Position numbers and translations under genes: made by a program
The notes under the pieces: model-generated
Databases searched by the model: none
What the model was told of the DNA's origin: nothing
The model's input: only the letters and a program-made list of their open reading frames with translations
Assembly: GCF_001592225.1 (NCBI RefSeq)
Contig: NZ_BCWN01000002.1
Coordinates: 124,001-188,000 of the forward strand
Origin: Castellaniella caeni NBRC 101664
GTDB lineage: Bacteria > Pseudomonadota > Gammaproteobacteria > Burkholderiales > Burkholderiaceae_B
Direction of reading: 5' to 3'
DNA: 64,000 nt
Shown here: positions 1 to 64,000 of the stretch, piece by piece
Numbering within the stretch: the stretch's first letter is position 1
How the letters are laid out: each line of letters begins with the position of its first letter

Positions 1-34
1 CCGCCGGGACGAGCGCAGGACTCGCAGGTGCTTG

Positions 35-65
35 TTGACCTTTCCACAATGGAAAGGTTTAAAGT
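35..65 (+). promoter_or_regulatory. CueR/MerR-type metal-responsive promoter
   Basis: A -35 box TTGACC (35-40) and a -10 box TAAAGT (60-65) are separated by 19 bp. The overlong spacer carries a perfect 8-bp inverted repeat with a 3-bp centre (39-57, CCTTTCCA / TGGAAAGG). This layout matches the E. coli copA promoter activated by CueR. No merR-family gene lies in the window, so the regulator must be encoded elsewhere. The start site would fall near 72, just ahead of the first gene. Confidence 0.75.
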
Positions 66-125
66 AACAGGGTTGGAGTCAGGATGGCTTGCCTGTACGA
101 ACTCGACTCCAAAGGGCTTGCCTTC

Positions 126-524
126 ATGCTTATGAGAACAATTTTTACGAAACGCCTCCTCGTTGCCTTGGTGGCAATGTTGAGCCTGCTGTTCATGCAG
201 TTGGCTTCGGCGGCGTACGGGTGTTCGCAGACGCTCATGGGTGACGTTGGGTCCACAACCAGTGTGCAGACGGGGTACGCGGACTGCATGCACATGGATG
301 CGGCACATCCGAACCTGTGCATAGCACAGGCGTGTGTCAGCAGCAACGTGCCCCTTGTTCACAAACTCAAGGCCTCCCTGCACGCTGCAAGCTCGCAGCG
401 TACCGACCTTCTTCCCGCTTCTTCTGACACCTTCGCCTCAACGCCATTGATGCGGCCTTCCCCTGGCCTGTTCAGGGCCATCTCGCCGCCGCTGTCTATC
501 CGCGACTGTCGTTTCCTGATCTGA
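126..524 (+). CDS. Small exported Cys/His-containing protein, copper-block first gene
   Basis: The product is 132 aa and of unrecognised family. It starts with a clear Sec signal peptide (positive MRTIFTKR stretch, hydrophobic core, ASA cleavage site), so it should act in the periplasm. The mature part carries several cysteines plus a Cys-Met-His-Met cluster, compatible with metal binding. It is the first gene behind the CueR-type promoter, so copper induction is inferred. The start is uncertain. ATG 126 gives a normal signal peptide and has AAAGGG 9 bp upstream. ATG 84 has a well-placed GGAG but adds 14 residues before the signal peptide. Confidence 0.6.
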   Translation: MLMRTIFTKRLLVALVAMLSLLFMQLASAAYGCSQTLMGDVGSTTSVQTGYADCMHMDAAHPNLCIAQACVSSNVPLVHKLKASLHAASSQRTDLLPASSDTFASTPLMRPSPGLFRAISPPLSIRDCRFLI

Positions 525-695
525 CAATCCGCCGCGACACCTAATCGGCAAGCGGTCACTCATGGTCTACCCCCCTGCCGCACGCGTGCCGCTTAACCGG
601 CTGCGCCCGTCCACGCGTGGGCTGCAACTAGGGAATTGATCCTGAGGGCTTGTTTCGCCAGCCACTCCTGGATATCCAGATCACAAGAGGAACAC

Positions 696-1106
696 ATGAT
701 GAAAACATCTTCGACAACTATCTTCGACACACCCCAACGATTTGCCTTCAACGATTGGGCAGTTCGCCACAAGTTTTGGCTGGGTGCCGCATCTGGCGCC
801 CTTGTGGCGGTCGGCCTGACAGCAGGCTGGGACCGACTGGCAACCCTTGGAGCGCTCTCCACACTTCTCGCAGTGCTGCCCTGCGCACTCATGATGGGCC
901 TGTGCATGAAGATGATGAAGCACACGGACTCGAACGGCGCATCGTGCGCCGGCACTCAGCCGGAGCGGACGGCTGAGCCCGCCAGCCCCGATCAAACTGC
1001 ACTCCAGGCACCGCAAATAGAATTCTCACCGGCGCGAGCTTTGGAGCAGGATCATGCGCCCATGAAAACTCCAACTGCCCTGGCCGAACCCGGAGCGAAT
1101 CGATGA
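696..1106 (+). CDS. Small membrane protein with two predicted TM segments
   Basis: The product is about 136 aa. Two hydrophobic segments lie near the N terminus (around residues 25-45 and 50-72), followed by a Met-rich turn (MMGLCMKMMKH) and a hydrophilic Pro/Ala-rich tail. ATG 696 is preceded by AAGAGG at 685-690, which favours it over the upstream in-frame ATG at 636. The stop overlaps the start of the next small gene by ATGA, implying coupled translation. The family is not recognised. Proteins of this kind recur in copper islands, and a role in copper handling at the inner membrane is inferred only from Met content and neighbours. Confidence 0.6.
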   Translation: MMKTSSTTIFDTPQRFAFNDWAVRHKFWLGAASGALVAVGLTAGWDRLATLGALSTLLAVLPCALMMGLCMKMMKHTDSNGASCAGTQPERTAEPASPDQTALQAPQIEFSPARALEQDHAPMKTPTALAEPGANR

Positions 1107-1225
1107 TGGGCAGCAGCGTGACGTGCGGAGGCATGATGGGGTTGATGGGTATCGGCGGGTTGCTGGTGCTGGTCCTCCTCGTCCTTTTGATCGCCGTACT
1201 CATCAAATATCTGTTCAAGAAATAG
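1103..1225 (+). CDS. 40-aa single-span Met/Gly-rich membrane peptide
   Basis: A 40-codon reading frame overlaps the previous stop (ATGA at 1103-1106). The peptide begins MMGSSVTCGGMMGLMG, then has one strongly hydrophobic Leu/Val/Ile segment and a basic KYLFKK tail. It therefore looks like a single-pass inner-membrane peptide with a short Met/Cys-bearing end. Translational coupling and placement 73 bp ahead of the multicopper-oxidase-like gene support it as a real gene. The function is unknown. A copper-chaperoning or complex-stabilising role is a guess from its Met, Cys and position. Confidence 0.6.
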   Translation: MMGSSVTCGGMMGLMGIGGLLVLVLLVLLIAVLIKYLFKK

Positions 1226-1298
1226 GCACTGCAAACGGCCGGTACGCCCGAACTCCCCGTACCGCCCAGCAGCGACAGGCATCGATACAGAGGTCATC

Positions 1299-3083
1299 AT
1301 GGCAACACATCACTTCATCAACCGCCGCACCTTCCTGGGTTATGCCGGCACAAGCGCTGCGGCACTCTTCACCGGCTTGCCGCTGGTCCAAGCCACGTCC
1401 CTCACGAAAGAAGGGGGCAAAGCCTTCGAGCCCGACGTTGCGCTGGAGTTGACGGCCAGCCCTCAAAGCGTTGCACTGCGCTCGGGGCCCGCAACGCCCG
1501 TGTGGACCTACCAGGCGCGCGTGGTAAAAGGCGACCCGGCAAGCGTGCATGCATCCCCCGGCGGGTACCTCGGGCCCACCCTGCGCGTGCGACGCGGCCA
1601 GAAGCTGCGCGTCGACTTCGTGAACCACACCGACCAGCCCAGCATCGTCAACTGGCACGGGCTGCATGTGCCAGCCGACATGATGGGGCTGCCGCGCTAC
1701 GAAGTGAAGCCAAGCGCGCGCTACCGCTATGAATTCGAGGTGCGCGACCGCGCAGGCACCTACTGGTATCACGCGATGGCCGCCGGCCACACGCCCGAGC
1801 AGGTGTACTTCGGACTTGCCGGGCTCCTGCTCGTGACGGACGATGAAGAACAGGCTCTGGCGTTGCCCCGCGGTGAATACGACTTGTCGCTCGTCATCCA
1901 AGACCGCACTTTTGGAGACAACAACCACCTGCACTACCTGCCTGGTACGGGCCCCGAGGCTGCACCCACGCACGACTCCTCACCCCAGGCGTCTGGAATG
2001 GGGAGCGGCATGATGGGTGACCAGGGCATGATGGGCGGTTCGGGCATGATGTCAGGGGACGGGACGCGCGATGGCATGATGGGTGGCGGCATGATGGAAG
2101 GAATGATGGGTGGCCAGGGCATGATGTCGGGCGGCATGAGCGGCATGATGACCCGCATGATGGGGTTCTTTGGCGACACTATCCTGGTCAATGGCCAGCC
2201 CGATGCTACGCTCAAAGTCGCCACGCACGCCTACCGCCTGCGCGTGCTCAACGCTTCGAACGCCCGCACCTACAAGCTTGGCTGGGAAGACGGCCGGCCG
2301 CTGACGGTGATCGCCACCGGTGGCGGCCTGCTTGAACGCCCCGTACAGAAAGACTATGTAATGCTCACCCCCGGCCAGCGCATCGAGTTGTGGGCGGACT
2401 TCAGCAAGGACGCGGTGGGCACACAGCTCACACTCATGAGCCTCGCCTTCGATGGCATGGCGGGCATGATGGAAAGCACGATGGGCAACGACATGATGGG
2501 TGGCGGCATGATGGGGCAAATGATGAGCCGCATGATGAGTGGCTCATCCTTGGCCGATGGCGCACGCTTTGCGATTCTCAAGGTTGCTGTGACACAAAAG
2601 GCAGACGAAATACTCGGGCTGCCGCAGCACCTTTCCACACTCACACGGCTGCGGGCCGAAGATGCGGTGAACCGTGACAACCCCCGGACCTTCCGGGTCA
2701 CCATGGGCCACATGCGGTGGGGCTTCAATGGCCGCAGCTTCCAGATGAACGAGGTCGCACCCGACGAAATGGTGAAACTCGGCACGACCGAGGTCTGGGA
2801 GTTCGTCAACAACATGATGATGGCGCACGCCATTCACCTGCACGGCCTGCAGTTCCAGGTGCTGGAGCGGCGCAACAGCCCGCAAGGTGCGGGCGTGGTC
2901 GAAGGGTGCGTCGATGACGGCTGGGAAGACACCGTGCTCCTGATGCCCAACGAGCGCGTGAAGCTCCTCATGCGTTTTGCAGACTTCACCGGAAGCTATG
3001 CCTACCAGTGCCACATGCTGGAGCACGCGGCCATGGGCCTCATGCGCGATTACGAGGTTCAGCCGGCGCAAACGCCCGCGTGA
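1299..3083 (+). CDS. Met-rich multicopper-oxidase-like protein with altered trinuclear copper ligands
   Basis: The product is 594 aa with a twin-arginine signal (NRRTFLGY), so it is exported folded. Three cupredoxin domains are recognisable, plus two Met-rich insertions (about residues 230-290 and 385-415, repeated MMG units) typical of periplasmic Cu(I) oxidases such as CueO/CopA. The type 1 site is kept (H510, C571, H576) with Leu581 at the usual axial Met position. Three ligands of the trinuclear centre differ from CueO: the first motif reads N118-W-H120 instead of HWH, the second H158-A-M160 instead of HxH, and the last Q570-C-H572 instead of HCH. It may bind or sequester copper, or be an atypical oxidase. 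It precedes a DsbD-like gene by 9 bp. Confidence 0.85.
   Translation: MATHHFINRRTFLGYAGTSAAALFTGLPLVQATSLTKEGGKAFEPDVALELTASPQSVALRSGPATPVWTYQARVVKGDPASVHASPGGYLGPTLRVRRGQKLRVDFVNHTDQPSIVNWHGLHVPADMMGLPRYEVKPSARYRYEFEVRDRAGTYWYHAMAAGHTPEQVYFGLAGLLLVTDDEEQALALPRGEYDLSLVIQDRTFGDNNHLHYLPGTGPEAAPTHDSSPQASGMGSGMMGDQGMMGGSGMMSGDGTRDGMMGGGMMEGMMGGQGMMSGGMSGMMTRMMGFFGDTILVNGQPDATLKVATHAYRLRVLNASNARTYKLGWEDGRPLTVIATGGGLLERPVQKDYVMLTPGQRIELWADFSKDAVGTQLTLMSLAFDGMAGMMESTMGNDMMGGGMMGQMMSRMMSGSSLADGARFAILKVAVTQKADEILGLPQHLSTLTRLRAEDAVNRDNPRTFRVTMGHMRWGFNGRSFQMNEVAPDEMVKLGTTEVWEFVNNMMMAHAIHLHGLQFQVLERRNSPQGAGVVEGCVDDGWEDTVLLMPNERVKLLMRFADFTGSYAYQCHMLEHAAMGLMRDYEVQPAQTPA
1999..2165 (+). repeat. Coding repeat encoding MMGG/MMxG copper-binding units
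   Basis: Inside the multicopper-oxidase-like gene, short GC-rich units around atgatgggcgg-type codons recur about every 12-30 bp. They encode a Met/Gly-rich loop of repeated Met-Met-Gly groups. A second shorter cluster lies at about 2455-2545. Met-rich loops of this type bind Cu(I) in CueO and CopA relatives. Confidence 0.7.
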
Positions 3084-3092
3084 GGTTCTGAA

Positions 3093-4280
3093 ATGTCTTC
3101 CTGGCTTTTCACCCAAATTCTGCTCGCCATAGGCGCAGGGCTACTCTTGAATCTGACGCCCTGCGTGCTGCCTGCCGTCCCGCTGAAAGTCCGCGCAGTC
3201 CTGAATGCCACAGGTGACCGCCTGAAGGTGCGCATCGCATCCGCCGCGCTCTTTACGGCGGGATCGGTGCTGTTCTTCGCCGCACTCGGTACCGCCACCG
3301 CGCTGTTGCAGTGGCAATGGGGAGTGCTGTTTCAATCGCGCGCCCTGCTGATTGTTCTCGGTACTGTGTTGACGGCGTTTGCCGCGATGAACTTCCTCGG
3401 GCGCGGCCTGCCTGTCCCAAACGCCGTCGCCACTTTACGCGGGGGGAAATTCCTTGAACCCTTTTTCTCCGGCCTCATTTCAGCGCTACTTTCGACGCCC
3501 TGCACGGGTCCTCTCTTGGGCGGCGTCCTGGTGTTTGCGCTCGCCCAGCCAACGGCCCACATCGTTGCCCTCTTCGTGTCGATCGGCCTCGGGCTCGCAC
3601 TCCCCTACGTCGTGCTGCTCCTTCGCCCCGGGCTCCTTAAACGCCTGCCCCATGCCGGCGCCTGGACGGAAGCCATCCGCCAGAGCTTCGGGTGGCTGCT
3701 GCTCGCAGCGGCGCTTTTCTACCTTCAAAGCGTCCTCCCAGCTTCGTGGGTGGCGCCTCTCTGGACTGCCTTGTTCGCAGGGGTGCTCGCCTGGGCGGCC
3801 TACCGCTTCTGGCGTGCAGCAGATCGCGGCTCACGCGCGGTGGCGCTATTCGTGAGCGTCATCGCCCTGGCCTCCGCCTACGCCGGGGCAGGCCCCGAGA
3901 AGTCCCCCGGTCACAGAATCGCCTGGCAACCGCTACGGGCAGCCGATGTTTCCGCACTGCCCACGCTCGGGCGCCCTGCCATCGTGGAATTCACGGCGCA
4001 GTGGTGTATCAATTGCAAGGTGCTCGAGAAAACCACCTACCAGGACAGCACTGTAGTTCGGGCTGTTGCCCGCTCGGGTGTCGTTGCGTTCCAGGCAGAC
4101 CTGACGCACCCCGATCCGGTGCTCGAGCACCTGCTCGCTTCCTATGGTGGCGTGGGTCTGCCGTTTCTCGCTGTGCTTGATCGAGAGGGGCACAAAGTGC
4201 AGAGTTTTTCCGGCCTGTTCACGAGCGCAAGTCTGGTGAAGGCATTGAAAGCAGTAGGACCTCAGGAGGATCTTGAATGA
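3093..4280 (+). CDS. DsbD-like thiol:disulfide interchange protein (membrane beta + thioredoxin gamma domains)
   Basis: The product is 395 aa. About eight TM segments form a CcdA/DsbD-type core with the two reactive cysteines in LTPCVLP (C24) and STPCTGP (C137). A C-terminal periplasmic thioredoxin-like domain has the active site WCINCK (C305, C308). The N-terminal alpha domain of classical DsbD is absent here and encoded by the next gene. The protein should move reductant from cytoplasmic thioredoxin to the periplasm. In this copper block a plausible job is keeping copper-exposed cysteines reduced, as proposed for Scs systems. It ends in an ATGA overlap with the downstream gene. Confidence 0.85.
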   Translation: MSSWLFTQILLAIGAGLLLNLTPCVLPAVPLKVRAVLNATGDRLKVRIASAALFTAGSVLFFAALGTATALLQWQWGVLFQSRALLIVLGTVLTAFAAMNFLGRGLPVPNAVATLRGGKFLEPFFSGLISALLSTPCTGPLLGGVLVFALAQPTAHIVALFVSIGLGLALPYVVLLLRPGLLKRLPHAGAWTEAIRQSFGWLLLAAALFYLQSVLPASWVAPLWTALFAGVLAWAAYRFWRAADRGSRAVALFVSVIALASAYAGAGPEKSPGHRIAWQPLRAADVSALPTLGRPAIVEFTAQWCINCKVLEKTTYQDSTVVRAVARSGVVAFQADLTHPDPVLEHLLASYGGVGLPFLAVLDREGHKVQSFSGLFTSASLVKALKAVGPQEDLE

Positions 4281-4795
4281 AACGTAGCAGCAAACGCAGA
4301 GCGGCAATCGTAGGGGGGGGCCTCATTCTTGCAACAGTGGGCGTGCTCTTCGGTTGGCGCCAGATCTTTGCACCACCCACCGGGTCCGCTGCTGATTATG
4401 CAACAGCACCCAGCAGCGGTTTCATGGATTCATCGACGCATGTGACCGCCTCTCTCACTAGGACTGGAGAAGATGGCATCGTCACCCTGCATATCGGCAA
4501 GGACTGGCACGTCAACGCCAACCCCGCCTCGCTTGAGAACCTGATCGCCTCGACGGTCATGATCGAACATAACGGCTCGCAACGTGCGGCGCAAGCGACC
4601 TACCCACCCGGCAAGAGCAGCGGCATCACGATCGAAAGCACAGACATCCTGGTCTACGAAGACGGCACGGCCATCCCTGCGAAAAACCTGGGCGATGCGC
4701 CAGGCGACCGTGTGCTAGTGCGCGTCCAGGCCTGCAACACGCAAGGCATCTGCCTTGCGCCTGCGACGATCGTCGCCACCGGTAGTCAGATTTGA
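4277..4795 (+). CDS. DsbD alpha-domain-like periplasmic protein
   Basis: The product is 172 aa with an uncleaved-looking N-terminal membrane anchor (about residues 9-26) and a periplasmic domain resembling the DsbD alpha domain (DUF255-independent, 'DsbC' family). Diagnostic features are the KDWHVNANP start, a YPPGK turn, and the cysteine pair C153/C159 in QACNTQGICLAP. The spacing of six matches the C103/C109 pair of E. coli DsbD alpha. It should receive electrons from the gamma domain of the preceding protein and pass them to a periplasmic partner. ATGA overlap with the upstream gene indicates stoichiometric production. The arrangement is a split DsbD with alpha encoded after beta-gamma. 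Confidence 0.8.
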   Translation: MKRSSKRRAAIVGGGLILATVGVLFGWRQIFAPPTGSAADYATAPSSGFMDSSTHVTASLTRTGEDGIVTLHIGKDWHVNANPASLENLIASTVMIEHNGSQRAAQATYPPGKSSGITIESTDILVYEDGTAIPAKNLGDAPGDRVLVRVQACNTQGICLAPATIVATGSQI

Positions 4796-4830
4796 ACCTT
4801 TTAGCGCAATCCCCTCTACAGGAGTATTCC

Positions 4831-5265
4831 ATGCGTCACTTCAAAACATTGATTCTTGCACTCGCCCTGGGTTTCCCGCTCTCGGCGATAGCTGCCGGCA
4901 TTCCGGTCAAAATGTACAAAAGCCCCAATTGTGGCTGTTGTGATCGATGGGCCCAGCATCTTGAAGCCAACGGATTTACGGTGGAGACCATCAATACGCC
5001 AGCCCTTGCTTCAATCAAGGAGGAGTACCACATACCGACCAACCTGGCGGGTTGTCACACTGCGCTGGTAGAGGGGTACGTGGTGGAAGGTCTGGTGCCC
5101 GCCAAGTACATCAAGCAGATGCTGGCTGACCACCTCCCCGTCAAAGGTCTCTCCATACCGGGGATGCCCGTAGGAGCTCCCGGCATGCCAGGCACCGCCG
5201 CTGGGCCCCTAAACGTCTATACGCTCGGCACAGGGCCGACACCCAAGGTCTTCGCTACCTTCTGA
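4831..5265 (+). CDS. DUF411 periplasmic metal-binding protein (CopG-like)
   Basis: The product is 144 aa with a Sec signal peptide ending SAIAA. The DUF411 domain shows MYKSPNCGCCDRW near the N terminus of the mature protein and a further Cys-His in LAGCHTAL. A Met/Pro/Gly-rich stretch (PGMPVGAPGMPG) follows. DUF411 proteins, called CopG in Cupriavidus copper clusters, are thioredoxin-fold-like proteins with a Cys set that binds copper. ATG 4831 is chosen because AGGAG sits 6 bp upstream and because it begins the signal peptide; an ATG at 4792 overlaps the previous gene. It is probably the last gene of the first copper operon. Confidence 0.85.
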   Translation: MRHFKTLILALALGFPLSAIAAGIPVKMYKSPNCGCCDRWAQHLEANGFTVETINTPALASIKEEYHIPTNLAGCHTALVEGYVVEGLVPAKYIKQMLADHLPVKGLSIPGMPVGAPGMPGTAAGPLNVYTLGTGPTPKVFATF

Positions 5266-5409
5266 GCCCATTGCCTCATGCGGGTACGAAAACGCCGCCG
5301 CAACCCGCCTATGATGATCAGGACTGATCGCGCCCTCGGGAAAGCCAAGTAGCAACATACACAAAAAAACGCAATTACCGTGCAATTCGCACAAATTAGT
5401 GGAGCCACT

Positions 5410-5838
5410 ATGAATCCGAAAAAATATGCAGCCATCGCATCACTTGGTCTCGCAATCGCGTTAGGTACTACTCCGTTGTCTGCCGTCGCAGCCGACGCCG
5501 CAGCCAATGGCGTGGCTGAGGTCTTCAATCACGCGATTACGAATATCCCTGGCAAATCCCTGATTGCAGTCGAGGTGAACTATAAGCCTGGGGAAAAATC
5601 GCCGCCCCACTGGCATGCAAAAGCGGCGTTCATCATGGCCTATGTGGTATCGGGTTCGATCCGCAGCCAGGTTGAAGGCGAACCGGTGCATGTCTATGAA
5701 GCAGGCCAGACCTGGTATGAGAACCCAGGGGCACATCATGTCGTGAGCGAGAACGCCAGCAAAACCGAACCCGCCAAGCTATTGGCCGTTTTCGTGGTCA
5801 ATTCAAAACACGGTGCTCTGACCACATTCGATAAATAA
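5410..5838 (+). CDS. Periplasmic cupin-domain protein
   Basis: The product is 142 aa with a Sec signal peptide (cleavage near SAVAA). The rest is a single cupin barrel with the metal-ligand pattern PPHWHAKAAFIMAYVVSG (H, H and a later H in PGAHHVVSENAS). Such small cupins bind a metal ion and often act on small molecules or sense them; no substrate can be named. ATG 5410 follows GGAG at 5400-5403. It has its own 144-bp upstream gap with a direct repeat GCAATT-N5-GCAATT (5372-5388), so it may have a separate promoter. An imperfect hairpin follows. Confidence 0.75.
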   Translation: MNPKKYAAIASLGLAIALGTTPLSAVAADAAANGVAEVFNHAITNIPGKSLIAVEVNYKPGEKSPPHWHAKAAFIMAYVVSGSIRSQVEGEPVHVYEAGQTWYENPGAHHVVSENASKTEPAKLLAVFVVNSKHGALTTFDK

Positions 5839-5869
5839 ATACAGCGGCTTTCAATCGCAGGCCGCTTCC

Positions 5870-5910
5870 GGTCTCAAGCTTGACCTCACCATAAGGTCGA
5901 GCTTGAAACC
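5870..5910. terminator. Bidirectional hairpin between convergent genes
   Basis: Arms at 5870-5886 and 5894-5910 pair with two mismatches around a 7-nt loop. The hairpin lies between the plus-strand cupin gene and the minus-strand sensor kinase gene. No long T tract is present, so termination is inferred from position and symmetry. Confidence 0.55.
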
Positions 5911-5929
5911 GAGGGCGACGCAAAGAGAG

Positions 5930-7336
5930 TCAGCACGGCACTAGCGGAATTGAAATTTCAAACGTTGTTGCGTCAGATGTCGAGCTCGCACTGACATGTC
6001 CACCGTGCGCTTCAACAATTGATTTAACGATGGCCAAGCCAAGGCCGGCACCCTCCCCGCTACGCCGCCGAGAAGCATCGGGTCGATAGAACCGGTCGAA
6101 TATGTGGGCAATATGCTCGGCCGGTATGGCTGGCCCCGGGTTCTGCACTCGCACACGGGCATCCTGAGCTGAGGCCAGGAGCGTAACGACGACACGATGC
6201 TGTGCTGGTACATAACGAATCGCATTCGATAAAAGGTTGCTCAATGCCCGGCGCATCATGAGTCTATCTCCGAGTATGCAGACTGGCTCGCCAATAATGT
6301 CCAAACTCACCTCGCGCTCTTCGGCCCAAGCACCGAAATAGTCGAAGAGAATACGCACTTCGGCTTGTAGGTCGATTTTCACTAGTTCAGGCTTGAGCAG
6401 ATGATTGTCCGTCTGTGCCAGAAACAACATATCGCCCACCATCTTCGCCATGCGCTCGTACTCTTCCAGATTGGAATATAGGACCTCACGGTACTGCTCG
6501 GCGCTACGCGCCTGAGAAAGCGCCACTTCAGTCTGGGTCTTCAAGTTGGTGATCGGCGTGCGCAGCTCGTGCGCAATGTCCCCCGAAAACTCCGATAAAC
6601 GGTGAAAAACCCCTTCAAGCCGATCCAGCATCCCGTTAAAGGAGGTGGCAAGTTCTACCAACTCCGTGGGAACTGCGTCCGGTGTCAGCCTTATCTGCAG
6701 CTGATCAGACCCGATTTTCCGCATTTCACGGCTGATGCGCCGCAGCGGCGCATGGCCCTGGTACACCGCGAACCAAATAGCGAGAATGGCAATCAGACAG
6801 GCAACCGTTGTGACGAGACGCAGGTAGTTGCGCATGCTCTCGAGGTAATGCACATGAAAGTCGACATCGGTGGCCACAGCGATCGTGAGCCTACCTGATC
6901 CGGGCAGCGCATTGGAAGTGAATTGCAGCACAGCACCACGTAGCGTCTGGCCATGCTCTTGCCATAAGCTAACGGTGTCGATCGTGATCTTGCGAACGGG
7001 TGCGACGGTGCGGGCAAAGAGTCCGAGGTCGGGGCCTGGCGCTGCGTACACCTGGGTGCCGCCATCCCATGCAATGCGATATTGAGCGTTATGGTGGCCC
7101 GAGACAGCACTGGCAAACCGTGTCCTCAGTTCCGCTGACTCCAAATGGGGTGGGAGGGTCGAGAGGGTATGTTCTAGCGCCTGTGCAACCGCCTGGAGCT
7201 CGTCGACGTCCTGCTGGACGAAGTGAGCATTGATCGATCGTTCGATGATCCAGCCAAAGGTAAGCAGGATAACTGTGATGACGGTTCCAATGTAGGCCGT
7301 CAGCCGCAATACCAGGGACGCGGGTCTCCGCCTCAT
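5930..7336 (-). CDS. copS: Heavy-metal sensor histidine kinase (CopS/CusS family)
   Basis: The product is about 468 aa. An N-terminal TM segment (about 12-32), a periplasmic sensor region of about 130 residues, a second TM (about 175-195), a HAMP linker, a HisKA domain with the phospho-acceptor in SGDIAHELRTPITN, and an HATPase domain (N box NLLSNAIRY, G box GEGAGLGLAIVKS) follow in order. This is the IrlS/CusS/CopS architecture sensing periplasmic copper or silver. ATG 7336 lies 3 bp after the response-regulator stop; a TTG one codon earlier is possible. It phosphorylates the adjacent regulator. Confidence 0.9.
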   Translation of the reverse strand: MRRRPASLVLRLTAYIGTVITVILLTFGWIIERSINAHFVQQDVDELQAVAQALEHTLSTLPPHLESAELRTRFASAVSGHHNAQYRIAWDGGTQVYAAPGPDLGLFARTVAPVRKITIDTVSLWQEHGQTLRGAVLQFTSNALPGSGRLTIAVATDVDFHVHYLESMRNYLRLVTTVACLIAILAIWFAVYQGHAPLRRISREMRKIGSDQLQIRLTPDAVPTELVELATSFNGMLDRLEGVFHRLSEFSGDIAHELRTPITNLKTQTEVALSQARSAEQYREVLYSNLEEYERMAKMVGDMLFLAQTDNHLLKPELVKIDLQAEVRILFDYFGAWAEEREVSLDIIGEPVCILGDRLMMRRALSNLLSNAIRYVPAQHRVVVTLLASAQDARVRVQNPGPAIPAEHIAHIFDRFYRPDASRRRSGEGAGLGLAIVKSIVEAHGGHVSASSTSDATTFEISIPLVPC

Positions 7337-7339
7337 CAA

Positions 7340-8020
7340 TTAATCCGTCTGATTCACGTCCAGCATATAGCCCATGCCGCGCACCGTGTGAATAAGTTTG
7401 GGCTCGAAGTCATCATCGATCTTCGCCCGTAGCCGGCGCACTGCCACATCAATGACGTTGGTATCGCTGTCGAAATTCATGTCCCACACCTGAGAGGCGA
7501 TCAACGAACGGGGTAAGACCTCGCCCTGCCGGCGCACCAAGAGTTCCAGCAGCGCGAATTCCCTGTTCGTCAAGTTGATGCGCACGTTTTGGCGCTCAGC
7601 CCGGCGCCGGGGGATATCGAGGACGAGATCCGCGACCTGCAAGTGATCCAGGACCAGGACAGCGCTTCGCCGCAGCAAAGTACGTACCCGGGCAAGAAGC
7701 TCGGAAAACGCGAAGGGCTTCACCAGGTAATCGTCAGCACCAAGCTCCAGCCCCTTGACCCGATCCTCCACGCTATCCCGCGCGGTGAGAAAGAGCACCG
7801 GCGTGAAAGATTTTGCATCGCGCAGCGCCTGGATAATCCGCCAGCCGTCCACATCTGGCAGCATCACGTCCAGGATGATGAGATCGTAAGACCCCGTCAG
7901 CGCGAAATGGTGGCCATCCAGACCCGAGCGCACCAGATCCACGACGAATCCCGACTCGGTCAACCCCTGCTTTAGGTAATCCCCTGTCTTGGTCTCGTCT
8001 TCAACCACGAGCAGCTTCAT
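7340..8020 (-). CDS. copR: OmpR-family response regulator (CopR/CusR)
   Basis: The product is 226 aa. The receiver domain begins [16 protein letters not shown] with the phosphorylated Asp in [10 protein letters not shown] and the conserved Lys in DDYLVKPF. A winged-helix DNA-binding domain follows and ends in [11 protein letters not shown] 8020 is preceded by GAGGAG 8 bp upstream, so the longer in-frame start at 8080 is rejected. It is the first gene of copRS and is divergent from the 8,236 gene, with a perfect palindrome (8133-8148) in the shared upstream region that is the likely binding site. It should activate the copper resistance genes on both sides. Confidence 0.92.
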
Positions 8021-8132
8021 GGGGCAACTCCTCAAAACTACCAGCCTTTGCCGTGACGCGATCCCCTTCGCCAGAGACATCGCCCAGTGTGAAACCTTAG
8101 CGCAACGCTGCTGTCATTCGCATGACCGCTTG

Positions 8133-8148
8133 ATTACAAATTTGTAAT
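8133..8148. promoter_or_regulatory. Probable CopR box between copR and the 8,236 gene
   Basis: The sequence ATTACAAATTTGTAAT is a perfect 16-bp palindrome, ATTAC-N6-GTAAT. The same half-sites and spacing recur at 9137-9152 before copA. CopR/CusR operators are palindromes with GTAAT-like half-sites. A TATATT -10 candidate for the rightward gene lies at 8159-8164. Confidence 0.75.
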
Positions 8149-8235
8149 GCCCTGTTCTTATATTGGTTATGCCAGGGATGGATACCTGCCGTTTGTAAAA
8201 TCAGCACGTCAAACCTGAACAATGGAATCGATACG

Positions 8236-8589
8236 ATGCCTATCAAAGCCTCAACCCTCCTCGTTCCCCTGTTCTCATCAGCCCTGGCGCTGCTGACCCC
8301 GCCCACTGCCGCCTCAACAGGCACTGCGGCAAGCATCCCACCCGCGGTGACGCTGAGTGCGGGGGGCTCCGATTCGTTTAGCTACCGCGCGTCACCGGGC
8401 CCAGAAGTCGATCATTTGCACGTCTATGTGGATGGCGAGCAGGTCGGGCAAACGCGTCAACTGCAGGGAAGCTTCACCCTTCAAGGACTGGACCTCCCGG
8501 CAGGCAAGCACACGGTCTGCGTCGATGTAGCCAACCGAGCCCACATCCAGACGGGGGCGAAGGCCTGCGTGAATGTGCACATCGGGTAG
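8236..8589 (+). CDS. Small exported protein of unknown function
   Basis: The product is 117 aa with an N-terminal signal peptide (about 1-27, ending near TAAS). The remainder is predicted beta-rich, with alternating segments such as DHLHVYVDGEQVGQTRQLQGS and GKHTVCVDVANRAH, like a single Ig-like or copper-resistance accessory domain. Two cysteines (VCVDV, ACVNV) could form a disulfide. It lies directly downstream of a CopR-type palindrome and 5 bp before a membrane-protein gene. Copper control is therefore likely, but no molecular function can be assigned. Confidence 0.7.
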   Translation: MPIKASTLLVPLFSSALALLTPPTAASTGTAASIPPAVTLSAGGSDSFSYRASPGPEVDHLHVYVDGEQVGQTRQLQGSFTLQGLDLPAGKHTVCVDVANRAHIQTGAKACVNVHIG

Positions 8590-8594
8590 ACGCG

Positions 8595-8999
8595 ATGAAC
8601 GGGCAAGATCTCCTTTACGCGCTCACCCAAGTGGCGCACAACTTCGGCGCGGTACTTGTTCTTGCCAGCCCTCTCTATCCGATCGTCTCCGGACGCCTGC
8701 TGCTACGCAACACCCTATGGTTTGCGCTTGCCGGCTGGTCCGTCCAGATTATAAGCGGCCTATCATTCGGGCTTGTAAGTCTGCACTTTTACGGACAGCT
8801 TCCCGCTCTCCACGGCGTCGCAATGGTGGCACTCGCCATCAAGATCATCTCTGCCATAGGCGCTTGCGCGCTTATTATCTTCTCGCTTCGCGACGGGATA
8901 ATTCGTGCAGGTTCGCGCGCAATACGCATCTGGGGAGTGCTGACAGGCCTCGCAATCGTGGCACTTTCGAGCGCAGCGTTTCTGCGCTGGTACTCCTGA
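8595..8999 (+). CDS. Four-TM integral membrane protein in copper cluster
   Basis: The product is 134 aa. Four hydrophobic helices are evident (about residues 12-32, 40-62, 72-96, 108-130). Helix one contains an intramembrane His (VAHNFG), reminiscent of the CopD/YebZ family, but the protein is too short for CopD and I do not assign it. It begins 5 bp after the preceding gene, so the two are probably co-transcribed from the CopR-box promoter. It may be a membrane partner of the small exported protein upstream. Confidence 0.65.
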   Translation: MNGQDLLYALTQVAHNFGAVLVLASPLYPIVSGRLLLRNTLWFALAGWSVQIISGLSFGLVSLHFYGQLPALHGVAMVALAIKIISAIGACALIIFSLRDGIIRAGSRAIRIWGVLTGLAIVALSSAAFLRWYS

Positions 9000-9136
9000 G
9001 CGCGGAGACGGCCCCACACCATCTCAAAGAGCGAACTCCGGCCAGGAAAAAGTGGACTTATGGGGCAGGTTGTCCGCCACCTGTGCGGGCTCTCCTTCCA
9101 TCTGTTTGAATCGGCCCAGGGACTAAAACTTCTCAG

Positions 9137-9152
9137 ATTACGAAAATGTAAT
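9137..9152. promoter_or_regulatory. Probable CopR box upstream of copA
   Basis: ATTACGAAAATGTAAT repeats the ATTAC-N6-GTAAT pattern seen beside copR, extended here to GATTAC/GTAATC half-sites. It lies 133 bp before the copA start codon. The rest of the 285-bp gap (9000-9284) holds no gene that I can see. Confidence 0.75.
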
Positions 9153-9284
9153 CCGGCCGTCATCTCACCGACAACCGCCCCTGCGTAAAGTGTGGGACGC
9201 CGTGCTTGGACAGATTGAATTCAACTGAATCAATCCAACCGATGAACACGGTTAGTTCAATAATTCACTACAGGATTCTCTCGC

Positions 9285-11165
9285 GTGAAACGTCCACCTA
9301 CGCTTGCCGTCCCTTTCCCCACTCTGCCTCGCCGCCGCTTTGTCCAGGGACTTGTGGCGGGAGGTGTGTTGCTGGGCCTGTCACCTCTCACCCGGGCAGC
9401 CGCGCTGCGCTCGAATGGGACGAGCAGTGGTTCGGCACCGATACTCAAAGGCACCGAATTTAACCTGGAAATCAGCGAGTCGCCGGTGAACTTCACTGGA
9501 CGTCCGCGTACCGCCACCACAATCAATGGATCGCTACCGGCGCCCACGCTGCGCTGGCGCGAGGGTGACACAGTGACCATTCGCGTGCGGAACCGCCTGA
9601 AGGAAGCTACATCGATTCATTGGCACGGGATCATCCTGCCTTTTCAAATGGATGGCGTGCCGGGCATCAGCTTTGCGGGGATCCCGCCTGGCGCGACCTT
9701 CACCTATCGGTTCGAGGTGCAGCAAAGCGGCACGTACTGGTATCACTCGCACTCGGGCATGCAGGAGGCAACGGGCGTCTATGGGGCAATCATCATCGAT
9801 CCCGCGCAAGCCGACCCGATCCGCGCAGATCGCGAGTACGTCGTCCAACTTTCAGATTGGACCGACACAGATCCGATGCGGGTGCTCGCCAATCTCAAAA
9901 CTCAAGGCGACTACTACAACTACAACCAACCCACCGCCGTGGACTTCTTTCGTGACGTGTCCTACACGAGCCTGAAGGCTGCGGTGGGCAAGCGCAAGAT
10001 GTGGAACGAGATGCGCATGAGTCCCACGGACCTGGCCGACCTGTCCGCGAACGTGCTGACCTATCTGATGAACGGCACAACGCCTGCGGGCAACTGGACG
10101 GGGCTCTTTCGACCCGGAGAGCGGGTGCGGCTACGCTTTATCAACGGTGCGGCCAACACATTCTATGATGTGCGCATCCCGGGCCTTGGCCTGACTGTGG
10201 TGCAGGCCGATGGTGTGAATGTGGAGCCAGTGACGGTCGACGAGTTCCGCTTCGGCCCCGGCGAGACTTACGACGTGCTGGTGCAGCCCAAGGACGATGC
10301 ATATACCGTTTTTGCGCAGGCCATGGATCGCACCGGATACGCACGTGGAACGCTCGCCACACAGGCTGGCCTCAAGGCGCCAGTGCCTGCGCTCGATCCC
10401 GCGGAATGGCTCACCATGGCCGACATGATGGGTGCGATGGGCGGGGGCATGGCGGGGATGAACCACGGGGCAGCAGGTCAACCTTCCATGAGCGGTATGA
10501 ACCATGACGGGATGGCCACAATGGGCGGCAATATGGCCGGGATGAATCATGGGAGCATGCCTGGCATGCAAGGCATGAATCATGCAGGCATGGCGAGTAT
10601 GGCTGGTATGGACCATAGCGCAATGCCTGCGGCAGGTGCAAGCACGCAGGTCCGCCACGCGAGGACCGAATACGGCGCAAGTACCGACATGCACGTGGAT
10701 ATGCCACGCACCAATCTGGACGATCCCGGAATCGGGCTACGCAATAACGGGAGGCGGGTGCTTACGCTGTCTGACCTGCACACCGTGGACGGTCCGCTGG
10801 ACCCGCGCGGTGCTGAGCGTGAGGTCGAGCTCCATCTAACCGGGAACATGGAACGCTACGCCTGGTCATTTGACGGGGTGGAGTACGGAAAATCGACCCC
10901 AGTTCACTTCCGTTACGGCGAGCGGGTCAGAGTCATCCTGCACAACGACACCATGATGACACACCCCATGCACCTGCACGGCATGTGGAGTGAGCTGGAA
11001 GCGCCCGACGGGCAGTTCCAGGCCCGACGCCACACGATTCCCGTACAACCAGCGCAGCGCATCAGCTTTTTGGTCACCGCCGACGCGCTGGGACGCTGGG
11101 CATGGCACTGCCACCTGATGCTGCACATGGATGCGGGAATGTTCCGCGAAGTGGTGGTGGCATGA
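9285..11165 (+). CDS. copA: Periplasmic multicopper oxidase CopA/PcoA
   Basis: The product is 626 aa starting at GTG. A Tat signal (PRRRFVQGL) precedes three cupredoxin domains. All copper ligand motifs are canonical: H112-W-H114, H154-S-H156, H560-P-M-H563-L-H565 and H608-C609-H610 with H614 and M619 completing the type 1 site. A Met/His-rich insertion (about residues 380-450) contains repeated MxGMNH units. Members oxidise or bind Cu(I) in the periplasm and are required for copper tolerance together with CopB. copB follows after 32 bp. Confidence 0.95.
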   Translation: MKRPPTLAVPFPTLPRRRFVQGLVAGGVLLGLSPLTRAAALRSNGTSSGSAPILKGTEFNLEISESPVNFTGRPRTATTINGSLPAPTLRWREGDTVTIRVRNRLKEATSIHWHGIILPFQMDGVPGISFAGIPPGATFTYRFEVQQSGTYWYHSHSGMQEATGVYGAIIIDPAQADPIRADREYVVQLSDWTDTDPMRVLANLKTQGDYYNYNQPTAVDFFRDVSYTSLKAAVGKRKMWNEMRMSPTDLADLSANVLTYLMNGTTPAGNWTGLFRPGERVRLRFINGAANTFYDVRIPGLGLTVVQADGVNVEPVTVDEFRFGPGETYDVLVQPKDDAYTVFAQAMDRTGYARGTLATQAGLKAPVPALDPAEWLTMADMMGAMGGGMAGMNHGAAGQPSMSGMNHDGMATMGGNMAGMNHGSMPGMQGMNHAGMASMAGMDHSAMPAAGASTQVRHARTEYGASTDMHVDMPRTNLDDPGIGLRNNGRRVLTLSDLHTVDGPLDPRGAEREVELHLTGNMERYAWSFDGVEYGKSTPVHFRYGERVRVILHNDTMMTHPMHLHGMWSELEAPDGQFQARRHTIPVQPAQRISFLVTADALGRWAWHCHLMLHMDAGMFREVVVA

Positions 11166-11197
11166 AGCGCGCAATCAGCCCATCGAGCACCTACATC

Positions 11198-12295
11198 ATG
11201 AACCACAGCTTGAAGAAAAAACTCCTCGCCGCAGCAGTTGTTACTATCGGTGTCATACCCATGTTTGCCTATGCGCAGGCATCCATGGATCACGGTTCGA
11301 TGGACATGTCCACCATGGACCATAGTTCGATGGACATGTCCAACATGGACCATGAGGCAGGTACGGCGCAAGCGAAAGATCACGGCGCGACCAAACCATC
11401 TCAGAAGCAAACCAGCCCAGACAAGACGATGCCTGCCATGCAGGGTATGACGCACGACGCCTCCCCTTCCAATGTGCCAGCAGCTGCCCACAACATGGGT
11501 TCGATGAGCCAGGGCGGTGGAGGCATGGATCACGGCGCTATGCAGATGCAAGGTGGCTCGGCACCGCCCGATGCCCGCGATCCCAATGGCTACTCTGACG
11601 GTTACGTGCGTAATGCAGGCAAATACGCGCTGCCACCCTCCGAGGCACTGGTCATGTCGGATATGCACAACTTCGGCTCAGTCACCTTCGACCGGCTGGA
11701 GTACGTCAGAGCCCGAGGCAACGAGTGGGCAGCCTATGAAGGCGAAGCCTGGTATGGCGGCACCTATAACCGGGCAGCGCTGAAGGCCGAAGGCGAGGTC
11801 GCAAGCGGCAAGCTGCGAGAATCCAAGACGCAACTGCTCTGGCACCATGCGATTGCCACTTTCTGGGATACGGAACTAGGGGTTCGCTTTGACTACGGGC
11901 AAGGGGAGCCGAACCGGCAATGGCTGGCGTTTGGCTTCAAGGGGCTTGCACCCTATTGGTTTGACGTGGATGCCACCGCCTATGTCGGCCCGAGCGGGCG
12001 CACCGCACTGTGGCTAAAGACCAGCTACGACATCTTGCTGACCCAGAAACTCTACCTTCAGCCGAGTGTGGAAGCCAACATCTACGGCAAGGACGACGAG
12101 CGCAGGGGTATCGGTAGTGGCGTGAGCGACGGAACAGCGGGCTTGCGCCTGAAATACGAAGTCACGCGCCAGTTTGTTCCCTATGTCGGCGTCGAGTGGT
12201 CTGGAAAGTTCGGGAAAACAGCGGACTATGCACGGGCGGAAGGCGAGCCCAAGCAGGAAACCCGGTTCGTGGCCGGCTTGAGTTTCCGCTTCTGA
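11198..12295 (+). CDS. copB: Outer-membrane copper resistance protein CopB
   Basis: The product is 365 aa. The signal peptide is MNHSLKKKLL... ending AYAQA. It is followed by a Met/Asp/His-rich segment (residues about 30-145, MDHGSMDMS repeats) and a PF05275-type beta-barrel domain of about 215 residues ending in SFRF, the terminal Phe expected of outer-membrane proteins. ATG 11198 is preferred because it starts the signal peptide; ATG 11162 would overlap the copA stop (ATGA) and add 12 residues. CopB binds copper with its Met-rich head and works with CopA. Confidence 0.92.
   Translation: MNHSLKKKLLAAAVVTIGVIPMFAYAQASMDHGSMDMSTMDHSSMDMSNMDHEAGTAQAKDHGATKPSQKQTSPDKTMPAMQGMTHDASPSNVPAAAHNMGSMSQGGGGMDHGAMQMQGGSAPPDARDPNGYSDGYVRNAGKYALPPSEALVMSDMHNFGSVTFDRLEYVRARGNEWAAYEGEAWYGGTYNRAALKAEGEVASGKLRESKTQLLWHHAIATFWDTELGVRFDYGQGEPNRQWLAFGFKGLAPYWFDVDATAYVGPSGRTALWLKTSYDILLTQKLYLQPSVEANIYGKDDERRGIGSGVSDGTAGLRLKYEVTRQFVPYVGVEWSGKFGKTADYARAEGEPKQETRFVAGLSFRF
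11285..11353 (+). repeat. Tandem 30-bp coding repeat in copB
   Basis: Two near-identical 30-bp units (11285-11314 and 11315-11344) plus a 9-bp start of a third encode MDH-x-SMDMS-x, MDH-x-SMDMS-x, MDH. The repeat lengthens the copper-binding N-terminal head of CopB. Confidence 0.85.
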
Positions 12296-12360
12296 TTTTG
12301 CGTTTTTACATAGGCGGCTTAAACCAGTCGCCTCACCCAACCCACTCCGAGAGAGTATCC

Positions 12361-12873
12361 ATGATGAAAAAAACCTTATCCATCCTCGCCCTGAGCATAC
12401 TGCCCGCACTTTCGCTGGCGGCCGGCAATCACACCGGCGGGCACGCAGCGCCAGAACACGGCATGCCGGGTCACGACATGTCCACCATGACTAAAGCAGC
12501 CTCACCCGTTGGCCAGCCTGGCGATTCTGCCAAAGTCACCCGTACGATCGAGCTCACGATGGATGACTCCATGCGGTTTACGCCAAGCGATATTCAAGTC
12601 AAAGCTGGGGAGACCGTTCGCTTCTTTATCAAGAACAAGGGGAAAATTGCTCACGAGATGGTGATCGGTTCCATAGCAAAGCTGAAAGCGCACGCAGCTC
12701 AGATGCAAAAAATGCCGGGCATGCAGCATGCCGAGCCTAATATGATTACCCTTGGCCCGGGCAAACGCGGCGGACTGGTATGGCAGTTCGATCAGGCCGG
12801 CACCGTTGACTTCGCTTGCCTCATTCCCGGCCACATGGAGGCGGGAATGGTCGGCAAGGTGAAGGTCAGCTAA
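12361..12873 (+). CDS. Periplasmic cupredoxin-domain copper protein
   Basis: The product is 170 aa. A Sec signal peptide (MMKKTLSILALS... ALSLAAG) is followed by a His/Met-rich linker and a plastocyanin-like domain. Ligand positions are visible: KGKIAHEMVIGS (His) and a C-terminal FACLIPGHMEAGMVGKVKV with the Cys-x4-His-x4-Met type 1 pattern. ATG 12361 has GAGAGA upstream and begins the signal peptide. It should shuttle copper or electrons in the periplasm, possibly to the cytochrome c encoded 14 bp downstream. Confidence 0.85.
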   Translation: MMKKTLSILALSILPALSLAAGNHTGGHAAPEHGMPGHDMSTMTKAASPVGQPGDSAKVTRTIELTMDDSMRFTPSDIQVKAGETVRFFIKNKGKIAHEMVIGSIAKLKAHAAQMQKMPGMQHAEPNMITLGPGKRGGLVWQFDQAGTVDFACLIPGHMEAGMVGKVKVS

Positions 12874-12887
12874 TTCGCTATACAGAG

Positions 12888-13361
12888 ATGCCAAAGAAAA
12901 TACTGATCCTTGGGGCGATCGGTACCGTCGCAATCGGTGCCGTCGCTGCGCTATACAGCCTGACGCAGCCGTCTGGCCCCATATTCATCGAACCAACCAA
13001 CCGGGCACTTGTCGTGCAGGGTAAGGCCATCTACGCGAATAATTGCGCGGCCTGCCACGGTGCATCACTTCAAGGGCAACCCAACTGGCGCGAACGCCTG
13101 CCTAACGGCAGGCTACCTGCGCCACCGCACGACAAGACAGGTCACACCTGGCACCATCCCGACGCGATCTTGACCGACATCGTCAAAAACGGCCTAGTTC
13201 CAGGAAGGACAGCACCTCCAGGATATGAGAGCGATATGCCAGCGTTTAGCAAGTCTCTATCCGATGAGGAAATCACAGCCGTACTCGCGTACATCAAAAG
13301 CACATGGCCCTCCAAGGTATTGCAGTTGCAGAAGGAAGTCGATCTGCAACAACGGAAATAA
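12888..13361 (+). CDS. Membrane-anchored c-type cytochrome
   Basis: The product is 157 aa. An uncleaved N-terminal anchor (about residues 3-25) precedes a class I cytochrome c domain with one haem site, NNCAACHGASLQG. A distal Met ligand is likely in ESDMPAF. The C terminus ends ILAYIKSTWPS with a short helical tail. It closes the copA-copB-cupredoxin run and could pass electrons from copper proteins to the respiratory chain. ATG 12888 gives a proper anchor; upstream in-frame starts overlap the cupredoxin gene. Confidence 0.85.
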   Translation: MPKKILILGAIGTVAIGAVAALYSLTQPSGPIFIEPTNRALVVQGKAIYANNCAACHGASLQGQPNWRERLPNGRLPAPPHDKTGHTWHHPDAILTDIVKNGLVPGRTAPPGYESDMPAFSKSLSDEEITAVLAYIKSTWPSKVLQLQKEVDLQQRK

Positions 13362-13475
13362 GCCGTTGACCATGTCGCCACTTGGCTCTGCTCCGTCAGC
13401 AAAGCAGGCCGAGGCCAGCTCGGAGCCTTCAGCAGGAACTGTAACGACACACCACGCACCACCACCTGCAGGCCC

Positions 13476-13777
13476 TTCGAGTCAGCATGGCTTGATGAGG
13501 CAGTTTCACTTTAACCAAACAGCCTCCGCGATTCCCGGGATGATTCAGTTTTCGCAGGATCAATCAACTAGTCTGGTGCGCTTGAGATCTGCGCCGAGCA
13601 CATTGGCCGCATACGAGCTTCGGCAAGATCATCGAGGCGGTAGAGCAAGCCGAACGTTCACGCGCACCAGTACAGCGCCTGGCCGACCAGCTGGCAGGCT
13701 ACCTCGTGTATTTCGCACTGGGCGCCGCCGTATTCACCTGGTTCATCACGCGCGATATCCGCTCGACAATCTCAGTC
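13476..13777 (+). pseudogene. Remnant of a P1B-type heavy-metal-transporting ATPase
   Basis: Conceptual translation gives an actuator-domain piece (ESAWLDEAVSL), a degraded stretch, then VFAGSIN-stop-SGALEI, AEHIGR, a frame change, and about 50 residues reading TSFGKIIEAVEQAERSRAPV ... QRLADQLAGYLVYF ... DIRSTISV. This matches the region from the TGES loop to the TM helix before the CPC motif in heavy-metal ATPases. A TAG at 13569-13571 replaces an expected CAG (Gln), and one base appears missing near 13611. No CPC, DKTGT or ATP-binding region is present. The upstream stretch 13362-13475 shows nothing recognisable. Confidence 0.75.
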
Positions 13778-13817
13778 ACGCAAGTGCGAGTACAAGAGAT
13801 AAGTCACTCGTCACTCG

Positions 13818-14054
13818 TCACCCCTCTCCCCGCAACTCCGGCCAGATCTGCCACCAGTCGTCCGGACGTAGCTGCTTCCGAGTGACCTCTCCGCCGGTCA
13901 GCTCCTCGATCTCGACGCAGCGAATGATCGGCACTGGGCGACTGCCGGCCGCCCAGCCGCTGACGACAGGCACCGGCACGCCCAATTTGTTGGCGAGCTT
14001 GGTCATCCCGCCCATCACGGCACAGGCTTCACGGACAGGCTGAAAATCGGGCAT
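13818..14054 (-). CDS. YdaS/Cro-like helix-turn-helix regulator
   Basis: The product is 78 aa. A short HTH reads GGMTKLANKLGVPVPVVSGW, followed by SRPVPIIRCVEIEELTGGEVTRKQLRPDDW, which is the diagnostic C-terminal half of the pYdaS antitoxin/Cro superfamily. Such proteins are repressors in prophages and integrative elements. It faces the copper genes and is the only regulator-like gene near the integrase, so control of element mobility is plausible. A CCATGT-N5-ACATGG inverted repeat 13 bp upstream may be its own operator. Confidence 0.8.
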   Translation of the reverse strand: MPDFQPVREACAVMGGMTKLANKLGVPVPVVSGWAAGSRPVPIIRCVEIEELTGGEVTRKQLRPDDWWQIWPELRGEG

Positions 14055-14066
14055 ATGCTTCCATAA

Positions 14067-14083
14067 CCATGTTAGCTACATGG
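14067..14083. promoter_or_regulatory. Inverted repeat upstream of YdaS-like gene
   Basis: CCATGT and ACATGG arms with a 5-bp centre lie directly upstream of the minus-strand regulator start codon. Position and size suit an autoregulatory operator. Confidence 0.4.
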
Positions 14084-14421
14084 ATTCTATAAGATAAATC
14101 CGTTATATCGAGGCGACGAGAGATACCCGTTTGTACCGAGCCATGACGGTAAAGTTCAGCACTCACACGCGAACTTGTAACCGCAGGTCATATAACCACA
14201 CTGCGCGTATGAAACAAGCTGAACCAACCTGAACCATGACGCGGTGTCCCACCCATAGGACGTGAGGCAGATTACAAGATCGGCCGACCACACGCCAGTG
14301 GTCACAAGCCCAAACAAATTGCCCTTCACGCGTAGCGCTCACGCATAGGGGGATCAGCTAAGCTCGTTTACACCTCAGTAGAGCCTTGAATTGATTGTAA
14401 AGACAACCAACAAATTGCCTA

Positions 14422-14487
14422 TTGACAAGACTTATGCTGTTGGTAAGAATCTAGCCATCTGCTCCAAGCAGAATCGCTCTTTAACAA
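14422..14487 (+). promoter_or_regulatory. Promoter followed by boxA-like antitermination motif
   Basis: TTGACA (14422-14427) and an extended TG-type -10 TAAGAA (14444-14449) are 16 bp apart. About 27 bp downstream sits GCTCTTTAACAA (14476-14487), which matches the boxA element of rRNA leaders. No convincing protein gene lies between it and the HTH gene at 14952. The whole 14100-14951 stretch otherwise shows nothing I can assign. Confidence 0.45.
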
Positions 14488-14951
14488 ACCACAAGCGATG
14501 AATACTGCGCCCTGCCCGATCACGCGGCACGCGATTGCGCAGCAACCTGTAAAGCATCGGAGTTGAAGCAAAACCGATGAAATCTGCGATCTGCAGCCGG
14601 CCCCTCGCGTGGGGCGCGGATGGCTGCAGGTTGCGGGGACTTCCCCGAGCGGAAGCGCCCGGAGCGTTCATCAGAATGCCCACCATCAGAAATGGCGACG
14701 TAATTTCACGACGACGGCAGAAAAGACTGCAGCACCCAGCACCCAGGTGACCCGGACTACCGGACCAGCACCTAGCCCTGCCGGGGGCGATCAAAGCACC
14801 CGACCCCCATCGCGGCATCTTGGCGGGTCGGCCCCAGGGCTCCGGCGAGCCCGCTTTGGCAGACGTCCACCGGGCGCCTACCCAAGCGGCACCAACCATT
14901 TGATGACATCGGCCTGACTGTTTTCACCCGGCCACCTCGAAGGATCGACGC

Positions 14952-15179
14952 ATGACAATGGCAAGCACTCTGACCATCCACGCAGCGCAACCTCCCACGA
15001 GCAGCCCGCTGCTCTACCGTATCTGCGTTGCAGAGAACAAACTGGGCGTCTCTCGCTCCACCATCTACCGGCTGGTCAACGAGGGCCAGCTGGAACTGAT
15101 CAAGATCGGCAGCCGATCCAGTCGCATCACGGCGGCCAGCGTGCATGCTTTGATTGAGCGCAGCAAAGGGCTCGCCTGA
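14952..15179 (+). CDS. AlpA/excisionase-type helix-turn-helix protein
   Basis: The product is 75 aa. The core reads YRICVAENKLGVSRSTIYRLVNEGQLELIKIGSRSSRIT, a MerR-like winged HTH of the excisionase/AlpA family, in which a binding helix (SRSTIYRL) is followed by a basic wing. These proteins bend DNA for excision or activate int genes in genomic islands. AAGGA lies about 8 bp upstream of ATG 14952. It is followed by a second, different excisionase-like gene and by the integrase. Confidence 0.8.
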   Translation: MTMASTLTIHAAQPPTSSPLLYRICVAENKLGVSRSTIYRLVNEGQLELIKIGSRSSRITAASVHALIERSKGLA

Positions 15180-15281
15180 CTGAACCCACCCACATCGCAC
15201 GAGCTGCACATCACTTATCTGAAACAGGCACCAGCCAGTCATTTCGCTGAGAGACTGGCGGCTTATACCCGAGGCAGTAAG

Positions 15282-15563
15282 ATGACCATTCGCTACATCA
15301 CAATCATTCAATTTGCCAAGCTCTCAGGCTATACAGAAAACGCCATCCGAACGAAGCTGCGCGACGGCGTTTGGCGTGAGGGCCACGAATGGGTCAAGGC
15401 ACCCGACGGGCGGATTCTGATCGACACGGAGGGTTACGACGCATGGGTAGGGACGGAAGGGGTGTTGCCGCCGCCTCGGAAAGCAGTATTCAAATCACGT
15501 TCCAGTACCGGGGCCGCCGGTGCAGGGAAAAGATTCGGCTCAAGCCCACGCCCGCTAATCTGA
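15282..15563 (+). CDS. Excisionase-like DNA-binding protein
   Basis: The product is 93 aa. The N-terminal part, ITIIQFAKLSGYTENAIRTK with VWREGHEWVKAPDGRILID, is typical of small excisionases that accompany phage-type integrases. The last third is Ser/Arg/Pro-rich and is read from the same bases as the start of the integrase gene in another frame. That overlap (15443-15563) suggests translational coupling. It should set the direction of site-specific recombination. Confidence 0.75.
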   Translation: MTIRYITIIQFAKLSGYTENAIRTKLRDGVWREGHEWVKAPDGRILIDTEGYDAWVGTEGVLPPPRKAVFKSRSSTGAAGAGKRFGSSPRPLI

Positions 15564-16594
15564 AACGTGCGGAACGCCACCGCGCAGCCATTCTGGTGGC
15601 CATCGAGGCGGGCACCTTTGACTACGCCGCCACCTTCCCTGACAGCTCCAATGCCGCCCGATTTGCCGACCTTCCGGGCCAAGTGCTCACGACAGAAAAG
15701 TATCTGACCGACTGGCTGCGTGGGCAGGAGAAGCATCTCAAGGCGTCCACCTATGAGGGCTACCGAAAGATCGTGGATTACCAGCTGATCCCGCGTCTGG
15801 GTCAGATCAAGCTGGCTGACATCAAACGCCGTGATCTCCGCGACTGGATGGATGAGATGGACGCAAGCAACAAACGTCTGGCAAACATCCAGAGCGTGCT
15901 GCGCAAGGCCTTGTCCGATGCCGTTGAAGACGAGCTGTTGGACGACAACCCGCTGACACGATATACATACCGAAAGACCCAGCCACCGATCAAGCGTGAC
16001 ACGGTCGATCCTTTCACACCAGCAGAGCAGCGAGCCATCATTGAGAAATGCCTGCCGCCCATGGCCAATCAGGTGCAATTTGCGCTGTGGTCAGGCCTGC
16101 GCACCAGCGAACTGGTCGCCTTGACCTGGGACGACATTGACTTCCACCGTGGCGTCGTCATCGTCGATAAAGCCCTGACACAAGCAGCGAAAGGAACGAT
16201 TGAGGACACCAAAACCCGTGCCGGTCGGCGCGAGGTCAAGATGCTGGGCCCCGCGCGTGCCGCTTTGCAGGCTCAGAAAGCGCACACACGCTTGGCCAGT
16301 GGCCCCGTCTTCGTCCATCCCGTGAAGGGAACACGATGGAGTGGTGATCAGGAAATCCGGAAGTACTGGGTGAGGCTGTTGCGCCTGGCCCAGGTACGAT
16401 ACCGGCGTCCCTATCAGACACGCCACACCTATGCATCCATGATGCTGTCGGCTGGCGAACACCCCATGTGGGTGGCACGACAGATGGGCCACAGCAACTG
16501 GGCCATGATCATCCGGGTCTATGGGAAATGGATGCCGTCCGCCGACGACCAGGCGGGCAGCAGAGCCGAGGAAAAATTTGCTGTGGCCAAATAA
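15443..16594 (+). CDS. int: Tyrosine-type site-specific integrase
   Basis: The product is 383 aa. An N-terminal AP2-like/arm-binding segment (ITFQYRGRRCREKIRL) and a SAM-like core-binding domain (about 85-170) precede the catalytic domain. Catalytic residues visible are Arg in SGLRTSELVAL, Lys in the beta hairpin RREVKML, Arg-His in YQTRHTYASMM, His in GHSNWAM and the nucleophile Tyr in IRVYGKW. The first position of the usual HxxR box is Tyr, as in several island integrases. ATG 15443 follows GGAGGG. The gene ends 103 bp from the ssrA 3' end, so ssrA is the attachment site. Confidence 0.93.
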   Translation: MGRDGRGVAAASESSIQITFQYRGRRCREKIRLKPTPANLKRAERHRAAILVAIEAGTFDYAATFPDSSNAARFADLPGQVLTTEKYLTDWLRGQEKHLKASTYEGYRKIVDYQLIPRLGQIKLADIKRRDLRDWMDEMDASNKRLANIQSVLRKALSDAVEDELLDDNPLTRYTYRKTQPPIKRDTVDPFTPAEQRAIIEKCLPPMANQVQFALWSGLRTSELVALTWDDIDFHRGVVIVDKALTQAAKGTIEDTKTRAGRREVKMLGPARAALQAQKAHTRLASGPVFVHPVKGTRWSGDQEIRKYWVRLLRLAQVRYRRPYQTRHTYASMMLSAGEHPMWVARQMGHSNWAMIIRVYGKWMPSADDQAGSRAEEKFAVAK

Positions 16595-16598
16595 AAAG

Positions 16599-16662
16599 CG
16601 TGTCATTTATCGTGTCATTCTGAGGCTGAAACCACCCCAAATGACCCCGAAATAATGACACG
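16599..16662. repeat. Triplicated CGTGTCATT motif beside the integrase
   Basis: CGTGTCATT occurs at 16599-16607 and 16611-16619 in direct orientation and at 16654-16662 inverted. All copies lie between the integrase stop and the ssrA 3' end. Such short repeats next to an attachment core are the usual form of integrase or excisionase arm sites. Confidence 0.6.
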
Positions 16663-16697
16663 CCAGAATTGCAAGTTATTGATTTTAAAAAGAAAAC

Positions 16698-16745
16698 TGG
16701 TGGAGCCGGGGGGAATTGAACCCCCGTCCGCAAGCCCTCTGCAAG
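16698..16745. other. Probable attachment site (att) in the ssrA 3' end
   Basis: The integrase gene abuts the tRNA-like 3' end of ssrA, the standard target of such integrases. The exact core cannot be set because the second att copy lies outside the window; I see no second copy of the TGGTGGAGCCGG end in the sequence to the left. Confidence 0.6.
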
Positions 16746-17062
16746 TAGCTCTACATACTTAGTTGGCCTACTTTGAGTTTTAACCTTGGATCATGCCGGA
16801 CAACAGGCCCTTCCGCGGCGATTCACACTAGTTTAAGACCCGACCCAGTGACCTGATCGAACCCGATCCCTTGTAGATGACGCTGCTGTGGGTTTTACCC
16901 CACCTGACCCAAGGGCGAATCAGTGCAGCGGCTCACCGCTTAAGCGGCCAGAGCGAAACGCTCGTCGTTGGCGTTTAAAGTTTTCCAGTGGATTTACGAG
17001 CGAACTGGTGCTCGGTATGCACTATCTTGTTTTGTGACCCACGTCGAAGCCAAATCGACCCC
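16698..17062 (-). ncRNA. ssrA: tmRNA (ssrA)
   Basis: The minus strand starts GGGGTCGATTTGGCTTCGAC and ends in a tRNA-like acceptor with GGTTCAATTCCCCC and CCA. Its tag reading frame (16940-16972) encodes ANDERFALAA followed by TAA, a burkholderialean tag sequence. Length is 365 nt. A TATAAT -10 box lies at 17073-17078. The RNA rescues stalled ribosomes and tags incomplete proteins for proteolysis. Its 3' end is the integration target of the adjacent element, and the sequence there is intact, so function is preserved. Confidence 0.97.
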
Positions 17063-17072
17063 TACAACTCTG

Positions 17073-17097
17073 ATTATACCGATATTTTTCGGATAAT
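17073..17097 (-). promoter_or_regulatory. ssrA promoter with overlapping inverted repeat
   Basis: On the minus strand a perfect TATAAT (17073-17078) precedes the tmRNA 5' end by 10 bp. An imperfect inverted repeat, ATTAT-N1-CCGA ... TCGG-N1-ATAAT, spans 17073-17097 and covers the -10 region. The rest of 17063-17310 holds no gene that I can see. Confidence 0.6.
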
Positions 17098-17310
17098 GAA
17101 ATTAAAACGCCACCCATGGACACAATCGACAACAGTGCCGCCACGAAGGGCTCTCCCGTCGCACACGACGGCTCCAGCAGCGGCTTCGGCGTGCCAGCGG
17201 CCCACCCTGCCCGTCACGCCCCGCGGACTAGGGCTGGCCTGAGCATTGCAGTACGATCGTCCAGATGCAGCGTTCGGCGCTGCCTTTCTCAAACAGCACG
17301 GAGCACACTC

Positions 17311-17988
17311 ATGGACATCACCCTGACAGCCAGCGACGGTCACTCGTTCGCCGCCTACGTCAACGGCCCCGAAGACGCGGCGGCGGGCGTCGTCGTCCTG
17401 CCTGAAATCTTCGGCATCAACCCCTATATCCGATCCATGGTGGATCGCTACGCGGCCCAAGGCTACCGGGCCATCAGCCCCTCGTTGTTCGATCGCCAGA
17501 CGACCCCCGAGCAAGGCCTGCAACTGGGCTACAGCCCCGAGGACATCCAGCGCGGGCTGGGCTACAAGCGCGCCATCCACGACGAAATCGCGCGCCTGGA
17601 CATCGAGGCGGCGGCCGCGGCGCTGTCGGGGCAGCACGTCAAGCTGCTCACCGGATATTGCTGGGGCGGGTATCTGTCCTGGCGCATGGCGTGTCTCAGC
17701 GACACTTTCACGGCCGCTGTCTGCTGGCATGGCGGCGGCATTGCCAAACATTGCCACGACACTGCCCGCATCCCGGTGCAGATGCACTTCGGCGGCTCGG
17801 ACGGCTCCATCCCGTTGTCGGATGTCGAGCAGATTCGCGCGGCGCAACCCAAGGTAGACATCCATGTCTACCCAGGTGCGGGGCACTCGTTTGGCCGGGA
17901 TGCCACCCCCACCTATCACCCCGAATCCGCCGCGCTGGCCTGGGATCGCACCCTGGCGTTTTTCAGACAGCACGGGCAACAGGCGTGA
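17311..17988 (+). CDS. Dienelactone hydrolase family protein
   Basis: The product is 225 aa, the usual size for the family, with an alpha/beta-hydrolase fold. The nucleophile is the Cys of GYCWGGYLSW, the acid the Asp in GGSDGSIP and the base the His in PGAGHSF. Family members hydrolyse dienelactones in chlorocatechol degradation, but many homologues act on other esters or lactones, and no catechol genes lie nearby. ATG 17311 has GGAG 7 bp upstream. It appears monocistronic. Confidence 0.88.
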   Translation: MDITLTASDGHSFAAYVNGPEDAAAGVVVLPEIFGINPYIRSMVDRYAAQGYRAISPSLFDRQTTPEQGLQLGYSPEDIQRGLGYKRAIHDEIARLDIEAAAAALSGQHVKLLTGYCWGGYLSWRMACLSDTFTAAVCWHGGGIAKHCHDTARIPVQMHFGGSDGSIPLSDVEQIRAAQPKVDIHVYPGAGHSFGRDATPTYHPESAALAWDRTLAFFRQHGQQA

Positions 17989-18136
17989 GCATTTGTACCG
18001 ATTGACGCAACAAATCCCGAACATGTTGCGTTTTGATGCCACTCTTCGCAGAGCGTGCACCCTTAGCGGCACCGACTTCGCCACAATCAGAGCCACACGT
18101 GCGGAAACACGCTGCACACGGCAGCCTGCACACGGC

Positions 18137-18181
18137 GCCCGGGCGAGCGGCGGCGATCACCGCACCGCCGCTCGCCCGGGC
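18137..18181. terminator. Perfect 17-bp stem hairpin
   Basis: Arms 18137-18153 and 18165-18181 are exact reverse complements, very GC-rich, with an 11-nt loop. No T tract follows. It lies 149 bp after the hydrolase gene and 29 bp before the next start codon, so it could end the upstream transcript or act in the leader of the following gene. Confidence 0.6.
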
Positions 18182-18210
18182 ACAAGATCAGGCGTTCTGA
18201 CGAGGAACTC

Positions 18211-18537
18211 ATGAAAAAAAGCATCATCGCGATCGCGCTGCTGACCGGGGCACTGGCTGCGGGCCCGGCGGCCCAGGCAGGCAATGTGGACGTCGGCATC
18301 TCCATCGGCATCCCCGGCATCATCGTCGGCGGCCCAGGCTACTACTACCCGCCGCCACCGCCGCGCCACTATCACCGCCCACCGGTCGTCGTCGTGCCCC
18401 AGCCGGTGTACGTGCCTGGCCCGGGCTACCGCCAGGGCTGGAACGACCGCGGCCACTACGATCGCCACGAGCGCAAGCACTGGAAGAAATACGGGGCGCC
18501 AGGCCGCTACTACCGGGGCCGCGGCTGGGACGACTGA
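18211..18537 (+). CDS. Small secreted Pro/Tyr/Arg/Gly-rich protein
   Basis: The product is 108 aa. A signal peptide (MKKSIIAIALLTG ... AAQAG) precedes a low-complexity mature part with a GYYYPPPPPRHYHRPP run and an Arg/Gly/Tyr-rich C terminus (GRYYRGRGWDD). Similar short secreted proteins with HY/PP repeats are common in Burkholderiales but lack an assigned role. A GAGGA ribosome-binding site precedes ATG 18211. A strong hairpin lies in the presumed leader. Confidence 0.75.
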   Translation: MKKSIIAIALLTGALAAGPAAQAGNVDVGISIGIPGIIVGGPGYYYPPPPPRHYHRPPVVVVPQPVYVPGPGYRQGWNDRGHYDRHERKHWKKYGAPGRYYRGRGWDD

Positions 18538-18618
18538 GCCCAGCTGAGAACGGCCGCCCGGGCCTGCCACTTGCACAAGGGCAGGCCCGAGCCGTTTGCG
18601 GGTGCCGCGCCCCGGTGC

Positions 18619-19194
18619 TCAGGCGGCCTCGGCCACCGGTTCACGCAGCTGCAGCTGCGCGGCGCGCGCCGCCAGCGCGGCCAGCAGGGCATCCAGCCCG
18701 GCGCGGCTGGCGGCATCCGTCAGTTCGCCCTGGGCGTTGAATTTCTCGTGTGCCGCCGAAATGAACAGCTCGGGCTTGTTCAGGGGGTGCACGTCCAGAT
18801 AGACCAGCACCTGGCGCAGATGGTATTGGGCCCGCGCGCCGCCCAGGCCGCTCATGGACGCGCTGGTGATGGCGACCGGCTTGCCCTGAAACGGCGTGCC
18901 CGGCACGCGCGACAGCCAGTCGATGGCGTTCTTCAGCACGCCGGAGATCGAGTAGTTGTATTCGGGCGTGGCGATCAGCAAGGCGTCGGCCTGCGCAACC
19001 TGCGCGGCCACGCGCTGCACGGCTGCGGGAAACCCTTGCGCCTGCACATCGCCGTTATACAGGGGGATGTCCGACAGATCGGCGATATCGATCACCATCC
19101 CCTCGGGGGCCTGGCGCTGGGCCTGCCGCAAGAGCAGGTGATTGAAAGAACCTTGACGCAAGCTGCCGCCGATGGCGAGAACACGAATAGACAT
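18619..19194 (-). CDS. NADPH-dependent FMN reductase family protein
   Basis: The product is 191 aa with a flavodoxin-like fold. The phosphate-binding loop GGSLRQGSFNHLLL at the N terminus and the TPEYNYSISGVLKNAIDWLS segment are diagnostic of the ChrR/YieF/ArsH-like flavin reductases. Members reduce quinones, azo dyes or chromate with NAD(P)H. ATG 19194 has CAGGAG 6 bp upstream, so the longer frame is not used. It lies downstream of the pirin gene on the same strand and both face a divergent LysR gene, suggesting a redox-stress unit. Confidence 0.87.
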   Translation of the reverse strand: MSIRVLAIGGSLRQGSFNHLLLRQAQRQAPEGMVIDIADLSDIPLYNGDVQAQGFPAAVQRVAAQVAQADALLIATPEYNYSISGVLKNAIDWLSRVPGTPFQGKPVAITSASMSGLGGARAQYHLRQVLVYLDVHPLNKPELFISAAHEKFNAQGELTDAASRAGLDALLAALAARAAQLQLREPVAEAA

Positions 19195-19352
19195 GAGAAC
19201 TCCTGAAAAACAAAGGGATACCCCCCGCCGCAAGGCGGGGAAACAAAAATAAGGTCATTTCAGCCCCCGGAACCGGACGAAACCTGGCTCCGGGCGATGG
19301 TCGCGGCCTGGGCCGTCCGGGCGGTGCCCGGCAGAACTCAGGCAAACGGGGC

Positions 19353-20237
19353 TCAGGCCGACACGGCGGGGTCGGCCAGCACGCCGTCGCGGTAGTCACG
19401 CAAGGCCTGCTCGATTTCGCCCGTGGTGTTCATGACGAACGGCCCGTACTGGGTGATGGGTTCGTTCAGGGGCTTGCCCGCCAGCAGCAACACGCGCACG
19501 CCATCGGCTGCCCCGGCGGGCGGCGCAATGCGCACCACCTCGCCCTGCGGGCCAAACCAGACGCTATGGCCCGCAGGCGCCACCTGACTGCCCGCATCGA
19601 ACTGCCCTTCAAACACATACAGCAGCACCTGATGCGTGGCGGGCACCGGAATTTCGACCGACTGCCCCGCCATGACGCAGATGTCGGCGATGAGCGGCTG
19701 CGTGGCCGAAGGCCGGGCACCCTGCCCCGGCCCCTTGAGCGGGCACGTGGCCCAGGGGATGGTGCCGGCGATCAGCTTGATGAAGCCGCCTTCGGGCAGC
19801 TCGGCCGTGCGGATCTCCGCCGCCGGGATGTCGCGGTAGTGCGCGGGCTGCATCTTTTCGGCGGCAGGCAGGTTGAGCCAGATCTGGAAGCCGCGCAGCA
19901 GGCCGTTTTCCTGTTGCGGCATTTCTTCGTGGATGATGCCACGCCCGGCGGTCATCCACTGCACGCCGCCCGCCTTGAGGTCGCCCTCGTTGCCCAGGTG
20001 GTCGCGGTGGCGCATGTGCCCGTCCACGATATAGGTGATGGTCTCAAAGCCGCGATGCGGGTGCGGCGGAAACCCGGCGATATAGTCGTCAGGATTGTCC
20101 GAGGAAAACGCATCCAGCATCAGGAAAGGATCCATGCGCACTTGCGGCTGGTAGCCGAGAGCGCGCAGCAGGCGCACGCCTGCGCCATCCTGGGTGGCCT
20201 GGGCCGGCAAAATGCGGGTGATGGTTCGCGTTGACAT
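19353..20237 (-). CDS. Pirin family protein
   Basis: The product is 294 aa with two cupin domains. The N-terminal domain has the metal-binding pattern FPPHPHRGFETITYIVDG and GGVQWMTAGRGIIHEEMP (three His and a Glu). Bacterial pirins bind iron and some have quercetin 2,3-dioxygenase activity or interact with metabolic enzymes. It is transcribed with the FMN reductase gene 158 bp downstream and divergently from a LysR regulator. Confidence 0.92.
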   Translation of the reverse strand: MSTRTITRILPAQATQDGAGVRLLRALGYQPQVRMDPFLMLDAFSSDNPDDYIAGFPPHPHRGFETITYIVDGHMRHRDHLGNEGDLKAGGVQWMTAGRGIIHEEMPQQENGLLRGFQIWLNLPAAEKMQPAHYRDIPAAEIRTAELPEGGFIKLIAGTIPWATCPLKGPGQGARPSATQPLIADICVMAGQSVEIPVPATHQVLLYVFEGQFDAGSQVAPAGHSVWFGPQGEVVRIAPPAGAADGVRVLLLAGKPLNEPITQYGPFVMNTTGEIEQALRDYRDGVLADPAVSA

Positions 20238-20314
20238 GATCAGCTCCGTTCTTCAGATGGCCTCCATTATGAATCATATAATTAGATGAACAATGGCAAA
20301 AATAGCGCTGTTTG

Positions 20315-20329
20315 ATCTAAAAATTAGAT
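20315..20329. promoter_or_regulatory. Palindromic LysR-type binding site
   Basis: ATCTAA-AAA-TTAGAT is a perfect inverted repeat in the gap between the divergent pirin and LysR genes. A further TTAGAT half-site sits at 20281-20286. This is the usual place for a LysR regulator site that also autoregulates. Confidence 0.55.
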
Positions 20330-20343
20330 ATGATCACACCACC

Positions 20344-21261
20344 ATGAACGACATCATCCCGATTGCCTACTGGCAGGCCTTGCTGGCCGTGGTCGATTGT
20401 GGCGGCTACGCCCAGGCCGCCGAAGCCCTGGGCAAAAGCCAGTCGGCCATCAGCTACGCCATCCAGAAGCTGGAAGAGCAACTGGGTGTACGCGTGTTCC
20501 GCCAGGAAGGGCGGCGCGCGGTGCCGTCTCCGGCGGGACAGGTGCTGCTGCAGCGGGCGCGGCTGCTGATCGAGCACGCCCAAGGGCTGGATTCCGCCGC
20601 GCGCCAGCTGGCCAAGGGGCGCGAGCCTCTGCTGCGGCTGGCCGTCGATGCCCTGTTTCCCGACTGGCTCTTGCTCCAGGCACTGGAAGCGCTCAGCCCC
20701 GACTGCGCCACGACGCGCATCGAAGTGCTGGAGACCGTGCTCAGCGGCACGGACGACGCGCTGCTGCGCCGCGAGGCCGATCTGGTGATCACGCCCCGCA
20801 TCCCGCAAGGCTTCAGCGGCGAGCCGCTGCTGCAGATCCGCTTCGTGGCGGTGGCCGCGCCCGCGCATCCGCTGCACGCTCTTGGGCGCGCGCTCGAATG
20901 GAGCGACCTGCGCCAGCACCGGCAGTTGGTGATCCGCGATTCGGGTACACGGCGACAAAGCGCGGGCTGGCTGGACGCCGAACAACGTTGGACGTTCAGC
21001 CACCCGACCAGTTCGATTCACGCCGCGTGCGCGGGGCTGGGCTTTGCCTGGTATCCCGAGCTGCGCATCCGCGCCGAGCTGGCCGATGGCCGCCTCGTGC
21101 CGCTGCCGCTGCGCGAAGGGCGTCACCGCTACGCCATGCTGTACCGCATTTTTGCGCGGCCCGACTTTCCTGGCCCCGCCTGCCGCGAGATGGCGGACGC
21201 CCTGGAGCGGCTGATTCGGCAATCGGGCCTGTCGGTGGAATCGGCGGCGCCGGGCGGCTGA
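20344..21261 (+). CDS. LysR-family transcriptional regulator
   Basis: The product is 305 aa. The N-terminal winged HTH contains YAQAAEALGKSQSAISYAIQKLEEQLGVRVF, and the C-terminal two-lobed effector domain has the usual length. It is divergent from the pirin/FMN-reductase genes with a palindrome in between, so it probably controls them in response to a redox or quinone-type ligand; the ligand is unknown. ATG 20344 starts the conserved N terminus. Confidence 0.9.
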   Translation: MNDIIPIAYWQALLAVVDCGGYAQAAEALGKSQSAISYAIQKLEEQLGVRVFRQEGRRAVPSPAGQVLLQRARLLIEHAQGLDSAARQLAKGREPLLRLAVDALFPDWLLLQALEALSPDCATTRIEVLETVLSGTDDALLRREADLVITPRIPQGFSGEPLLQIRFVAVAAPAHPLHALGRALEWSDLRQHRQLVIRDSGTRRQSAGWLDAEQRWTFSHPTSSIHAACAGLGFAWYPELRIRAELADGRLVPLPLREGRHRYAMLYRIFARPDFPGPACREMADALERLIRQSGLSVESAAPGG

Positions 21262-21328
21262 TCGGCAAGCGGGCCGCGACGGCCCCGACCGGTGGCCGGA
21301 AGCCCCAGGATCGAAAACCCGCGCCTTT

Positions 21329-22315
21329 TTAAAGGCCCACGTTTTCTTTCTGCAAAACCTGCTCGGCCCGGTAGCTGGAGCGCACCAGGGCGCCCGACAC
21401 GACTTCGCGAAAGCCCTTGGACAGGCCCAGGTCGCGGTAGGCACGGAACTGTTCGGGCGTGACGAAGCGGCGCACCGGCAAGTGGTTGGCCGTGGGCCGC
21501 ATGTACTGACCAAACGTCAGGATATCGACCTTGGCGGCGCGGATGTCATCCATCGCCTGTTCGATTTCTTCGTCGGTCTCGCCCAGGCCCAGCATCATGC
21601 TGGTCTTGGTGAGCGTATGCGGCGCGTATTCTTTGGCGTAGGCCAGCACGTCGAGCGTCTGACGGTAGCCCGCACGGATGTCGCGCACGTCGTGGGTGAG
21701 GCGTTCGACCGTTTCGATGTTCTGCGCAAAGGTGGTGAGCCCCGCATCGAGAATGGTGCGGATGCTGGCCTGGCTGCCCTGGAAGTCGGGCGTGAGGGCT
21801 TCGACGGCGGTTTGCGGCGAACGTTCGTGGATGGCACGGATACAGGCCGCATAGTGCCCCGCCCCGCCGTCGATGAGGTCATCGCGATCGACCGAGGTAA
21901 GCACCACGTATTTCAGTTGCATCAGCACCACGGCGTCGGCCACGCTGGCCGGTTCGTTGTGATCCAGCCAGCCGTGCGGGTTGCCGGTGCTGACGGCACA
22001 GAATTTGCAGGCGCGCGTGCAGACCGAGCCCATCAGCATCAGGGTGGCCGTGCCCCGGCCCCAGCATTCGGCGATATTGGGGCACTTGGATTCGGCGCAC
22101 ACCGTATTGAGCTTGTGCGTCTCGACGATGTCGCGCACTTCTTTGTAGCGCTCGCCCGAGGGCACGCGCACCCGCAGCCAGGCGGGCTTGGGGGCGGAGT
22201 CGGGCACGGCGCTGAGATCGCTGGGCTTCATGCCGTCCTTGATGGCGCGCGTGCCTTGCGGGCTGGTGAATTTCGACCCGGATCGGGCGCGGATGATGGG
22301 GACTTCAGTCGTCAT
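21329..22315 (-). CDS. lipA: Lipoyl synthase
   Basis: The product is 328 aa, a radical-SAM enzyme that inserts two sulfurs into protein-bound octanoate. Both Fe-S cluster motifs are present: [12 protein letters not shown] for the auxiliary cluster and CTRACKFC for the radical-SAM cluster. The C-terminal RSSYRAEQ motif, whose Ser ligates the auxiliary cluster, is also intact. ATG 22315 starts the typical N terminus. lipB is not adjacent, unlike in many relatives. Confidence 0.97.
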
Positions 22316-22440
22316 GAGGAAACCTGTGCAGGATGTCAGAGGGACGTGCGTCGGCCCCGGCGCACAGCTGCGGCGATAGAGTAACATGCGGCCCGCCAAA
22401 GAGCGCCTATCGACACCCCATACTTTGTATACTGGCGGCC

Positions 22441-24027
22441 ATGCTGCCCCCGCCCCCGAAAATCCCGCTGCTCGCACGCCCGCCGGGCAATGCCCTGGTG
22501 CTGCTGTGCCTGCTGCTGATGGTCACCCTGTGGACGGTGCTGTGCGCCATCAGCCACGCGGCCCCCGACCTCGACGGCATGGAAGAACTGGTCTGGGCCG
22601 CCAGCCTTGAGCTGGGCTACACCAAGCACCCGCCCCTGCCCTCGTGGTTCATGCACTTCGCCACCGAAGTGCTGGGGCGCCCGATCTGGCTGCCCTTCTT
22701 CATGGGTCAGCTTTTTTCCGCGCTGGGCCTGTGGTTCGTCTGGCGCCTCGGGCGTGAAATCACCACGCCACACCGGGCCTTCATCGCCACGCTGCTGGTG
22801 TCGGTCACCGCCTACTTTGCCCTGCGCGGCACCATCTACAACCACAATACGGCGCAGCTGTGGTCGATCACGGCGGCCACCTGGCTGTTCTATCGGGCTA
22901 TCCGCCATCAGCGCGTGCGCGACTGGGTCTGGCTGGGCATCGTCAGCGGCCTGGCCCTGTTGACCAAGTACAGCGCGCTCATCCAGTTTGCCGCCTTCTT
23001 CCTCTACCTGCTGCGCAGCGGCGCCTGGCGCAGCCGCACCACCTGGCTGGGCCTGCTATGGGCCACGCTGGCCTTTCTGCTCGTCATCAGCCCGCACCTG
23101 TGGTGGCTGGATCAGCATCACTTCGAACCACTGTTCTACGCCGACAAATCGCTGGCGGCGGGCGGGCGCCTGGCGGCGCTGGCCGATCTGCTGTCCTTCG
23201 CGCTGGATCAGGCCGGGCGCCTGGCCCCGATGGTGCTGGCCCTGGCCCTCTGGGCGCTCTGGCGCCACCGGGCGGGCGACCGCGCCCCCGGCTACGCGGC
23301 CAATGACGAGACCTTCGACGTGACGCACGCCGCCTCGCACTACTGGCACGACTTCAGCGTGCCAGACCGTCAGTTCCTGCTCTGGGTGGGGCTCGCCCCC
23401 TTTCTTTCCACGGTGCTCATCTCGGCCCTGCTGGGCTCGCGCCTGGAAGCCTCCTGGGCCAGCACCTTCTTCGTGCTCTTCGGCTTTTTCGGCCTGGGGT
23501 GGCTGCGCGGCCCGCAGGCCGTGCAGCTGCGCCGCATCCTCATCCTGGTGGCCAGCCTGCACCTCGTCATGGCGCTGGGCTACGCCGCCGCGCGCGGCCC
23601 CCTGGCTGAACTCACCGGCAAGGCGGCGCGCTCGACCTACCCCGGCCCCGCCCTGGCCACCCTGGCCCTGCGGCACTGGCAGGCCCATCAGCCCGGGCGC
23701 CCCTTGCGGGTGGTGGTCTCCAACACCTGGCTGGGCGGCAACATCGCCGTACACGTCGGCCCCAACACGCGCGTCTACATCGACGCCAGCGACGAGCAAT
23801 CCCCCTGGTTCGCCCCCGGCACGGCCTTGCAATGCGGCGCACTGGTGGCTTTCAGCGCACAGGGCCGCGCGGCGCCTGCGGCGGCCACCCGGGCGCTGTA
23901 CGACGCCGCCCCCTGGAAAGGTGTGGATGAAGTCCCCTGGTCTGGCCCCAAAGGGCGCATGATCGATCTGCACTGGGCCGTGCTGCCCGCTGGCCCGGAC
24001 TGCCTGGAAAAGCAGCGCTCCCGCTGA
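22441..24027 (+). CDS. ArnT-like (GT39/GT83, PMT_2) membrane glycosyltransferase
   Basis: The product is 528 aa with about 10-12 TM helices. The first periplasmic loop has the acidic [12 protein letters not shown] motif expected of polyprenyl-phosphate sugar transferases, and a PMT_2 domain spans about residues 40-270. A soluble C-terminal region of about 130 residues follows. Members move a sugar from a lipid carrier to lipid A, a glycan or a protein at the periplasmic face. The target cannot be told. A paralogue-like gene lies at 48,808. Confidence 0.85.
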
Positions 24028-24056
24028 CCTGCGGCCCGGGGCGCGGCCGCAGCGTT

Positions 24057-26198
24057 TCAGATGGGCCGCAGGTCGGCCTCGGCCCCCAGCAGTATCTCGA
24101 AGGCCCGGGGGTCGAGCGGGCGCGAGAACAGATAGCCCTGGCCGTAATCGCAGCCAGCGTCGGCCAGCAGCCGGTACTGCCGCGCCGTCTCGATGCCCTC
24201 GGCCACCACGCGCAGGCCCAGCTTGTGGGCCAGCAATATGATGGCTTCGCACAAGGCGTGATCGGCGCTGCCGCGATGCAGGTTGGCCACGAAGGACTGG
24301 TCGATCTTGAGAAAGTCGATGCCAAATTTGCGCAGATAGGACAACGAGGAATAGCCCGTGCCGAAATCGTCGAGGGCCACCTGCACGCCGGTTTCGCGGA
24401 AGGCTTCGAGCTGATGGCGGATGCGGTCGTCGCCCGAATCGATCAGCAGCCCCTCGGTGATCTCGACGATGACCTGCTGCGGCGGCAGGCCCAGAGTATT
24501 GAGGTGCGAACCCCAGAACGCGAAATCCAGCCCTTCCTGGCGCAGCTGGGCCGGTGAAATATTGACGCTGACCTGGATGTCCTGCCGAAAACGCTGGCGC
24601 CATTCGGCGGCCTGGCGCGTGGCTTCGCAAAAGACCCAGTCGCCCAGCGGGCGGATGATGCCGGTTTCTTCAGCCAGCGGGATGAATTCGGTGGGCGGCA
24701 CCAGGCCGCGCAGCGGATGGTGCCAGCGCAGCAGGGTCTCGGCCTTGATGACCTGGCCGCTGACGAGATCGACGATGGGCTGGTAATCCAGGGTGAACTG
24801 GTGCTGGTCGAGCGCCAGGTGCAGGTCGTTGACCAGGCGCATGCGGGTCTGCGCGCGCTCTTGCATCGAGACGGTGAAGTAGCGGCTGCGGTTGCGCCCG
24901 TCGGCCTTGGCCGAATACATGGCCTGGTCGGCATTGTTGAGCAGCGTTTCGGCATCGGTGGCGTCGTCCGGAAAAAACGTGACGCCGATGCTGGTGGACA
25001 CGAAAACCGTCTCGACCCCCAGGTGGAATGGCTCGGCCAGCGAGCGCAGGATGGCGCGCGTCAGGCGCTCGATGTCGCGCGGCTCGCGCACGTCGTCGAG
25101 CAGCACGGTGAATTCATCCCCCCCCAGCCGGGCCACGGTGTCGCTCTGGCGCACGCAGGCGCTCAGGCGGCGGGCGGCTTCTTTCAGAAGCTCGTCGCCC
25201 ATGGCGTGGCCCAGGGTGTCGTTGATTTCTTTGAAGCGGTCGAGATCCAGGAACAGCAGGCCGATGCGCCCGCCCGAGCGACGGGCCTTGCGGATGCTTT
25301 GTTCGAGGCGGTCGTGGAACATCTGCCGGTTGGGCAGATCGGTGAGGCGGTCGAAATTGGCCTGCTTCCAGATGATGGCCTCGGCCTGTTTGATCTCGGC
25401 GATGTTGGAGAAGATCATCACCCGGCGGTGCACTTCGCCGTCTTCGGTGAACGAGGTATTGATGCTGAGCCATTCGGGATAGAGCTCGCCATTGGCGTGC
25501 TGCCCCCAGTGTTCGCCCTGCCAGCTGCCGGTTTCCAGGACGGTGCGCCACACGGCGCGATAGAACTCGCGGTCGTGGCAAGGTGAATTGAGACAGCGCA
25601 CGTGCTGGCCCACGACGTCGGCCTCGGCCCGTCCACGCAGGCTGACGAACGCCGGGTTGACGTCGAGAATCACCCCCTTGGAATCGAGCACCAGCATGCC
25701 TTCGCTGGTATTGCGATACACCAGCGAGGCAAGCTCGGCCTGGCGGTCGCGATCGCCGTCGCCCAGACCCGCGCGGCGCTGCCGCATGACGTACAGGTGA
25801 CTGCGCCCCGAGGGTGAAGGGATGTGCGTGGCGGCCCCCGCCAGCGCCAGCGGCCCGGACTGCCGGTGCTGACCGCACCCGCGCCACAGCAGGGTGCTGC
25901 GTGCGCCTTCTTCATCCAGACGCGCATTGACCTCGTGCACGTCGGGCAGCAAGCGGCCCACGGGCAGGCCGATTGCCGCCCCTCGGCGGTAACCGAACAG
26001 GCGCTCGGCACTGCGGTTCATGTAGACGATGGCGCCATCGGTGTCGGTGGCCAGAAAGGCATCTTGGGAAAAATCGCCCAGGCGCAGCAGGGCCAGGATG
26101 TGCGAGCGATCGGACGAACCCGGCGCCAGCAGGATTGCCGCCTCGCGGCCTGCGGGCCGACTACCATTCAACTGAGCGGGGACTGATGAGAGAACCAT
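24057..26198 (-). CDS. PAS-PAS-GGDEF-EAL c-di-GMP signalling protein
   Basis: The product is about 713 aa without TM segments. Two PAS domains (about 35-150 and 150-275) are followed by a diguanylate cyclase domain with an intact LGGDEF signature and a phosphodiesterase domain. The EAL signature appears as ETLLRW but the catalytic Glu is kept, as are DDFGTGYSSL and EGIET. Both activities are therefore possible, with the PAS domains sensing a cytosolic or redox signal. ATG 26198 is preferred over a GTG one codon earlier. Confidence 0.93.
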   Translation of the reverse strand: MVLSSVPAQLNGSRPAGREAAILLAPGSSDRSHILALLRLGDFSQDAFLATDTDGAIVYMNRSAERLFGYRRGAAIGLPVGRLLPDVHEVNARLDEEGARSTLLWRGCGQHRQSGPLALAGAATHIPSPSGRSHLYVMRQRRAGLGDGDRDRQAELASLVYRNTSEGMLVLDSKGVILDVNPAFVSLRGRAEADVVGQHVRCLNSPCHDREFYRAVWRTVLETGSWQGEHWGQHANGELYPEWLSINTSFTEDGEVHRRVMIFSNIAEIKQAEAIIWKQANFDRLTDLPNRQMFHDRLEQSIRKARRSGGRIGLLFLDLDRFKEINDTLGHAMGDELLKEAARRLSACVRQSDTVARLGGDEFTVLLDDVREPRDIERLTRAILRSLAEPFHLGVETVFVSTSIGVTFFPDDATDAETLLNNADQAMYSAKADGRNRSRYFTVSMQERAQTRMRLVNDLHLALDQHQFTLDYQPIVDLVSGQVIKAETLLRWHHPLRGLVPPTEFIPLAEETGIIRPLGDWVFCEATRQAAEWRQRFRQDIQVSVNISPAQLRQEGLDFAFWGSHLNTLGLPPQQVIVEITEGLLIDSGDDRIRHQLEAFRETGVQVALDDFGTGYSSLSYLRKFGIDFLKIDQSFVANLHRGSADHALCEAIILLAHKLGLRVVAEGIETARQYRLLADAGCDYGQGYLFSRPLDPRAFEILLGAEADLRPI

Positions 26199-26465
26199 CA
26201 CACAGGCCGTGGTAGAGGCGAGGAAGGGGGCATGACCGTATTGGGAAACCGAAGACCTGCAACACCCGATCTTTTAACACGACGTCAGGATTTTCACTAT
26301 CCGTAATATCCATGAGCGTGTGGTGGAATCGGCCTCTCAGAACCTGGGCGCATAAGCATATGGGCCCGTACGCTCATGCGGTGGCCACTACCCGCGCCAC
26401 CACCATCCTCGCAGCGGCTGCCCTGTCACGGCGGCTTCCTGCGCCGCGCCCGCGGCGCGGGGGCT

Positions 26466-27113
26466 TCAGGGCGCCTCGCCGAAATACTCTTTGAACTGGT
26501 GCCCCAGCTTGCGCGCCTTGGTGCGCAGGTACTGCTCGTTGTACGGGTTGCGGTTGACCTGCAGCGGGATGTGCTCGACCACCTCGATGCCCAGTTCGCC
26601 CAGCACCCGCTCTTTACGCGGATTGTTGGTCATCAGACGCACGCGGCGGATGCCGAAATGCGCCAGCATCGGACGGCACAGGTCGTAGCGGCGCATGTCG
26701 GCGGGAAAACCCAGGCGCTCGTTGGCCTCGACGGTATCGGCCCCCTGGTCTTGCAGCTGGTAGGCACGAATCTTGTTCAGCAGCCCGATGCCGCGCCCTT
26801 CCTGGCGCAGGTACAGGATGATGCCGCGCCCTTCTTCGGCAATGCGCTGCATGGCTGCCTCAAGCTGCGCGCCGCAGTCACAGCGCTGGCTGAACAGCGC
26901 ATCGCCCGTGAGGCATTCGGAGTGGATGCGCGCGAGCACCGGGGCGTCGGTGCCCACGTCGCCCAGGGTGAGTGCAACGTGCTCTTTGCCCGAGGCGGGC
27001 TCGGCGAAGGCATGAATGTGAAAAATCGCCCAGGGCGTGGGCAGCTGCGCGGAAGCAACGTACTGCAGCAGATCGTGGTCGGCAGCCGGGGGGGCACCAG
27101 AAGAGGCGGGCAT
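26466..27113 (-). CDS. ribA: GTP cyclohydrolase II
   Basis: The product is 215 aa and catalyses the first step of riboflavin synthesis from GTP. Zinc ligands are in [17 protein letters not shown], with the catalytic segment [20 protein letters not shown] and the NPRKERVL loop. It is a stand-alone ribA without the RibB domain. The 263-bp gap upstream of its end and the 204-bp gap ahead of its start contain no gene I can support, and no FMN riboswitch is evident. Confidence 0.96.
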
Positions 27114-27317
27114 GAGGCAGAATCAGAGAAAAGAATGACGAGGGCCGACGTGCTGCCGCATGAAGTTGGCAGGCCGCCCGAACGCCCTGGAAAAACTATA
27201 GATTAACAAGATTAGCAGCGCCACGCCCAAGCTCGAAGGCGTTTTCGCCCAGCCAGCCGACAGTGCTTCAATGCCTATGCACACGCTATCGGGCCTGTTC
27301 GCCACAAGGCCGCCCTG

Positions 27318-28370
27318 TCACACCGCTGGCCGGGTGCTGGATCGTTCGACGACGCGCACGGGCGTAACAATACGCTGTGCAGGGCTGCTGGCACCCGCCT
27401 CGATGTGGTTGAGCAGCGCCTCGACAGCCGCATGCGTCATCCGCTCTGCGTCCTGCTCGATCGTCGTGAGTTCATAGCCGCCCCACCCCGATTGGGGCAC
27501 GTTGTCGAATCCCACGACCTGGACATCTTCAGGCACACGCAGCCCCAGGGTGCCGCGCAGTGCATCCATCACCGCGAACGCCATGTGGTCGTTTGCAACG
27601 AATACCGCATCGGGAGGGTCTGGACGGCGAAACATGTCGATGGCCACGGCCTTGGCCGTATCAAAATCGTAGTCGCCGTATGCCGTTGCAAACAAAGGCA
27701 GCCCAAGCGCCGACAGGCCGCTCAGGAAACCTGCTTCCCGATCTCTTGAGGTGGATGAATCGACCACGCCACCAATAAAACCGATACGGCGGGCGCCTCG
27801 CTCAAACAGCAAACGTGCCGCCAGCTGCCCTCCCTGGAAGTTGTCCGATTCCACGGTAGTAGCGCTCTGCACCGACGCAACACGGTTGAAGAGAACAATC
27901 GGGATATGGGCCGCCTGGCAATGTGCTGCCACCAGCGACGAAAGCGTCGTACTGGCAAGCAGGATGCCATCGACCTGATATTGCAAAATATCGTGGATGA
28001 GCGCATCGGTTGCGTTATCTCCCGGTCCGCGATCATTGCCGACGAACAGCAGTATATGGTAGCCACGTGCTTGTAAAAGCTGCGACAGCAATTCAATGAC
28101 ATTGGGATAAAACTGGTTGTGCAAATAACACACAACCACGCCGATCATGTGCGAACGGCGGGTCGAGAGCGTCCGGGCAATCGCATTGGGGCGATAACCA
28201 AGCTTTTTCGCCGCGCTCAGTACGAGTGCCCGCGTCGACTTGGCTACGCTCGTCCCAGGCGTGAATGTGCGGCTTACGGCGGACGTGCTGACACCAGCCA
28301 AGGCCGCAACGTCAGTCAACGTGGGTTGCCTTGTTGGCTTGACGGAAGATGGAGCTTTGTGGCGGGGCAT
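27318..28370 (-). CDS. LacI-family transcriptional regulator of the catabolic operon
   Basis: The product is 350 aa. The N-terminal HTH reads TLTDVAALAGVSTSAVSRTF, followed by the hinge and a periplasmic-binding-protein-like effector domain (GVVVCYLHNQFYPNVIELLS, VFVANDHMAFAVMDAL). ATG 28370 begins the conserved region. It is the last gene of a ten-gene minus-strand run, 28 bp after the SDR gene, so it is probably expressed with the operon it controls. Its likely operator is the 16-bp palindrome at 37985-38000. Confidence 0.9.
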   Translation of the reverse strand: MPRHKAPSSVKPTRQPTLTDVAALAGVSTSAVSRTFTPGTSVAKSTRALVLSAAKKLGYRPNAIARTLSTRRSHMIGVVVCYLHNQFYPNVIELLSQLLQARGYHILLFVGNDRGPGDNATDALIHDILQYQVDGILLASTTLSSLVAAHCQAAHIPIVLFNRVASVQSATTVESDNFQGGQLAARLLFERGARRIGFIGGVVDSSTSRDREAGFLSGLSALGLPLFATAYGDYDFDTAKAVAIDMFRRPDPPDAVFVANDHMAFAVMDALRGTLGLRVPEDVQVVGFDNVPQSGWGGYELTTIEQDAERMTHAAVEALLNHIEAGASSPAQRIVTPVRVVERSSTRPAV

Positions 28371-28398
28371 TAGCGACGATCCTCTGGGACGCCATAGA

Positions 28399-29154
28399 TT
28401 ACCACGCAGTCCACCCCCCATCGATTACCAGGCTGCTTCCCGTCATCAGGCTGGAGGCATCACTTGCCGCAAAAATGACGGCACTCACCACTTCCCGCGC
28501 CTCCCCCACTCTTCCCAGCGCGATTTTGCTCAATACTTGATCCTTGAATTCCTTTTTCTCCAGAAAAGGCTTCGTCATTGGAGTCTCGATGAATGTTGGG
28601 CAAATAGTGTTTATTCTGATTCCATAAGCCCCCAATTCGACCGCAACACACTTGGTCATGCCTTCCAGCGCCCACTTCGAAGCGCAGTACACGCTGCGGT
28701 TGGGCGCGCCTGTCTTCCCCATTTGCGACGAAATATTGACAATCGAGCCCTTGACGCCTTCTCTGATCATCTTGCCTGCCACCGCCTGCGTCGCAAAAAA
28801 TGCCGCTTTCACGTTCAGTTGCATGATCGTATCGAAATGAGCCTCCGATACGTCAGTGAACGCTTCTGGATAGTTGGTGCCAGCGTTATTGACCAACACA
28901 TCCAGCCGCGGCAGGGTATTCACCAGTCTCGAGAAAGCCGATGTGTCGGTCACATCACTCACGTGCACCTCACATCGGCCGCCCTGTGCACGAATTTCAT
29001 CCGACAAAGAGTCCAGTTCGCCGCTCGTGCGGGCGCAGGCAAGCACGTCCATCCCATGGGCGGCCAGCCCGAGCGCAATTGCCCGCCCGAGCCCCCGGCC
29101 GGCCCCCGTTACCAAGGCCCGCTTTCCTTGCAGGTCACCCGTCAATTCTGTCAT
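28399..29154 (-). CDS. Short-chain dehydrogenase/reductase
   Basis: The product is 251 aa, a classical SDR. TGAGRGLG binds the dinucleotide, NNAG stabilises the core, and the catalytic Ser and YCASK (Tyr, Lys) are present. The closest general type is gluconate 5-dehydrogenase/3-oxoacyl-ACP reductase-like. In this cluster it probably oxidises a secondary alcohol of the imported substrate, but which carbon cannot be read from sequence. GGAG precedes ATG 29154. Confidence 0.9.
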   Translation of the reverse strand: MTELTGDLQGKRALVTGAGRGLGRAIALGLAAHGMDVLACARTSGELDSLSDEIRAQGGRCEVHVSDVTDTSAFSRLVNTLPRLDVLVNNAGTNYPEAFTDVSEAHFDTIMQLNVKAAFFATQAVAGKMIREGVKGSIVNISSQMGKTGAPNRSVYCASKWALEGMTKCVAVELGAYGIRINTICPTFIETPMTKPFLEKKEFKDQVLSKIALGRVGEAREVVSAVIFAASDASSLMTGSSLVIDGGWTAW

Positions 29155-29189
29155 GGCATGATCTCCGTGCCTCTCGGGCTCGCAAACGG

Positions 29190-30512
29190 CTAGCTCTCTC
29201 GCACACCATACGCACTGCCATAGGGCACATCTTTATGGCCATAGCGGCGCAACCTGATATTGCACTGTTCGGCGTGGCCCACAAACCCTTCGAGCATGCA
29301 CAGCCGGGATCCATATTCGCCGACCAGCACGCTCGCCTCGTCGGTGAGGATTTTCTGGTAGCTATGGGTTTTTATGAATTTCCCGACCCAGAGGCCGCCC
29401 GTGTAGCGACCCGACCCTTTGGTGGGCAGCGTATGGTTCGTACCAATGCATTTGTCGCCATACGCCACGTTAGTGCGAGGCCCCAGAAACAGTGCCCCAT
29501 AATTCTGCATATGCGCCAAATACCAATCATCCCGATCCGTCATGACCTGGACGTGTTCCGACGGATTGTCGTTGGCCACTTGCAGCATTTCTTCGTGCGT
29601 ATCGCACAGCACGACGGTGCCGTAATCCCGCCAAGAGACAGAGGCGGTGGCGGCTGTAGGCAGAATGGTCAGCAGCCTCTCCACCTCTTTCATGGTCTCT
29701 CTTGCAAGTTTTTCGCTGTTGGTAATGAGCGTGGCCGGCGAGTTGTAGCCATGCTCGGCCTGGCCAAGCAGATCCGTGGCGCACAGTTCCCCATCGACGG
29801 TATCGTCGGCAATGACCATCGTCTCGGTCGGCCCTGCGAGAAGGTCGATTCCGGTATGGCCGAACAACTGACGCTTCGCCTCGGCGACATAAGCGTTGCC
29901 TGGGCCCACGAGCATGTCCACCGGGGCAATCGATTTAGTACCGATTGCAAAACTGGCCACAGCCTGCACCCCTCCGAGGCAGTAAATCTCTGTCGCCCCC
30001 CCAAGGTGCATGGCTGCAATCACGGCCGGGTTGGGTTTTCCCTTGAAGGGAGGCGTGGCCGCAGCGATCCGTTTGACACCGGCCACCGACGCGGTCACAA
30101 CGGACATATGCGCCGAACCCACCATCGGGAATTTCCCGCCAGGCACGTAGCAACCGACCGATGCGACCGGGATGTTGCGATGCCCGAGAATGACGCCCGG
30201 CAGCGTTTCAACCTCGATGTCGAGCAGCGCGTCCTTCTGATGCTGAGCAAAATTTCGTATCTGGGTCTGTGCAAACTCGATATCGGTTCTCTGCTGGTGG
30301 GTCACCTGAGACATCAGATCCTGGATTTCACCGTCGGTAAGCCGGAACGAAGGACGATCGAAGTCGTCGAACTTTTTCGACAATTCATGCACCGCTTCGT
30401 CGCCCCTTGCTTCAATGTCGGCAATAATCCCCGCGACAGCCTGCTCCACTTTTCTATCGTCGCTCCTGCGTTCATTTGCCGATTTGCCAGTTTTAAGATA
30501 TTTGATTGCCAT
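29190..30512 (-). CDS. HisD-like (HpsN-type) NAD-dependent alcohol dehydrogenase
   Basis: The product is 440 aa and belongs to the histidinol dehydrogenase family. Metal and catalytic residues are conserved: Gln and His in GQAEHGYNS, the Glu-His pair in NPSEHVQV, Asp and His in YGDKCIGTNHTLPT, and the C-terminal His in FVGHAEQ. No other his gene is nearby, so histidine synthesis is unlikely. Relatives such as HpsN oxidise a primary alcohol to a carboxylate in two NAD-dependent steps (2,3-dihydroxypropanesulfonate in HpsN). A similar four-electron oxidation of the imported compound is inferred. Confidence 0.85.
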   Translation of the reverse strand: MAIKYLKTGKSANERRSDDRKVEQAVAGIIADIEARGDEAVHELSKKFDDFDRPSFRLTDGEIQDLMSQVTHQQRTDIEFAQTQIRNFAQHQKDALLDIEVETLPGVILGHRNIPVASVGCYVPGGKFPMVGSAHMSVVTASVAGVKRIAAATPPFKGKPNPAVIAAMHLGGATEIYCLGGVQAVASFAIGTKSIAPVDMLVGPGNAYVAEAKRQLFGHTGIDLLAGPTETMVIADDTVDGELCATDLLGQAEHGYNSPATLITNSEKLARETMKEVERLLTILPTAATASVSWRDYGTVVLCDTHEEMLQVANDNPSEHVQVMTDRDDWYLAHMQNYGALFLGPRTNVAYGDKCIGTNHTLPTKGSGRYTGGLWVGKFIKTHSYQKILTDEASVLVGEYGSRLCMLEGFVGHAEQCNIRLRRYGHKDVPYGSAYGVRES

Positions 30513-30569
30513 TTCTACACCTTACTTTAAATTCAATTTTCAATAACCACATCATCAACAGCGAAGACA

Positions 30570-31514
30570 TCAATCGCGTTTCATGCCTTTCCGGAAGGCC
30601 ACCAGATCCATGAGATAGCCGTCTCTCCATTCAGAACGGGGCTTCAGCTGGCTGCGCGAAAGAAGCGCAGCGCGATCTTCATCCGCTCTTTTGATGACAT
30701 CATCGGGCCACGGCCCCTTCTTGCGGCCATTGTTCATCTCTGAATACATCCGGCGGAAGCGGCTTGCGTAGTCGCTGATACCACCAGGAGCGTTCAAATC
30801 GATGGTCTCAAAAGGCCCCATGAATTCCCATCGCAGACCCAGGCCGTCCCGAACCGTCGCGTCTATGTCATCCAGGCTGGCCACCCCGTCTTCATATAGC
30901 GCCCATGCTTCATTCAGTAATGCGCCCTGCAGCCGGTTGAGCACGAACCCGCCAATTTCCTTCCGCACCAGGATGGGAGTCTGGCCGATGGCCGTCATGA
31001 TCCCCCGCGCCTTCTCAACCACCTCTGGATCAGTCCAGGGGGTAGGCACCAGTTCGACCAGCGGTATCAAGTGGGGCGGATTGACGGGATGACAGATCAA
31101 CATCCGCCCACGATGCTTGCATTCCTCCGTGAATGCCGAGCCGGGGATCCCCGACGAAGATGACCCGATGATCGTATCCTTGCCGATGAGGCCGTCCAGC
31201 TGCGAAAACAGCGATGTCTTCACTTCAACGGTCTCCGCGGCCGATTCCTGCACATAGCAGGCACCATCCAGGGCATCCGGCAGGGTGCTGCACAGCGTCA
31301 CACGTTGACGGGCCGCGCGCGCGTCGGCGGCAGTCACCAGCTTGTGCGCCACCATGGCGTCCCAGGTGGCGTCAGCCCAGGCGCCATACGCCTCACAAGC
31401 TGCGGCCCGCTCGTCGTACATTTGCACCCGCCACCCGGCACGTGCAAACGCCACCGACCACGCACTACCAATCAAGCCAACACCTACGATTGCTGCTGTT
31501 TTCTCCACATTCAT
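30570..31514 (-). CDS. Lambda-crystallin-type 3-hydroxyacyl-CoA/L-gulonate 3-dehydrogenase family protein
   Basis: The product is 314 aa. The Rossmann domain starts AAIVGVGLIGSAWSVAFARAG and the catalytic domain has the conserved CHPVNPPHLIPLVELVPTP stretch (His) and GFVLNRLQGALLNEAW. This combination is closest to lambda-crystallin/L-gulonate 3-dehydrogenase and bacterial hydroxyacid dehydrogenases, rather than fatty-acid FadB. No CoA ligase or thiolase is nearby, which supports a free hydroxyacid such as an aldonate as substrate. ATG 31514 is better spaced from GGAG than the ATG one codon earlier. Confidence 0.85.
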   Translation of the reverse strand: MNVEKTAAIVGVGLIGSAWSVAFARAGWRVQMYDERAAACEAYGAWADATWDAMVAHKLVTAADARAARQRVTLCSTLPDALDGACYVQESAAETVEVKTSLFSQLDGLIGKDTIIGSSSSGIPGSAFTEECKHRGRMLICHPVNPPHLIPLVELVPTPWTDPEVVEKARGIMTAIGQTPILVRKEIGGFVLNRLQGALLNEAWALYEDGVASLDDIDATVRDGLGLRWEFMGPFETIDLNAPGGISDYASRFRRMYSEMNNGRKKGPWPDDVIKRADEDRAALLSRSQLKPRSEWRDGYLMDLVAFRKGMKRD

Positions 31515-31526
31515 CATGTTCTCCGA

Positions 31527-32414
31527 CTACCCCACCCTGGACTCATCACCATCGGCAAGGCATATTTCTGTAATACGCAAGCCATCGGATGTGATGCGTG
31601 AAGGGAAAGTATCTTTCAGACGTTCCTCATGAATAGGTATGACCCGATGGCTCTCATAATTGACCGCCTTCATCATGGCCTCGGTGGCCAATACCAGATT
31701 GGTTTGGCTGCCTACCGCCAGGCCCACCGGGGTATAAACGCCACTTGCGCCAGAGCCGTCGTCCACCCCGTTCAGGTTCTCGAACATGTATACGAGATCC
31801 CCCGCCAACACCCACTTGTCATTCGATTCCGCATTGCCATCATTGCGCACCGCAACCCACATGGAGCCATAGGTATGCGTGTCGAATGCAGCACGCAGAT
31901 CAATACCTGGAAGCACATCGTCCATGTCGCCGTCCACCGTCACCAGACGGTTTTGCTGGGCAAGCGCAACGCCACGAACGATATCGCCGCTATCCACCGC
32001 CCCCATCATCCAGCGCATCCGTTCAGGAAGCGACATGACCCACACCCACTTCGAGATTTCGCGCTGCTGAACGTAGAACGTCGCCTTGGGGAATGCTTCG
32101 ACATTGCCAAAGTGGTCAAAGTGAGCGTGCGTGATAAAGCACGAATCAACGTCATCCGGTTTTATCCCGAGCGGCGCCATCACCTGAGCGGGCGAATGCC
32201 AGTTTTCAACACCAAATCGGGTCGCCAACGTTGCGCCATAGTCTTTCTGATTGAAGCCGACATCTACCATCGCCACATGGTCACGCCCCTTGATGACGAC
32301 ATAACAGTATGGCAACTTTACATATCCTTGATTATGCGCCCCATATATGACGCCGCTTTTATGATATTTCTTTACATAGGCATATTCACAAACCCAGATC
32401 GAATAATCCGCCAT
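31527..32414 (-). CDS. Metallo-beta-lactamase-fold hydrolase (AHL-lactonase-like)
   Basis: The product is 295 aa. The binuclear zinc motif HAHFDHFG is followed by further ligands in FDTHTYGSM, LAGDLVYMFEN and IPIHEERL, as in N-acyl homoserine lactonases. In a sugar-type catabolic operon it more likely opens a lactone intermediate than a quorum signal; that is inference. ATG 32414 has GGGAGA upstream. It starts 26 bp after an unrecognised gene and ends 12 bp before the dehydrogenase gene. Confidence 0.85.
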   Translation of the reverse strand: MADYSIWVCEYAYVKKYHKSGVIYGAHNQGYVKLPYCYVVIKGRDHVAMVDVGFNQKDYGATLATRFGVENWHSPAQVMAPLGIKPDDVDSCFITHAHFDHFGNVEAFPKATFYVQQREISKWVWVMSLPERMRWMMGAVDSGDIVRGVALAQQNRLVTVDGDMDDVLPGIDLRAAFDTHTYGSMWVAVRNDGNAESNDKWVLAGDLVYMFENLNGVDDGSGASGVYTPVGLAVGSQTNLVLATEAMMKAVNYESHRVIPIHEERLKDTFPSRITSDGLRITEICLADGDESRVG

Positions 32415-32440
32415 TACAGTCTCCCATGAGAATAAATTCG

Positions 32441-32998
32441 CTACACCGTATGGGTGTGCCCCCCGTGAGCGCAGCACGCATCCGCAAAATCAACCATTTC
32501 CATCCCCAACTCAGCCCACTGCGCCTCTTTTATTGCCGCATGAGCCGCCGCCAACGACGCATAGACAGGCGGCCGGTATAAAAACGAAGCAGAAGACGCG
32601 GACGACTGGCTTGAAACCCATTCGATGAGCCCGCGGCACAATTCGTTCGCCTTCAACAGGTGCCGTACCTTGACAGCCAAGAGACCCGTGCCGCGGGAGC
32701 TGCAGCGCTGGAGAGAGTTCTGTATCTCGTGACAACGCTTCGTGCATCTCGCCAATGCGGTTGGTTCGCGAAAGAGGCACGTTTGCCGAGTCCCCAGGAC
32801 AAGGATCAACAGTCCGCCGACCTCACCCACAAGACCACGCAACTCGTAAAACGCATGCTTCAACTCAGTCTCGATACCCGCAGCGCTATCAGCGAGGTGC
32901 GCCAAATGGCTATCCTCACCGGCCGGAGCCCGGCGCATGACTTGCCCGGCACCAATGACCTCCTGCGTCAATCTCTCATCCTTATTCGTGAGAATCAT
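32441..32998 (-). CDS. Unrecognised 185-aa cytoplasmic protein in the catabolic operon
   Basis: No signal peptide or TM segment is evident. The protein has a charged N-terminal third, a central segment with Leu/Val-rich helices (AFYELRGLVGEVGGLLILVLG), several cysteines and a His-rich C terminus (CCAHGGHTHTV) that could bind metal. AGGAG sits 6 bp ahead of ATG 32998, and the gene lies between the binding-protein gene (35 bp away) and the lactonase-like gene (26 bp away), so it is very probably real. I do not recognise a family. It may be an enzyme subunit or accessory specific to this pathway. Confidence 0.7.
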   Translation of the reverse strand: MILTNKDERLTQEVIGAGQVMRRAPAGEDSHLAHLADSAAGIETELKHAFYELRGLVGEVGGLLILVLGTRQTCLFREPTALARCTKRCHEIQNSLQRCSSRGTGLLAVKVRHLLKANELCRGLIEWVSSQSSASSASFLYRPPVYASLAAAHAAIKEAQWAELGMEMVDFADACCAHGGHTHTV

Positions 32999-33033
32999 GC
33001 GTCGCTCCTGGAGTGGTTAATAATCGCCCATCG

Positions 33034-34275
33034 TTACTTGCCTGGCGCCACGGTCGGCTTCACCTCTGTCAGCTTGTACATATCCGCGGCAGGTTCAGCT
33101 TTACATTTATCGCAATTCAATCCGGGCATGTTCGGCGCCTTGCCGAGCAAAGGTTCCGGCAAGGGCTGAATCGTCTTCCCAGGAACCGGTTTTCCAGTCA
33201 AGACCGCTTGCACATTGATTTCAGGCAGGAAGGTGCTATCCAGCGACGCATCAATAAAGCCATTGGGCACCACGCCTTCCGGCAAGGTATTGCAGCCATC
33301 GACGAAATCACCGCCCTTGCACATCTTCAACTCGTCCTGATTTGCCCACGGCAACGGGTACTGGTAGTTACCAGGTGCCAATTTGGTTTTCCCAGTCAGG
33401 ATCTGCATCATCAATTTGAACGTATAACCGGACTGCGCAGGTGCCGAATAGGAAGTCGCACCTTTCAGCCCCTTCTTGACGAGATCTGGATTCAAGAGCG
33501 CCAACCGGAACCCGTTCGTTGTCCCGCCAACGAGCGGGACGATGCGCTTGGCATCGATCATGGCCTGCAACGCGCCAAACTCGCCATCCTCGGACCATAT
33601 GCCGTCCACGTCGGGGTGGGCTGCCAATGCGGCTGCCGTTTCCTTCTGATTGACCGCGTTATCCCAGCGCCCGTAATAGGTATCGACCACCTTGATTCCG
33701 GGATACTGATCGAAAATGTATTTGGCACCACGGTAATGCCGTTCATCGACCGAATTTCCGGGAACACCGCGAGCCATGAAAATCTTTCCCTTGCCGTCAA
33801 GCACATTCACCAGATACTGGGCCGTATTCTCTCCAGGCCCTGAAGTGATGTAGCTGATGTTGTACGCACATGGTTCCGTGACGGTCCCGTCGTACATGAA
33901 GAACTTCACGCCCTGCTTGCACCCCTGCCTGATCACACGATTGAGCGCGGTTGGCCCGATGGGCCAGCTGATGATGGCATCGGCCCCCGCTTGAATCATG
34001 CTCTCATAGGCGGAGATTTGTGCCTGCGGATCGACTCCCGAGATGACTTCTTTCAGTTCGACCGTCTTGTCGTAGGGGGGTGTTGCCGCCAGCGCCTTGA
34101 CAATGTTCGCAGCCTCATCCTGCCAATTATTTCCAGAATAGGACAAACTCAGATATATCAGATATTTACCGTCGGCAGTTTTTGCCGTAGCCGTCGAGGG
34201 AAGCGCGGAGATCACGGCGGCGGAACCCAGAACGGCGCCTCCTAAAACAGCTTTTAAAAGTTTCCTTGACATCAT
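33034..34275 (-). CDS. Ribose-type ABC transporter substrate-binding protein
   Basis: The product is 413 aa with a signal peptide (MMSRKLLKAVLGGAVLG ... ATAKTA). The mature part is a type I periplasmic binding protein (LIYLSLSYSGNNWQDE, IISWPIGPTALNRVI, DGIWSEDGEFGALQAM). It carries a C-terminal extension with a Cys pair (LNCDKCKAEP) not usual in RbsB, and about 80 residues longer than typical. It captures the operon's substrate in the periplasm. AAGGAG precedes ATG 34275. Confidence 0.9.
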   Translation of the reverse strand: MMSRKLLKAVLGGAVLGSAAVISALPSTATAKTADGKYLIYLSLSYSGNNWQDEAANIVKALAATPPYDKTVELKEVISGVDPQAQISAYESMIQAGADAIISWPIGPTALNRVIRQGCKQGVKFFMYDGTVTEPCAYNISYITSGPGENTAQYLVNVLDGKGKIFMARGVPGNSVDERHYRGAKYIFDQYPGIKVVDTYYGRWDNAVNQKETAAALAAHPDVDGIWSEDGEFGALQAMIDAKRIVPLVGGTTNGFRLALLNPDLVKKGLKGATSYSAPAQSGYTFKLMMQILTGKTKLAPGNYQYPLPWANQDELKMCKGGDFVDGCNTLPEGVVPNGFIDASLDSTFLPEINVQAVLTGKPVPGKTIQPLPEPLLGKAPNMPGLNCDKCKAEPAADMYKLTEVKPTVAPGK

Positions 34276-34324
34276 GATAAGTCTCCTTGGCAAGATAGCC
34301 TCAGTGTGTAGTGTCAACTGCTTA

Positions 34325-35383
34325 TTACTTCGCATTCCTCCTGTGATGAGAGCGCATCGTCAAGAGCAGTAACGCGGCCAGAATAATTACCCCGTTCAAT
34401 ATGGTGCGTGCCGCAATGCCTCCATTGATGGCCTGCACAGTGGTTCCAATGAGCGTCAGAAGAACGGCGGCAATGATGGTGGACAGCGCGTGTCCCGTGC
34501 CCCCCAGGATGGAAGCTCCCCCGATCACTACAGCGGCAATGGCAGGCAGCAAATAAGAGCTGCCCATGTCGAGAGCGGCACCGTTGGAATAGGCCGTCAA
34601 ACACAAGCCGGCGAGACCGTAACAGATGGCGGCAATGACATAAGGAAGCACGCGTCCGGTGAAAACCGGCACGCCGGCAAGGTGTGCAGCACGGTCACTA
34701 TTGCCAACGGCATACCAATAGCGGCCCATCTTTGAATACTGCTGCAGCCACCATCCAACCATGGCGAATGCCACAAGCGCGAGTACGGCCACGTGCATGC
34801 CGAAATACGGCACGCGTGCTTTCATGATCCAGACGAATATTTCTGGCGCGTGGTTCCCAGGAGTACCTTTCGTCACGCCCAAAATCACACCGCTCAATAT
34901 CAAGCCAACAGCGAGGGTCATGATAAACGCCGGTATTCTCGCGATTGCGACGCCGATACCCGAGCACAAGCCAACCAGCCCGCAGACAAGCAAAACCAGG
35001 ATCAAGGCCATCCAATCCGGGACATTCATCGAAAGCAGCTGCGCGCCCAGCACGCCTCCCAATGTAATAACGCTGGCAACCGACAGATCCAGTCCGCCAG
35101 TCAGCACCACCAACCCTTCCCCATAAGCTGCCAGCACGGCAAAGATGCTGATAGTGATGACCGTATCGAGCTGGCTCCACGTGCCAAGGCCGGGCGCCAC
35201 GAAGCGGGATGCGAGGCTCACCACGGCACAGGCAACCAGCAACAACACGGTGCTGTTTACCCATTTGAACTTCCCTTCGCCGCCGGATCTCGTGTCAGGC
35301 TGGACAGACACATGGGGGGAGATATCGAAAGCGTCAGTGGCCACACCAGAAACAGGCCGTTCTTTGGCTGCAGTTGATGGCAT
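34325..35383 (-). CDS. Ribose-type ABC transporter permease (second copy)
   Basis: The product is 352 aa of the BPD_transp_2/RbsC family with about ten TM helices. The typical GGLDLSVASVITLGGVLGA and GGTGHALSTIIAAVLL segments are present. A hydrophilic N-terminal stretch of about 45 residues precedes the first helix. It differs strongly from the permease encoded just upstream, so the transporter is probably a heterodimer. GGAGG precedes ATG 35383, which lies 2 bp after the previous stop. Confidence 0.9.
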   Translation of the reverse strand: MPSTAAKERPVSGVATDAFDISPHVSVQPDTRSGGEGKFKWVNSTVLLLVACAVVSLASRFVAPGLGTWSQLDTVITISIFAVLAAYGEGLVVLTGGLDLSVASVITLGGVLGAQLLSMNVPDWMALILVLLVCGLVGLCSGIGVAIARIPAFIMTLAVGLILSGVILGVTKGTPGNHAPEIFVWIMKARVPYFGMHVAVLALVAFAMVGWWLQQYSKMGRYWYAVGNSDRAAHLAGVPVFTGRVLPYVIAAICYGLAGLCLTAYSNGAALDMGSSYLLPAIAAVVIGGASILGGTGHALSTIIAAVLLTLIGTTVQAINGGIAARTILNGVIILAALLLLTMRSHHRRNAK

Positions 35384-35385
35384 GC

Positions 35386-36402
35386 TCACTCCTCCTTTTT
35401 CCTTCTTCCCATCATGGAATTGACCGCGACGACTACAATGATCACCACACCCTGGACGATTGCCGTATAAAAGGAAGATATTCCAATGACAAACAAGACT
35501 TTGATGAGGACCACAAGAATTGCCGCCCCAACCATGGCGCTGAAGATGCTTCCGGTGCCACCGAAAAGAGACACACCGCCAAGAACGACCGCAGCGAAAC
35601 TCATCAACAGCAAGGGGTCACCGGCAATTGGGCTGCCCGTTCCAGTCTGCGCACTGAGCATGATTCCGGCAAACGAGTAAAAGACGCCTGCCACGATATA
35701 GGCATATATTCTCGTCCGACGCACATTGATGCCAGAGAGCTGCGCCGCACGTTCGTCAGCCCCGATTGCGTATAGATTTATCCCAAAAGCAGAGCGCCGA
35801 AGTCGAACCCAGCCGCACCAGACAAGCAGCAGCACCAGCAATGCCTGGGGAAACATGAAGATATTCCCGGTCAGATTGTCCACTACCCAGTCATTCACGC
35901 TGCCACCCGGTGCTTCCAGAATGGAAAAGGCAATTCCACCCAGGATGATCATGACAGCTAACGTCGCCGCCAGAGATTGCAGTTTGAGGTAGGTAACCAG
36001 CACCCCATTGATGTAGCCGACTGCGGCGCCCACCGCCATGGAAACCACGAGAAGAAGTAAAGCGCCGGAGATTCCATCAAAAGGCAGAGTCACTGCGATC
36101 ACGTTGACGATAGAGATCACGCCAGCCAAAGAAAGATCGAACCCCCGGTTGATGACCACCACCGCCTCGCCAGCCGCCGCCAGTGCAAGCGGCGCAATCG
36201 CGGCCATCAACCCCGCAATCGGCCATACGCCGAACGCCTTGGGCTGCAGCCACCAATAAACAGCCAGAAGGACGACCAATATGGCCGTCACCAGATACGT
36301 GTCCTGAATCCCACGTGGCAAGCGTGATTTCATTGGATTTTTCCTCGTGGTGAGGAGCGATGGCGGATTGAAACCGCCCGCGGGCATATTTTCGGCGATC
36401 AT
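35386..36402 (-). CDS. Ribose-type ABC transporter permease (first copy)
   Basis: The product is 338 aa of the RbsC family, with about eight to ten TM helices and the motif NRGFDLSLAGVISIVNVIAV. Its start overlaps the ATPase stop (ATGA), indicating coupling. A second possible start at 36333 (MKSRLPRG) has GAGGA upstream and would give a more usual N terminus. It pairs with the downstream permease. Confidence 0.9.
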   Translation of the reverse strand: MIAENMPAGGFNPPSLLTTRKNPMKSRLPRGIQDTYLVTAILVVLLAVYWWLQPKAFGVWPIAGLMAAIAPLALAAAGEAVVVINRGFDLSLAGVISIVNVIAVTLPFDGISGALLLLVVSMAVGAAVGYINGVLVTYLKLQSLAATLAVMIILGGIAFSILEAPGGSVNDWVVDNLTGNIFMFPQALLVLLLVWCGWVRLRRSAFGINLYAIGADERAAQLSGINVRRTRIYAYIVAGVFYSFAGIMLSAQTGTGSPIAGDPLLLMSFAAVVLGGVSLFGGTGSIFSAMVGAAILVVLIKVLFVIGISSFYTAIVQGVVIIVVVAVNSMMGRRKKEE

Positions 36403-37916
36403 AATCCACTCATCGCGCGTACGAGCAAATGCTCATGTATTTCACCTCGAACGAATTCCGCGCTGTTTGTTCCTTGATACAGAACCAGACAGCGATCCGT
36501 CAAAGCGGAAAGCTCGCTCAATTCCGAGGAATAAAGCAGCACGGCGCCACCACCGGCAACGAACTTCCTGATTGCCTTGTACAGAATCTCCTTGGTGCCG
36601 ACATCCACGCCCCGTGTGGGATCAAACAAAAGCAACGTGCGTGCCTTGGTAGCGAACACCCTGGCAAGCAGTGCCTTCTGCTGGTTTCCTCCCGAAAGGA
36701 CTGAAATGGGCATCCGAAGATAACGTGGCTGCATGTCCACATCGGCGCTATAAGCCCCCGAAGCGGCCACCTCGGAAGCCAATGTGACAAAAGGCTGCCT
36801 GAGAAACCGGAAAATCATCGACAGCGTGACATTGCTGGCTGTGGACATGGAGGGGAATATGCCTTCAACCTTGCGCTCTTCAGGCAGATAGGCCACACCA
36901 CTTCCTGTGCGCAGCGCGGCAAGTGGCGAGTGCGGCCGGAATGGGCGCCCATCCAACGTGAGTTGACCGGACTGAATCCGGGCTTCTCCGCATATCAAAT
37001 GAAACAGATCACGTTGCCCCTGGCCATCAAGCGCGGCAACACCCAGGATTTCTCCTGCGCGAAGCTCGAAACTGACTTCTTTCACTCGGCCGCCACACAC
37101 CCTTTCAGCACCCAGCCGAACTTGCCCGGCCATAGCACTCAAAGTTGATGGCTCTGTCTGGCGAGCGGATGCACGCCCCGCCATGAGGGCAAATATGTCG
37201 CCATCAGAGGCATTCTCCAGAGCCACATCAGAGATATAACGACCATTTCTGAAAATGGTGGCACGATCACAGATTTCCCGGATTTCATGAAGCCGGTGCG
37301 AAATATATAGCACTGACGTGCCATTCTCTGTCGCCCGCTGCAGCTGGGTAAACAGCCAATCGGTATCCGGCAATGCCGCGGTTGGTTCATCAAGGATGAT
37401 GAGCTTCCGGCCCCGCAGCAAGGCCTTCAGTATTTCAAGCCGTTGCCGCTCAGCCAGCGACAACTGCCCCGTTGTCGCTTTCGGATTGATATGTTGTAAG
37501 CCGTATTCGGCCAGCCACTGAGCAGCGGTGGTATTGATATTCGTTTTATCCACACCACTGAGCCACGTCGTGGGCAGCGTGGGCAACAAAAGGTTTTCAG
37601 CAACCGTGAGGTTGGGAAGAATGCTCAATTCCTGGAAAGCCGTCGCAATGGCATTCGCCTGTGCATCTCTGATCGTTTTGGGGTGATAAGAAACGCCATC
37701 CAGAAGCATCGTCCCTGCATCGGGCGATTCGATACCGCTGAGTATTCGAACCAACGTGGACTTTCCTGCGCCGTTCTCGCCCAGAAGTGCATGCACCTCA
37801 CCCGCCAGCAATTCAATATTGGCTTCAGCAAGCGCTGTGGTCGCACCGTAAGACTTGCGAACCCCATGCACAACCATGCGTGGTGTCGGCAGTTTGGTAG
37901 TGTCAAGATCTGTCAT
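36399..37916 (-). CDS. Ribose-type ABC transporter dual ATPase
   Basis: The product is 505 aa of the RbsA/MglA type with two nucleotide-binding domains. The first has Walker A GENGAGKST, a signature-like QLSLAERQ and Walker B LIILDEPTAA. The second has a degenerate Walker A (ALDGQGQRD), signature LSGGNQQK and LLLFDPTRGVD. Such asymmetry is usual in this family. It is the first gene of the operon. ATG 37916 is chosen; a GTG at 37925 is an alternative. Confidence 0.92.
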   Translation of the reverse strand: MTDLDTTKLPTPRMVVHGVRKSYGATTALAEANIELLAGEVHALLGENGAGKSTLVRILSGIESPDAGTMLLDGVSYHPKTIRDAQANAIATAFQELSILPNLTVAENLLLPTLPTTWLSGVDKTNINTTAAQWLAEYGLQHINPKATTGQLSLAERQRLEILKALLRGRKLIILDEPTAALPDTDWLFTQLQRATENGTSVLYISHRLHEIREICDRATIFRNGRYISDVALENASDGDIFALMAGRASARQTEPSTLSAMAGQVRLGAERVCGGRVKEVSFELRAGEILGVAALDGQGQRDLFHLICGEARIQSGQLTLDGRPFRPHSPLAALRTGSGVAYLPEERKVEGIFPSMSTASNVTLSMIFRFLRQPFVTLASEVAASGAYSADVDMQPRYLRMPISVLSGGNQQKALLARVFATKARTLLLFDPTRGVDVGTKEILYKAIRKFVAGGGAVLLYSSELSELSALTDRCLVLYQGTNSAEFVRGEIHEHLLVRAMSGL

Positions 37917-37984
37917 CGCAATCACGGAACCCTAAAGAGTACGGAAGCATCTACCCGCCTTGATGAGTACTACTTTAGTCAGCT

Positions 37985-38000
37985 TTGCAAGCGCTTGCAA
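37985..38000. promoter_or_regulatory. LacI-family operator upstream of the catabolic operon
   Basis: TTGCAAGCGCTTGCAA is a perfect 16-bp palindrome with the central CG and AAGCGCTT core typical of LacI/GalR-type sites. It lies 69 bp upstream of the first operon gene. The remainder of 37917-38320 shows no gene. Confidence 0.8.
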
Positions 38001-38320
38001 TATCGATCACACTATGGAAAACCCTTAAAAAGATCCCAGAAATTTGACTTTAGTTCAGTCTGACGCACTGATCTGTTGGCGTACTGTCTGATTAATTTTT
38101 ATTTATAAAGCGCCCCGACATGAGACGATCAGCGCCAATCTCAACCGAATACCCGCCATGAACCCTGGATCTGCACGCGATACTGGTGGATCGCCCTGCG
38201 CACAAGCCGAGGGCCGGAACACAGCAATCCGGTAGTTCAGCCAGTCGATGTGGATATCTGCCAAAGTGTGGCACCCCAGCGGCCTTGAGTACGCACGTCC
38301 AGCCCACGCCGGGCGCACAT

Positions 38321-38348
38321 AAAAAAAGGCCCCACACGCGGTGGAGCC
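38321..38348 (-). terminator. Rho-independent terminator of the Liv-type operon
   Basis: On the minus strand an 8-bp stem (GGCTCCAC / GTGGGGCC with one G-T pair), a 5-nt loop and seven T residues follow the livF stop by 26 bp. Confidence 0.88.
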
Positions 38349-38374
38349 CCAAACGCCCTGACGGACTGCAGCGA

Positions 38375-39079
38375 CTACGCCTTGACCCCGAGATAACGCT
38401 CGATGATCTCGCCGTTTTCGTGCAAGTCCTGGGGCGTACCCTCGTACACCACATGGCCGTTGTTGACGATGTAGGCGCGGTCGGCCAGCGACAGGGCCGC
38501 GCGTACGTTCTGTTCGACGATGACGATGGTCTGCCCGGCATCGGCCAGCTGGCGGCAGACCGTCATCAGGTCGCGCACGATGATGGGCGCCAGGCCCTCG
38601 AAAGGTTCGTCGAGCAGGATGATGTCGGCGTTGCGGATCATCGCCCGGGCGATGGCCAGCATTTGCTGTTCGCCCCCCGACAGCTGCTTGCCGCGGTTGC
38701 GCTTGCGCTCGGCCAGGCGCGGGAAGGTCGTGTAGATTTCGTCGAGCGTGCGCGGCTTCTCGGCGGTCATGGCGGCCAGCTGCAGGTTTTCCTGCACCGA
38801 AATGGAACCAAACACGCGCCGCTCTTCGGGCACCAGCTGGATGCCCAGCGCCGCCCGCCCGTACGGCGGCAGCTGCTGGATTTCCACCCCCCGGTGACGG
38901 ATGGTGCCCGACTTCACCTCGACCATCCCCATGAGCGACTTGAGCGTCGTGCTCTTGCCCGCGCCGTTGCGCCCCAGCAGGGCCACCACTTCGTGCTCTT
39001 CGATGTGCATGGACACGTCGAAGAGGATGTGGGAATCTCCGTAATAGCTGTTGATCTTGTCGACTTCAAGCAGACTCAT
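38375..39079 (-). CDS. livF: Branched-chain amino acid-type ABC transporter ATPase LivF
   Basis: The product is 234 aa with Walker A GRNGAGKST, signature LSGGEQQML and Walker B DIILLDEPFEGLAP. It pairs with the LivG part of the upstream fusion protein. ATG 39079 has GGGAGGG upstream and overlaps the preceding gene's end by 14 nt, so a longer start is rejected. The substrate may be branched-chain or other amino acids, amides or urea. Confidence 0.9.
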   Translation of the reverse strand: MSLLEVDKINSYYGDSHILFDVSMHIEEHEVVALLGRNGAGKSTTLKSLMGMVEVKSGTIRHRGVEIQQLPPYGRAALGIQLVPEERRVFGSISVQENLQLAAMTAEKPRTLDEIYTTFPRLAERKRNRGKQLSGGEQQMLAIARAMIRNADIILLDEPFEGLAPIIVRDLMTVCRQLADAGQTIVIVEQNVRAALSLADRAYIVNNGHVVYEGTPQDLHENGEIIERYLGVKA

Positions 39080-40955
39080 CGTCCATCCCTCCCAGATAGG
39101 CTGTCTGAACCGCCGGGTCGTGCCGAATTTCATCGGGCGTGCCCTCGGTCAACTTGCGGCCCTCATACAGCACCGTGATGCGCTCGGCCAGTTCAAACAT
39201 GGCGTCCATGTCGTGTTCCACAATGACCATGCTGCGGCCCTGGCGGATGGACTTGAGCAGCGACACCACCAGCACCCGTTCTTCGGGCCCCAGGCCCGCC
39301 AGCGGCTCGTCAAAGAGCAGCACATTGGCTCCGGTGGCCAGCGCCAGGCCGATTTCGAGACGGCGCTTTTCACCGTAGGACATGTCCGACACCCGGGTAT
39401 CGGCATGCGCCGTGAGATCGACCATGGCGATGGCCGCGTTCACCTGCGCGTCGAGATGGTCGGAATGCAGCCCGCGCAGCATGTCGTTGCGATAGCGCCC
39501 CCGCATGCGCGCCAGCACCGGGATCATCACGTTCTGGCGCACGGTGAGGTGCTCGAAGAGCTGGTTGATCTGGTAGCTCTTGCTCATCCCCAGCTGGCAC
39601 ACCGAAGTAACGCCGATGCCGGTGATTTCCTGCCCGCGGAAGAACACCTTGCCCGAGGTGGTGGGCAGCTCGCCCGCCAGCATGGCGAAGAAAGTGGACT
39701 TGCCCGCCCCGTTGGGCCCGATGACGCCATGCAGCTCGCCCTCGCGCAGGGTGAAGTCGATGTCGGTGTTGGCTTTCAGGCCGCCGTAGTGCTTGCTGAC
39801 GCCGCGCGCCTCAAGCACCGGCGCACCCGGGCGGCTGGATTTGAGTGGCGCGACGATGTCCAGGCTCTTGGCCACCTGGCGGCTGACCCCATGATCGACA
39901 TCCGCGGGCAGGCCCTGGCGACGACGACGGAAGAAGTCAAGCAGCGCCCCGGCCACGCCATGGCGGAACACCGTCACCAGCACGACGAAGACAATGCCCA
40001 GGATGAGTTTCCAGTAGGGCCCCAGGCTGCCCACCTGCTGCAGGCCTTCGTACAGGTACAGCCAGATCGTGGCGCCCAGCAGCGGCCCGAGCAGCGTGCC
40101 GGCCCCGCCCATCACGGTCTGGATGACCAGCTGCGCCGAAGTGTCGAGTGCAAAGGCATCGGGCGGCATGTACGACTGGAACACCCCCAGCAGCCCCCCG
40201 GCCAGGCCGCCATAGGCGGCCGCCACGACGAACACCATGAGCTTGTAGGTCTGGATGGAGTGGCCCAGCGCCGTGGCCCGCTTGGGATTGCCCTGGATGG
40301 CCTTGAGCACGGCGCCAAAGGGCGAGCGCACGATGCGGCGGGCCACCAGATAGCCAAGGAAGAAGATGACCGCCACGAACCAGTACATGGGCCAGCCGCT
40401 GGAGATGTGCACGCTGAAAGCGCCCAGAGAAATCTCGGGTGGCGGCACCCCGGCGATGCCGTTTTCCCCCCCGGTGTACTGCTTGAACGAGGAGTTTTCG
40501 AGAAAGTAGAACATCTCGCCGAAGGCCAGCGTGCTCATGGCGAAGTAGATGCCCGTGCGCCGCAGGGTGAGATAGCCGATCACCAGCCCCGCCACCGCGG
40601 CCACCACCGTGCCGACGAGCAGCGCCACCAGCATGTTGGCGACGATGCCGTCGGTGAGCAGATAGGCCGTAACGAACCCGCCCGTGCCGTAGAACGCCGC
40701 CTGGCCGAAGGACAACAGGCCGGTATAGCCGAACAACAGGTCGAAGCCCAGGCCAAAAAGCCCCCAGATGAGAATGCGCGTGAGCAGGTCTGGGCTCATG
40801 CCGATGGCGGGCAGGACGAAGGGCGCGGCCAGCAGGCCCAAGCCCACCAGCATTTCCGGAAGCTGTCTGCGCATCATGCGACCTCCTTGGGCGGCAGTGC
40901 CGACCTGCGCGGCCGTGCGCGCCTCGTCCACTGTGCTTGTTTGAACCGAATTCAT
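39066..40955 (-). CDS. Fused Liv-type permease (LivM) and ATPase (LivG)
   Basis: The product is 629 aa. Residues about 30-345 are a LivM permease with about nine TM helices (FDLLFGYTGLLSFGQAAFYG). After a linker of about 35 residues, a complete LivG ATPase follows (Walker A GPNGAGKST, signature MSYGEKRRLEIG, Walker B LLFDEPLAGLGP). The fusion replaces the usual separate livM and livG. ATG 40955 overlaps the livH stop (ATGA). A start at 40877 with AAGGAGG would remove a 26-residue leader. Confidence 0.92.
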   Translation of the reverse strand: MNSVQTSTVDEARTAAQVGTAAQGGRMMRRQLPEMLVGLGLLAAPFVLPAIGMSPDLLTRILIWGLFGLGFDLLFGYTGLLSFGQAAFYGTGGFVTAYLLTDGIVANMLVALLVGTVVAAVAGLVIGYLTLRRTGIYFAMSTLAFGEMFYFLENSSFKQYTGGENGIAGVPPPEISLGAFSVHISSGWPMYWFVAVIFFLGYLVARRIVRSPFGAVLKAIQGNPKRATALGHSIQTYKLMVFVVAAAYGGLAGGLLGVFQSYMPPDAFALDTSAQLVIQTVMGGAGTLLGPLLGATIWLYLYEGLQQVGSLGPYWKLILGIVFVVLVTVFRHGVAGALLDFFRRRRQGLPADVDHGVSRQVAKSLDIVAPLKSSRPGAPVLEARGVSKHYGGLKANTDIDFTLREGELHGVIGPNGAGKSTFFAMLAGELPTTSGKVFFRGQEITGIGVTSVCQLGMSKSYQINQLFEHLTVRQNVMIPVLARMRGRYRNDMLRGLHSDHLDAQVNAAIAMVDLTAHADTRVSDMSYGEKRRLEIGLALATGANVLLFDEPLAGLGPEERVLVVSLLKSIRQGRSMVIVEHDMDAMFELAERITVLYEGRKLTEGTPDEIRHDPAVQTAYLGGMDDESA

Positions 40956-41827
40956 TCCCGTCCCTCCTGTCCCATGAGGCCCTGCGGGCGGAAGATGAGC
41001 ACCAGCGCCATGGCCACGAACAGCATGACGTCGGAATACTGCGGATTGACCATGGCGGTCAGGCTGAGGATTTCACCGGCAATGATGCCGCCCACGACTG
41101 CGCCGGGGAAAGAGCCCACTCCGCCGATCACCACCACCACGAAAGAATCGACCAGGTAGCGAAAACCCATGTCGGGCGTCAGCGCCACAATCGGAGAATT
41201 AATGACGCCGGCAAAACCCGCTGCCATGGCACCGATGCCGAACACCAGCAAAAAGGTACGCTTGACGTTGATTCCCAGTGCATTGACCATCTGAGCATCT
41301 TCAATCCCCGCACGCACGATGAGCCCCAGGCTGGTGCGATACAGCACGAAATACAGAAGGAGCAAGGTGGCCGCCGCAATGCCCAAGGTTTCGAGGCGAT
41401 ACAGCGGATAGATGAGTGAACCGATATGGGCAATGCCCATGCCCCAGCTGGGGGGCGTAACCGACAGGCTGACGCCGCCGTACAGGCCGCGCACGATTTC
41501 GACCAGCACGATGCTGATGCCGAAGGTGACCAGAATCTGGTCTTCGGGCGGGCGGCTGTAGTATTTGCGCATCAAGCCGCGTTCCATGACCAGGCCACAG
41601 GCCAGCGCCACCGCCGAGCCTCCGGCCACGGCCAGCACGAATGAATCGGTCAGGCTGTAGACCGTGTATCCCGCATAGCCCCCGACGACGAAGAGCGCGC
41701 CATGGGCAAAATTGATGACACCGAGCGTGCCGTAGATGATCGTCAGGCCGGTACTGATGAGCGCCAGCAACAGGCCGGTGGCCAGGCCGTTGAAGAGCTG
41801 CGATAAAAACAAAGACATGCTCGGCAT
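40952..41827 (-). CDS. livH: Branched-chain amino acid-type ABC permease LivH
   Basis: The product is 291 aa, with about eight TM helices and the family pattern GLTIIYGTLGVINFAHGALF near the N terminus. It forms the membrane channel with the LivM part of the next protein. AGGAGG lies 8 bp before ATG 41827. A strong inverted repeat separates it from the binding-protein gene upstream. Confidence 0.93.
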   Translation of the reverse strand: MPSMSLFLSQLFNGLATGLLLALISTGLTIIYGTLGVINFAHGALFVVGGYAGYTVYSLTDSFVLAVAGGSAVALACGLVMERGLMRKYYSRPPEDQILVTFGISIVLVEIVRGLYGGVSLSVTPPSWGMGIAHIGSLIYPLYRLETLGIAAATLLLLYFVLYRTSLGLIVRAGIEDAQMVNALGINVKRTFLLVFGIGAMAAGFAGVINSPIVALTPDMGFRYLVDSFVVVVIGGVGSFPGAVVGGIIAGEILSLTAMVNPQYSDVMLFVAMALVLIFRPQGLMGQEGRE

Positions 41828-41916
41828 CGAGTTGCCTCCTGTGAGTGTCCCTTGATCGTGGCCCTGGCCGCCCCCGCCCGCGAAGGCGAAGACGACCAGG
41901 GAGACCTCGTAGCGCC

Positions 41917-41962
41917 GGTGCGCCGTTCAGCCCGCCCCCGCGAGGCGGACGAGCGGCGCACC
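41917..41962. promoter_or_regulatory. Intercistronic nested hairpin between binding-protein and permease genes
   Basis: Outer arms GGTGCGCCG (41917-41925) and CGGCGCACC (41954-41962) are perfect reverse complements; an inner CCGCC/GGCGG stem fits between them. There is no T tract. Such structures often stabilise the upstream mRNA or partly attenuate, giving an excess of binding protein over permease. Confidence 0.6.
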
Positions 41963-41970
41963 GCGGGGAA

Positions 41971-43332
41971 TCAGATGTAGTCCCCCAGCTTGCAGCCCAG
42001 CAGACCCAGCGGCGGCAGCACGTCCTTGCCGTTGACCACCTCGACGATGTCGTAGAAGTCGTCGGCGTTTTTCATGTCGGCCTTCTTCTTGCCGCGCAGA
42101 ATGGGGAAGTTGCAGTCGGCCTGGTGGTCTTCGGCACGGAAACTGAGCTTGCCCACCGGGGTGTCGCGCACCTCGCCCGCTTCGAGCGCCTTGACGACGT
42201 CCACAGGATAGAAGCTGCCCGCCCGCTCGACGGCATCGGCCCACAGCACCATGGCCAGATAGGCATAGAGCGCGGAATCGCGCGGCTTGCCGCCGAATTT
42301 CTTTTCGTAGGCCTCGACGAAGTCTTTGGCAATGGGGTTCTGATCCTGCATCGTCCACCAGAAGCCCTGGCCCACCAGCACCCCGGCCATGAGGTCGGCG
42401 CCCACTTCTTTTTCGAGGAAGGCCGAGCAGTACGGCACCACGACCTTCATCTTGTCGAGCAGGCCGAACTGCTTGGCCTGCTTGATGGCGTTGGCCGCGT
42501 CGGCCCCGTAGGCCACGCACACCAGCACGTCGGCATCGGTGTTGGCGATGTTGATGAGGTACGAGCTGTAATCTTTGGCGCCCAGCGGGTGCACCTGGTT
42601 GGTGACGGTCGTCCAGCCTTCTTTCTCGGTGAATTCTTTCATCGATTGAGTGGTGGTGTGGCCGTAGGTGTAGTCCGGCGTGAGATAGGCGGCCTTGCGG
42701 TTCTTGCCCAGTTCTTTGGCGGCGATGGGAGCGATGGCCTTGCAGGTCATGTAGGCGAAATAGCCCACCCGGAAGCCGTAGCGCTGGCAATCGACCCCGG
42801 TGGTTTCATTGGAACCGGAGATGGCCGTGAAGTACGGCGTGTGTTCACGGTTGCAGACCTTTTCCAGGGCGATGGCCACGGCGCTGCTGGTGCTGCCCGC
42901 GATCATCAGGGCCTTTTCGTCGTGGATGAAGCGCGTAGCCGCCTGCACCCCGGTATTGGGCTTGGTTTCGGCATCGGCGTAGCCCACTTTCAGGGTCTTG
43001 CCGCGCACGCCCTTCTTGAGCAGGGGCGAAATTTTTTGCAGCTGCGGCGCCCCGGCGTTGATCTGCTCGGCAGCCAGTTCGTAGCCGCGCTTTTGCTCGG
43101 CGCCTTGTGCGGAATACGGGCCCGTCAGATCGACAGTCATCCCCAGAAAGACGGTATCACCGTCAGACCCGGCAGGCCAGGCGCCCAGCGGCTTCTTGTC
43201 TTCGGCCATGGCCAGGCGCGCCGTGGCGGGCAGCAACAGGCTGCCCGCCACGCCAGCGGCACCGGCCTTGAGCACGGAACGGCGCTTGACCTGCGTCTGC
43301 AAGGCTTGATCCAGCGATTTCTTATCTTTCAT
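41971..43332 (-). CDS. Liv-type ABC transporter substrate-binding protein
   Basis: The product is 453 aa with a Tat-like signal (VKRRSVLKAGAAG). The mature part is a Peripla_BP_6 domain (GMTVDLTGPYSAQGAEQKRGYELAAEQINAG). It is the first gene of the livKH(MG)F-type operon and should define its substrate, which I cannot name. AGGAG precedes ATG 43332. The 440-bp gap upstream (43333-43772) holds AT-rich sequence with the probable promoter and one terminator, and no gene I can support. Confidence 0.9.
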   Translation of the reverse strand: MKDKKSLDQALQTQVKRRSVLKAGAAGVAGSLLLPATARLAMAEDKKPLGAWPAGSDGDTVFLGMTVDLTGPYSAQGAEQKRGYELAAEQINAGAPQLQKISPLLKKGVRGKTLKVGYADAETKPNTGVQAATRFIHDEKALMIAGSTSSAVAIALEKVCNREHTPYFTAISGSNETTGVDCQRYGFRVGYFAYMTCKAIAPIAAKELGKNRKAAYLTPDYTYGHTTTQSMKEFTEKEGWTTVTNQVHPLGAKDYSSYLINIANTDADVLVCVAYGADAANAIKQAKQFGLLDKMKVVVPYCSAFLEKEVGADLMAGVLVGQGFWWTMQDQNPIAKDFVEAYEKKFGGKPRDSALYAYLAMVLWADAVERAGSFYPVDVVKALEAGEVRDTPVGKLSFRAEDHQADCNFPILRGKKKADMKNADDFYDIVEVVNGKDVLPPLGLLGCKLGDYI

Positions 43333-43722
43333 TGCTTTGTCTCCTGATTTGAATGGCCCCGGGCGCCAGAGGCATCCGGACGAGATACTACGTGTCAGAC
43401 CCGCGATTTATTTTTGTTCTGGAAGCAGCTTTATTTTTGTGTGACGAAAAGGCGCGTGACCACTTTTGCGCGTAGTGCCATTAGGAAATTTGAAACTTAC
43501 GCAAAACTTACGTGAGGTTTCAATTGCGGAGGCGGATCCGATGACAGGAAAAATACACAGGTCAGAACCGATGCAGGAAAACCGCACAAGCAATTGATAT
43601 GAAAAGAAATAAAAAACAGGACGCAATTGATGCAATGCAATAAAACTAGGGTTTGTTCTTAAGGGAAATCCGCAGGTCTTATTCAAGACTCAATACTGCG
43701 ATATATTGCGGCGCACAAAAGA

Positions 43723-43745
43723 AACAGGCCCTGTCGGGGCCTGTT
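43723..43745 (-). terminator. Rho-independent terminator after the DUF945 gene
   Basis: A perfect 9-bp stem (AACAGGCCC / GGGCCTGTT) with a 5-nt loop lies 28 bp past the minus-strand stop and is followed on that strand by TCTTTTG. Confidence 0.78.
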
Positions 43746-43772
43746 GATTCAAGTGGCAAACAATCCCGGGGG

Positions 43773-45203
43773 CTATTCCATGCCCAGCCCGGCCCCCGCG
43801 CGGGCGAGAAAATCGGCAGGCGTCATGGCGGCGTCATTGACCGTCAAGCTGCCATCGGCATAGCGCAGGCTGGTGGTGACGTCGTCGCCCTGCCGCCGCA
43901 CCAGGCCCGCGCGCGCGAGACGCGCCGTGTACTGGTCGAAGATCATGCTGAACAAGGCCACGGCCATGTCCGGATTGCCGCCCCCCTGGCTCTGGCGCAC
44001 CAGCTGCAGCAGCATGGGCTTGGACAGGCTGGCCCCCGCCGACAACTGGGCAATGCCGCGCTCGATGACGGCCCCCAGGGTCTGTGGCACGGCGTCGGCC
44101 ACCGGCCGAAACTGTGCCCGGGCGTCGAGCCGGGTCTTGCCCTGGGCGTTCGTCCAGGTCAAGGCATCGAGCGACACCACGGGCGCAGAGGCCAGCACCG
44201 GCAGCACCCGCTCGCGCAGCAGCTGCTCGTCGGCGGCGGACAATGGCTGGTCATCGGCGCCGCCGCGCCGCGCCTGAATCCGCTGCCAGGCAAGCAGCAG
44301 GGGCTGCAAGGCGGCCACGTCCACCTGCTGGGCGGACGCCTTGAGCTGCAGGGAGCCCAGGGCCTGCGTGCCTGCCCGCACCTGCCCCAGGTCGTATTGC
44401 ACGCGGCTGTCCAGCAGGCTGCCTGTGCGCGCGGCGGCAATGCTCAGGGCCGGATCGTCGAACACGAGCTCGCCCGCCGCGGGCGTCTGCACGCGGGCCT
44501 GCTTCAGGCTCAGGCGCTGGCGCGACTGCAGGTCGGTGTCGCCGCTGCGCGTCGTCTGGCTGTCCAGCGCCAGGCCCTGCAAGGCCAGGCGCCCGCCGGT
44601 CGCGGCATCCTGGATCGTCAAAGCGGCCGCCGCGCCCGTCACGTGGGCCTGGCGGGTCTGTGCAACATAATCCACCGCCAGCGAGCCGCCGCTGAAGTCC
44701 AGCTGGCCGTCCGCCGTGCGCACGGGGGCAAAGCGCCACAGCGACACGACGTGGCCGTCGAAACCCACCTGGGAATCCGCCTGCCAGGGCGTCTTGCCCC
44801 CCAGGGCATCGAACCAGGGCTGCCAGAGCCCGCCGGGCTGCGGCTGCACCTGGCTGTAGGCGGCCAGGGGCCGCCAGATACCCGCGCGCACGGCGGCCCA
44901 GGGCCACGGCCCGTGCCGCAGGGCGTCGGCAAACGTCAGGGTCTGGTCTTTGCCGTGCTCGTCTTGAAAGTGGAAGGCATAGCGCACCTGGGCGGAAAAC
45001 ACGCCGCGCGCGTAACTGAGCACCTGCACGGCGGGCGCGGCCCCTGGCCCGGCCCATTCGGACTGGATATCCTGGTTGGCCTGCGCCACCCAGGCTTCGA
45101 TCGAGCGCTGCGCCAGGGTGCCGGCATACCAGGAGGCCCCGGTATAGGCCAGCGCCAGCACGGCCACGGCGCCCAGCGTGCGCCGCAGCGGGGCGCGGCT
45201 CAT
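43773..45203 (-). CDS. DUF945 (YdgA-family) protein
   Basis: The product is 476 aa with one N-terminal hydrophobic anchor (about residues 10-25) and a large predicted periplasmic region rich in beta strands. The spacing and repeated 'L..D' pattern match the YdgA/DUF945 family, whose members have no firm biochemical role and are linked to envelope and motility phenotypes. Its start overlaps the upstream dehydrogenase stop by ATGA, so it ends a four-gene operon. Confidence 0.8.
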   Translation of the reverse strand: MSRAPLRRTLGAVAVLALAYTGASWYAGTLAQRSIEAWVAQANQDIQSEWAGPGAAPAVQVLSYARGVFSAQVRYAFHFQDEHGKDQTLTFADALRHGPWPWAAVRAGIWRPLAAYSQVQPQPGGLWQPWFDALGGKTPWQADSQVGFDGHVVSLWRFAPVRTADGQLDFSGGSLAVDYVAQTRQAHVTGAAAALTIQDAATGGRLALQGLALDSQTTRSGDTDLQSRQRLSLKQARVQTPAAGELVFDDPALSIAAARTGSLLDSRVQYDLGQVRAGTQALGSLQLKASAQQVDVAALQPLLLAWQRIQARRGGADDQPLSAADEQLLRERVLPVLASAPVVSLDALTWTNAQGKTRLDARAQFRPVADAVPQTLGAVIERGIAQLSAGASLSKPMLLQLVRQSQGGGNPDMAVALFSMIFDQYTARLARAGLVRRQGDDVTTSLRYADGSLTVNDAAMTPADFLARAGAGLGME

Positions 45204-46078
45204 GCCCGTCTCCCGGGGGCGGGGTCAAAGACCCGGATGAGCTGGGAGACGTCGTCCGCGCCATGGCCCTGACGGCTGGCAAGCCGATAATGCTGCCCGG
45301 CCGCCGCGGCCACCGGAATCGCCGTGCCCTGGCTGCGCGCCAGCGCGGCCACGGTATCGAGGTCTTTGAGCATGGTGTCGAGCGTCGCCTGCGCCGCGGG
45401 CGGTTCTTGTGTCATGCGAGGCACGAACAGCTGCAGCAGCGTGGAATCCGCCCAGCCGCCCGCCAGCGCCTCGGCCAGGCGCGCGGCATCCACGCCGGCA
45501 TCCTGCGCCAGGGCGACGGCTTCGGCAATGGCGGCGATAGTGGTTGCCACGATGGTCTGGTTGCACAGCTTGGTGACCTGCCCGGCGCCGCTGGGGCCCA
45601 TGTAGGTGACGCGCTGCGCGTAGGCCCGCAGCACGGGCGTGACCTGCTCGCACACGGCGGCATCGCCACCGACCATCACAGCCAGAGTGCCCGCCGCGGC
45701 GCCGCCTGTCCCGCCCGACACCGGGGCGTCCAGCCACTGGGCGCCCTGGGTGTCGGCCAGGCGCCGCGCAAACGCGCGCGTGTGCCCGGGCGGAATGGAG
45801 GAATGGTCGATCAGCACCTGCAAGCCGCGCGAGGCCGCCAGGCCGTCGGTGCCAAAAACCACGGCTTCGACCGCCGCTGCATCGAACACGCACAGCGCCA
45901 CCCAGGGACAGGCATCGGCCAGCGCGCGCGGGCTGGCGCACACCTGCGCGCCTTCGGCGGCGAGTGCCTGCGCGGGGCCGGTGGAACGGTTCCAGACATG
46001 CACTTCGTGGCCCGCTCGCAGCAGGCAGCGCACCATGGGCACGCCCATGCGGCCCAGGCCGCAAAAACCAATTTTCAT
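45200..46078 (-). CDS. 3-hydroxyisobutyrate dehydrogenase-like NAD(P)-dependent oxidoreductase
   Basis: The product is 292 aa. The Rossmann start [15 protein letters not shown], the substrate-binding [16 protein letters not shown] and the catalytic Lys in [15 protein letters not shown] are diagnostic of the beta-hydroxyacid dehydrogenase family (tartronate semialdehyde reductase/HIBADH). The precise substrate is unknown. ATG 46078 overlaps the ispH stop by ATGA, so much longer in-frame starts are rejected. Confidence 0.9.
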
Positions 46079-47070
46079 GATTCTTCGTGGATTTTGCGTG
46101 AGAGTTCGCGCGGGAGGGGGAAGGACACCTGTTCGCGCACGCCGTCGAGAGGCCGCACCGAACGCACCCCCAGTTCGCGCAGGCGATCGAGCACCTGCTG
46201 CACCAGCGCCTCGGGTGCCGAGGCGCCCGCCGTGACGCCCACCCGCCTGGCCTTGGCCAGCCATTCGGGGCGGATCATGTCGGGGTGGTCGAGCAGGTAG
46301 GCCGTGACCCCCTTGCGCTCGGCGACCTCGCGCAGGCGGTTGGAATTGGAGCTGTTGGGACTGCCCACCACCAGCACCAGATCGCACTGCGGCGCCATGA
46401 TGCGCACGGCGTCCTGGCGATTTTGCGTGGCGTAGCAGATGTCGCTTTTCTTGGGCTCGGCGATGCCGGGAAAGCGCGCGCGCAAGGCGGCGGCCACCTG
46501 CGCTGCGTCGTCGATCGACAAGGTGGTTTGCGTGACGAAGGCAAGCATCTGCGGATTGCGCACCTGCAGCGCCTGCACGTCTTCGACCGTCTCGACCAGG
46601 TACATGCCGTCGTCGGCCTGGCCCAGCGTGCCTTCGACTTCGGGGTGGCCCTTGTGGCCGATCATGATGACTTCGCGGCCTTCTTTGCGCATGCGGGCCA
46701 CTTCGACGTGTACCTTGGTGACCAGCGGACAGGTCGCGTCGAAGATGCGCTGCTGGCGTTCTTGCGCCTCGCCGCGCACCGCGCGCGACACCCCGTGGGC
46801 CGAGAAGATGACGATGGCGCCCGCCGGGGCGTCTTCGAGCTCGTCGATGAAGATGGCGCCCTTGGCCTTGAGGTCTTCGACCACGTAGCGGTTGTGCACG
46901 ATTTCGTGCCGCACGTAGATGGGGGCACCATGGATTTCCAGTGCGCGCTCGACGATCTCGATGGCGCGGTCAACCCCGGCGCAAAACCCGCGGGGCTGGG
47001 CCAGCACGACCTCGGGCGACGCGTCGAGCTGCTCGGCAGGCGGGGCGGCATCCGCCGGATGGAGGGCCAT
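46075..47070 (-). CDS. ispH: 4-hydroxy-3-methylbut-2-enyl diphosphate reductase
   Basis: The product is 331 aa and catalyses the last MEP-pathway step to IPP and DMAPP. Three Fe-S cysteines are visible in [20 protein letters not shown] and [10 protein letters not shown], along with the catalytic Glu in the TQTTLS region context and [14 protein letters not shown] 47070 overlaps the fkpB stop by one base (TGATG). fkpB-ispH pairing is typical of proteobacteria. Confidence 0.96.
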
Positions 47071-47540
47071 CACAACACCCCCAGGATGCGGATTTCCACC
47101 TGCAGGTCGATGCCCGCCAGCGGATGGTTGAAATCGAACAGGGCGGAGTCGCCCTGCAAGGTCTTGAGCACGCCCGAGTAGCGCCCGCCGTTGGGCGCCA
47201 CGAATTCGATCATGTCGCCGGCCTCGAAGACGGTGTCGGGCGGGGCGTTGCGCACCATTTCGTCATGGGAAATCCAGCGCAGCAGTTCGGGGTTGCGCTC
47301 GCCATAGGCCTGGACGGCCGGGACGTCGCGCGTGAAGTGCGCGCCTTCCGCCTGGTCGAGCAGCAGGGATTCAAGGCCGGGGGCCCACTGGCCGATACCC
47401 ATCTGCAAGGTGGCGGGCCGATCGAGGAAGGTATCCACGAAGGCCGTGCCGGCGGCGGGCCCCGTGAGCGGTTCTATGCGGTAGTGCAGCGTGACATAAG
47501 AGTCAGGGCGCACGTGGGCGACGGCAGCGGAAGCGGTCAA
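47070..47540 (-). CDS. fkpB: FKBP-type peptidyl-prolyl isomerase SlpA/FkpB
   Basis: The product is 156 aa of the SlyD-like FKBP class ([53 protein letters not shown]). An insert-in-flap domain gives it chaperone ability. It has no signal peptide, so acts in the cytoplasm. The apparent start is TTG at 47540, as no ATG precedes the conserved region in frame. It heads the fkpB-ispH-dehydrogenase-DUF945 operon and is divergent from radC. Confidence 0.9.
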
Positions 47541-47591
47541 AATGGTTCACCAGTCAAAAATCGTTCAAACCTTCTTATTTTAGAGCCTAAC

Positions 47592-48269
47592 ATGCCACAA
47601 GAGCGCCAATTCCCCTCATGCGAGCGTCCTCGCGAGCGCCTGCTCAGGCATGGCGTGCATGCCCTCACCTCGGCGGAGCTGCTGGCCGTGCTGCTGCGCA
47701 CCGGCAGACGGGGGCATAGCGCCACCGACATGGGCCACGCGCTGATCGAGCATTTCGGCGGCCTGCGCCGCCTGCTGTCGGCGGAAAGCGAGGCGCTGCT
47801 GGCCTTTCCCGGCCTGGGGGCGGCCAAGACCTGCGAGCTGCTGGCGGTACAGGAGCTGGGCCGTCGGGCGCTGGAAGAGCCCTTGCGCAACGGTCGCGCC
47901 CTGAGCCAGCCCGAACGCGTCAAGCAGTTCTGCGCCATGCGCCTGGCGCACCTGCGAGTGGAGCACTGCATCGCGCTGTTTCTCGACACCCAGCTGCGGC
48001 TCATCGACTGCGTGGAGCTTGCGCGCGGCACCCTGTCGCACGCCTCGGTCTATCCGCGCGAAGTCGTCAAGGCGGCGCTGGGCCACCACGCCGCCGCCCT
48101 GATCCTGGCGCACAACCACCCCTCGGGCCTGGCCGAGCCCAGCAGCGCCGACATCGCCCTCACCCGCCAGCTCAAGCAGGCGCTGGCCCTGGTGGACATC
48201 CGCCTGCTGGATCACCTGATCGTGGGGGCCACCGAGGTCACCTCGCTGGCCGAACGCGGACAGGTGTAG
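47592..48269 (+). CDS. radC: RadC family JAB1/MPN-domain protein
   Basis: The product is 225 aa. An N-terminal helix-hairpin-helix region (SAESEALLAFPGLGAAKTCEL) is followed by an MPN domain with the metal-binding JAMM residues in HNHPSGLAEPSSAD. The historic role in DNA repair is doubtful, and the function of chromosomal RadC is unresolved. It is divergent from fkpB with 51 bp between. Confidence 0.93.
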   Translation: MPQERQFPSCERPRERLLRHGVHALTSAELLAVLLRTGRRGHSATDMGHALIEHFGGLRRLLSAESEALLAFPGLGAAKTCELLAVQELGRRALEEPLRNGRALSQPERVKQFCAMRLAHLRVEHCIALFLDTQLRLIDCVELARGTLSHASVYPREVVKAALGHHAAALILAHNHPSGLAEPSSADIALTRQLKQALALVDIRLLDHLIVGATEVTSLAERGQV

Positions 48270-48424
48270 CGCGCCGGGCCAAGGACAGGCACGCAACAGG
48301 CGCGCGTGCTAGAATGAGCGGCTAACCCTGGATACGTTGCCAGGTCTTTGATGGCGTATGCGCCCTGGTGGCACCCATACATCATCCGGCTGGCTGGCGA
48401 CCCCAACACTCAACGGACTTCATC

Positions 48425-48685
48425 ATGAAAGACGGCATCCACCCCGAATACCGCGAGGTCGTGTTCCTCGACCTGCAAACCGGCAACAAGTTCATCTCGC
48501 GCTCGGCCCTCACCTCGCGTGAAACCACCGAGATCGACGGCAAGAGCTACCCGCTCTTCAAGTGCGACGTGACCTCCGAATCGCACCCCTTCTACACCGG
48601 CGCACAAACGCGCATCGTCGAGACGGGCCGCGTCGAGAAATTCCGCGCGCGTTTTGCCCGCACCGCCGGCACCATCAAGAAGTAA
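48425..48685 (+). CDS. rpmE2: 50S ribosomal protein L31 type B
   Basis: The product is 86 aa. It starts MKDGIHPEYREVVFLD and has HPFYTG with no CxxC zinc motif, so it is the zinc-independent paralogue used under zinc limitation in many bacteria. A TAGAAT -10 candidate lies at 48310-48315. I see no clear Zur palindrome. A strong terminator follows. Confidence 0.95.
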   Translation: MKDGIHPEYREVVFLDLQTGNKFISRSALTSRETTEIDGKSYPLFKCDVTSESHPFYTGAQTRIVETGRVEKFRARFARTAGTIKK

Positions 48686-48736
48686 GGGTTCCGCGCCCCG
48701 GTGGCCTGCCGCGCAACCGCGGGCGGGCACCTTCGC

Positions 48737-48763
48737 AAAAGGCAGCCGAGCGGCTGCCTTTTT
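48737..48763 (+). terminator. Rho-independent terminator after rpmE2
   Basis: GGCAGCC, a GAGC loop and GGCTGCC are followed by TTTTT and preceded by AAAA, so it may work in both directions. Confidence 0.9.
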
Positions 48764-48807
48764 CATTTAACATAGGGGATTACCCCGTCTCGCGCCCGCC
48801 TCCTCCT

Positions 48808-50556
48808 GTGTATTCCGACGATCTGCGATCCACGCCGGCCCGGCTGACAGCCACGGCGGCCGCCAAGCTCCCGCGCCTGTTCCTGCTGGTCGTGGGGCTG
48901 GTGTACATCCTGGCGGGGCTGTTCTACCGCGACCCCTGGAAAACCGACGACGTCACCGGGCTGGCCACCATGCTCACGGCCCTCTCGGGCCAGGATCACG
49001 CCTGGCTGCTGCCGCAGGTGGGCCACCTGGCGCAGGCCCAGGACGGGCCGCTCGTCACCTGGGTGGGCGGCTTCTTCATCTGGGCCCTGCGCCCGCTGCT
49101 CGAACTGCTCTTCAGCCCGCTGAACGCCGCCATCATCGCCTCGCGGGTGCCCAACATCCTGTGGTTCGCGCTGCTCACCAGCGCCCTGTGGTACGGCACC
49201 TACCTGCTGGGGCGGCGCAGCGAAGCGCAGCCCCTGGCGCTGCCCTTCGGCGGCGAACCAAGCGAACGCGACTACGGCCGCATGCTGGCCGACGCCGCGC
49301 TGCTGCTCATCGTGGCCACCGTGGGCATCACCTGGCGCATGCACGAAACCTCCGAAGTCCCGGCCCTCATCGCCTGCCAGGCTTTGGCCCTGTACGCCGT
49401 GGCGCGCATGCTCGACCATCCGATCTCGGGGGCCATCACCCTGGGCCTGGCCATCGGCGGCGCCTTTCTCGCCCGCGGCTGGCCCGGCAGCCTGCCGCTG
49501 ATGCTGGGCACCCTGATCGCCATCATCCCCAGGGGGCCGCTGGCCGCCGAGCGCAAGTGGGTCGTCATCAGTGCGCTGATTGCCGCCAGCATCATGCTGC
49601 TGTGGTGGATTCCGGCGCGCACCTTCGGGCCGTACTGGGCGCAGAGCTGGCTGCTCTGGACCGAGCGCGCGTTTGGCTGGCCCAGCACGCGCGCCTGGCT
49701 CAGCATCCTGCGCGACCTGCCCTGGTTTCTGTGGCCCACCTGGCCCCTGGCGCTGCTGGCCCTGTGGCGCTGGCGCGGCTGGTTCGGCGCGCCGCACATC
49801 CACATCCCGCTCAGTTTTGCCCTGGGCGCCCTGCTGGTGCTGCTGGCCAGCGCCGACCCCTTCGAGCCCGAATACAGCACGCTGGCCGTGCCCTGCGCCG
49901 TCCTGGCCGCCTTCGCGCTGCCTACACTGCGTCGCGGCGTGGTCAACACGCTCGACTGGTTCGCGGTCATGTGCTTCTCGCTGACCGCCGCCACCGTGTG
50001 GCTGGGCTGGATCGCCCTGCAAACCGGCTGGCCCGCCCAGATCGCCGCCAACATCGCGCGCCAGACGCGCGGCTTCGACGCGCACGTCGCCTGGCCCGCC
50101 ACCACGATCGCCCTGCTGGGCTCGCTCGCCTGGGTGGCCCTGGTGCGCTGGCGCCTGCGCAGCCACCCCGCCGGCCTGTGGCGCGGCACGGCCCTATCGG
50201 CGGGCGGCCTGCTCACCACCTGGCTGCTGCTGGCCACGCTCTGGATGCCCGCCCTCGACTACGTGCGCAGCTACCGCGACGTCTCGGCCTCGCTGGCGCA
50301 CGCCCTGGCGCGCGACCAGCGCCCCGGCGAATGCGTGCGCACGCAAAACCTCGGCAGCGGCCAGCGCGCCTCGTTCCTGGTCTTCAACCAGATCGAGCTG
50401 TCCTTTGACGGCCAGTGCCCGCTGGTGTTGCAGCAGCTCAGCACCCACGACGCCGACACGCCCCTGCGTCCAGGCGTAAGCGTGCTCTGGGAAGGCAAGC
50501 GCGGCCCCGACCGGCACGAGAAATTCCGGCTCGTGCGCATCACCCCGGCGTCATGA
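48808..50556 (+). CDS. ArnT-like membrane glycosyltransferase
   Basis: The product is 582 aa starting at GTG, since no ATG lies before the first TM helix. About 12 TM helices are present, with an acidic first loop (YRDPWKTDDVTG) as in ArnT/PMT family transferases. A C-terminal periplasmic domain (about residues 480-580) contains two Cys. It would transfer a sugar from polyprenyl phosphate to an envelope acceptor. The stop overlaps the start of a MATE transporter by ATGA, which links the two functionally. Confidence 0.82.
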   Translation: MYSDDLRSTPARLTATAAAKLPRLFLLVVGLVYILAGLFYRDPWKTDDVTGLATMLTALSGQDHAWLLPQVGHLAQAQDGPLVTWVGGFFIWALRPLLELLFSPLNAAIIASRVPNILWFALLTSALWYGTYLLGRRSEAQPLALPFGGEPSERDYGRMLADAALLLIVATVGITWRMHETSEVPALIACQALALYAVARMLDHPISGAITLGLAIGGAFLARGWPGSLPLMLGTLIAIIPRGPLAAERKWVVISALIAASIMLLWWIPARTFGPYWAQSWLLWTERAFGWPSTRAWLSILRDLPWFLWPTWPLALLALWRWRGWFGAPHIHIPLSFALGALLVLLASADPFEPEYSTLAVPCAVLAAFALPTLRRGVVNTLDWFAVMCFSLTAATVWLGWIALQTGWPAQIAANIARQTRGFDAHVAWPATTIALLGSLAWVALVRWRLRSHPAGLWRGTALSAGGLLTTWLLLATLWMPALDYVRSYRDVSASLAHALARDQRPGECVRTQNLGSGQRASFLVFNQIELSFDGQCPLVLQQLSTHDADTPLRPGVSVLWEGKRGPDRHEKFRLVRITPAS

Positions 50557-51962
50557 ACACTGGCCCGGCCACGGCGCCGCGCGCGCCCTGGCGCACCATC
50601 CTTCAGCAAGCCTGGCCCATTCTGGTGAGCGCCTGGGCCGGCATGATCTTCGCCGTCCTCGACACCGCCATGGTCGGCCACACCGACGCCATCGACCTGC
50701 AGGCCATGGCCCTGGGCGCCTCGATCTACATCACCGTGTTCGTCGGCCTCATGGGGGTCGTCCACGCGCTCATCCCCATCATCGCCCAGCACTTCGGCGC
50801 CCAGCGCCTGGACGCCGCCGGGCAGGCCTGGGGGCAAGGCATCTGGCTGGCCTTGGCGCTCTCCGTGCTGGGCGGCGTCACCCTGCTGTACCCGGATGTC
50901 TGGCTGGCGCTGTCCGGCACGATCGAGCCCGCCGTGCGCGAACGCATCGCGGGCTATCTGCTCGCCCTGGCGCTGGCCCTGCCCTCGGCCCTGCTGTTTC
51001 GCACCATCTACGCCATGGCCACGGCCATTTCGCAGACGCGCGGCGTCATGCTCATCAACCTGGGCAGCATCGCCTTCAAGCTGCTGTTCAACACCTGGTT
51101 CATCTTCGGCGGCCTGGGGCTCGACCCCATGGGGGCCGTCGGCGCGGGCATCGCCACGCTGGTGGTGGACTGGATGATGCTTGCCGCGGGGCTCTGGATG
51201 ATCCGCCGCCAGCCCGCCTTTCAGGCGCTGCGCCCGCGGGTGGGCCGCCCACGCTGGGCCGACCAGAAAGAACTGCTGCGCCTGGGGCTGCCCATGGGGG
51301 GCTCGTACCTGATCGAGGTCTGCGCCTTCAGCTTCATGGCGCTGCTCATCGCTCGCGACGGCCTGTACGCCAGTGGCGCCCAGCAGATTCTGGCCAACGT
51401 GATTGCCCTGTGCTACATGTTGCCCATGTCGCTGGGCTTGTCCACGGCCTCGCTCACGGCCCAGGCCGTCGGCGGCCAGCAGTTGCGCGCGGCGCGCCGC
51501 ATCGGGCTGCACGGCATCGCCCTGGTGGCCGCCGGGGCGCTGCTCACCAACGCGCTGCTGCTGGGTGGGCAGCACGCGATCGTGCGCGCCTACACCGACG
51601 AGCCGCACGTGGCCGCCATCGCCCTCACGCTGCTGCAGATCGCCCCCTGGTTCCACTTCTGGGACGCGCTGCACTGCGTCAGCGCCTACATCTTGCGGGC
51701 CTACAAGATCGCCCTCGTGCCGCTCGTCCTGCAGATCGCGGCGCTGTTGGGGCTGGGGCTGATCGGCGGCTGGTGGTTCGGCTACGGGCCCGCCGCGGGC
51801 GCGCTGCGCCCGGCGGCCAGGTGGTTCATGCCCGGCGCGCCCGTCGGCGCCGCGACGATGTGGATCATGGCCATGGCCGGGCTCGCTCTGACGGCGGTTC
51901 TGCTTCTTGCCTGGTACGGACACGTGCTGCGCAGCCAGGGACGCACCGCGCAGCCTGGTTGA
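50553..51962 (+). CDS. MATE-family efflux transporter
   Basis: The product is 469 aa with 12 predicted TM helices and the MatE repeat (WPILVSAWAGMIFAVLDTAMVGH; second copy near LRLGLPMGGSYLIEVCAFSF). MATE proteins export cations, dyes and drugs using Na+ or H+. ATGA overlap with the glycosyltransferase gene suggests a shared envelope-related task, or simple co-expression. Confidence 0.9.
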   Translation: MNTGPATAPRAPWRTILQQAWPILVSAWAGMIFAVLDTAMVGHTDAIDLQAMALGASIYITVFVGLMGVVHALIPIIAQHFGAQRLDAAGQAWGQGIWLALALSVLGGVTLLYPDVWLALSGTIEPAVRERIAGYLLALALALPSALLFRTIYAMATAISQTRGVMLINLGSIAFKLLFNTWFIFGGLGLDPMGAVGAGIATLVVDWMMLAAGLWMIRRQPAFQALRPRVGRPRWADQKELLRLGLPMGGSYLIEVCAFSFMALLIARDGLYASGAQQILANVIALCYMLPMSLGLSTASLTAQAVGGQQLRAARRIGLHGIALVAAGALLTNALLLGGQHAIVRAYTDEPHVAAIALTLLQIAPWFHFWDALHCVSAYILRAYKIALVPLVLQIAALLGLGLIGGWWFGYGPAAGALRPAARWFMPGAPVGAATMWIMAMAGLALTAVLLLAWYGHVLRSQGRTAQPG

Positions 51963-52007
51963 TGCGGACAGGCCCCGGGCGCCACTGGCCGCGGCAGCCC
52001 CTGCGTC

Positions 52008-53291
52008 TCAGGCCACCTGCTTGGGTGCCGCCGAAGGCTCGCCCTCGGGCACTGCCACGGACACGCTGCCGGGCGCATCCGCAGCCACTGCTTCGGCCTC
52101 GCTTGGCGCGCTGGTGCCCGCGCCGGGCGTGACCAGTTCGACCACCTTGCTGCGCGACAGCAGCCCCACGAATTCGCCCTGCGCGCCCGTGACGGCCACG
52201 GGCTCGGGCGTACGCAGCAGCTGCGCCAGCACCTCGTCGAGCCCGGCGGACGCAGGCACCGAGGCCATGTCGCTGAGGTAGCGGCTGATGTCGCGCGCAC
52301 CCTCGCGCGCGGCACGCTGCGCATCCGCACGCATGAGCACCCCGGCCAGCCGCTTGCCGTCGAGCACGGCGGCATAATCGTAGTCGCGCGCCAGCAGTCG
52401 ATCGACCGCATGCGCCGGATGGGAGCGCATGGTGAGCGTCAGCGGCCGTTCGGTGACGGCATGCGAGGCATTGAGCACCTTGCCCCGGTTGACGTCCTGC
52501 AGGAAAGATTCGATGTAGTCGTTGGCGGGCGACAGCAGAATGTCTTCGGGCGTGCCCTCTTGCACCAGCTCGCCGTCCTTCAAGATGGCGATGCGGTTGC
52601 CCAGGCGCAGGGCTTCGTCCAGATCGTGGGTGATGAAGACGATGGTCTTGTTCAGCTTGGCCTGCAGGGCCAGCAGCTGATCCTGCATTTCGTGACGGAT
52701 GAGCGGGTCGAGCGCCGAAAAGGCCTCGTCCATGAGCAGGATTTCGGCATCGGTGGCCAGGGCGCGCGCCAGCCCCACGCGCTGCTGCATGCCGCCCGAG
52801 AGCTGATGCGGATATTGCGCCTCGAACCCTGACAGCCCCACCTGTTCGAGCCAGTGGCGCGCACGCTCGTTGCGCGCGGCGCGGCGCACGCCCTGCACGG
52901 CCAGCCCGTAGGCCGCGTTGTCCAGCACCGTGCGGTGCGGCAGCAGGCCAAAACGCTGGAAAACCATGCTCATCTTCTGCTGCCGGAAGCGTTCGAGCGC
53001 CTTGGGCTTGAGGCCCATGACGTCGATACCATCGACCAGAATCTGCCCGGCGCTGGGCTCGATGAGGCGGTTGAAGTGGCGGATGAGGGTGGATTTGCCC
53101 GAGCCCGACAGGCCCATGATGACGTGGATGTCGCCCTCTTTGATCGACAGGCTGATGTCGCGCAGACCCAGGGTATGGCCGCTGCGCTCGAGCAGCGCTT
53201 CTTTGGACATGCCTTCTTGCGCGGCCTTCAGCCAGCGCTCGGGGCGCGTGCCGAAGATCTTGTAGATGTTGCGAACTTCGATCTTGTTCAT
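52008..53291 (-). CDS. proV: Glycine betaine/proline ABC transporter ATPase
   Basis: The product is 427 aa. Walker A GLSGSGKST, signature LSGGMQQRVG and Walker B ILLMDEAFSALDPL are intact. A C-terminal pair of CBS domains (about residues 280-390) is present, which senses ionic strength in the OpuA/ProV family. A disordered Ala/Ser/Pro tail ends the protein. ATG 53291 lies just after the proW stop. Confidence 0.93.
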   Translation of the reverse strand: MNKIEVRNIYKIFGTRPERWLKAAQEGMSKEALLERSGHTLGLRDISLSIKEGDIHVIMGLSGSGKSTLIRHFNRLIEPSAGQILVDGIDVMGLKPKALERFRQQKMSMVFQRFGLLPHRTVLDNAAYGLAVQGVRRAARNERARHWLEQVGLSGFEAQYPHQLSGGMQQRVGLARALATDAEILLMDEAFSALDPLIRHEMQDQLLALQAKLNKTIVFITHDLDEALRLGNRIAILKDGELVQEGTPEDILLSPANDYIESFLQDVNRGKVLNASHAVTERPLTLTMRSHPAHAVDRLLARDYDYAAVLDGKRLAGVLMRADAQRAAREGARDISRYLSDMASVPASAGLDEVLAQLLRTPEPVAVTGAQGEFVGLLSRSKVVELVTPGAGTSAPSEAEAVAADAPGSVSVAVPEGEPSAAPKQVA

Positions 53292-53292
53292 C

Positions 53293-54147
53293 TCAGGCCC
53301 TCCGTTCGGATTGGCGGCGGCCAAACTGCTGCGTGATGCGGTCGAAGATGATGGCCAGCACCACGATGCCCAGGCCCGCCAGCAGGCCACGGCCCACCTG
53401 CAGGCGGTTGATGCCCTGCAAGACCTCGTAGCCCAGGCCGCGCACGCCGATCATCGAGGCGATCACCACCATGGCCAGGGCCATCATCGTGGTCTGGTTG
53501 ATGCCGGCCATGATGTTGGGCATGGCCAGGGGCAGCTGCACGCCAAACAGCTGGCGCGTGCGGCTCGCGCCAAACGAGCGCGATGCTTCGAGCACCTCGG
53601 CGTCCACCAGGCGGATGCCCAGGTCGGTGAGACGGATGACGGGCGGCACGGCGTAGATCACCGTGGCGAACAAGGCCGCCAGCTTGCCCAGGTTGAACAG
53701 CATGACGACCGGGATCAGGTAAACGAAGCTGGGCATGGTCTGCATGACGTCGAGCACCGGCAGCATGACGGTGCGCACCCAGCGGAAACTGGCCATGGCA
53801 ATGCCCACCGGGATGCCGATGAGCACGGAAAACACCACCGCCACCAGCATGAGGGAAAGCGTCTGCATCGAGGCTTCCCAGAGGCCGATGGCCCCCAGCG
53901 AGCACAGCAGCGCCCCCATGACGAGGCTGAAGCGCCACTTGCGGCTGCCCAGCCAGGCAATCGCCATGACCGCCAGCACGATCGTCCACCAGGGCGACTG
54001 GCGCAGCAGGTTGTCCGACCAGATCAAGAGGTCGAGCAAGGGCCGCGTGATGGCCCGCAATACGTCGGAATACTGCATGACCAGCCCATTGACGAAAGCA
54101 TCAATGGGCCGTTGCAGTTCCCGCGCTGAAATCAGTTCAGGAAACAT
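53293..54147 (-). CDS. proW: Glycine betaine/proline ABC transporter permease
   Basis: The product is 284 aa with about six TM helices and the BPD_transp_1 coupling motif EASRSFGASRTRQLFGVQLPLAMPNI. It forms the channel for compatible-solute uptake. It lies between proX and proV on the same strand, in the order proX-proW-proV. Confidence 0.93.
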   Translation of the reverse strand: MFPELISARELQRPIDAFVNGLVMQYSDVLRAITRPLLDLLIWSDNLLRQSPWWTIVLAVMAIAWLGSRKWRFSLVMGALLCSLGAIGLWEASMQTLSLMLVAVVFSVLIGIPVGIAMASFRWVRTVMLPVLDVMQTMPSFVYLIPVVMLFNLGKLAALFATVIYAVPPVIRLTDLGIRLVDAEVLEASRSFGASRTRQLFGVQLPLAMPNIMAGINQTTMMALAMVVIASMIGVRGLGYEVLQGINRLQVGRGLLAGLGIVVLAIIFDRITQQFGRRQSERRA

Positions 54148-54156
54148 GCGGCCTCC

Positions 54157-55212
54157 TTACAGGGCCGCCTTGACCCGTTCAGCCACGTCGGCCGGCAGCC
54201 AGGCGCTCCAGATGTCCGCGTGGTTCTTCAGAAACCACACCGCGGTGGGCTCGGGCTCGGCTTCGTTTTTCTCCATGTAGGCCATGGTCTGGTTCATGAC
54301 GTCCAGCGGCACCTTCACCTTGGAGAGAAACGCGGTCAGCTTGGGCGCCTTCTCGGTGAACTGCGTCGTCACCGCGGTGAAGACGGGGTTTTCCGGGTAA
54401 TCGGACGCCTGGGGATTTTCGCAGTTGGGGTCGGTCAGGCACTTCTGCTTGGCGGCATCGTAGGGCGGCAGTTCGAGCTTGACGAGATCCATCGAGCCCA
54501 CCAGCGGCGTCGGATACCAGTAATAGAAGACGACATTTTCCTTGCGCTGGTAGGCGGCCGTCAGGGCGGCCTTTTGCGTGGCCCCGGTGCCCGGCGAGAA
54601 CAGGGTGAACGTCTTTTCCAGCCCCAACGCCTTGAACAGGTTGGTGCTCACGACCTCGCAGCCCCAGCCCGCGGGGCAGCCGTAAAAGCGCCCCTTGGAG
54701 GGTTCTTCGGGGTCTTTGAAGTCTTTCCAGTACTTGGGCAGGTCGGACGCCTTTTTGAGTTCGGGCAGGCGCTCGGCCGTGTACTTGGGAATGAACCAGG
54801 CCTCGCCGCCCATGTAGATGTCGCCGATCCGCTTCACCTTGCCCGATGCCTCGGCCTTGGTCCAGGGCTCGAGCGTACTGTTGAGCCAAATCTCGCTGTT
54901 GATGTCGAGGTCGCCGCGCTGCAGGGCCGCCAGGGCCGGCAGGGTCTCGGTGGGCAGCACCTCGGACTGGCAGCCGTAGCCATGCTTGACGATGAAGCGT
55001 TCGACTTCGACCAGCACCAGGTTGGATTCCCAGTTCATGCCGCCAAAGCGCATGGGACGGTCGAGTTCGCACTGCGGTGCGGAGGCTGCCTGGGCCGCGG
55101 CGGGCGCCAGGGACAGGCCGCCCAGGGTGGCGGCAAACGCCAGGCCCAGTACGGAGCGAGTCAGGAAAGGATGGGATGCCGCTTTGCGCGGCGCGGAGAG
55201 GGAAATGGACAT
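54157..55212 (-). CDS. proX: Glycine betaine/choline-type substrate-binding protein
   Basis: The product is 351 aa with a signal peptide (ending AQAASA). The OpuAC-type domain starts PMRFGGMNWESNLVLVEVE and has aromatic residues (W, Y-Y-W-Y-P) typical of a cation-pi cage for quaternary amines. Two extra disulfide-capable Cys pairs are visible. AAGGAGG precedes ATG 55212. Osmotic induction is expected, but no promoter element can be confirmed. The 331-bp gap upstream (55213-55543) shows no gene; one 8-bp stem lies at 55494-55523. Confidence 0.93.
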   Translation of the reverse strand: MSISLSAPRKAASHPFLTRSVLGLAFAATLGGLSLAPAAAQAASAPQCELDRPMRFGGMNWESNLVLVEVERFIVKHGYGCQSEVLPTETLPALAALQRGDLDINSEIWLNSTLEPWTKAEASGKVKRIGDIYMGGEAWFIPKYTAERLPELKKASDLPKYWKDFKDPEEPSKGRFYGCPAGWGCEVVSTNLFKALGLEKTFTLFSPGTGATQKAALTAAYQRKENVVFYYWYPTPLVGSMDLVKLELPPYDAAKQKCLTDPNCENPQASDYPENPVFTAVTTQFTEKAPKLTAFLSKVKVPLDVMNQTMAYMEKNEAEPEPTAVWFLKNHADIWSAWLPADVAERVKAAL

Positions 55213-55543
55213 TGAAGCCTCCTTTGGGTTACGGAGACGCCGGACGCAAAACGACACGTCGGACGCCATAGCTTAGGGGAGGGTGTGCGGAAGACGGTGA
55301 AGACCGCCAATACATACCGGCACTGCAAGGTGCGTGGCACCTGGGACAGATAAAGGCGAAGCACCCAGGGTTAGGCGTTCGCCGCAATCAGAATTGAATT
55401 TAAGATGACTGCAGAATTGCTATTTTACATGCAAAATGACAGAAATTGAAATCGTTTTATTTTCAGGCAGAATTCAGCGGCCGGGCTTTCAGCCGCCAGC
55501 CAGGCGCAAAACCCGGGCTGGCGACCCCCGTCTTCCGGCTGTT

Positions 55544-56800
55544 TTACCGGGAGTAGATATAATCGCGCCGCCACGGATAGGCCTGATCGGGCGGGTAGTC
55601 CAGCTCGTCGGAACGCCCCGCGGGCTGGGGCTGCGCGAGAATCTGATGCAGGGCGATCCAGCCGTGTTCGAAGCCCATGGCGCAGCCTGCCAGATACATG
55701 CGGTAGGCCCGCAGAGAACGTTCGCCCTGCGGCGTATTGAGAATGGCGCGCGCCTCGGGCAGGCGGGCCTCGAGCGCATCGCTCCAGGCCCACAGCGTGC
55801 GTGCGTAATGCGGGCGGATATTCTCGACGTCGAGGTCTTCGAGCCCGGCCTGGGCCATGGACTGCAGCACGTAGTGTACGTGCGAGAGTTCGCCGCCGGG
55901 GAAGATGAACTTCTCGATGAAGTCGCCCATGCCCGCGCCCAGTTCGGTGTTGCGGATGCCGCCCGCCGTAATGCCGTGATTCATGATGAGGCCGCCCGGT
56001 CGCACCAGGCGGCGCAGCTTGCTGAAGTAGCCCACCAACTGGGCGCGCCCCACGTGCTCGAACATGCCGACCGAGGAAATCTTGTCGTAGGGCCGCGACT
56101 CGTCGAGCTTGCGGTAGTCGAGCAGCTGCATGCGCACCCGCCCCCCCAGGCCTTTTTCTTCGATAAGCTGGTTGACGTAGGCATGCTGATTGTGCGAGAG
56201 CGTGATGCCGGTGACGTCGATGTCGTAGTGCTCGGCGGCCCACAGCATGAGCCCGCCCCAGCCGCCACCCACATCGAGAAGGCGTTCGCCCGACTTGAGC
56301 GCCAGCTTGCGGCAGATGTGATCGAGCTTGGCTTCCTGGGCCTGGGCGACCGTCATGTCGGGCTCGCGGTAATAGGCGCAGGAATAGACCCGGCGGGGGT
56401 CGAGCCACAGGGCGTAGAACTCGTCGGACAGGTCGTAGTGGAATTCAATCTGGCGCGCGTCGCGATCAACCGAATGGCGCCACACCGATACCAGGCGCCG
56501 CGCCAGGCTGGTGAGCCAGCCCAATTGCGCGGCATCGACTGGCGAACCGGGCAGGATACCCGAGGCCAGGCGCATCAGGTCGCGCATCGAGCCATCGAAA
56601 TTGAATTTGCCTTCGACGTAATCTTCGCCCAGAGCACCGACCTCGCCGCTGGCGAAATGGCTGAGCACCGAGGCATCCTGGATATCAAAATGCAGCTGCG
56701 CGTCGGTGGGGCCGATTCTTTCGCCCCCGGGCAGCTGCATTGATACGGGAATGGAGAGTGATCCGAGTTTGTTCTCAATGATGGATGCGATGGCAGTCAA
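55544..56800 (-). CDS. cfa: Cyclopropane-fatty-acyl-phospholipid synthase
   Basis: The product is 418 aa. The SAM-binding motif LLDVGGGWGGLMLWA, the fatty-acid region and the FEHVGRAQL stretch match Cfa. It methylenates unsaturated acyl chains in membrane phospholipids, usually on entry to stationary phase or acid stress. It starts at TTG 56800 with GGGAGG 5 bp upstream; no suitable ATG exists before the conserved N terminus. Confidence 0.94.
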   Translation of the reverse strand: MTAIASIIENKLGSLSIPVSMQLPGGERIGPTDAQLHFDIQDASVLSHFASGEVGALGEDYVEGKFNFDGSMRDLMRLASGILPGSPVDAAQLGWLTSLARRLVSVWRHSVDRDARQIEFHYDLSDEFYALWLDPRRVYSCAYYREPDMTVAQAQEAKLDHICRKLALKSGERLLDVGGGWGGLMLWAAEHYDIDVTGITLSHNQHAYVNQLIEEKGLGGRVRMQLLDYRKLDESRPYDKISSVGMFEHVGRAQLVGYFSKLRRLVRPGGLIMNHGITAGGIRNTELGAGMGDFIEKFIFPGGELSHVHYVLQSMAQAGLEDLDVENIRPHYARTLWAWSDALEARLPEARAILNTPQGERSLRAYRMYLAGCAMGFEHGWIALHQILAQPQPAGRSDELDYPPDQAYPWRRDYIYSR

Positions 56801-56879
56801 CAGAGCCTCCCTGAGTTCACGATAGACCTTGTTATAGTAGCGCCAATCTCCCCGTCTTCAAGCGCCATTTCCATTCTTC

Positions 56880-58091
56880 ATGCCTCGTAAAATCCCCACC
56901 CTCATGCCCGCCTGGCTCGTCCTCATGGGCGCGCTCGCCGCCATGGGGCCGCTGGCCATCGACATGTACCTGCCCGCCTTCGGCGCCATGGCGCGCGACC
57001 TGCGGGTGCCCCAGGGGCTGGTCGAGCGCACGCTGGCCAGCTACCTGCTGGGGCTGGCCCTGGCGCAGCTGCTCTACGGCCCGCTGGCCGACCGCTACGG
57101 GCGCAAGCCACCCCTGCTCGTGGGGCTGGCCCTCTTCGTGGTGGCCTCGCTCGGCTGCGCGCTCAGCACCAGCATCGACCAGCTGCTGTTGTGGCGCGTG
57201 GTGCAGGCCTTCGGCGGGGCCGCCGGCATGGTGGTGCCGCGCGCCGTCATCCGCGACCACCTCGATACGCAAGAGGCCGCCAAGGCGCTGTCGCTGCTCA
57301 TGCTGGTGATGGGCGTCATGCCCATCCTCGCGCCGCTGCTGGGCGGCCAGGCGGTCACGCTGGGCACCTGGCGCACGGTGTTCTACCTGATGGTGCTGGC
57401 CGGCGTCGGCCTGTGGCTGGCCGTGGCCCTGCGCATGCGCGAATCGCTCGAACCCGCGCGCCGCACGCCACTGGCCGTGACCACCATCCTCGGCAACTTC
57501 CGCCTGCTGCTGGCGCACAAGGGCTTCATGGGCTACGCCCTGGCCGGGGGCCTGGGCTCGGCGGGCATGTTCGCCTACATTTCGGGCTCGCCCCAGGTCT
57601 TCATCAGCATCTACGGCATCGACCCGCGCTGGTTCGGCCTGCTGTTCGGCCTGAACGCCGCCTCGCTCATCCTGGCCGCGCAGCTGAGTGCCCGGCTGCT
57701 GAATCGCCACCGCCCCATCCGGCTGCTGGCGCGCGCGCAGGTGACGCTGGTGCTGATGACCGTCGGCGCCCTGCTGCTGACCTTGCTGGGCTGGATCAAC
57801 CTGCCGCTGCTCATGCTGTGCCTCATGGGCTTCATGGCCAGCCAGGGCTTCGTCGGCCCCAATTCGGCCGCCCTGGCCCTGGCCGAACAAGGCCCGCGAC
57901 TGGGCACCGCCTCGGCGCTGATGGGTTCGCTGCAGATGTTCTGCGGCGCCCTGGCCGGCTGGGCGGTCAGCCTGTGGCACACGGACACCCCGCTGCCGCT
58001 CACGGCGGTGCTGGCCGCCTGCGCCGTGTTATCGTGGCTGTCCAGCCGCGTGGGCATGGCCCACTCGGCCGCGAAGGCACAGGCCGCTTGA
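56880..58091 (+). CDS. Bcr/CflA family MFS drug exporter
   Basis: The product is 403 aa with 12 TM helices. The N-terminal motif MGPLAIDMYLPAFGAMARDL and loop 2-3 motif GPLADRYGRKP identify the Bcr/CflA subfamily (bicyclomycin, chloramphenicol, florfenicol efflux). Substrate range is not inferable. It is divergent from cfa. Confidence 0.9.
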   Translation: MPRKIPTLMPAWLVLMGALAAMGPLAIDMYLPAFGAMARDLRVPQGLVERTLASYLLGLALAQLLYGPLADRYGRKPPLLVGLALFVVASLGCALSTSIDQLLLWRVVQAFGGAAGMVVPRAVIRDHLDTQEAAKALSLLMLVMGVMPILAPLLGGQAVTLGTWRTVFYLMVLAGVGLWLAVALRMRESLEPARRTPLAVTTILGNFRLLLAHKGFMGYALAGGLGSAGMFAYISGSPQVFISIYGIDPRWFGLLFGLNAASLILAAQLSARLLNRHRPIRLLARAQVTLVLMTVGALLLTLLGWINLPLLMLCLMGFMASQGFVGPNSAALALAEQGPRLGTASALMGSLQMFCGALAGWAVSLWHTDTPLPLTAVLAACAVLSWLSSRVGMAHSAAKAQAA

Positions 58092-58155
58092 TCTGCCTGG
58101 GCTTTTCAGTATAGAATCTTAGGCTTTCCTGATACAGACACACAGAGGTGAGACC

Positions 58156-58392
58156 ATGGCACGCGTATGCCAAGTAACCGGCAAAGGCCCAATGGTGGGC
58201 AACAACGTCTCGCACGCGAACAACAAAACCAAGCGTCGTTTCCTGCCCAACCTGCAATCGCGCCGGTTCTGGGTTGAATCCGAAAACCGCTGGGTGCGTC
58301 TTCGCGTGTCCACGAAAGCCCTGCGCACCATCGACAAGAACGGCATCGATTCCGTCCTGGCCGACCTGCGTGCCCGCGGCGAACTGGCCTGA
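58156..58392 (+). CDS. rpmB: 50S ribosomal protein L28
   Basis: The product is 78 aa, full length, starting [20 protein letters not shown]. rpmG follows after 19 bp, the conserved proteobacterial pair. It has no zinc-binding cysteine set, so it is the zinc-free form. Confidence 0.97.
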
Positions 58393-58411
58393 TCGGCCCT
58401 AGGAGCACATC

Positions 58412-58579
58412 ATGGCAAAAGGTATCCGCGAGAAAATCAAGCTCGAATCCACGGCTGGTACGGGTCACTTCTACACGACCACCAAAAACAAACGCAACAT
58501 GCCCGAGAAGATGCTGATCAAGAAGTTCGATCCGGTCGCCCGCAAGCACGTTGACTACAAAGAAACCAAGCTGAAGTAA
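58412..58579 (+). CDS. rpmG: 50S ribosomal protein L33
   Basis: The product is 55 aa, starting [20 protein letters not shown] and ending YKETKLK. AGGAG lies 6 bp before the ATG. The Cys-pair zinc motif of type-A L33 is absent, so this is a zinc-independent form. It is too short for many gene finders but unmistakable. Confidence 0.97.
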
Positions 58580-58617
58580 TCCGGGGTGCCTCTCCCGGCC
58601 GTCTCACCGGTTTCTTG

Positions 58618-58645
58618 AAATCCCCGCCCCCGAGCGGGGATTTTT
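58618..58645 (+). terminator. Rho-independent terminator after rpmBG
   Basis: A 10-bp stem (58618-58627 with 58634-58643, AAATCCCCGC / GCGGGGATTT) is followed by a T run, 39 bp after rpmG. Confidence 0.9.
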
Positions 58646-58789
58646 CATGTGGGCGGCCCGCACCGCATGCTCATGCGCCCGCCCAGGCCGCAAGAACAGC
58701 CGCCTTCGGCCCGGCGTTTCTTAATCGCCCGCCATTGCATCCTATAATGTCTGGCTTGGCACACATCCATCAATTACCCAGACAGATCC

Positions 58790-61437
<2,648 letters not shown>

Positions 61438-61441
<4 letters not shown>

Positions 61442-62070
61442 TTGCGATGGCCTTTGCCCAAGCCCTTGCCCACCGCGCCCGCCTCGGGCTGGCCCTGGCC
61501 TGCCTGCTGGCGCTGGGCGCCTGCGGCTTCCACCTGAAGGGGGCCACCCCGCTGCCCTTCCACAGCATCTACACCAACATCGACCTCGACTCCGAGTTCG
61601 GCGCCCGTCTCAAGCGCACCGTGCTGGCCAACTCGCCCGACACGCGCTTTACGCAGCAGCGCCAGCAGGCCGACGTCTACCTGCACCAGATTTCCGAAGA
61701 CCAGAACCTGCGCCAGCTGTCCATCGACGCCGAGGGCCGGGTCGAAGAATACGAACTCGACCTCAACTTCAGCTTCGAGCTGCTCGACAAGCAGGGGCAC
61801 CTGCTGCTGGCGCCCACCACGTTGCGCAGCGTGCGCGAGCTGCCCTACAACGACCGCATCGTGCAGGCCAAGGAAAGCGAAATCACACGCACCTTCAAAG
61901 ACATGCGCAACAGCATGATCGACCAGATCCTGCGCCGCATGAGCGCGCCCGACGTGCAGGCGGCCTACCGCAACGCGGACGAACGCCCGCTGGTGCAAAT
62001 CCCCAGCGACGCCATCCGGCGCTCGGGCCAGCGCGATACACCCGCCGCACCAGGCACCCGGCCCTACTGA
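61438..62070 (+). CDS. lptE: LPS-assembly lipoprotein LptE
   Basis: The product is 210 aa. A lipoprotein signal with lipobox LGAC ([13 protein letters not shown]) precedes the LptE/RlpB domain ([20 protein letters not shown]). It plugs the LptD barrel that inserts LPS in the outer membrane. ATG 61438 overlaps leuS; ATG 61447 is an alternative without effect on the mature protein. Confidence 0.95.
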
Positions 62071-62073
62071 GCC

Positions 62074-63123
62074 ATGGTCGCACGCGCTCCAGACGCCGAT
62101 CAGCTCATTGCTCAGTTCGCGTCCGGGCGCGAGCTGCCCCCCTGCACAGTGCTGGCGGGCGACGAAATCCTGCTCGTCACCGAAGTGGCCGATGCCTGGC
62201 GCGCCGCCGCCACGCGCCAGGGCTGCGGCGAACGCAGCCACCTGGTGATGGATGCCCGCAGCGACTGGTCAGTCGCCTTGGCGACGGCGCGCAACACCTC
62301 GCTCTTTGGCGATCTGCGCATGCTGGAGATCAGCCTGCCCACGGGCAAGCCCGGCAAGGCCGGGGCCGAGGCCCTGCAGGCGCTGGCCACCATGAGCGCC
62401 GACGGCTCGGTGCCCGACGTGCGCATCCTCATCCGCCTGCCCCTGCTCGACCGGGCCACCCAGCAGACCAAGTGGGCCCAGGCGCTCAGAAGCCACACCG
62501 TCTGGCTGGACGTGCCCACCATCGCGCGCACGGCACTGCCCGCCTGGGTGGCGGGGCGCCTGGCGCGCCAGCAGCACCAGGCCGACGCCGAAACCCTGGC
62601 CTGGCTGTGCGAGAAGGTCGAAGGCAATCTGCTGGCGGCCCACCAGGAAATCCAGAAGCTCGCCCTGCTCTACCCGGCGGGCGCCTTGTCGCTCGAACAA
62701 ATGCAGGCGGCCGTGCTCAACGTGGCCCGCTACAATCTCTACGACCTGCGCGACGCCATGCTGGCGGGCCAGGCCAGCCGGGCACTCACGGTGCTGGCCG
62801 GCTTGCGGGCCGAGGGCGAGAACCTGGTGCTGGTGCTCTGGGCCGTGGGCGAAGAAGTGCGCGTGCTCGCACGCCTGAGCCAGGCCGGGGCCGGGCTCGA
62901 CACCGCCTTGCGCGCGCAGCGCGTCTTTGGCGCACGCGAACGGCTCGTGCGCCAGGCCCTGCAGCGCGTCCCGGCGCGCGCCTGGGCGCCAGCCCTGCGC
63001 CACGCCTTCGAGATCGACTGCCTCATCAAAGGCATCCCGACCGATGGTCGGCTGCAAGACCCCTGGGACGAGCTCGCCCGGCTCGTGCTGCGCATCGCCG
63101 TCGCGGGCAGCCGCCGTCCCTGA
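62074..63123 (+). CDS. holA: DNA polymerase III subunit delta
   Basis: The product is 349 aa and loads the beta clamp as part of the clamp-loader complex. The N-terminal [18 protein letters not shown] and the central [18 protein letters not shown] segments match HolA. It follows lptE by 3 bp, the usual order. Confidence 0.95.
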
Positions 63124-63145
63124 CCCTTTCACCCCCAGGCTTGCC

Positions 63146-64000
63146 ATGACATCCTCCGCTACTGTTTCCACCCCCCTGCAGACCCTGGGCCGCCAGGCCC
63201 GCCAGGCCGCGCGCCAGATGCGGGTGGCCTCGGGCCAGGCCAAGTCCGCCGCCCTGCTGGCCATGGCCGACGCGCTGCGCGCGCAGCGCGCCTGGCTGCA
63301 GGCCGAAAACGACCGCGACTTGCAGGCAGCGGCGCAAAACGGTCTCGCAGCGCCACTGATGGATCGCCTGCGCCTGTCCGACAAGGCGCTGGACACCATG
63401 GCCGCGGGCCTGGCCCAGATCGCCGCCATGCCGGATCCCATCGGCGGCCTGAGCGAGACCACGGTGCGGCCCAACGGCATGCGGGTGGCGCGCATGCGGG
63501 TGCCGTTGGGGGTCATTGGCATCATCTACGAATCCCGCCCCAACGTGACGATCGACGCGGCGGCGCTGTGCCTGAAATCGGGCAACGCCACCATTTTGCG
63601 CGGCGGCAGCGAAGCCTTTCATTCCAACCAGGCCCTGGGCACCATCATCCAGGCAGGCCTGAAAGCCGCCGGGTTGCCGCCAGCAGCCGTCCAGGTGGTG
63701 GACACCACCGACCGCGCCGCCGTGGGCGAGATGGTGACGCTCACCGACTACATCGACGTCATCATCCCACGCGGCGGCAAGGGGCTCATCCAGCGGCTCT
63801 CGCGCGAGGCCCGCGTACCGCTCATCAAGCACCTGGAAGGCAACTGCCACATCTACGTCGATCGGGCGGCGCAGCTGGATCAGGCCACCGAGATCGTCAT
63901 CAACGCCAAGACCTACCGCTGCGGCATCTGCGGCGCCATGGAAACCTTGTTGGTGCACCAGGACGTGGCGGCCCAGTGGCTGCCGGTGGTGGGCCAACGC
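63146..64000 (+). CDS. proA: Gamma-glutamyl phosphate reductase (partial, cut by window end)
   Basis: The visible 285 residues include the N-terminal helical region, the NAD(P)-binding [21 protein letters not shown] and the catalytic Cys within [16 protein letters not shown]. It reduces gamma-glutamyl phosphate in proline synthesis. The frame stays open to the window edge, so about a third of the protein lies beyond. It starts 22 bp after holA. Confidence 0.97.

Follow-up and report, generated by a model that had tools for sequence, protein, structure and literature searches.

Copper-resistance genes of Castellaniella are known from genomic islands, and the part of the published account drawn on here places one copper island at the nos locus, beside a tRNA-Arg gene (PMC11046850). 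The stretch of DNA analysed in this work, which we call the window (64,000 nucleotides, bases 124001-188000 of contig C2 in the 3.28 Mb, 60-contig genome of C. caeni NBRC 101664), resembles those islands, as far as that part describes them, in its genus, its copper genes and its location on an integrated element, but the element of the window lies at a tmRNA gene. At the end of its copper block the terminus of an insertion sequence (IS) abuts a piece of a P1B-type ATPase gene, and no account of such an arrangement was met in the literature searched, including the same part of PMC11046850.

Each of the two pieces has a close described or sequenced counterpart. ISRme15, an IS3-family element of about 1.32 kb on plasmid pMOL30 of Cupriavidus metallidurans CH34, is alike over its last 54–55 bp, including the region of the transposase stop codon and the terminal ...GATTCA, but the window keeps this terminus only, about 1.27 kb being missing. 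P1B-type heavy-metal ATPases that match the models TIGR01525 and TIGR01512 are found in a metagenome-assembled genome (L008), in Pollutimonas bauzanensis (L005), in another Castellaniella sp. (G116) and on the Novosphingobium plasmid pLA4; the fragment corresponds to one and the same actuator-to-membrane-region stretch of these proteins and, unlike them, is short and carries a stop and a frame break. A metal-sensitive repressor gene adjoins the ATPase gene in G116 and on pLA4, and is absent beside the fragment.

The ATPase remnant sits within a putative integrative element at the tmRNA gene. An integrase gene stands beside the tmRNA 3′ end, and that end recurs as a direct repeat elsewhere on the contig (92% identity over 36 bases, with one gap). 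An element bounded in this way would span about 59 kb, of which the far part was covered by a listing of open reading frames only. At the gathering score, the tmRNA was the sole Rfam match between 12000 and 17500, so that the ATPase piece has none, and a phage search returned a single weak match, confined to the cytochrome part. Coordinates of the features are collected in Table 1.

Table 1. Features at the junction of the copper block and the element backbone (window coordinates; G000 is the genome of the window).
Feature	Position	Strand	Remarks
Small cytochrome c gene, intact	12888–13361	+	Pfam Cytochrom_C, E 5.9e-15; last intact gene of copper block
132 bases without convincing relative	13362–13493		Plasmids, fetched loci and 268 family genomes searched
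ISRme15-like IS3-family right-hand terminus	13494–13547	+	Last transposase codons and stop; terminal repeat ...GATTCA
Internal P1B-type ATPase gene fragment	13548–13777	+	77 codon places, one in-frame stop, one frame break
42 bases without relative	13778–13819		Between ATPase fragment and backbone; last bases overlap stop codon of next gene
YdaS-type HTH gene	13818–14054	-	Pfam YdaS_toxin, E 2.5e-18; backbone homology begins at its 3′ end
AlpA/HTH_17-type regulator gene of backbone	14952–15179	+	Pfam HTH_17, E 6.5e-8
Tyrosine recombinase (integrase)	15389–16594	+	Pfam Arm-DNA-bind_2, Phage_integrase
Attachment-like direct repeat over tmRNA 3′ end	16692–16727	+	Partner G000:C2:81281-81315
tmRNA gene	16698–17062	-	Adjoins tyrosine recombinase 15389–16594

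The original prediction of a decayed P1B-type ATPase piece at the end of the copper block, with some 50 uninterrupted residues, is confirmed. The plus-strand frame from 13613 encodes 55 residues of a P-type ATPase, TSFGKIIEAVEQAERSRAPVQRLADQLAGYLVYFALGAAVFTWFITRDIRSTISV, which score 33.5 bits against Pfam E1-E2_ATPase (gathering cutoff 28.1) and match TIGR01525 with E 2.5e-9, far under the whole-protein cutoff of that model. A heavy-metal ATPase match had been proposed as the check, and the product aligns along its full 55 residues with proteins of other genomes, with identities reaching 89% (among the best 80 of 227 relatives listed for it, which were those taken for comparison); at the DNA level the best blastn match, to L008, has an E of 3.7e-54, homology far above chance. 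The predicted stop and frame break ahead of the open stretch are likewise both present: bases 13548-13610, in another frame, read VFAGSIN*SGALEICAEHIGR, with one in-frame stop (asterisk), and align with the family consensus VFAGSINQSGALEIRAERIGR, and one frame break separates them from the frame of 13613. What had been said of gene calling was right in substance, since among open reading frames of at least 70 aa a single wrong-frame plus-strand one (13225–14043) runs over the fragment, with antisense frames at 13142–13465 and 13818–14054 flanking it.

The limits of the piece were mapped by comparing bases 13300–14100 with 81 relatives (80 genome-contig loci and one plasmid). DNA matches were found in 80 of the 81, all of them beginning at or after 13544 and finishing at or before 13779; the match starts exactly at 13548 in 49 of the 80 and ends between 13776 and 13778 in 67. 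The ATPase piece is therefore 230 bp long, or about 77 of 655 codon places (roughly 12% of the gene), and of the predicted extent, 13476–13777, the end stands while the start moves to 13548, where ATPase homology begins. The retained stretch, which covers part of the actuator domain and reaches into the membrane region after it, opens shortly after TGES and closes before the motif of membrane helix 4. The relatives carry TGES before and DKTGT after the corresponding stretch, and neither of these, nor helix 4 with its CPx position, nor any part of the gene further downstream, occurs in 13548–13777. What the pieces are, where they begin and end, and which coding lesions are present are matters of observation.

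The fragment differs from its nearest relative, L008, at 44 of 228 bases. Third codon positions account for 35 of the 44 (binomial test against a share of one third, p 4e-10), so that selection shaped most of this divergence and the gene, long kept by selection, was inactivated late. Four residues of the fragment are rare or unseen in the 81 relatives (the stop, two at arginine codons and one Phe); the stop and the two arginine-codon changes lie in the first 21 codons and are absent from all 81. In a leave-one-out count, the fragment's four are unexceptional, and because 3 of the 81 relatives exceed it, the count does not by itself, the stop and frame break apart, prove decay. In a tree of the fragment and the 81 relatives, no starred set included the window, the end branch of the fragment (0.22) was longer than the median (0.082), and the highest DNA identity to any relative was 80–81%.

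A scrambled actuator segment had been proposed upstream of the open stretch, and this did not hold up, as bases 13494–13547 are the ISRme15-like IS3 terminus and 13362–13493 are unmatched DNA. The terminus is 85.5% identical to ISRme15 and up to 96% identical to IS ends in family genomes, in a search that scored only two candidate places per genome, so that absences in it are weak. When seven other copies or ends are aligned with it, IS homology runs no further than 13547, with a common terminal GATTCA. The terminal-repeat pair TGAATC...GATTCA is represented in the window by the right terminus only; a TGAATC left end lies 1318–1325 bp off in four of the seven compared copies (L155, L156, L157 and L084), while L158 and L159 yielded no good left end and the L115 sequence is too short to include one. 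The full-length copy L157 encodes the transposase domains rve and HTH_21, of which the window has no rve core, only the last few transposase codons being left. A second ISRme15-like terminus is present in the same genome near a contig end (L115, G000:C21:62373-62425), and no clear transposase frame precedes it in the stretch examined.

The terminal GATTCA of the IS directly abuts the ATPase piece. A 24-base pattern over 13547/13548, allowing up to three mismatches, was sought in 268 family genomes and found in the window itself and at three other places, which have no IS end and no ATPase next to them and are therefore attributed to chance; no true match to the junction was thus found by this pattern in the 267 other family genomes. 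The unmatched 132 bases upstream had no counterpart in plasmids or in the fetched loci compared, and in the 268 family genomes, with three candidates scored per genome, they matched themselves and one chance-like 28-base stretch (E 2.7e-4). Because intact ATPases have variable, often His-rich N-terminal tails, 13372–13493, where a frame begins with ATG and is rich in Pro, Ser and His, was considered as such a tail. This reading is unsupported: the 40-residue frame 13372–13491 has no Pfam match, plasmids gave nothing, and the best tblastn match outside the window's own loci had an E of 0.02.

The last intact gene of the copper block, encoding a small cytochrome c, offers a view of what usually follows at this place. 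The protein is 69–75% identical to those of 17 family loci and 63–77% identical to those of four more (L105, L106, L113 and L114, of which L114 and L105 are near-identical), weaker cytochrome matches having been left out. In the stretches examined, a DUF411-type gene with an NCGCC motif follows cytochrome c in 17 of the 21 loci, and none lies within 1510 bases in the other four; Pfam bore out the DUF411 assignment in L089, one of the 17, and in the copy that the window itself has at 4792–5265. None of the 21 stretches examined has the ATPase family of the fragment after cytochrome c. In four of them (L086, L089, L101 and L104), past the DUF411 gene and on the other strand, lies a different P1B ATPase, 37–41% identical to an intact relative of the fragment (P0002), so that exporters of another group do stand near. 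These counts give no support to the idea that the ATPase gene normally comes next in the copper block.

Three intact members of the parent family that were examined closely are 656 (L008 and G116) and 669 (pLA4) residues long. The L008 protein passes both TIGR01525 and TIGR01512, and P0002 scores 538.8 against TIGR01525 (cutoff 346.25) and narrowly passes the broad copper model TIGR01511 (404.7 versus 397), while it falls well below the CopA equivalog cutoff (296.4 versus 1316). The usual metal-binding motif in membrane helix 4 of P1B ATPases is CPC. At this position the family has GAC in 62 of the 62 proteins with an identifiable flanking STIS, within AGACGIAAGT (n = 57) or AGACGVAAGT (n = 5); these 62 come from 78 proteins with DKTGT among 80 frames, the frame taken for L005 being wrong. 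With GAC in place of CPC and a score short of CopA, the label "copper exporter" is unsupported for the fragment on such sequence grounds. ATPases of this GAC-bearing P1B-like clade (L003–L083) are spread over several phyla. At the two loci examined for it, the metal-sensitive repressor gene lies just upstream of the ATPase gene (PF02583 in G116, annotated as such on pLA4).

Among ten genomes of the genus, the fragment is present in that of the window only, and G116 and G115 hold intact family members elsewhere. No recent intact parent was found in the window's own genome, in which the seven other matches of P0002 are 31–41% identical. Lying 0.9–3.4 kb to the left of the window is a second P1B ATPase, in two overlapping frames (G000:C2:120638-123095, or L151:638-3095), which carries YPC at the distance of a CPC motif from DKTGT. 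A plasmid gene of Paraburkholderia fungorum, annotated as a single gene, is 87% identical to it over 98% of the stretch, and the one-base difference in length fits either a frame shift or an assembly error.

Taken together, we suggest, with a probability of roughly 85%, that the piece is non-functional debris, left by the insertion of an IS3-family element into a P1B-type ATPase gene, or by a deletion from the IS end into such a gene, and by further deletions. An ISRme15-like element would have inserted into the gene, or have deleted from its own end into it, and its terminus (13547) would thereby have been fixed against the ATPase interior (13548). Later deletions would then have removed nearly all of the IS together with everything upstream of 13547/13548, and the ATPase sequence from 13778 on, stranding 230 bp between the copper block and the backbone of the tmRNA integrative element. 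We infer this order of events, the agency of the IS and the lack of function. The IS is favored as agent because its homology ends with its terminal letters at the very base before that at which ATPase homology most often starts; decay is favored by the stop and frame break, by the missing TGES, helix 4 and DKTGT, by the third-position pattern of a late death, and by the 21 cytochrome c loci, of which, in the stretches examined, 17 are followed by a DUF411 gene and none by this ATPase family. As the other IS end and any target duplication are lost, an insertion and an IS-adjacent deletion are indistinguishable here. The original prediction had called for a search for the parent arrangement in related elements, and none was found, either as an intact ATPase at this place in an ancestor or sister element or as the junction in the other family genomes searched, so that the steps of this scenario are not directly seen.

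The element may have held the whole ATPase gene or have received the scrap. That it once carried a whole exporter and lost it, as first proposed, was not borne out by the 21 cytochrome c loci or by the ten genomes of the genus. A form of this view, in which a complete repressor–ATPase unit was metal cargo of this very element and was lost in place, is nonetheless nearly an even bet. In G116 the intact ATPase (656 aa, 67% identical to P0002) and its repressor share a contig with cupredoxin and cytochrome c genes some 10 kb away, and the third-position bias points to a piece from a gene long under selection. The G116 gene, however, is just 75% identical in DNA to the fragment and groups with L045 and L051, the fragment and its junction occur in no other genome of those compared, and the piece could have come already truncated together with the IS end.

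Such a joint arrival of IS end and ATPase piece, already truncated, by recombination at the seam between cargo and backbone, with the full gene never present here, we likewise hold to fall only slightly short of an even chance. Its appeal comes from the backbone, the homology of which sets in at 13817–13823, at the 3′ end of the YdaS-type gene, with 75–76% DNA identity. It reaches 15166/15179 in G113 and G117, of the same genus, and in G111, of another genus of the family, and 14886 in a contig of the window's own genome (G000:C43) that continues for about 1.1 kb; in G115 it is in two pieces. The DNA preceding the backbone differs across the window and these five other copies, C43 and G117 being nearly identical to each other, and in these two a related cytochrome c gene adjoins the backbone across a gap of about 75 bp, with no P1B match in the fetched stretch. 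Into the 42 bases between fragment and backbone no match reaches, and the other five copies show no likeness to them upstream. Against an arrival in truncated form, no copy of the scrap was found elsewhere by the junction pattern in the family genomes.

Because the start of the backbone varies by no more than a few bases among six copies while the adjoining DNA differs, 13817–13823 could be a recurrent cargo-exchange seam of an integrative-element family in Castellaniella and a relative, with the IS–ATPase scrap as its scar, although we consider this improbable.

The shared module of about 1.36 kb (13820–15179) consists of the YdaS-type and AlpA-type genes and, between them, roughly 900 bp in which no clear gene is seen, and its neighbours, read by eye, are an integrase-like frame in G113 and an exonuclease III-like frame in G117 and G111. 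The C43 copy (L114) comes with a cytochrome c gene of its own, and over 2342 bases it shares 99.96% identity with the copy in G117 (L105, contig C1).

A role for the piece as a short functional protein or a regulatory element is very improbable. Although a 99-codon open frame runs through it, it holds only a partial actuator domain and the start of a membrane region, its homologous part is interrupted by a stop and a frame break, it matches nothing in Rfam at the gathering score, and its junction was not found in other family genomes. An intact gene split by a sequencing or assembly error, for which the 60 contigs of the genome and the nearby ATPase gene split by a frame shift might speak, is hardly credible when other sequence bounds the piece on both sides, most of the gene is gone, and the other P0002 matches in the genome are so distant (31–41%).

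We conclude that the fragment is ordinary pseudogene debris at the seam between cargo and backbone, with an IS as its likely agent; it is not novel in kind and opens no long-standing question. The partial ATPase match at this place is not to be annotated as a copper exporter. What the locus does provide is a base-level view of how metal-resistance cargo on an integrative element has been remodelled, probably by an insertion sequence.
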